Source: a virus
Reading direction: 5' to 3' (one strand)
Virus record (IMG/VR): IMGVR_UViG_3300004805_000042
Location: 1 to 21,765 of that record
Length of the DNA stretch: 21,765 bases
Shown in pieces: positions 1-21,765 of this stretch. The notes below the pieces were generated by a model. It worked only from the letters and a program-made list of their open reading frames with translations. It had not been told where the DNA came from and did not search any database. The translations under genes were made by a program, and so were the position numbers. How positions within the stretch are numbered: the stretch's first letter is position 1; each line of letters starts with the position of its first letter.

Positions 1-945
1 TGCGACGGGAGCGGCGGCGGGCGCGGGTGCGCTCGTAGCGGGTTGGGCGGCGGGTGCGGCGGCGAGTTGCTTTCGAACGGTATCAACGAGACCCATTTCG
101 GGAGCCTTCAAGACAACGCCAGGGCGGGGCACGCCTGGCGTAAGTGAGAGCGCGAAACGTCGCGCGGGCGCATTCGGACAGACGTTCAAGAAAGAGCACC
201 CGCCGAATTTCGAGCACGCTTCCTCCCGAACTCCAACGTCGAGATCGGTCAACTTCGATGCGGCGCGTTGCATTGCGCCGTCTACAAGAGAGCAAATTTC
301 GATAAAGCGATCAAGAACGAATTCGCGATCGAGTTCAACTTGAACGGGCTTCGCGTAGCGCACGCCCTGTGTTTGGTGGTTATGGTGCGCGAAGAGACCC
401 CGCGCCGCCGTCGGCCAGCGCTGAAACGCCCATGCGAGATAGACGATCGCCTGATCGTCGGTGCGAAGTTGCTCGGCGGTCTCGGCGTATTGCTCGAGAT
501 CTTTTTTGAACTTGTGGTCGATCACCACAGGTCCCGCGTGAAGCCCGCCAGGCGGAAGAATCAGGTCGGCGTAACCGACGAACTCGACACCGCCAGGCGT
601 GAAGAGCGTCGGCGACTCGAGCGCCGCTTCGACCATGAGCGGGCCGCCGTTGAACGGCGCGAACTGAACGAAGGGCTCGAGGATTTCCGCACCGACTCGA
701 GCGAGCGGGCCGCGAACGTCTTCGCCCGTGATCAAGTAGTGCTCGATCTGTTTGTGCCCCTCGTCGCCGATCTTCTGACCCTTGCTCGGCGGCTTGCGCG
801 GGAGGTGCGCCGCCTTGTCATACCACCATGACCGATCGCAATCGCGAAACGCCTTGATTTGCGAAACCGAGACTCGAGCTAGACGCCCGTTCACGATCGA
901 GGATCGTCGATTCGTTCGGTCTTCTTTCTTCACGGGCTCGCTCAC
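1..945 (-). CDS. Cas4/RecB-type PD-(D/E)XK nuclease with iron-sulfur cysteines (C-terminus off the window)
   Basis: 315 residues are visible and the reading frame is still open at the window edge. The PD-(D/E)XK core is readable: E106 in VEAALE, D127 in GYADLI, then D143-H-K145 in VIDHKF, and the Q165-x3-Y169 helix motif. C36 near the N-terminus plus C244, C250 and C256 (C-x5-C-x5-C) match the four-cysteine iron-sulfur arrangement of Cas4/AddB-like nucleases. In phages this family acts as a DNA exonuclease in recombination or end processing, which fits a place downstream of the primase-helicase. The visible end is an Ala/Pro-rich linker. The start is GTG at 945, overlapping the previous stop as GTGA, with AAAGG nine bases upstream. 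Family is clear; the exact role is inferred. Confidence 0.85.
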   Translation of the reverse strand, partial: MSEPVKKEDRTNRRSSIVNGRLARVSVSQIKAFRDCDRSWWYDKAAHLPRKPPSKGQKIGDEGHKQIEHYLITGEDVRGPLARVGAEILEPFVQFAPFNGGPLMVEAALESPTLFTPGGVEFVGYADLILPPGGLHAGPVVIDHKFKKDLEQYAETAEQLRTDDQAIVYLAWAFQRWPTAARGLFAHHNHQTQGVRYAKPVQVELDREFVLDRFIEICSLVDGAMQRAASKLTDLDVGVREEACSKFGGCSFLNVCPNAPARRFALSLTPGVPRPGVVLKAPEMGLVDTVRKQLAAAPAAQPATSAPAPAAAPVA

Positions 946-1187
946 GCGGCCGAACCTTTATTCTCGATCGGACCTTGCGTCAAGCCTGACACGAGCGTTT
1001 TCGTTCCAGGGTTCGCGAGCATTTTCGAAAAATCTCCCGAGTCGAGTTCGATTCGAAGAACGCCGTTCGCGGTCTCGAGCGTGAGCACCGTATAAGACCA
1101 CGGCTCTTTCACCTTGCCGCTTGCTTTGACGGTCTCGACTTCTCGCGAGACCAAACCGATCGAAAGCGTCGTCGGGTGCCGACTCAT
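942..1187 (-). CDS. Small phage protein of unknown function (81 aa)
   Basis: A compact 81-residue protein with alternating hydrophobic residues (TLSIGLVSREVE, WSYTVLTLETANGVLRIEL) suggesting a small beta-sheet domain. No family is recognised and no catalytic motif is visible. The ATG at 1187 overlaps the stop of the zinc-motif gene upstream (ATGA), and its own stop overlaps the GTG of the nuclease gene, so it sits in a tightly coupled replication/recombination operon. An OB-fold or nuclease accessory role would fit the context but is only a guess. Confidence 0.75.
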   Translation of the reverse strand: MSRHPTTLSIGLVSREVETVKASGKVKEPWSYTVLTLETANGVLRIELDSGDFSKMLANPGTKTLVSGLTQGPIENKGSAA

Positions 1188-1375
1188 GCGCCGATCCGTT
1201 CTTCGCGTGCGGCTTCGCGTTCAGCGGCGTTCAGGAACACGCGAGCGATTTGTTTCGCCTGGCTCACGTTGCGCTCGAGGTCTCGGCGCATGCGCTCGGG
1301 AGTCATGCGCCAGTGATGCGCGCAAAAGCCCGAGCGCTCACCTTTGCGACGGCACTTCTCGACGGGGCACTTCAC
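1184..1375 (-). CDS. Small zinc-motif protein (63 aa)
   Basis: Starts with GTG at 1375 inside a GTGA overlap with the preceding stop; GGAAG lies just upstream. The N-terminus carries C3-x4-C8-x9-C18-x2-H21 followed by HW, a probable zinc site. The remaining two thirds are a charged helix (PERMRRDLERNVSQAKQIAR). The cysteine/histidine spacing is identical to that in the protein encoded at 4224-4529, so the two probably share a zinc knuckle. Such short modules are common in phage DNA-associated proteins; nucleic-acid binding is inferred, and no specific function can be given. Confidence 0.75.
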   Translation of the reverse strand: MKCPVEKCRRKGERSGFCAHHWRMTPERMRRDLERNVSQAKQIARVFLNAAEREAAREERIGA

Positions 1376-1605
1376 GCCCGCGCTTCCGGGCTTGCTCGGC
1401 GTGCGAGATTGACCTTCAACGCGAAGTCACGCGCCGTCTCGATCTGACGAATGAGCGTGTTCGCTTCGTCTTCGCTCAAGAGCACCGCCGCGCCGCCCTC
1501 TTGCTCTTCCTCGAGCACCACAACGATCGCGGTCGATTCGACGCCATCGCGCTCGACGTCGGTTGAAATGACACGGATCGACGACATGAGACGGTTTTCA
1601 GACAT
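1372..1605 (-). CDS. Small acidic phage protein (77 aa)
   Basis: ATG at 1605 overlaps the end of the primase-helicase by eight bases; the final codons of that gene supply the AAAGGAA ribosome site about ten bases upstream, which argues against the alternative internal ATG at 1587. The N-terminal half looks beta-rich with an acidic stretch (VVVLEEEQEGG), the C-terminal half is one helix (LSEDEANTLIRQIETARDFAL). No family is recognised. The downstream neighbour overlaps by four bases (GTGA). Confidence 0.7.
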   Translation of the reverse strand: MSENRLMSSIRVISTDVERDGVESTAIVVVLEEEQEGGAAVLLSEDEANTLIRQIETARDFALKVNLARRASPEARA

Positions 1606-4210
1606 GCGGGTTCGTTCCTTTTCTTGCGTGAATCACTTCGTTCAGGCTCTCGAGCTTCGCGCGAATAGCGCTCACGTCGCCGATTTGCAAGCGTTCGACC
1701 CAATTCAGGATCAGGTCGGCTTCGATCCTGTGGTACGTCGTAGCCTTGCCGTTCAACGTCGCCGACGCGCCCTCGTGAGAGAGCGAGCGCAACGCACGCC
1801 CGAGTTGCGCCGCCGTCGGCACTTTGACCGACGGGACATAGCGAGTCCAATTCGTTTCTTTCGCGAGCGCTTCCGTATTGACCCACACCTCACCCGATCC
1901 GACCTGAACGAGCGCCGTCGGGAGCGGGTTCGCATCGGCCAGGAACCGAGCGAGCCATTCGCACACGAGCGACGCCATACCCGCGCCCGTGGCAAGGTGT
2001 CGGTGAAATTCGCTCGCGTTGCCTTCGACGAGAAAACGAGCGCCCTCGTTCACCGTTCGATTCTGACCGAGCCAAAGCGAATGTTCGGCGATCATGTCTT
2101 CGTCGATCCAACGCTGGATCTTCGGCGGCCCGCCGATACTCGCGAGATAGTCGGCGGGGCGCTTGTCGGCGCGCAAGTAGTAGATCCGTCCCGCGATCGC
2201 TTCGAGGTCGTTCGTTGAAAGCTCTTCGCCCGTGTCGAGCAAGCGATCGTTATTGCCCGCGATGATCACTCGAACCGCGCCTTCGAGCGGGGCGGCGGGA
2301 AGGAACTTGCGGTTAAGCGTGCGCTTCGTCGAGCCGATGAATCGGCGCAACTCGGCGGTGATTCCCTTCCGTGTCGGAAGCGCTTCGTCGGCGAGAACGA
2401 GCGGGCACGCGATCAGGCTCTCGTTGAACCCGTCGAGCACTCGAGCGAGTTCCGACGGGCCGCCCGTTGTCCAAAGCCGCGCCAGGCCCGACGCGAGAAG
2501 CGTTTTCCCGATCCCGCCCGGGCCGTCGATATAGACGGCGCAAGACTGACGATCGAGCCGAGAAGCGGTCGCGACCCAATCGAGAAGCCGCTCGGAAGGA
2601 TCGAGCGTGCGAAGCCAGGCGTCGACCTCGGCGTGAAAGCGAGCGGGCAACCGCCGAAGCGGGGTCGTCGCTTCGTAGAAGGTTTGGCTCTCGGGCTCAT
2701 AGAACGAGGTCTGAAGAGAGAGCGACGCTTCGACGGCTCGAGCTACCGTCGAGTAATCGTGCAAGACGGCGCGCACCTCGCGCATTTTCGTATTGCCCCG
2801 CTGATCCGTGGCGAACAACTGAACGGGGGCGCGGGCGAGATCTCGCACGATCGAGTGCTCGAGATTCGCTCGAGGGATCGGCGGGAGATAGCGCCCTTCG
2901 ACGAAGACATAAAACGAATCGGCGCGAGTGATGATCCAACGCCTTTGAAAGTCGAGCACGTCGGCGCACTTCTGAACGCGAGCCCATTCGGCGAGATCCG
3001 CTTCGGCGTAGGGTCCGACGACGGCACTCGGCGCGGTGTCGACCGTTTCGGAACTCCCGGGCGCGTCGGGCGCTTCGGCTTGCGACGTCGACCGCTTGAC
3101 GGGCGTGTGACCGCTCTTCGCGGCTTCCGCTCTCAGGCGGCCGAAGATCTCTTCATTCGTCGCGGCTCGAGCCGCATCGTGAGCGATCCGACGCTCGAGG
3201 GCGCGATCGAGTTTCTTCCGCGCTTCCTCGAACCAATCCTCGAGTTCGCCCGTCGGTGTAATCTTCCGCTCGAACTTCGAGAGGCTCTCAGAAAAGATCG
3301 CGAGAAGTGCATCGGTCGGCGTCGACGGGTTCACCGCGAAGCGGGCGGCGGCGCAAGCGCGGTTCAACGTGTCGTCGCGGCCGCCCTCTTCGGCGAGCAA
3401 GTCACCGCGAAGAACACGCTTCAAGAGGTCCGAGTTTCGACCGCCAGCGCTCGCGAGCAACTTCCGCAAGCGCTCGAGGTCGACGGGCTCGGTGTTCGCC
3501 AGGGCGGCGGCTCGAGCTTCGGCGAGCTTGTCGTTCGCGATCGTCTCGGCGCGTGCGGTCACCGACGCGATCCGCTCGCTCCCGAGTAACTCGTCGACGT
3601 TCAGCGCGTCGAGCCCGTCGGTCGTCGCGGCGAAAACCTCGGCGTCGGGCGGGGCGGCGGGAAGAAAGTAGAGACGCCCGGGATCTTTCGTGCTCGGGTC
3701 GTTGTAGAAGCCGAACCGCTTCTCGACGGCCGCACGAAACGCGACGTTCTCGCCCGGGAGAATTGGGCGCGAGAGCTTGAAGGCGATTCGACACTTCGGC
3801 CGCGCGGGCGTGTAGCGGTAGCTCGAATGAACGACGGCCGCGACGCCCGCCGCATCGATCGCACCGAGCACGCGTTCGAAATCCTCGGGTGTGATCGGTT
3901 GCTTCGGCCCGCGTTCGTCGAGATCGAAGACACCGACGGTCACGCGGTCGACGTTCACCGCGAGACGCGTCGAGCCTGGCTTGAACTCGGCGGGAACGAA
4001 CGCGGGTCCGCTCTTGCCCGAGTCCGTCGAGCCCGACCCTTTGCAGGGCTTGCACTCGAGCCCGGTCCCGTTGCACGCGGGGCACGGGTCCGAGGGGCGG
4101 CGATCGTGGTGCGTGAGCAAGGCGGCGAGTTGCGCCCATTCGAACGCGTGCGGTTGTGGCGTGCGATCGCGCTCATGCTCGAAGAGCGAAATACAGATCG
4201 GCTGATCCAT
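1598..4210 (-). CDS. Phage primase-helicase (zinc motif, primase-like region, SF3/D5-like ATPase)
   Basis: 870 residues from ATG 4210; the frame is open to 4276 but that part overlaps the neighbouring gene, and the shorter start fits the usual N-terminus. In order: a DnaJ-like zinc pair C43-x2-C46-x-G-x-G and C53-x2-C56-x-G-x-G; a primase-like region with an FDLD acidic motif at 95-98 and basic/beta segments at 129-146 and 178-186; a linker; then an SF3/D5-like helicase with Walker A GPGGIGKT at 563-570, Walker B LVLADEALP near 604-612 and sensor asparagines in IIAGNND at 649-655. Such fusions prime and unwind DNA at phage and plasmid-like origins, so the phage probably initiates its own replication. 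It is by far the largest gene of the leftward operon. The helicase assignment is firm; the primase activity is inferred from family architecture. Confidence 0.88.
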   Translation of the reverse strand: MDQPICISLFEHERDRTPQPHAFEWAQLAALLTHHDRRPSDPCPACNGTGLECKPCKGSGSTDSGKSGPAFVPAEFKPGSTRLAVNVDRVTVGVFDLDERGPKQPITPEDFERVLGAIDAAGVAAVVHSSYRYTPARPKCRIAFKLSRPILPGENVAFRAAVEKRFGFYNDPSTKDPGRLYFLPAAPPDAEVFAATTDGLDALNVDELLGSERIASVTARAETIANDKLAEARAAALANTEPVDLERLRKLLASAGGRNSDLLKRVLRGDLLAEEGGRDDTLNRACAAARFAVNPSTPTDALLAIFSESLSKFERKITPTGELEDWFEEARKKLDRALERRIAHDAARAATNEEIFGRLRAEAAKSGHTPVKRSTSQAEAPDAPGSSETVDTAPSAVVGPYAEADLAEWARVQKCADVLDFQRRWIITRADSFYVFVEGRYLPPIPRANLEHSIVRDLARAPVQLFATDQRGNTKMREVRAVLHDYSTVARAVEASLSLQTSFYEPESQTFYEATTPLRRLPARFHAEVDAWLRTLDPSERLLDWVATASRLDRQSCAVYIDGPGGIGKTLLASGLARLWTTGGPSELARVLDGFNESLIACPLVLADEALPTRKGITAELRRFIGSTKRTLNRKFLPAAPLEGAVRVIIAGNNDRLLDTGEELSTNDLEAIAGRIYYLRADKRPADYLASIGGPPKIQRWIDEDMIAEHSLWLGQNRTVNEGARFLVEGNASEFHRHLATGAGMASLVCEWLARFLADANPLPTALVQVGSGEVWVNTEALAKETNWTRYVPSVKVPTAAQLGRALRSLSHEGASATLNGKATTYHRIEADLILNWVERLQIGDVSAIRAKLESLNEVIHARKGTNPHV

Positions 4211-4223
4211 TCGTGGCGCTCTC

Positions 4224-4529
4224 TTACTTCTGCGAAGTTGAGCGACGAGAGTCACGCTTCGCGCGCACCGCGTCAAGAGCGGGCTTGATCGCGGCTTCGA
4301 CGGCGCGGCGAACGAACTCGCTCGCGCTGATCTTCGCGTTCTTCGAGGTGAGCCGAAGAGCGATCTTCGCGTCGCGGTCGATCGCGAAGTTCATCGTTCC
4401 GCTCTCGCCTGGCGCGGTGATCCGCCTCGTCTTGCCCAACTTACCGCGCCGCTTTTGCTGATAGTGCCTCGAGCAAAGCTCGCTCGCGTAGCTCTCGCGG
4501 GTGCAACCCTCGGAAGTGCAACGTGTCAT
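4224..4529 (-). CDS. Zinc-knuckle plus ribbon-helix-helix DNA-binding protein (101 aa)
   Basis: ATG 4529 is chosen because AAGGG lies about nine bases upstream and because the longer open frame (to 4706) runs antisense-like through the SprT gene. Residues C4-x4-C9-x9-C19-x2-H22 form a probable zinc site, followed by a basic stretch QQKRRGK. Residues 44-82 (MNFAIDRDAKIALRL, then ISASEFVRRAVEAAI) have the strand-helix-helix pattern of CopG/Arc-type repressors. A DNA-binding or regulatory role in the early operon is therefore likely. It precedes the primase-helicase by 13 bases. Confidence 0.75.
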   Translation of the reverse strand: MTRCTSEGCTRESYASELCSRHYQQKRRGKLGKTRRITAPGESGTMNFAIDRDAKIALRLTSKNAKISASEFVRRAVEAAIKPALDAVRAKRDSRRSTSQK

Positions 4530-4536
4530 GATGAAA

Positions 4537-4564
4537 CCCTTATTAGAGTGAGCGGGTGTGTCAA
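4537..4564 (-). promoter_or_regulatory. Possible promoter for the 4529 gene and primase-helicase
   Basis: A perfect TTGACA (4559-4564) lies on the minus strand upstream of ATG 4529. With a 16-base spacer the matching -10 position is TAAGGG, a poor hexamer, seven bases before the ATG. The geometry is close to the six leaderless-type promoters elsewhere in the window, but the poor -10 and the presence of an AAGGG ribosome site make this weak. Confidence 0.3.
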
Positions 4565-5038
4565 CTAGAGATCGACGCCCGCGTTTGCGTTTGCGATCAC
4601 GTCGCGAATGTGCCAATCGCCCGATTGGGCGAGCCTGGCGAACAACCGCACGCGGCGGTGAAAAGCTCGATCGTGTCGACCGTTCGCGTTTTCCGCCCAT
4701 TCCCACGCGTGCGCGAGTTCGTGAACGAGCGTGAGCCAGGAAGCGAACTCGTCGAGCGCGATCACCGCCCGCCGCTCTTCGTGCATGAAGTTACCGCGCT
4801 CGACGAAATGCTTCGAGCACTCGGCGTAAGAGACTCGAGCGCCGTTCGGTGTAATCGACCACACGCGAACGACTTTCGAAACAACGGGGAAAAGACGCCC
4901 GGGCGCACCACACGGCCCGGGCGAAATGCGTTCAAGGTGCCGCGCGAACCGAAGAGCGAACGCCCTCGAGACCGGGTGACACGCCAGTTCAGGAAAGGCC
5001 CGCTCTTCGGCCGCGTAGGTCTTGAACGCGAAGCGCAT
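4565..5038 (-). CDS. SprT-like zinc metalloprotein (157 aa)
   Basis: Contains H106-E107-L-A-H110 followed by H122 and an aromatic-containing helix (HDRAFHRRVRLF), the gluzincin arrangement of SprT/SprT-like proteins (HExxH with a third downstream histidine). Members are zinc proteases or zinc-dependent nucleic-acid-associated proteins; eukaryotic Spartan degrades DNA-protein crosslinks, and phage homologues are frequent in replication modules. The ATG at 5038 overlaps the preceding stop as TAATG. Catalytic residues look intact; the substrate is unknown. Confidence 0.8.
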   Translation of the reverse strand: MRFAFKTYAAEERAFPELACHPVSRAFALRFARHLERISPGPCGAPGRLFPVVSKVVRVWSITPNGARVSYAECSKHFVERGNFMHEERRAVIALDEFASWLTLVHELAHAWEWAENANGRHDRAFHRRVRLFARLAQSGDWHIRDVIANANAGVDL

Positions 5039-5259
5039 TACACCGATCCGATCAGTTCGTGGCTCATGAGTTCGATTTCGTCGCCTGGCTTCCGCTTCCG
5101 CTTCGCGGTCTCGTAGGCTTCGGTCGCGGCTTCGCGGCTCTCGAAGACGATCTGAAACTCGGTCGGGTTCGTGCGCCCGGTCGACCCGAGAAAGCGCGAA
5201 AGCTCGAAGCGCTTCGGAACCGCCGTGTCACGCGTGCGAATCGTCAGAACGTAGCTCAC
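5038..5259 (-). CDS. Small phage protein of unknown function (73 aa)
   Basis: Short mixed alpha/beta sequence beginning MSYVLTIRTRD, with a central FQIVFESREAATEAYETAKR strand-helix unit and a basic KRKRKPGDE segment near the end. No family is recognised. The start overlaps the upstream stop (ATGA) and the stop overlaps the SprT start (TAATG), so it is a tightly coupled operon member. Confidence 0.7.
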   Translation of the reverse strand: MSYVLTIRTRDTAVPKRFELSRFLGSTGRTNPTEFQIVFESREAATEAYETAKRKRKPGDEIELMSHELIGSV

Positions 5260-5486
5260 GGTGCGATCTCCCGAAAGACGAGAAGCGACACGATTCGGAA
5301 CGCGTCATTGATCGCGACGGCGTTGTTCGTCCCGTACCCGGTCACGCGGCGAGCCTCGAGGTTACCCCTCGGGTCTTCGAGAATCAGATCGAGGTGCGCG
5401 ACGCGCTTCATGAAGGAATTGAACTCGGGCTCGTTCCCGTCTTCGGTCTTGATCGAGAGGGCGCGGATCACCTTGTCGTGACTCAT
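5256..5486 (-). CDS. Small phage protein of unknown function (76 aa)
   Basis: Begins MSHDKVIRALSIKTEDGNEP. The sequence alternates short strands (HLDLILEDPRG, IVSLLVF) with a helix and has no recognisable motif. ATGA overlaps at both ends link it to neighbours, which is the main evidence for translation. Confidence 0.7.
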   Translation of the reverse strand: MSHDKVIRALSIKTEDGNEPEFNSFMKRVAHLDLILEDPRGNLEARRVTGYGTNNAVAINDAFRIVSLLVFREIAP

Positions 5487-5776
5487 GAGAGCCTCGAGAG
5501 CGCCGCCAGGGCGAGCGCCAGTGAGAGAAGCGCGACCGTGAAGCCGATCGCCGCACGCGACGGCGGGGGCGGGCTCACGCGGGCGATCTCACCGCACCGC
5601 TCGCACACGTCGAACTCGGCGACCGCGCCCGTCTTCGAGGTCAGGATCAGGAAGCGAGCGGGCTTCGAGAGCGTGACGCGAGAAACGAAGCCCTTTCGGG
5701 TGTGGGTCTCGCGCTCGGGCTCTTGAAGGAAGTAGTCGGGACGGTGACCGAGAAGAAAACAGAAGAGACGGATCAT
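5483..5776 (-). CDS. Small zinc-site protein with C-terminal membrane anchor (97 aa)
   Basis: ATG 5776 is preferred over the longer frame because TAGGAG lies nine bases upstream. Near the N-terminus is FCFLLGHRP (C6, H11) and in the middle CERCG (C58-x2-C61), a C-x4-H plus C-x2-C pattern like the small prophage DUF1660-type proteins; zinc binding is inferred. Residues 75-95 (AAIGFTVALLSLALALAAL) form one hydrophobic segment that should anchor the protein in the inner membrane. The stop overlaps the next gene (ATGA). Function unknown. Confidence 0.72.
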   Translation of the reverse strand: MIRLFCFLLGHRPDYFLQEPERETHTRKGFVSRVTLSKPARFLILTSKTGAVAEFDVCERCGEIARVSPPPPSRAAIGFTVALLSLALALAALSRLS

Positions 5777-5795
5777 TTCGTTGGCTCCTATGGGT

Positions 5796-6056
5796 TCAGC
5801 GGTTGAAGGCACGGCACCCGCGATGATCGACGGGCTTACAGGTCGGGTCGGGATCGATATAGCACGCTTCGATCTCACCGTCTTTATTTCGAATCAGAAA
5901 GAGGCAAAGCCCCGGGTACGCGTGCACGTACCACCCGGGCGGGAGGATTTCAACGCCGCGCGGTGAGATCCCGACCTCGATCGTCGGCGTCTCGGGAAGT
6001 TCGACCTCGGGAGCGCCGCACGCGGCGAGAACGAGAGCCAGGGCGAGCGGCTTCAC
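5796..6056 (-). CDS. Small phage lipoprotein (86 aa)
   Basis: The start is GTG 6056, in a GTGA overlap with the preceding tiny gene and with GAGGG about eight bases upstream; the longer open frame has no plausible N-terminus. The protein begins with a very short basic n-region, a hydrophobic core (PLALALVLAA) and a lipobox LAAC with C13 as the lipidated residue. Four more cysteines (51, 65, 73, 81) could form two disulfides. It is therefore an exported lipoprotein encoded in the early operon, not next to lysis genes. Superinfection-exclusion lipoproteins such as T5 Llp have this size and timing; an Rz1-like spanin is less likely because there is no adjacent Rz-type gene. Function is inferred. 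Confidence 0.75.
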   Translation of the reverse strand: MKPLALALVLAACGAPEVELPETPTIEVGISPRGVEILPPGWYVHAYPGLCLFLIRNKDGEIEACYIDPDPTCKPVDHRGCRAFNR

Positions 6057-6205
6057 GGGTCGAACCCTCGCAACGCCTTGAAGACCTCGAACAACGAAGC
6101 GACGACGATCGCGGGCTTGCCGTTCGGCTTCACGCGGTACGCGGTGATCTTCGTGCCCGTGAAGACCGCCCGCCAAGTCCCGAACTCGGTTTTGATCTCG
6201 TTCAT
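6053..6205 (-). CDS. Tiny conserved-looking protein (50 aa)
   Basis: A 50-residue reading frame starting at ATG 6205, one base after the TGA of the upstream gene, and ending in a GTGA overlap with the lipoprotein start. The sequence (begins MNEIKTEFGTWRAVFTGTK, ends VFKALRGFDP) looks like a small beta-hairpin followed by a helix. No family is recognised. Coupling on both sides and clean third-position GC are the evidence. Confidence 0.6.
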   Translation of the reverse strand: MNEIKTEFGTWRAVFTGTKITAYRVKPNGKPAIVVASLFEVFKALRGFDP

Positions 6206-6206
6206 T

Positions 6207-6368
6207 TCAGACCGCCTTTCCCTTGTTCGCCGTTTCCCACACGTCCGAGATCACCCGGTCGACCGTGCCCGACCCGAGAACCGCGTCGATCGCCTGGCGA
6301 ACGGTGAGCCCCTCGGCGACCTTGTTCAAGATTGCGACGGTGATCTTCGTCTTCAGTTCGTTGGTCAT
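6207..6368 (-). CDS. Small helical protein from a leaderless-type promoter (53 aa)
   Basis: The start is ATG 6368 (MTNELKTKITV), not the upstream extension, because the frame before it is translated promoter sequence that recurs elsewhere in the window. A TTGACA-N17-TTATCT promoter puts the predicted transcription start at this ATG, and no Shine-Dalgarno is present. The protein is one or two helices (ILNKVAEGLTVRQAIDAVLG) reminiscent of a small helix-turn-helix, but no family is assigned. It gives the following tiny gene and lipoprotein a second promoter. Confidence 0.7.
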   Translation of the reverse strand: MTNELKTKITVAILNKVAEGLTVRQAIDAVLGSGTVDRVISDVWETANKGKAV

Positions 6369-6375
6369 GACGAAT

Positions 6376-6404
6376 AGATAAATCAGTTCACCCCTAAGTG
6401 TCAA
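6376..6404 (-). promoter_or_regulatory. Leaderless-type sigma70 promoter, class I spacer
   Basis: On the minus strand: TTGACA (6399-6404), 17-base spacer cttaggggtgaactgat, TTATCT (6376-6381), then seven bases (attcgtc) to ATG 6368. The -35 is perfect. The spacer is identical to the copy at 9448-9476 and differs by one base from 18928-18956. Confidence 0.85.
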
Positions 6405-6411
6405 GCGCAAC

Positions 6412-6438
6412 GATCGCCGAAAGCGATCTTTTTTATTT
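6412..6438 (+). terminator. Intrinsic terminator reading on the plus strand
   Basis: Perfect six-base stem GATCGC / GCGATC with loop CGAAA, followed by TTTTTTATTT on the plus strand. The reverse orientation has no U-tract. All genes here are on the minus strand, so this would stop antisense transcription into the region. Confidence 0.5.
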
Positions 6439-6834
6439 CGCTCGTTTTCTCGCATGCTTACGAGCGCACTTCTCGGAACAAAACCGCCGAGGTCGATTCC
6501 CGCGACCGTCGGCGCGCTTCGGAACGTGCTCGAGGGGCTCGAGGCACGCCAGGCACGCGGGCGGGCGCTCGGCTTTCGGTGCCCTGGCGTTGTGGAACTT
6601 CACGCGGCACGCGTCCGAGCAAAACGTTCGAAGCCAACCCCGCCGACGGTTGACGAACGCCGAGCCGCACGCGGGGCAAGGCGTGCCGTCGACGCGCTTC
6701 GGTGTGCGTCGGGCCGCTTCCGCGACTCGCTTCACCTCGAGCCGTTCAACGCGTTGGGCGAAGACCTTGTTCGAGAGCCATTCCCACGGCGACCCGTGAC
6801 CGAGCAACTCGAGCGTTTCGAAATCGAGATCCAT
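6433..6834 (-). CDS. Double zinc-ribbon protein (133 aa)
   Basis: Two treble-clef-like zinc units are visible: C53-x2-C56 with C72-x3-C76 (CPACG ... FCSDAC), and C94-x2-C97 with C119-x3-C123 (CLACL ... FCSEKC), each followed by a basic helix; the C-terminus (KHARKHARKRAK-like) is strongly basic. Such modules bind nucleic acid or act as structural zinc domains in small phage proteins. ATG 6834 directly follows the stop of the regulator gene (TGA-ATG). Function beyond probable zinc and nucleic-acid binding is unknown. Confidence 0.78.
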   Translation of the reverse strand: MDLDFETLELLGHGSPWEWLSNKVFAQRVERLEVKRVAEAARRTPKRVDGTPCPACGSAFVNRRRGWLRTFCSDACRVKFHNARAPKAERPPACLACLEPLEHVPKRADGRGNRPRRFCSEKCARKHARKRAK

Positions 6835-7290
6835 TCACTCGCCCTTTGACTCGAGGTCTTCGACGGTGAGTTCGGCGGCGGTACGCTCTTCAGGGTCTCG
6901 AATCGTTCCGAGCCACACCCGACGGCCCGGGCTCGTGAGCTTGAACGCTTCGGCGTAGTTCGTCGACCTCTTGACGAAGTGCCCGCCTTTGAGGTGTCCG
7001 AGCCCCTCGAGCTTGCGCGTGTACTGGCGCACGGTGATCACCGAGAGCCCCGTTCGATCGACCAACTGAGAGACGGTGAGCGGGACCGTGAGCGACTTCC
7101 CGAGCGCGTCGCGCACAAGAGCCTGACCGTGTGGCTCGGTGAATTCTCCCGTTCCGACCTCGGCTCGACGCATATTGATCAGGCTCTCGACGGCGAGAGC
7201 GAGATCCGGGATTTTCCGCGCTTTCGCGTAATTCTCGAGCCAGGTCAAAGAATCGTAGGAAATGCTGATTTCGAGGGTTTTTCGGTTCAT
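6835..7290 (-). CDS. Winged-helix transcriptional regulator, first gene of the leftward operon (151 aa)
   Basis: Residues 71-99 (LTVSQLVDRTGLSVITVRQ and following) form a clear helix-turn-helix and lead into a wing-like segment (GHLKGGHFVKRST). The N-terminal 45 residues (TLEISISYDSLTWLENYAKA) may be a strand-helix dimerisation or ribbon-helix-helix unit. It is promoter-proximal in the long leftward operon, with AAAGG six to seven bases before ATG 7290, and faces a control region containing inverted and direct repeats, so autoregulation or early/late switching is likely. The regulated genes are inferred. Confidence 0.75.
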   Translation of the reverse strand: MNRKTLEISISYDSLTWLENYAKARKIPDLALAVESLINMRRAEVGTGEFTEPHGQALVRDALGKSLTVPLTVSQLVDRTGLSVITVRQYTRKLEGLGHLKGGHFVKRSTNYAEAFKLTSPGRRVWLGTIRDPEERTAAELTVEDLESKGE

Positions 7291-7358
7291 TTTGGGCCTT
7301 TCTAATTCGAGGAAATTCGAAAACGGCGGTTTCTCAACTTTCCCGCCAGACTCTAAGA

Positions 7359-7388
7359 TCTATATCACCCCTTCTTTCTATATGTAAA
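7359..7388 (-). promoter_or_regulatory. Probable promoter of the leftward early operon
   Basis: Minus strand TTTACA (7383-7388, five of six matches to TTGACA), 18-base spacer, TATAGA (7359-7364). Transcription would start near 7351 and leave a leader of about 60 bases ending with AAAGG before ATG 7290. The spacer contains AGGGGTGA, which also occurs in the class I leaderless promoters. Confidence 0.5.
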
Positions 7389-7396
7389 GAGAGGAA

Positions 7397-7416
7397 GGTA
7401 ATAGAGGGTAATAGAG
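7397..7416. repeat. Tandem 10-base direct repeat
   Basis: GGTAATAGAG occurs twice head to tail, immediately upstream of the -35 of the leftward promoter. One helical turn apart, these could be an activator or regulator binding pair. Confidence 0.6.
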
Positions 7417-7603
7417 AGTGCGCGCGAACTTCTGAGAAACCGTCGTTTTCGATTTTCGGGTATTTTCGGCGCGAGAAATGTCGCGGAAAATGCCGCCCGG
7501 GCTCATTTGATCAGGGTCTCGCACGCGCAACCCTTCGAGATTATTCGGGAATGATTTCCTCGGATTAATTCGACCTGATCAGGCGCTTGCGTAAGCGCCG
7601 AGA

Positions 7604-8128
7604 ATGAGTCACCCTAGCTCTATGTCTTCGCAATTCAAGCGCGATCAAGTGCAGATCCGCGACCCCGTGACCGGGCACCTCAAGAAAGGTTCGCGATTGA
7701 ATCCGAGCGGGCGAAATGGTTCGCGCTCGCCTTTGTGGAACATGCTCGATCAAATGCTCGGTGACAACGCCGTCGAGTGTTACGTGTTCGCGGCGAACGT
7801 CATGAGAGGCACCGCAAGCGGACCCGCGCGAAAACCCGCGCCAGGTGAAGACGTTTCGAGCGCGGCCCTGATCCCTCTCGTTCCGCCCACAATTCGAGAG
7901 CGGCTCGACGCGGCGCAATGGCTCGCCGAGCAACGCAACGGGCGCGCACCTTCGACGACCTCGCTCGAATTGTCGGGCTCGCTCGAGTTGCCGAACGTGC
8001 GGATCAATCCCGAGAAGCTCACCGACGACGAACTCGAGCGGCTCGAGGCTCTCACGTTGAAGGCGCTCGAGACGGGCGAAACGGTCGACGGTGAGTTCGT
8101 CGAGAGCCCGCCGAAGGCGCTCCCGTGA
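7604..8128 (+). CDS. Terminase small-subunit-like protein (DUF5681-like)
   Basis: 174 residues, first gene of the rightward packaging/head block. The N-terminal part (DPVTGHLKKGSRLNPSGRNG) resembles the basic G-x-S/N-P-x-G-R segment of DUF5681 proteins, and the centre (TIRERLDAAQWLAEQRNGRAP, then a LELSG motif) matches the helical region common to small terminase-like proteins of this group; LTDDELERLEALTLKAL is a typical C-terminal helix. Small terminases recognise the packaging site and load the large subunit. ATG 7604 is used; ATG 7622 (MSSQFKRDQ) is equally possible because neither has a Shine-Dalgarno. Assignment rests on pattern and position before the large terminase. Confidence 0.6.
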   Translation: MSHPSSMSSQFKRDQVQIRDPVTGHLKKGSRLNPSGRNGSRSPLWNMLDQMLGDNAVECYVFAANVMRGTASGPARKPAPGEDVSSAALIPLVPPTIRERLDAAQWLAEQRNGRAPSTTSLELSGSLELPNVRINPEKLTDDELERLEALTLKALETGETVDGEFVESPPKALP

Positions 8129-8217
8129 GCGTCGTTCTCGTGTTCGCGGTGTGCGCCCTGGCGGTGCTCGCTTTCGACTTGGGAGACCCGCCAGGGCCGC
8201 CAGGCGTGCCCGCTTAG
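8125..8217 (+). CDS. Possible 30-residue membrane peptide
   Basis: A GTG in a GTGA overlap with the previous stop, with GAAGG eight bases upstream, opens a 30-residue frame: a hydrophobic segment (VVLVFAVCALAVLAF) followed by a short Pro/Gly tail. It would be a single-span peptide. Its TAG overlaps the TAA of the convergent minus-strand gene. Coupling and ribosome site support translation, but the size makes it uncertain. Confidence 0.4.
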   Translation: MSVVLVFAVCALAVLAFDLGDPPGPPGVPA

Positions 8218-8426
8218 ACCTCTTCACCGATCAGGTCGGGGCGCTTCGCGGCGATGATCGCGCGGGCGTGCATGAGACCACACGAGCACGCGCCCTCCCG
8301 TTGCGACCATGAACCGTTACAGGCCGACGCGTGCGCCGCGCTCGGCTCCCACGCGAGAAGCGTCGCGAATTCGGTTTCGGTGATCGTCTCGAGGTTCATC
8401 GCCTTGATTTGTTCGTGCGTGGTCAT
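8214..8426 (-). CDS. Small cysteine-containing protein, last gene of the accessory array (70 aa)
   Basis: ATG 8426 lies seven bases from a -10 hexamer with no Shine-Dalgarno, so translation should be leaderless. The sequence (MTTHEQIKAMNLETITETEF) has an N-terminal helical half, then C-containing segments (SACNGSWSQ, GACSCGLMHARAI) that could bind a metal. No family is recognised. It converges on the small-terminase unit. As a separately promoted small gene opposite to structural genes it may be an early accessory or host-takeover gene; that is inference. Confidence 0.65.
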   Translation of the reverse strand: MTTHEQIKAMNLETITETEFATLLAWEPSAAHASACNGSWSQREGACSCGLMHARAIIAAKRPDLIGEEV

Positions 8427-8433
8427 GACGAAT

Positions 8434-8462
8434 AGATAACTCGGTTCGGGTGGGTTTGTCAA
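8434..8462 (-). promoter_or_regulatory. Leaderless-type sigma70 promoter, class II spacer
   Basis: Minus strand TTGACA (8457-8462), 17-base spacer aacccacccgaaccgag, TTATCT (8434-8439), attcgtc, ATG 8426. The -35 overlaps the U-tract of the upstream terminator. Confidence 0.85.
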
Positions 8463-8499
8463 AAGAAAAGAGCGGGCTCGAGCGATTTCTCAAACCCGC
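8461..8499 (-). terminator. Intrinsic terminator between accessory genes
   Basis: Minus strand GCGGGTTTGAG (8489-8499) pairs with CTCGAGCCCGC (8472-8482) through 11 base pairs including two G-U pairs, six-base loop, then a U-rich tail TCTTTTCTTTT. It ends the 8758-8516 gene and its tail is shared with the next -35 box. Confidence 0.75.
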
Positions 8500-8515
8500 C
8501 CCTAATTTCGGTCGC

Positions 8516-8758
8516 TTAGATCTCTTCGTAGCGAACGACGCCCTCGGCTTCGAACATCGGGCCGTTCAGACCGCGAACGAACGGCGCGCCGTCGATCTCA
8601 GGGCGAATCGGGAGCCGAACCGAGCGCTTCACCTTGCCCGTGAACTCCCACCCGCGCACGTTGCACGCGGGCTCGAGGTTCTCGAAGGCAACACGGATCG
8701 TGCCCTGGCTCTTCGTGACGATTACGGCGGCGGTTGCGGTCGGGTTTGCGTTGGTCAT
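8516..8758 (-). CDS. Small beta-rich protein of the accessory array (80 aa)
   Basis: Leaderless-type start at ATG 8758 (MTNANPTATAAVIVTKSQ). The protein looks like a small all-beta fold (AAVIVTKSQGTIRVAFENLE, WEFTGKVKRSVRLPI) with a single cysteine. No family is recognised. It has its own promoter and terminator and so forms an independent transcription unit. Function unknown. Confidence 0.68.
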   Translation of the reverse strand: MTNANPTATAAVIVTKSQGTIRVAFENLEPACNVRGWEFTGKVKRSVRLPIRPEIDGAPFVRGLNGPMFEAEGVVRYEEI

Positions 8759-8765
8759 GAGCTAG

Positions 8766-8794
8766 TTATAAATCGGTTCGGGTGGGGTTGTCAA
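8766..8794 (-). promoter_or_regulatory. Leaderless-type sigma70 promoter, class II spacer
   Basis: Minus strand TTGACA (8789-8794), spacer accccacccgaaccgat (17 bases), TTATAA (8766-8771), ctagctc, ATG 8758. The -10 differs from the other copies but spacing is exact. Confidence 0.85.
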
Positions 8795-8803
8795 ACTTAA
8801 TTC

Positions 8804-8835
8804 GACGGGCTCGGTTGATTTCTCTCGAGCCCGTC
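8804..8835. terminator. Hairpin between accessory genes, possibly bidirectional
   Basis: GACGGGCTCG (8804-8813) and CGAGCCCGTC (8826-8835) form a perfect ten-base-pair stem with a 12-base loop. On the plus strand it is followed by TTTTC, on the minus strand by an AU-rich stretch before the next -35, so it could stop transcription either way. Confidence 0.6.
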
Positions 8836-8847
8836 TTTTCGGTCGGC

Positions 8848-9051
8848 TTACTTGAGCCCGTTCACGCGGCAAAAGGACTCGAACGCTTCCGACGCTTCGG
8901 CGAGATCCTTCGAGGGGCCGCCGTTGAACGCCGCGAAGCCGCGAAGCTCTTTCAGGGTCTCGCGTTCCTGGCGGGCGAACGCCTCGAGGCGGGCGCGGTT
9001 GTTCTTCAGGTCTTCAGTGATGCGAGCGAGGCGGGCGGTTGCGTTGGTCAT
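8848..9051 (-). CDS. Small helical protein of the accessory array (67 aa)
   Basis: Leaderless-type start at ATG 9051. Residues 5-40 (LARITEDLKNNRARLEAFAR and on) are predicted helical with heptad-like leucines, so a short coiled coil or helical hairpin is likely. No family is recognised. The first codons (ATG ACC AAC GCA) are shared with the neighbouring array genes because the duplicated promoter cassette extends into the coding start. Function unknown. Confidence 0.68.
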   Translation of the reverse strand: MTNATARLARITEDLKNNRARLEAFARQERETLKELRGFAAFNGGPSKDLAEASEAFESFCRVNGLK

Positions 9052-9058
9052 GACGAAT

Positions 9059-9087
9059 AGATAACTCGGTTCGGGTGGGTCTGTCAA
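9059..9087 (-). promoter_or_regulatory. Leaderless-type sigma70 promoter, class II spacer
   Basis: Minus strand TTGACA (9082-9087), spacer gacccacccgaaccgag, TTATCT (9059-9064), attcgtc, ATG 9051. Confidence 0.85.
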
Positions 9088-9098
9088 ACGTAATTCGA

Positions 9099-9125
9099 CG
9101 GGCTCGGTCGATTTCTTCGAGCCCG
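9099..9125. terminator. Hairpin downstream of the first array gene
   Basis: CGGGCTCG (9099-9106) and CGAGCCCG (9118-9125) form an eight-base-pair stem with an 11-base loop related to the hairpin at 8804-8835. It lacks a good U-tract, so it may be a terminator remnant or a repeat-borne structure. Confidence 0.45.
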
Positions 9126-9140
9126 CCTGATTTCGTGCGC

Positions 9141-9440
9141 TTACAGGCTCGTATCGAGCCCGGTCAGATCCTTGAACACGAGCGCCAGGTTTTCCGCGTA
9201 CACGTCCGAGACGGGCTCGAGGGTCTCGAAGTATTTCGGCGCGGGGCGGCGCTTGTACGCGGTGACCGTGTACGTGTCCGAAGCCTCGAGAGTGATCTTC
9301 ACCGTCCACACCTTAGAAATGCGCGGGAGCTTCATTGTCAGGCTCGAGGCTTCGGCGGTGAGCGAGTGAGCGCCCGTCATTGCCAGGAAGCGGTTACCGC
9401 CGAGTTGCTCGAGAATGGTCGTCGCGATCGCGTTGGTCAT
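9141..9440 (-). CDS. Conserved small phage protein with QLGGxxFxxMTGA motif (99 aa)
   Basis: Leaderless-type start at ATG 9440. Residues 10-24 (LEQLGGNRFLAMTGA), the central WTVKITLEASDTYTVTAY and the C-terminal VYAENLALVFKDLTGL match a pattern I know from small hypothetical proteins in many phages and mobile elements, where its function has not been settled. It is the promoter-proximal gene of the antisense array between the two terminase genes, with its own promoter. Recognition of the family pattern is good; function is unknown. Confidence 0.78.
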   Translation of the reverse strand: MTNAIATTILEQLGGNRFLAMTGAHSLTAEASSLTMKLPRISKVWTVKITLEASDTYTVTAYKRRPAPKYFETLEPVSDVYAENLALVFKDLTGLDTSL

Positions 9441-9447
9441 GACGAAT

Positions 9448-9476
9448 AGATAAATCAGTTCACCCCTAAGTGTCAA
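9448..9476 (-). promoter_or_regulatory. Leaderless-type sigma70 promoter, class I spacer
   Basis: Minus strand TTGACA (9471-9476), spacer cttaggggtgaactgat, TTATCT (9448-9453), attcgtc, ATG 9440. Identical to the copy at 6376-6404 over the whole element. Confidence 0.87.
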
Positions 9477-9490
9477 GTGCTCATGATCGA

Positions 9491-9527
9491 AAATCGACCG
9501 ACGCGGCGCGGCATGGTAAATCGACCG
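9491..9527. repeat. Direct repeat of AAATCGACCG before the terminase gene
   Basis: The 10-mer occurs at 9491-9500 and 9518-9527, immediately before terL. The same word on the other strand lies upstream of two minus-strand promoters (9105-9114, 18974-18983), so it may be a regulator site. Confidence 0.5.
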
Positions 9528-9528
9528 C

Positions 9529-11028
9529 ATGCCCGCTATTGAGCTTGACCAAAACGATCTAACTCGCTTGTCCGCTGAACGAATGAAGCGCTCGTTCGCG
9601 CTCTTCGTGAAACGAGCATGGTCGCGAATCGACCCCGCCCCGCTCGTGTGGAACTGGCACCTTGACGCGTTGTGCTCGTGTCTTCAGGCGGTGACCGAGG
9701 GGCGCGTTCGAGAGTTGCTGATCAACATTCCGCCAGGGCACGCGAAGAGCTTGATCGTTTCGGTGCTTTGGCCAGCATGGGCATGGGCGCGCAAACCAGA
9801 ATGGTCGGTGATCTTCGGCTCGTATGAACTCGGGCTCGTGACTCGTGACGCGGTGAGAACGCGAACCCTCGTTGAAACCGAATGGTACGTTCGCCATTTC
9901 CGCACGGACTCGAGCGGCGGGGTCGCGTGGGATTTCGCCGACGATCAAAACCTGAAGAAGTTCTATAAGAACACGCTCGGCGGGGCGCGCACGGGAACGA
10001 GCGTCGGATCAGGCACGGGTTATCGAGGTGACGCGCTAGTCGTCGACGACGCGATTTCGGCCGACGACGCTCACTCGGAAGTCGAGCGCGTGAAGGCAAC
10101 GCGTTGGTTTTTCGAAACCATGTCGAGCCGCTTCAACGATCAGGCGAACGCGGTTCGAGTCGTGATCATGCAACGACTTCACGAAGCCGATCTCTCAGGT
10201 GAGATCCTGAAACGCGGCGGCTTCGAGCACTTGAACCTTCCGAGCGAGTTCAACCCGAAACGGCGCGCACACGTTCGAGCGCTCGACGGTTCGACTGTGT
10301 TCGTCGACCCGCGCACCGAAGCGGGCGAGTTGCTCTTTCCCGCGAAGTTCTCTCGAGCGGTTCTCGCGCAAGCGAAGAAAGACCTCGGCTCTTACGGGTA
10401 CGCGGCGCAACATGATCAGGAGCCGAGCCCCGCCGAGGGCGGCTTACTGAAACGTTCGTGGTTCACGCGCCGTTACTTGCGCCCGGGCGAGACCGCTCAA
10501 CTCGGCTTCGAGTGCGCGCCCTTGCCCGCGAAGTTCGACATGATCGCTCTCGTCACTGACGCCGCGTTCAAGAAAACCGAAACGAGCGACCGCGTAGCGT
10601 GCGGCGTCGTCGGTCGCAAGGGTCCGAATCTCTACTTGCTCGCGCTCGTGTGGGATCGAATGAGCTTCACCGAGACCCTTCAAGCGATCCGCGCGTTGCG
10701 TGCGAAATGGAAACCGTTCGAGATCGCGATCGAAGACAAGGCGAACGGCTCGGCGATCATCGAGATCCTGAAGAAAGAGTTTCCAGGCGTGATCCCGATC
10801 GAACCCGAGGGCGGGAAGGAAGCGCGCATTTCGGCCGCGTCGCCGATGATCGAGGCGGGCAATTTGTTTCTTCCGCTCGCCGACGAATGGGTCGGACCGT
10901 TGATCGAGGAAGCGGCCGCGTTTCCGAACGGGCGCAATGACGACGGGATCGATATGCTCGCGTATGCGATCAACCGCTACCTGACACGCTCGAATCTCGC
11001 GAGGCTTGAAGCCCTGGCGTCGCGCTGA
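9529..11028 (+). CDS. terL: Terminase large subunit
   Basis: 499 residues, a normal length. The ATPase domain shows a Walker A-like NIPPGHAKS at 66-74, Walker B ALVVDD at 169-174 and the coupling motif VVIMQRLHEADL at 211-222. The RNase H-like nuclease domain shows D344 (VTDAAF), E402-D403 (AIEDKANG) and D475 within the DDGIDMLAY segment. The enzyme cuts concatemeric DNA and pumps it into the prohead through the portal. ATG 9529 has no Shine-Dalgarno; GTAAAT lies seven bases upstream, the same spacing as the -10 boxes of the leaderless promoters. The small-terminase-like gene is upstream, separated by the minus-strand accessory array, and the portal follows after a structured intergenic region. 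Confidence 0.95.
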   Translation: MPAIELDQNDLTRLSAERMKRSFALFVKRAWSRIDPAPLVWNWHLDALCSCLQAVTEGRVRELLINIPPGHAKSLIVSVLWPAWAWARKPEWSVIFGSYELGLVTRDAVRTRTLVETEWYVRHFRTDSSGGVAWDFADDQNLKKFYKNTLGGARTGTSVGSGTGYRGDALVVDDAISADDAHSEVERVKATRWFFETMSSRFNDQANAVRVVIMQRLHEADLSGEILKRGGFEHLNLPSEFNPKRRAHVRALDGSTVFVDPRTEAGELLFPAKFSRAVLAQAKKDLGSYGYAAQHDQEPSPAEGGLLKRSWFTRRYLRPGETAQLGFECAPLPAKFDMIALVTDAAFKKTETSDRVACGVVGRKGPNLYLLALVWDRMSFTETLQAIRALRAKWKPFEIAIEDKANGSAIIEILKKEFPGVIPIEPEGGKEARISAASPMIEAGNLFLPLADEWVGPLIEEAAAFPNGRNDDGIDMLAYAINRYLTRSNLARLEALASR

Positions 11029-11270
11029 TAGAACGCGCTCACGGCCGACGGGCGTTCAAGTTGCCAACGCTTCGAGCGTTGCCCTTGCTTCTCTCGAGAG
11101 CTTCGATGTACCGTCCCGAGCGGACCCCTCTAGCGGGGTCGGGTGCGTGCTCCCGCACCCGAGGGCACACCCGCGCTACGCGTGCGGGGCTAGGAATCGC
11201 GTAGGGCAAGACGCTTCGGCGTCGCGTGTGGTCACCGAGCGCGCCCGTTTCGGTGGCGCTTTTCTCTTTC
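11029..11270 (+). ncRNA. Candidate structured noncoding RNA between terminase and portal
   Basis: No convincing gene lies here. Consecutive perfect hairpins are readable: CAACGCT/AGCGTTG (11065-11081, loop TCG), GACCCC/GGGGTC (11123-11140), CGGGTGCG/CGCACCCG (11140-11161), CCCGC/GCGGG (11170-11188), GACGC/GCGTC with a UUCG tetraloop (11210-11223), then a terminator-like stem. It could be a phage small RNA, a structured portal leader or packaging-related DNA. It does not fold as a tRNA by eye. Confidence 0.4.
11238..11269 (+). terminator. Terminator-like hairpin before the portal gene
   Basis: AGCGC (11238-11242) pairs with GCGCT (11256-11260), with two further C-G pairs inside, followed by TTTTCTCTTT. 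An alternative stem CACCGA/TCGGTG (11233-11255) overlaps it. Confidence 0.5.
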
Positions 11271-11290
11271 GACGTGCTACGTTCGAACTC

Positions 11291-13057
11291 ATGGCACCTC
11301 GAAAGAAGTCAAGCCAAAACGATCGCCTTTCGTCCGTGTCCCGCGCCGACGGGTGGGAAAACCTTTTGACGGGCGTCGGGACCGCGCGCGACAAGCGATC
11401 GTCTCTCGTTCCCGTTCCCGCCCCGCTCTCGTATGCCGACGCCCTTTCGCTCTACAGGGCGACCGACACGGGCGCTCGAATCGTCGACATTCCCGCCGAG
11501 GAAATGACGCGCGTCGGGTGGGATCTTCGCATTCCCAACGATCACGAGAGCGCGGAAGCCATCGGCTCGAAGCTCGACGATCTCGACGCGGTGAACAAGA
11601 TTCAAGATCTCGTGAAGAAAACGCGTGCCTTCGGCGGGGCGATCGCTCTCGTCGGCGCGCAAGACGGGTCGACCGACTTTTCGAAACCGCTGAACGAGAA
11701 AGCGATTCAAGACGTTCAGTTTCTCACCGTGTTCGACCCGAGCGAGGTCTCGGTTCGAGATTACGTCGGGCAACTCGGCGATCGAGACTACGGCAACCCG
11801 AATAGCTACTCGATCCATCCGAAGATCATGAGCGCGGGAATCGGCGCGAACCTGATTAACGTGCATGCGTCGCGTGTGCTCTTGTTCAGGGGTCCGAACA
11901 TTTCGCGACTTCAAATGTCGGCGAACAACTCTTTCGGTGATTCGATTTTCGATCTCACTTGGAAGGTGATCGCCGACTTCGACTCGAGCTATTCGAACGC
12001 GGGCGCGCTGATTCAGGATTTCGCGCAAGCGGTGTTCAAGATCAAGGGGCTCGCCGAAGCGGTCGCGGGCGATCGCTCGGACCTGATCAAAAAGCGGCTC
12101 GAGATCATGGATCTCTCGCGCTCGGTTCTTCGTGCCCTGGCGCTCGACGCCGACGGCGAAGACTTCGAGCGCAAGTCGACGCCGATCTCGGGTCTCGCCG
12201 AACTGATCGACCGCTTCGCGATCCGCCTGGCGGCCGCGACGCGTATTCCCGTGACCGTTCTCATGGGTCAGTCGCCCGCTGGTTTGAACGCCACGGGAGC
12301 GAGCGACATTCGGATCTTCTACGACTTCATTTCGAGTCAACAAAACTCGCTCATTCGGAAGCCCCTCGAGCGCCTGATTCGGCTGATCATGCTCTCGAAG
12401 AGCGGGCCGACGAAGGGCGTCGAGCCTGAGAATTGGGCGCTCGAGTTCCGCCCGTTGTGGCAACCGAGCGAGCAAGAGCAAGCGACGACGCGTCAGACCA
12501 TGGCGAACGCCGACGCGATCTACATGACGAACGGGGTTCTTTCGGCCGACGAGGTTCGAAACGCTCGCTTCGCTGGCGATCGCTACTCGGTCGAAACCGC
12601 GATCGAAGCCGACGACGGGGCCGACACCGAAGCCGACAAGCTTGCCGAAGCCGAGGGCGTGACCCGTGGCGTCGACGCGAACGGCGACCCGATCGAGGTC
12701 AAGCCAGGCGAGACCGCACCGAAGGGAGCGCCCGGTATGCCCGCCCCCGCTGGCGGCGGCGACGTCAAGGTTCAGGATCTCGCGATGAACGGCGCGCAAG
12801 TCTCGAGCCTGATCGAGATCGTTCGCGCGTACCACGCCGAAGAGATCCCGCGCGAGAGCGCGCTTGCGATCGTGAAGACCGCGTTCAGGCTCTCAGACGA
12901 CGAAGCGGCCGCGATCATCGGACCCGAGAACTTTCAGCCGAAGGAACCGCCCGCGCCCGTGATCGGCGGCGGGTTCGGCGGCCCGAAACTCCCGGGGCAA
13001 CCGAAGCCCGGTCAACCCGCAACCCCGAAGCCCGCGCCCCCTGGCGTGAAGGAATGA
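11291..13057 (+). CDS. Portal protein (DUF1073-type)
   Basis: 588 residues from ATG 11291; the frame is open further upstream, but that part has unlike composition and would overlap terL. The segment SLYRATDTGARIVDIPAEEM, the KTRAFGGAIALVG motif, the AATRIPVTVLMGQSPAGLNA stretch and the following IRIFYDFISSQQ are characteristic of DUF1073 (Phage_portal_3-like) portals. Twelve copies form the ring at the capsid vertex through which DNA is packaged. The C-terminal 100 residues are an acidic, Pro/Gly-rich extension ending in a PKPGQPATPKP-like tail that follows a short helical domain. There is no Shine-Dalgarno at the start. Confidence 0.9.
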   Translation: MAPRKKSSQNDRLSSVSRADGWENLLTGVGTARDKRSSLVPVPAPLSYADALSLYRATDTGARIVDIPAEEMTRVGWDLRIPNDHESAEAIGSKLDDLDAVNKIQDLVKKTRAFGGAIALVGAQDGSTDFSKPLNEKAIQDVQFLTVFDPSEVSVRDYVGQLGDRDYGNPNSYSIHPKIMSAGIGANLINVHASRVLLFRGPNISRLQMSANNSFGDSIFDLTWKVIADFDSSYSNAGALIQDFAQAVFKIKGLAEAVAGDRSDLIKKRLEIMDLSRSVLRALALDADGEDFERKSTPISGLAELIDRFAIRLAAATRIPVTVLMGQSPAGLNATGASDIRIFYDFISSQQNSLIRKPLERLIRLIMLSKSGPTKGVEPENWALEFRPLWQPSEQEQATTRQTMANADAIYMTNGVLSADEVRNARFAGDRYSVETAIEADDGADTEADKLAEAEGVTRGVDANGDPIEVKPGETAPKGAPGMPAPAGGGDVKVQDLAMNGAQVSSLIEIVRAYHAEEIPRESALAIVKTAFRLSDDEAAAIIGPENFQPKEPPAPVIGGGFGGPKLPGQPKPGQPATPKPAPPGVKE

Positions 13058-13061
13058 ACGA

Positions 13062-13394
13062 ATGAATCCGAAGATCGACGCACTGATCACCGCCGTTCTC
13101 GCATACGCCGACGCGAACCCCGTCGCCCCGCCGCAAGGCGTGACCGACACACCGCAAGAGGCTCTCGATCGCGCACGCGCCGACGCGCTCTCGCTCGCCG
13201 TTGTGCGGCTCGTGAAGCGCTACGCGAATCAGCAAGCGGTCGACGAGATCCCGTTGCTGATCTCTTCGCTTCGTCGGCTCTCGACGCGTCACACCGCGCT
13301 CGACGTTGTTCTGAACAACGCGCGTCAAGCAACGATCACCGCGAACGCAACGGCGATCGCCGCTTCGGTCGCTTCCGCCAACGTCGCCGAGTAA
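13062..13394 (+). CDS. Small helical phage protein after the portal (110 aa)
   Basis: ATG 13062 with AAGGA about nine bases upstream, four bases after the portal stop. Almost entirely helical (MNPKIDALITAVLAYADANP, then ARADALSLAVVRLVKRYANQ), with an Ala-rich C-terminus. No family is recognised. Its place directly after the portal suggests a small head or connector-associated protein, but that is inferred from position only. Confidence 0.75.
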   Translation: MNPKIDALITAVLAYADANPVAPPQGVTDTPQEALDRARADALSLAVVRLVKRYANQQAVDEIPLLISSLRRLSTRHTALDVVLNNARQATITANATAIAASVASANVAE

Positions 13395-13409
13395 CGAAAG
13401 GGTTCCACC

Positions 13410-13820
13410 ATGGCAAACGTCGTTTACACCGAGTTCCTGAATTCTCTTCTCGATCTGAATCCTTCAATCGACTTCGACACCGACACGTTGAAGGTCGCAA
13501 TGGTGACGTCGGCCTACACGCCGAGCGCGGCTCACCAATTCTTCTCGAGCGTCGCGGGCGTTGTTGGCACGCCGCAAACGCTCACGTCGCCTTCGGTGAC
13601 CGCTGGCGTGTTCGACGCGGCCGACGCAACGTTCACCGCCGTTGCGGCGGGATCAACCGTCGTCGGGCTCGTGCTCTACAAAGACACGGGCGTTGCAGGC
13701 ACCTCGCCCCTGATCGCGTTCATTGACTCGGTGGCGTCGGGTCTCCCGGTCGCGACCAACGGCGGCAACATTGTGATCGCGTGGGATAACGGCGCGAACA
13801 AGATCCTGAAGGTGGGCTGA
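13410..13820 (+). CDS. Phage structural protein of the MANVVY...Y-T-P family (136 aa)
   Basis: The opening MANVVYTEFLNSLLDL, then DTDTLKVAMVTSAYTPS, a central beta-rich part, VVGLVLYKDTGVAGTSPLIA and the terminal VIAWDNGANKILKVG reproduce the layout of a widespread phage protein family found among head and tail genes, often annotated as a hypothetical structural or tail-fibre-associated protein. GAAAGGG precedes the start by eight bases. It is followed by another small gene after two bases. Exact virion position is unknown. Confidence 0.75.
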   Translation: MANVVYTEFLNSLLDLNPSIDFDTDTLKVAMVTSAYTPSAAHQFFSSVAGVVGTPQTLTSPSVTAGVFDAADATFTAVAAGSTVVGLVLYKDTGVAGTSPLIAFIDSVASGLPVATNGGNIVIAWDNGANKILKVG

Positions 13821-13822
13821 TC

Positions 13823-14074
13823 ATGGCGGCCCCTTACTGGCTCTTTGTCGAGTCGAACTCTCAAGAGGTCGGCCCGATCGCTCCCGAGTTCGGCTCCCTC
13901 GAAGCGGCCGCGAATGCGGCGGCCGCACGCTCGGACAATATTCGAGCGGTGTCGGGCTCGGGCGATTTCCTCTCGAAATGGCGCGTTCGCCCTGTGAACG
14001 ATCCGTCTCTCGACGAGAGCGAGATCGCAGCATGGGAAGCTCTCGCGACGATCAACGCGTTCACGACGTTCTGA
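13823..14074 (+). CDS. Small phage protein (83 aa)
   Basis: ATG 13823 lies two bases after the upstream stop, with AAGGTG about eight bases before it. The sequence begins MAAPYWLFVESNSQEVGPIA and continues with an Ala-rich helix (LEAAANAAAARS) and a strand FLSKWRVRPVND. No family is recognised. It lies among structural genes. Confidence 0.68.
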   Translation: MAAPYWLFVESNSQEVGPIAPEFGSLEAAANAAAARSDNIRAVSGSGDFLSKWRVRPVNDPSLDESEIAAWEALATINAFTTF

Positions 14075-14086
14075 AAGGCCCGCGCC

Positions 14087-14281
14087 ATGGCAAAGCCGAA
14101 GACCCTGATCATGGATCAGGTCACGAAGAAACTGATCGAGACCGGGATCACGGGCGCGGTTGTTCGCGTTCAAACCTCGATCACGCACGGGGTCTCACTC
14201 ACGCCCGCCGCCGCCCGCGCTCTCGCGAAGCGGCTTCGTCAACTCGCGGATCAACTCGATCCGCAACCGCAAGAGGGTTGA
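14087..14281 (+). CDS. Small basic phage protein (64 aa)
   Basis: GAAAGG lies eight bases before ATG 14087. Strands (TLIMDQVTKKLIETGITGAV) are followed by a basic helix (AAARALAKRLRQLADQL). No family is recognised; the helix could mediate assembly contacts or nucleic-acid binding. It sits three bases before the next structural gene. Confidence 0.68.
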   Translation: MAKPKTLIMDQVTKKLIETGITGAVVRVQTSITHGVSLTPAAARALAKRLRQLADQLDPQPQEG

Positions 14282-14284
14282 ACC

Positions 14285-15073
14285 ATGGCGATCACAACGG
14301 TTGATCTTCTCGTCGCGGCCGCGAAGCAAGTTCGCCCCTTCTACAAGGCTTCGGCTACGTCGAAGGGCGCGGGCTCGTATCACTCGCTTTGGACTGTAGC
14401 GGGCTTGCCTGGCGCGGGCGCGGCGGCGGGTACGGCGGCGGGTGCCGCATGCACGAACGCCACGGTCGGCGCGCACTCATTCACCGATCCAGGCGGGGCA
14501 AACCTTGCTTACCTGGCGGCGCTCGAACTCGCGGGCGCGACACAAGGGAATTTCATTCTCTACGATCGCCTTGTTCACACGGCGACGCTCTCGGGCACTG
14601 TCACGACGGCGCAAACCGTGAACTCGGCGGCGCTCACGCGGTACACGACGGGTGAAGACGTCGAATGCTTCCTCGAGTTCTACTCGCCGACGGGCGCGAC
14701 GGCGGTCACCGCGACGATCTCTTACACGAACGAGGCGGGCACCGCTGGCCGAACGGGCTCGGCGGCCGTCGTCGCGACCACGGTCGCGGGTCAGTTGATC
14801 CCGGTCACGCTTCAAGCGGGCGACAAGGGCGTTCGCTCGGTGCAAAGCGTGACCCTCTCGGCGAGCACGCTCACCGCTGGCAACTTTGGAATCACTCTCG
14901 TTCGTCGTCTCGCGCACGTTCCGAACATGGTCGCGAACATCGGCGCGACGCTCGACTTCGGCGACACGGGGCTTCCGCAAATCGTCGCGGGCGCGTGCCT
15001 GGGGTTCATGGTGCTTTGCACCGCGACGAACACGGGCGTTGTCACGGGTTCAATCAAGACCGCCGAAGGGTAA
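14285..15073 (+). CDS. Phage structural protein with SLW-AGLPGAG N-terminus (262 aa)
   Basis: Recognisable segments of a common phage virion protein family: YHSLWTVAGLPGAGA, GNFILYDRLVHTATLSGT, AQTVNSAALTRYTTGEDVEC, ISYTNEAGTAGRTG and LQAGDKGVRSVQSVTLSA. The protein is beta-rich with low charge, as expected for an exposed virion component. Family members are generally annotated only as phage structural or minor tail proteins. AGAGGG precedes ATG 14285. Virion location is inferred. Confidence 0.72.
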   Translation: MAITTVDLLVAAAKQVRPFYKASATSKGAGSYHSLWTVAGLPGAGAAAGTAAGAACTNATVGAHSFTDPGGANLAYLAALELAGATQGNFILYDRLVHTATLSGTVTTAQTVNSAALTRYTTGEDVECFLEFYSPTGATAVTATISYTNEAGTAGRTGSAAVVATTVAGQLIPVTLQAGDKGVRSVQSVTLSASTLTAGNFGITLVRRLAHVPNMVANIGATLDFGDTGLPQIVAGACLGFMVLCTATNTGVVTGSIKTAEG

Positions 15074-15082
15074 GCTAGCCCT

Positions 15083-16315
15083 ATGGCGAACCCGTTCAGA
15101 TACCCATTCCCCGGGCGAGCGGGTCGCACGGGCCGAATCGGCAAGGCTCGAACGGGCGTCGGCTTGCTCTCGCCGTTCGTCAACGGCGGGGCAACGCAAG
15201 CGGGCGAAGACGTATTTCGCTCGGGTGTCTTCGGTGTCGTAGTCGTCGGAAACCAAACCGTCTCGCCGAACGGACTCGCGATCCCGGTCTCGTTCGGCTC
15301 GCCTACGGTTCAGGCAACCGCGACCGTTGCACCGAGCGGGCTCGCGATCCCGATCTCGCTCGGCGCACCGACGCTCACCGCGAACGCGACCGTTTCGCCG
15401 AACGGGCTCGCCGTACCTCTCACGCTCGGCGCGCCGTCGGTGCAACCGGGCTCGGTGACCGTCTCGCCGAACGGCATTGCGATCCCGGTTTCGTTCGGCT
15501 CGCCGACTGTCACACAACCCACGCTCATTCAACCGAACGGGATCGCCGTACCTCTCACGCTCGGCGCGCCGTCGGTGCAACCGGGCTCGGTGAACGTGTC
15601 GCCGAACGGGCTCGCCCTGGCGGTGACCCTCGGCGCACCGACCCTCACCGCGACCGCGACCGTCTCGCCGAATGGCGTCGCGCTCCCGCTCGCGTTGGGC
15701 GCTCCTACGCTCACCGCGACCGCGACCGTTTCGCCGAACGGGGTCTCGATCCCGCTCTCGTTCGGTGCGGCGACGATCACCGCGCCCGCGCCTGGCGCGC
15801 TCACGATCTCGCCGAACGGTGTCGCGATCCCGATTACCTTCGGCGCGCCGTCGGTGCAACCGGGCTCGGTGAACATCGCACCGAACGGGCTCGCCGTTCC
15901 CCTGGCGCTCGGATCGCCGACGGTCACCGCCTCGAGAACGGTCTCGGTGAATGGCGTCGCGATCCCGATCACCTTCGGCGCGCCGTCGGTGCAACCGGGC
16001 TCGGTGAACATCGCACCGAACGGGGTCTCGATCCCGGTCTCGTTCGGCTCGCCTTCGGTGTCGGCGGCGTGGTTTGTGACCCCGAACGGGATCTCGATCC
16101 CGATCTCGTTCGGTGCGCCGTCGGTCTCGTCGATCGCTGGCGGGGCTCAAACGATCTCGGTGAACGGGCTTCGAATTCCGATCTCGTTTGGCTTGCTCGT
16201 GATCGCCGACCGCACAAACGAGCGCGAAGTGTATCTCGGGCCGCCCTTGGGTTTCCCGTCGAGTCGAGCTAGGAAGTCGATCGGCTTCGTTCCGAAACGA
16301 GGGAAATGGACTTGA
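15083..16315 (+). CDS. Tandem-repeat beta-rich virion or tail protein (410 aa)
   Basis: A 56-residue N-terminal part rich in Gly/Arg (PFRYPFPGRAGRTGRIG) is followed by 14 repeats of 22 to 26 residues, consensus VSPNGLAIPVSFGSPTV with a variable Thr/Ala linker, and a 40-residue basic C-terminus. Each repeat is predicted to be two beta strands, which suggests an elongated beta-solenoid or stacked fibre. The neighbourhood (between structural genes and the Mu F-like protein) suggests a virion surface or fibre protein; no database family is recognised. GTAAGC, including the previous TAA stop, lies seven bases before ATG 15083; the nearest ribosome-like site (GAAGGG) is farther than usual. The stop overlaps the next gene by ten bases. 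Confidence 0.75.
   Translation: MANPFRYPFPGRAGRTGRIGKARTGVGLLSPFVNGGATQAGEDVFRSGVFGVVVVGNQTVSPNGLAIPVSFGSPTVQATATVAPSGLAIPISLGAPTLTANATVSPNGLAVPLTLGAPSVQPGSVTVSPNGIAIPVSFGSPTVTQPTLIQPNGIAVPLTLGAPSVQPGSVNVSPNGLALAVTLGAPTLTATATVSPNGVALPLALGAPTLTATATVSPNGVSIPLSFGAATITAPAPGALTISPNGVAIPITFGAPSVQPGSVNIAPNGLAVPLALGSPTVTASRTVSVNGVAIPITFGAPSVQPGSVNIAPNGVSIPVSFGSPSVSAAWFVTPNGISIPISFGAPSVSSIAGGAQTISVNGLRIPISFGLLVIADRTNEREVYLGPPLGFPSSRARKSIGFVPKRGKWT
15251..16192 (+). repeat. Coding tandem repeats with exact duplications
   Basis: Fourteen repeats of about 68 bases. A 50-base block at 15409-15458 recurs exactly at 15544-15593, and a 54-base block at 15836-15889 recurs exactly at 15971-16024. Both pairs are offset by 135 bases (45 codons, two protein repeats). 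Confidence 0.88.
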
Positions 16316-17145
16316 TCACACAAGGCGCTTTCAAGGCGTTGGTTCAGTTGCACGCGGCGCGGGTGCGCGGTGTTCGGCTCCCTCGAATGGGCGCGCCCGA
16401 CGCGCAAGCTCGACGCTACTCGAGAGCCTTGAAGGGTCGGCTTCTCGCCGATGCGATGGCGCTCGTTCGCGCGAAGCTCGTTCCGAAGCTCGAGCGCATG
16501 ATCGAGCAATCGTCGCGGATCTCAGTTCGCACCGACGCCGACGAGATCGGGAACTCGCTCGACGAGATTCAAAACGAGTTTCTTTCGAAATGGTCGCGTC
16601 GCCGAATGGGCTCGCTCGTTCGCCCGGTCGCCGAAGAGATCGAGCGCTTTCAGGGCGCGCAACTGAACCGCACGCTACGCGAAGCGGTAGGCGTTGACGT
16701 TGTGGGTTCCGAGACCTGGCTCGAGTCGGCCGTCGACGAGTTCACGAGCGAGAACGTCGCCTTGATCAAGTCGATCCCGACGAGGTTCTTCGACGATCTA
16801 GAGACCAACTTGAAGCGGGAACTCGCCGACGGTGCCCGTTGGGAAGAACTGACCGGGATCATCGAAGAGCGCTATTCGGTCGCGCAATCGCGAGCCGAAC
16901 TGATCGCTCGAGATCAGGCGGGAAAGTTCTTCGGCGACCTGAACCGCGTTCGTCAAGAGGATCTCGGGATCAACCGCTTCACCTGGCGCACGATGCGAGA
17001 CAACCGCGTTCGAGAAGAGCACGAAACGCGGGACGGCGAATCGTTCACATGGAACGACCCGCCCGACGGTGAGACCCCGGGCGAGCCCGTCTTGTGCCGT
17101 TGCTACGCCGAGCCCGACCTTTCGGCATTGCTCGACGATCAGTGA
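16306..17145 (+). CDS. Head morphogenesis protein, SPP1 gp7 / Mu F family
   Basis: 279 residues. The helical N-terminal two thirds lead into the conserved C-terminal domain: AELIARDQAGKFFGDLNRVR at 198-216, FTWRTMRDNRVREEHETRDG at 225-244, FTWNDPP at 247-253 and the terminal cysteine motif PVLCRCYAEP at 261-270. This family is a minor capsid protein that associates with the portal and is packaged into the prohead, in some phages delivered with the DNA. ATG 16306 overlaps the repeat gene by ten bases; GAGGG is only two bases before it, so TTG 16312 is a possible alternative start. Its stop overlaps the convergent small helix-turn-helix gene. Confidence 0.88.
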   Translation: MDLITQGAFKALVQLHAARVRGVRLPRMGAPDAQARRYSRALKGRLLADAMALVRAKLVPKLERMIEQSSRISVRTDADEIGNSLDEIQNEFLSKWSRRRMGSLVRPVAEEIERFQGAQLNRTLREAVGVDVVGSETWLESAVDEFTSENVALIKSIPTRFFDDLETNLKRELADGARWEELTGIIEERYSVAQSRAELIARDQAGKFFGDLNRVRQEDLGINRFTWRTMRDNRVREEHETRDGESFTWNDPPDGETPGEPVLCRCYAEPDLSALLDDQ

Positions 17146-17304
17146 ATCAGCGCGTAGACGTTCGGGCGGCGGCCCGACTTGTGCGCCCGCGTGCGCGTGC
17201 TCGAGATCTCGACGTCGGGCATTTCACGAAGAGCCCGCTTCACTGTCGCGGGGCTCATGCACCGCCCGGGCGAGGGTTGCGGCGGTCTTCGGCTTCGAGA
17301 GCAA
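17139..17304 (-). pseudogene. Small helix-turn-helix gene, frameshifted
   Basis: The frame from 17304 reads LLSKPKTAATLARAVH, the first half of a helix-turn-helix. The second half continues in another frame from 17258 as MSPATVKRALREMPDVEI, then a basic stretch and KSGRRPNVYALIH. Joined near 17256 they make a normal winged-helix-like domain of about 54 residues. So either the gene carries an indel or the sequence has an error at the GC-rich junction; only the 39-residue 3' part is an ATG-started frame. It directly follows the methyltransferase and may once have regulated it. Confidence 0.5.
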
Positions 17305-17313
17305 GGCAACGTT

Positions 17314-17775
17314 CTACGTATTTGCACGCATCGCAAGTTGAACTAGAGCTTCGGCGGCTTGAGCGGGGACCACTCCGTTACCCGTGAGTCGAAGTCGGTC
17401 CACCCGATAGGCCAACCCATGAGCCATTCGACGAATCGAGGGTTCAAGGTCCGGTCGTTTCTCAGAGACGACGCGCCATTTTTCGAACTCGTCGGGTCCA
17501 GGCGGGAACGTAAGGTCAACGCCGTTGGAGTCAAACACGGGCTCTTGCGCTCGAACTCGGCGGGTGACCCCGTGTCTTTCCAATCTCTCGCCGCCGCCGT
17601 CGGCCAGAGACGCACCGCGCGATCTGTAAGCGTCACGCCCGCGTGTCGACCGCTCTCGGTTGAATACGCTTCCGACCCCGACGCTTTCGAGTCTCCTACC
17701 GTCGCGGTAGGCCAGTATGAAGAGACGATCTCGGGAGTGACTGGCTCCAACGTCGGCCGCTCGGAAAGTGCCCAT
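17314..17775 (-). pseudogene. Displaced C-terminal part of the C5 methyltransferase (motifs VIII and X)
   Basis: A second frame contains AADVGASHSRDRLFILAYRDG, the C5-methyltransferase motif VIII region, then a variable target-recognition-like part, FPPGPDEFEKW, and near the end RLRLTGNGVVPAQAAEALVQL, the motif X helix. It joins to the upstream frame if one G is added to the GGG at 17774-17770 (W153 followed by GTFRAAD). The rebuilt enzyme would be about 305 residues, a normal size for a small phage enzyme. Translation by itself is unlikely because the frame's ATG has no ribosome site. Confidence 0.65.
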
Positions 17776-18230
17776 TCCGCATTGAACCCGAGCGAGGCAA
17801 GATCGGACAAGACGACTTCAAGTCCGCGTGTTCGGAGCGCGGCGACGTTTTCAATCGCGACCAATCCAGGGCGAACTTCGTCGAGAATTCGAACGTATTC
17901 CTTCCAAAGCCCGGATCGAGCCCCCCCGATTCCCGCTCGCTTCCCTGCGTTTGAAATGTCTTGGCACGGGAACCCGCCAGCGACGACGCCCACCAAACCG
18001 CGAAAGGGGCGTCCATCGAAGGAAGTAACATCCGTGAAAATAGGCGCTGGATCCAAGTGTCCCGTTTCCATGCGCGAAGCCAATAGCTCGACGGCATAGG
18101 CTTCCCTCTCGACGAAAGCGACGACTCGGCGAGCGACGCCAGCGAGTTCGAGCCCCATGTCGAGACCGCCGCCGCCGCTGAATAGACTGATCGAATTGAA
18201 CTCGGAAGAATCCACATTATCACGCCCCAT
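17343..18230 (-). CDS. C5-cytosine DNA methyltransferase, probably split by a frameshift
   Basis: AAAGG precedes ATG 18230 by about eight bases. Motif I LFSGGGGLDMGLELAG (16-31) binds S-adenosylmethionine; motif IV GGFPCQDIS carries catalytic C89; motif VI is ENV at 127-129. After W153 this frame lacks motifs VIII and X, which are found in the overlapping frame at 17314-17775. Yet the rest of this frame is not random: WPTATVGDSKASGSEAY, the WPTAAARDWKD repeat and LNPRFVEWLMGWPIGWTDF are segments also seen in phage methyltransferase tails. So either this is an inactive, frameshifted enzyme or an alternative tail. The enzyme would methylate cytosine in a specific site and may shield phage DNA from restriction. 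The DNA here is less GC-rich than the flanking late genes, which suggests acquisition. Confidence 0.78.
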   Translation of the reverse strand: MGRDNVDSSEFNSISLFSGGGGLDMGLELAGVARRVVAFVEREAYAVELLASRMETGHLDPAPIFTDVTSFDGRPFRGLVGVVAGGFPCQDISNAGKRAGIGGARSGLWKEYVRILDEVRPGLVAIENVAALRTRGLEVVLSDLASLGFNAEWALSERPTLEPVTPEIVSSYWPTATVGDSKASGSEAYSTESGRHAGVTLTDRAVRLWPTAAARDWKDTGSPAEFERKSPCLTPTALTLRSRLDPTSSKNGASSLRNDRTLNPRFVEWLMGWPIGWTDFDSRVTEWSPLKPPKL

Positions 18231-18231
18231 T

Positions 18232-18248
18232 CTCTGAACCTTTCAGAG
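18232..18248. promoter_or_regulatory. Palindrome over the methyltransferase ribosome site
   Basis: CTCTGAA-N3-TTCAGAG is a perfect 7-base inverted repeat. On the minus strand the AAAGG ribosome site lies within it, just before ATG 18230. It could be an operator or an RNA hairpin that masks the site. Confidence 0.5.
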
Positions 18249-18261
18249 TTTCGATCTACAG

Positions 18262-18573
18262 TCAAACAGGTTTCTTGATCGAGAGGGCGCGGCACACTTC
18301 CGCACCGAGAAAGAGGTTCAAGAGCGAGAACGAGATCACGTTCGGCGAGAGATCGAGAACGCGCTCGAGCCTGGCGACCTCCCGATTCACCGAGCGGCGA
18401 ACGTTTTCGGCGGCGCTCACGAGCGCCTGAAGTTCGGGCGGCTCGGGCTTGAACCCGCCCGCGACGATCTTTTCAATCGAGCGGTGAACGGCTCGGAAGG
18501 TGAACACATGCCGCTTCGTCTCGTCGTCGACGAGTTCGAGCGAGTTCCGATAGGTGAATTCGAACGCGCTCAC
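18262..18573 (-). CDS. Small helical protein upstream of the methyltransferase (103 aa)
   Basis: GTG 18573 is chosen over GTG 18579 because GAGGTG lies five bases before it and it forms a GTGA overlap with the upstream stop. Begins VSAFEFTYRNSLELVDDETK; the middle (ELQALVSAAENVRRSVNREV) is helical, and a hydrophobic C-terminal stretch (VISFSLLNLFLGAEVC) may be buried or membrane-facing. No family is recognised. It is co-transcribed with the methyltransferase, 31 bases upstream of it. Confidence 0.68.
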   Translation of the reverse strand: MSAFEFTYRNSLELVDDETKRHVFTFRAVHRSIEKIVAGGFKPEPPELQALVSAAENVRRSVNREVARLERVLDLSPNVISFSLLNLFLGAEVCRALSIKKPV

Positions 18574-18920
18574 GCCCACACCTCACGGGCGGCGGCGCAT
18601 GCCTGGCGCACGGACTCGAGGATCTCGATCTTCTCGAAGGGGCGCGAGTGCGAGATCGACGAGGTGAACTCGGGCGCGGTTTCGAAGCGCTTCGTGTGCG
18701 TGCTCACGTAGGCGACGAAATCACCGACGCGAACCGTGAACGCGTAGGGGTCCGCGCCCGGTCCCGTGCTGAACGCTTCAACAACCGAGTAGCGGCGGCC
18801 GTCGATCTCGACTTCAGGCTTTGCGTTCGAGAACGCGGCCCGCGACGCCTGGCGCTTGTCGAAGTCGGCTTTCATTTCCGCGAGAATCGTTTCGGCGAGC
18901 GACGAAGTGTTTTTGTTCAT
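18570..18920 (-). CDS. Accessory protein from a leaderless-type promoter (116 aa)
   Basis: ATG 18920 is seven bases from a TTATCT -10 and has no Shine-Dalgarno. The N-terminus is helical (SLAETILAEMKADFDKRQAS), the centre beta-rich (VEIDGRRYSVVEAFSTG, YAFTVRVGDFVAYVSTHTK), the end helical (ILESVRQACAAAREVW). No family is recognised. It heads the minus-strand block containing the methyltransferase and so sets the timing of that block. Confidence 0.72.
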   Translation of the reverse strand: MNKNTSSLAETILAEMKADFDKRQASRAAFSNAKPEVEIDGRRYSVVEAFSTGPGADPYAFTVRVGDFVAYVSTHTKRFETAPEFTSSISHSRPFEKIEILESVRQACAAAREVWA

Positions 18921-18927
18921 GACGAAT

Positions 18928-18956
18928 AGATAAATCACTTCACCCCTAAGTGTCAA
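18928..18956 (-). promoter_or_regulatory. Leaderless-type sigma70 promoter, class I spacer
   Basis: Minus strand TTGACA (18951-18956), spacer cttaggggtgaagtgat, TTATCT (18928-18933), attcgtc, ATG 18920. One spacer base differs from the copies at 6376 and 9448. It should drive the four-gene methyltransferase block. Confidence 0.85.
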
Positions 18957-19045
18957 GAGAATCGAAAGCCTTTCGGTCGATTTCTAGGTTTACCGTTAGG
19001 TTTCGCACACTTGCGCGGGCATTCGAAACGCTCGATCCTGTGGGC

Positions 19046-20230
19046 ATGGAACGGGTTCGACGTCTCGATCGTGCGTCTTTTTCGCGGGCTCAAAAGCTCG
19101 ACAACGGAATGATCCGCGCTCCCGCCCGCCTGACACGGGTCGGCGTTTTCACCTACTTGCAAGCCGACGGCAAGACCGTGAAAGAGCTTCGGCTTCCTGA
19201 AGAGGTGTTCGCGCCCGAGTCGCTCGCGAGTTTCGAACTCGTTCCGCTCACCGACGATCACCCGCGAGAGGGGAACGGCGCGGTCACCGCTGAGAACGCG
19301 AAGCGGCTTTCGGTCGGTGCGGTCGCGAACGTTCACCGCGACGGTGAAGATCGAAACTATGTCGCGGCCGAACTCATGGTTCACGATGCGGGCATGGCGG
19401 CCGCCGTCGAAGCGGGCAAGCGTGAGGTTTCGTGCGGCTACTTCTGCGATCGTGAACCCGCCGAGCCTGGCTCGAGCTACCGCGACCCCGTTACGGGCGA
19501 CGTCGAGAGTTACGATTTCGTTCAGCGGAACATTCGCGGGAATCACGTTGCGGTTGTTCAGGTCGGCCGCGCGGGACCCGAAGCGCGGATCATGCTCGAC
19601 GCGAGCGACGCGATTCAGGTAGATTCAACCGTTGTTCGAGTCACTTCGACTCAAAACACCTCGGGCACGCCCGAACGAAAGGCAAACGAAATGCTGAAGA
19701 TCACGATCGACGGCGTGACCTACGAGGTCGCGCCTCAAGTCTCGGAAGCTCTCACGAAGGAACGGAAGATCAACGCCGACATGATCGACGCGCTCAAGAG
19801 CGAGGGCGTGAAGGTGAAGAGCGATCTCGACAAGGCGACCGCACGCGCCGACGCGCTCGAGTCCGAAAAGAAGACCCTCACCGAGAAGCTCACCGCCGCC
19901 AGCGATCCGAAGGCGATCGCTTCGGCCGTGAGCGAGCGCGTCGCCCTCGAAGGCACCGCGACCGCGCATGGCGTGAAGTGCGACGGGCTCTCGAACATGG
20001 AGATCCGCAAGGCGGTGATCGTGAAGCTCGACGCTTCCGTGAAGCTCGACGGCAAGAGCGACGACTACGTGATCGGCCGCTTCGAGCATGTGATCGCGCA
20101 ACCCGCGAACACCGCCGTCGGCAAGGTCACTCTTCCCGCCGCGACCGTCAACGCCGACTCTCTCGTGAAGTCGAGCGAAGAGCGCCGCGCCAAGTACAAC
20201 GCCGAGTTCTTCAAGCCTTCGGCGAAGTAA
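19046..20230 (+). CDS. Prohead protease/scaffold fusion (DUF2213-type)
   Basis: 394 residues from ATG 19046; the frame is open to 18950 but the earlier part overlaps the minus-strand promoter. The N-terminal domain has the DUF2213 layout: RLDRASF, GMIRAPARLTRVGVFTY, LRLPEEVF, VPLTDDHP, SVGAVANV, the GKREVSCGYFCD motif, then YDFVQRNIRGNHVAVVQVGR. The C-terminal part from about residue 216 is a charged, Lys/Glu/Ala-rich helical scaffold with a coiled-coil stretch. Placed directly before the cement and major capsid genes, as expected for the maturation protease that cleaves itself and the scaffold. The start lacks a Shine-Dalgarno. Protease activity is inferred from family and position. Confidence 0.85.
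   Translation: MERVRRLDRASFSRAQKLDNGMIRAPARLTRVGVFTYLQADGKTVKELRLPEEVFAPESLASFELVPLTDDHPREGNGAVTAENAKRLSVGAVANVHRDGEDRNYVAAELMVHDAGMAAAVEAGKREVSCGYFCDREPAEPGSSYRDPVTGDVESYDFVQRNIRGNHVAVVQVGRAGPEARIMLDASDAIQVDSTVVRVTSTQNTSGTPERKANEMLKITIDGVTYEVAPQVSEALTKERKINADMIDALKSEGVKVKSDLDKATARADALESEKKTLTEKLTAASDPKAIASAVSERVALEGTATAHGVKCDGLSNMEIRKAVIVKLDASVKLDGKSDDYVIGRFEHVIAQPANTAVGKVTLPAATVNADSLVKSSEERRAKYNAEFFKPSAK
19691..20230 (+). CDS. Nested in-frame scaffold protein (internal start)
   Basis: An internal ATG at 19691 is preceded by GAAAGG and then AAACGAA, almost the same ribosome-site context as the next two genes (GAAAGGAAAACGAAACC and GAAAGGAAACGAAACC before their ATGs). Translation from here gives 179 residues starting MLKITIDGVTYEVAPQVSEA, i.e. 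the scaffold domain alone. Nested protease/scaffold pairs are known in phages such as lambda (C/Nu3). The internal start is strongly suggested but not proven. Confidence 0.6.
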   Translation: MLKITIDGVTYEVAPQVSEALTKERKINADMIDALKSEGVKVKSDLDKATARADALESEKKTLTEKLTAASDPKAIASAVSERVALEGTATAHGVKCDGLSNMEIRKAVIVKLDASVKLDGKSDDYVIGRFEHVIAQPANTAVGKVTLPAATVNADSLVKSSEERRAKYNAEFFKPSAK

Positions 20231-20264
20231 ACCCCTCACTCTTTCCTGAAAGGAAAACGAAACC

Positions 20265-20756
20265 ATGTCGCAAACCGCATACCTGACGCAAATGGCGACC
20301 GCCTACGAGGGCGGTCACGGTCAACTCGAGAAGGTGATTTCCGCTCGCAACAACTCGGGCGCGGAAATCCCGCACGGTCGCGCCGTCGTGTTCGACACTG
20401 GCGCGGGCACGACCGAACTCGCGATCAAGCTCCCGTCTCTCGTGTCCGACGTCATTCTCGGCGCGCTCCTGTATGAGCACTCGCACGAAACGGGCGCGGG
20501 CAACGGCATTCCCGCGAACGGCGTCGGCTCGATCGTGAGCCAGGGCGAGATCTGGATGTTCACCGAGCAAGCGGTCGGCCCCGCCGATCCCGTCTTCGTT
20601 CGCTACAACGCCGCTGGCGGAACGGGCACCTCGCCCGCCGTCGGCCAGGTCCGCAAAGACGCCGACACCGCAAAGGCGGTCGCGGCGACGAACGCTCGCT
20701 TCCGTACCACGGCGGCCGCTGGCGGGCTCGTTCTCGTCGAATGGAACGCGCCGTAA
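20265..20756 (+). CDS. Capsid cement/decoration protein
   Basis: 163 residues, beta-rich and low in charge, between scaffold and major capsid genes. Segments such as EIPHGRAVVFDTGAG, VILGALLYEHSHETG, GSIVSQGEIWMFTEQAVGPA, DPVFVRYNAAGG and the closing AAAGGLVLVEWNAP follow the layout of the DUF2190/structural-cement Gp24-like group, which binds the outside of the expanded capsid and stabilises it. GAAAGG lies upstream of ATG 20265 with an A-rich spacer, suggesting strong translation. Confidence 0.78.
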   Translation: MSQTAYLTQMATAYEGGHGQLEKVISARNNSGAEIPHGRAVVFDTGAGTTELAIKLPSLVSDVILGALLYEHSHETGAGNGIPANGVGSIVSQGEIWMFTEQAVGPADPVFVRYNAAGGTGTSPAVGQVRKDADTAKAVAATNARFRTTAAAGGLVLVEWNAP

Positions 20757-20794
20757 TTCACTGAACCGCTGATCACCTGAAAGGAAACGAAACC

Positions 20795-21709
20795 ATGTTC
20801 ATGCACCTCGACGCGGTTCAGACCGCGTTTTTCACCCGGCAACTCGAAGATCTCGATACGCAAATGTACGAGGTCAAGATCGCCGACCTCGAAGCTCGAC
20901 AACTCGTCGACGTGAAGCCCGTCGCCATCGGCGCGGAGTCTCACACCTACCGTCAGTTCGACAAGCGCGGCGTCGCCAAGATCATGGCGAACTACGCGAC
21001 GGGCTCGCCCCGCGTCGACGTCGACGGGAAGGAATACACCTCGAACCTGAAGAGCGTCCGAACCTCGTTCGGCTACTCGATTCAGGAGATCCGAAACGCC
21101 CAATTCGCGGGCGTGCCTCTCGACGCCATGAAGGCGATGGCGGCGCGGCGTGCGATCGACGAGAAGCTGAACGCGATCGCGCTTCTCGGCGACACTGAGT
21201 TCGGTCTCGTCGGTCTCTTCAAGCAAGCCAACGCGCAGACCTACACGGTCCCCGCCGACGGCACGGGCTCGAGCGCCCTGTGGGCGAACAAGACGAGCGA
21301 TCTGATCCTCCGCGACATGTTCGGGATCGTCGATCAGATCCCGACCGTGACCAACGAAGTCGAGAAGCCGAAGCGGTTGCTTCTGCCCTACTCGCGCTTT
21401 CGTCTGATCAACTCGAAGCGCATGGGCGCGGGCGACGGCACTCTGACCGTGCTCACGTTCTTCAAGACCCAACGCCCTGACATCGAGGTGCGCGGCGCGC
21501 TCTACCTCGACACGGCGGGCGCGGGCTCGACGGCCCGCATGGTCGCCTACGACCCGAACCCCATGAACGTTCAGTGGGCGGTCGCGGTGCCCTTCGAGTC
21601 GTTCCCCCCGCAACTCGAGGGCATGGAATACGCGATCGAGTGCCACGCCCGCGCGGGCGGGTGCTTCATGCGCTACCCGCTCACGATGGCTTACGGCGAC
21701 GGTATCTAA
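20795..21709 (+). CDS. Major capsid protein (DUF2184-type)
   Basis: 304 residues, a usual length. Hallmarks of DUF2184 capsid proteins: the N-terminal FFTRQLEDLDTQMYEVKIAD, SHTYRQFDKRGVAKIMANYA, PRVDVDGKEYTSNLKSVRTS, GYSIQEIRNAQFAGVPLD, ARRAIDEKLNAIALLGD followed by GLVGLF, and the C-terminal YPLTMAYGDGI. These are HK97-fold shell subunits. ATG 20795 follows a GAAAGG site like that of the cement gene. A strong hairpin follows the stop. Confidence 0.93.
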   Translation: MFMHLDAVQTAFFTRQLEDLDTQMYEVKIADLEARQLVDVKPVAIGAESHTYRQFDKRGVAKIMANYATGSPRVDVDGKEYTSNLKSVRTSFGYSIQEIRNAQFAGVPLDAMKAMAARRAIDEKLNAIALLGDTEFGLVGLFKQANAQTYTVPADGTGSSALWANKTSDLILRDMFGIVDQIPTVTNEVEKPKRLLLPYSRFRLINSKRMGAGDGTLTVLTFFKTQRPDIEVRGALYLDTAGAGSTARMVAYDPNPMNVQWAVAVPFESFPPQLEGMEYAIECHARAGGCFMRYPLTMAYGDGI

Positions 21710-21725
21710 GCCGCCAGGCAAACGG

Positions 21726-21755
21726 GGCGCTCGAGCAAAGCACCGCTCGAGCGCC
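21726..21755 (+). terminator. Strong hairpin after the major capsid gene
   Basis: GGCGCTCGAGC and GCTCGAGCGCC form a perfect 11-base-pair stem with an eight-base loop, 17 bases after the capsid stop. No U-tract follows, so it may be a partial terminator or a processing/stability hairpin for the abundant capsid mRNA. Confidence 0.5.
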
Positions 21756-21765
21756 TTCGGTGAGG

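Follow-up and report, generated by a model that had tools for sequence, protein, structure and literature searches.

The gap between the two terminase genes of an uncultured phage, known from a 21.8-kb IMG/VR virus record (the window, meaning that whole stretch of DNA), is likely to be a fixed site for accessory genes set against the late packaging operon, in which cassettes would be exchanged via repeated terminator-promoter units and expressed as early leaderless transcripts. The comparison covers three distinct phages: that of the window, to which contigs L005, L066 and L067 also belong; L006, a 51.9-kb contig (TerL 82%); and L073 (TerS 68%).

Setting and gene content of the array

The early genes of the window, comprising exonuclease, primase and small ORFs, are oriented leftward, and TerS, TerL and the structural genes rightward. 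In the gap that separates TerS from TerL, four small ORFs stand in tandem on the minus strand, as a sequence-only reading of this DNA had pointed out, and its description of them as unrelated agrees with blastp among the four, in which no pair matches at E<1. The features of the array and its flanks are as follows.

7604..8128, plus strand: flanking gene at the TerS position, named TerS for that position; kept in L006 and L073
8214..8426, minus strand: gene d, 70 aa, no relatives found
8415..8518, minus strand: junction unit c>d, with the stop of c, hairpin and U-tract (8468-8503), promoter (8427-8462) and codons 1-4 of d
8516..8758, minus strand: gene c, 80 aa, L006 orthologue about 87%
8747..8850, minus strand: junction unit b>c, with the stop of b, hairpin (8804-8835), promoter (8759-8794, -10 TATAAC) and codons 1-4 of c
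8848..9051, minus strand: gene b, 67 aa, no relatives found
9040..9143, minus strand: junction unit a>b, with the stop of a, hairpin (9097-9127), promoter (9052-9087) and codons 1-4 of b
9141..9440, minus strand: gene a, 99 aa, PHROG_9437 (unknown function)
9441..9476, minus strand: promoter of gene a at the array head (TTGACA, 18-nt spacer, TATCTA, 6 nt, ATG)
9485..9511, plus strand: TerL-side array border, GATCGAAAATCGACCGACGCGGCGCGG, kept in L006 and L073
9529..11028, plus strand: flanking TerL, PHROG_38, PF17289

Searches of Pfam and PHROGs returned no family of known function for genes a to d or for the L006 cassette genes, PHROG_9437 being the sole described family among the four, and the TerS-position gene gave no family match. 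Orthologues of gene a occur in L006, in L007 and in 32 phage records; the relatives from Rhodobacter phage RcSpartan and from Agrobacterium phage Milano lie amid small hypothetical genes. Its AF2 model is confident (pLDDT 90), while that of gene c is unusable (pLDDT 36). The best PDB match of gene a in Foldseek, 1kaf, is weak and not significant (E 0.065, TM 0.44), and a direct comparison with the MotA fold (VIA Z 5.8, rmsd 3.6, 84 aligned) is tied by unrelated folds; the likeness to a double-wing DNA-binding domain of the T4 MotA C-terminal type therefore does not stand out from that to other folds, and we claim no function for gene a.

Among annotated phages, the best matches are those of Aeromonas (vB_AsaM-56, 44 kb), Paracoccus, Roseobacter, Cellulophaga and Myxococcus (Mx4), and the longest contig among the relatives is 52 kb. 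Against bacterial genomes, TerL finds only 32-44% matches in Alphaproteobacteria, too low for naming a host. Several features nearby stand apart from the array. Immediately 5' of the TerS start, at 7582-7599, lies a perfect inverted repeat, GGCGCTTgcgtAAGCGCC, in a single copy where shuffles predict none; it is a possible operator of a divergent early/late control region. Directly behind TerS, at 8125-8218 (+) in the window and about 6342-6420 (+) in L006, a micro-ORF (VSVVLVFAVCALAVLAFDLGDPPGPPGVPA and MIALSVAFFMALVILGYDDDPPSPA, respectively) likely encodes a small membrane peptide, and its stop overlaps the stop of antisense gene d. Farther along, 15083-16315 (+) encodes a 410-aa protein of ~22-residue repeats (SPNGLAIPISFGAPTV), whose copy number apparently varies among relatives.

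A repeated terminator-promoter unit joins the genes

Three copies of a single composite unit of ~107 nt link genes a to d. Each begins at the stop codon of the preceding gene and extends to about codon 4 of the following one; in the window its parts are, in order, a hairpin terminator, the -35 box TTGACA, a spacer of 18 nt, a TAT-type -10, a gap of exactly 6 nt and the ATG. With the copies anchored on their stop and start codons, mean pairwise identity in the window rises from 0.27-0.30 ahead of the stop to 0.62 between the stop and +16 and to 0.83 in the promoter, is 0.72 between the ATG and +12, and falls to 0.26-0.29 beyond. The L006 units behave alike, with 0.28-0.29 before the stop, 0.83 from the stop to +16, 0.79 in the promoter, 0.76 to +12 and 0.28-0.31 beyond. 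Across both phages, identity thus stays at chance level within genes (0.27-0.33 for coding sequence) and reaches 0.75-0.83 in promoters; this sharp rise at the unit borders bears out the earlier proposal that hairpin, promoter and ATG are duplicated as a cassette while the coding content differs.

Hairpins of the GGGCTCG/CGAGCCC type, likewise anticipated, occur at all three internal junctions (z -3.4 to -4.7), with comparable values for the hairpins of the L006 units (z -3.5 to -5.2), and their loop carries an invariant GAAATC. The 3' end of gene d is without such a hairpin and folds weakly above background (z -1.9). Between the window and its relative, the stems covary, with 8 cells changed on both sides and none of 500 shuffles scoring as high, in a test whose arms were hand-aligned from the loop, an anchoring that favours the stem. 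RNAalifold on a MAFFT alignment of whole units gave no consensus pairs because the hairpin arms are misaligned there. The claim that a terminator U-tract overlaps the next -35 box applies to c>d (CTCTTTTCTTTTGACA), while the U-tract is weak at a>b and b>c. All four copies of the loop motif AAATCGACCG in the window lie at a junction or island border.

Exact promoter and junction patterns searched in IMG/VR retrieved nothing beyond the same phage and the L006 contig, and a sequence model of the unit found no match in L007-L012, L016 or L044-L046, so the unit itself is clade-specific.

Cassette promoters and predicted leaderless starts

All four array genes have a promoter of the same kind, as the sequence-only reading had stated, although the copy before gene c has diverged (TTGACA...TATAAC...ATG). 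The pattern TTGACA-N17-TTATCTATTCGTCATGA occurs five times in the window, always on the minus strand, with none expected in shuffles, and of the seven TTGACA words found there, six belong to cassette promoters. Two of the five copies, which had gone unmentioned, lie outside the array before the genes at 6207-6368 and 18570-18920, in the early region and in a second antisense island, respectively:

6207..6404, minus strand: cassette e in the early region, promoter (6369-6404) and 53-aa gene
17343..18573, minus strand: rest of the second island, g2 and C5 DNA methyltransferase
17343-18230, minus strand: C5 DNA methyltransferase, PF00145
18262-18573, minus strand: g2, homologue of L006 15576-15851
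18570..18956, minus strand: cassette g in the second island, promoter (18921-18956) and 116-aa gene

Another TTGACA with a type-2-like spacer is found at 4564-4530 (-) in the window and 2998-2962 (-) in L006, where it overlaps the TAG stop 5' of an orthologous early gene and is not leaderless.

The window and L006 together have 12 cassette starts, and at every one of them the last base of the -10 lies exactly 6 nt before the ATG, a spacing that the sequence-only reading had not remarked on. None of these 12 starts has a Shine-Dalgarno (SD) sequence, compared with 27/34 other starts (Fisher p about 1e-6), a count that includes at least three misplaced start coordinates (primase, portal and DUF2213) and becomes 26/31 without the primase, scored positive, and two scored negative. 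The SD-positive other starts include most of the later genes within cassettes. With no SD and a -10 at 6 nt from the ATG, transcription would be expected to begin at or beside the A of the ATG, and the cassette mRNAs are therefore probably leaderless. A generic sigma-70 scan found none of the cassette promoters, owing to their weak -10 (TATCTA), a caveat on promoter strength. Early timing of the array is what we infer from the consensus TTGACA -35 and the direction shared with the early operon, and the cassette genes are probably early accessory (host-interaction) genes; the counter-defence or host-takeover role that the sequence-only reading had put forward as a possibility is conjectural for them.

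Relationships among the promoters follow the genome, not the gene. In the window, those of a and e, separated by 3 kb, match at every position from TTGACA to ATG, and the g promoter deviates from them at one base. Mean promoter identity is 0.82 within the window and 0.87 within L006 as against 0.71 between the genomes, where the promoters of orthologous genes are no closer than 0.69 (a) and 0.74 (e); the spacer measures 18 nt in all six window promoters and 16 nt in all six of L006. The window promoters fall into two subtypes with a common 3' half, differing in CTTAGGGGT versus RACCCACCC. Either genes have been dropped into resident cassettes or the units have been homogenised, and under both options recombination between unit copies is needed.

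Turnover between conserved borders

The proposal of a modular exchange site holds up in the relatives, whose genes differ in identity, order and number between conserved flanks. In the window the TerS-TerL gap contains a, b, c and d. The same gap in L006 has its genes in the same orientation, beginning with a cassette of e plus c, then a, then f and f2, with units of the same kind between cassettes; gene c here is without its own promoter and has an SD start instead. In L073, the gap contains one antisense gene, k, with a promoter reading TTGACA-16-TACTAT-7-ATG and no relative among the window or L006 cassette genes. Thus a and c are common to two phages in reversed order, and b, d, f and k are each unique among the three, while the flanking genes and the TerL-side border are kept in all three. 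Turnover at fixed borders is supported by these contents. Neither outcome that would have spoken against modular exchange is found: L006 and L073 do not repeat the same four genes in fixed order, and late co-transcription with the structural genes is excluded by the opposite orientation. In near-identical strains, no recombination joint was caught.

Gene e has relocated between the early region and the TerS-TerL array, lying beside the 6433 orthologue in the early region of the window and L073 and at the array head in L006. The small early genes W_4224, W_4565, W_5038, W_5256, W_5796, W_6433 and W_6835 have orthologues in order in the window and L006.

The second island, antisense between a Mu-F-like head gene and a DUF2213 gene, varies in content like the TerS-TerL array. 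Its place in L006 is taken by three cassettes (h1+h2, i and j+j2+j3), of which only j3 is related to g2, and the C5 DNA methyltransferase is absent there; the upstream border, including the 3' half of a unit, is alike in both phages. Gene g of the window (W_g) and gene i of L006 (X_i) begin alike (MNKNTSSL/MNNNNTSSL) and have nothing else in common, a single case that is suggestive of a joint just 3' of the start codon. The methyltransferase is a possible anti-restriction gene, and as a pointer to counter-defence its presence in this island is at best suggestive.

In a more distant relative, L007 (TerL 50%), the TerS-TerL region is free of any antisense array, and the gene-a copy lies instead in an early-region array with a different repeated, SD-led promoter: at L007 5036-6081 (-), TTGACA-17-TCTAAT recurs with an SD leader straight after stop codons. 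This early array appears to follow an equal logic with unrelated sequence.

A model of cassette exchange and its alternatives

In the model that we favour, host RNA polymerase would read each cassette promoter early in infection, producing an mRNA with its 5' end at or beside the AUG, and the hairpin would terminate each transcript ahead of the next cassette. The similar units of ~107 nt would provide homology for recombination, both within a genome and between co-infecting phages, so that whole cassettes of gene plus regulation could be gained, lost, reordered or moved between sites, with gene conversion keeping the units alike within a genome. The phage-encoded exonuclease, which matches PHROG_69/1218, is compatible with phage-driven recombination, though not proof of it.

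Duplicated regulatory sequence, kept under selection for a shared regulator or RNA polymerase, could also yield similar units, with gene differences arising by illegitimate recombination that does not involve them. The two window promoter subtypes could then be operator variants, the restriction of AAATCGACCG to junctions and borders in the window is binding-site-like, and the L007 early region likewise has its own unrelated repeated promoter. We nevertheless regard this explanation as unlikely, since terminator, loop, promoter and first codons are alike as one sharp-edged block that exceeds what a binding site needs, spacer lengths shift together per genome, and orthologous genes do not retain their promoters. 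Improbable to a greater degree is an ordinary multi-promoter early operon branch, co-transcribed throughout, in which the hairpins would be attenuators or processing sites. Cassettes of two or three genes (e+c, f+f2, h1+h2 and j+j2+j3) with mostly SD-led later genes are in keeping with such a branch, as is the weakness of the a>b and b>c U-tracts, which could permit read-through, but a stable hairpin stands right before a consensus -35 at each junction, and the first genes of cassettes lack any SD, so that poor translation would be expected from a read-through mRNA.

The presence of copies at several sites, and of a half-unit border at 18951-19000 in both phages, might instead recall what is left of a small MITE- or cassette-like mobile element that moves by a dedicated recombinase. 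This is very improbable: the sites show neither terminal inverted repeats nor target duplications, nor a recombinase, the units are confined strictly between stop and start codons, and the pattern searches in IMG/VR gave no unit match in other viral contigs. We rejected the mobile-element reading for want of both ends and recombinase.

Within the favoured model of homology-driven exchange, a bolder version is tentative and, in our judgement, open to considerable doubt: the unit may be a ribosome-site-free 'socket', and both antisense islands dedicated exchange sites for early anti-host genes. With transcription starting at the AUG, all that is needed for isolated expression would lie between a stop and the next start, and any ORF could thus be swapped via its flanking units without a fitting leader or SD. 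If so, the contents of the islands would offer a way to collect new early anti-host genes. The units mark the locations of small, probably early genes and could be used for gathering candidate anti-host proteins.

Comparison with known systems

The closest parallel is with promoter early stem-loop cassettes (PeSLs) of T4-type phages (Arbiol 2010; Comeau 2014), which, as described in PMC4503421 and PMC3950731, combine a stem-loop with an early promoter in the spaces between small genes, where shuffling is intense, and have been proposed to mediate that shuffling. Judged by that description, the array shares the coupling of a terminator stem-loop to a promoter of early type at the junctions of small genes, its early class resting on TTGACA, and it sits where gene content and order are shuffled, with three contents in three phages. 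It differs from the PeSLs so described in that its phage is not T4-type (TerL PHROG_38), in its antisense position within a late packaging operon, and in a promoter that abuts the ATG, with a predicted leaderless start and no SD. Since the T4-type setting is missing and the likeness noted here is one of layout, we do not class the array as a PeSL; megablast of the array region against phage records gave no match, a search too insensitive for PeSL kinship.

A conserved promoter-like box with an inverted repeat also precedes most ORFs of one arm of the haloarchaeal virus HGTV-1, for which PeSL-like shuffling has been proposed (PMC3950731). The array units share this combination of box and inverted repeat, whereas the HGTV-1 box is of the archaeal TATA type and belongs to another virus group.

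In cluster K mycobacteriophages, short repeats (SAS/ESAS), some with inverted repeats and promoters, mark the starts of many small non-structural genes, the SAS being a 13-bp motif, GGGATAGGAGCCC, that resembles an SD and lies 3-7 bp upstream of the start codon (PMC3203893, PMC11373665). This motif is absent from the 24 nt upstream of all 12 cassette starts. The array unit, unlike SAS/ESAS, has no SD and includes the terminator of the upstream gene, and whereas an ESAS stays with its gene family in cluster K, the array promoter does not.

Mycobacteriophages of cluster O are reported to have leaderless promoters, among them PL2, which serves a reverse gene located within the structural operon (PMC4351075), and the array resembles them, as far as that account goes, in its predicted leaderless mRNA and in a reverse gene within a structural operon. 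The features of leaderless genes, namely a -10 at 6-7 nt before the start codon and no SD, are found at the cassette starts. The cluster O promoters differ in being single rather than duplicated terminator-promoter units, and the account drawn on here describes no array or turnover.

By analogy, then, the array would work like PeSL cassettes, its new elements being the predicted leaderless start and the antisense placement in a late operon. Shuffling cassettes of promoter and stem-loop have so far been described in T4-type phages and suggested for one archaeal virus; an equal logic in a small unrelated phage group suggests that phages in general may plug in small early genes by such means, and the model of homology-driven exchange is directly testable through breakpoints.
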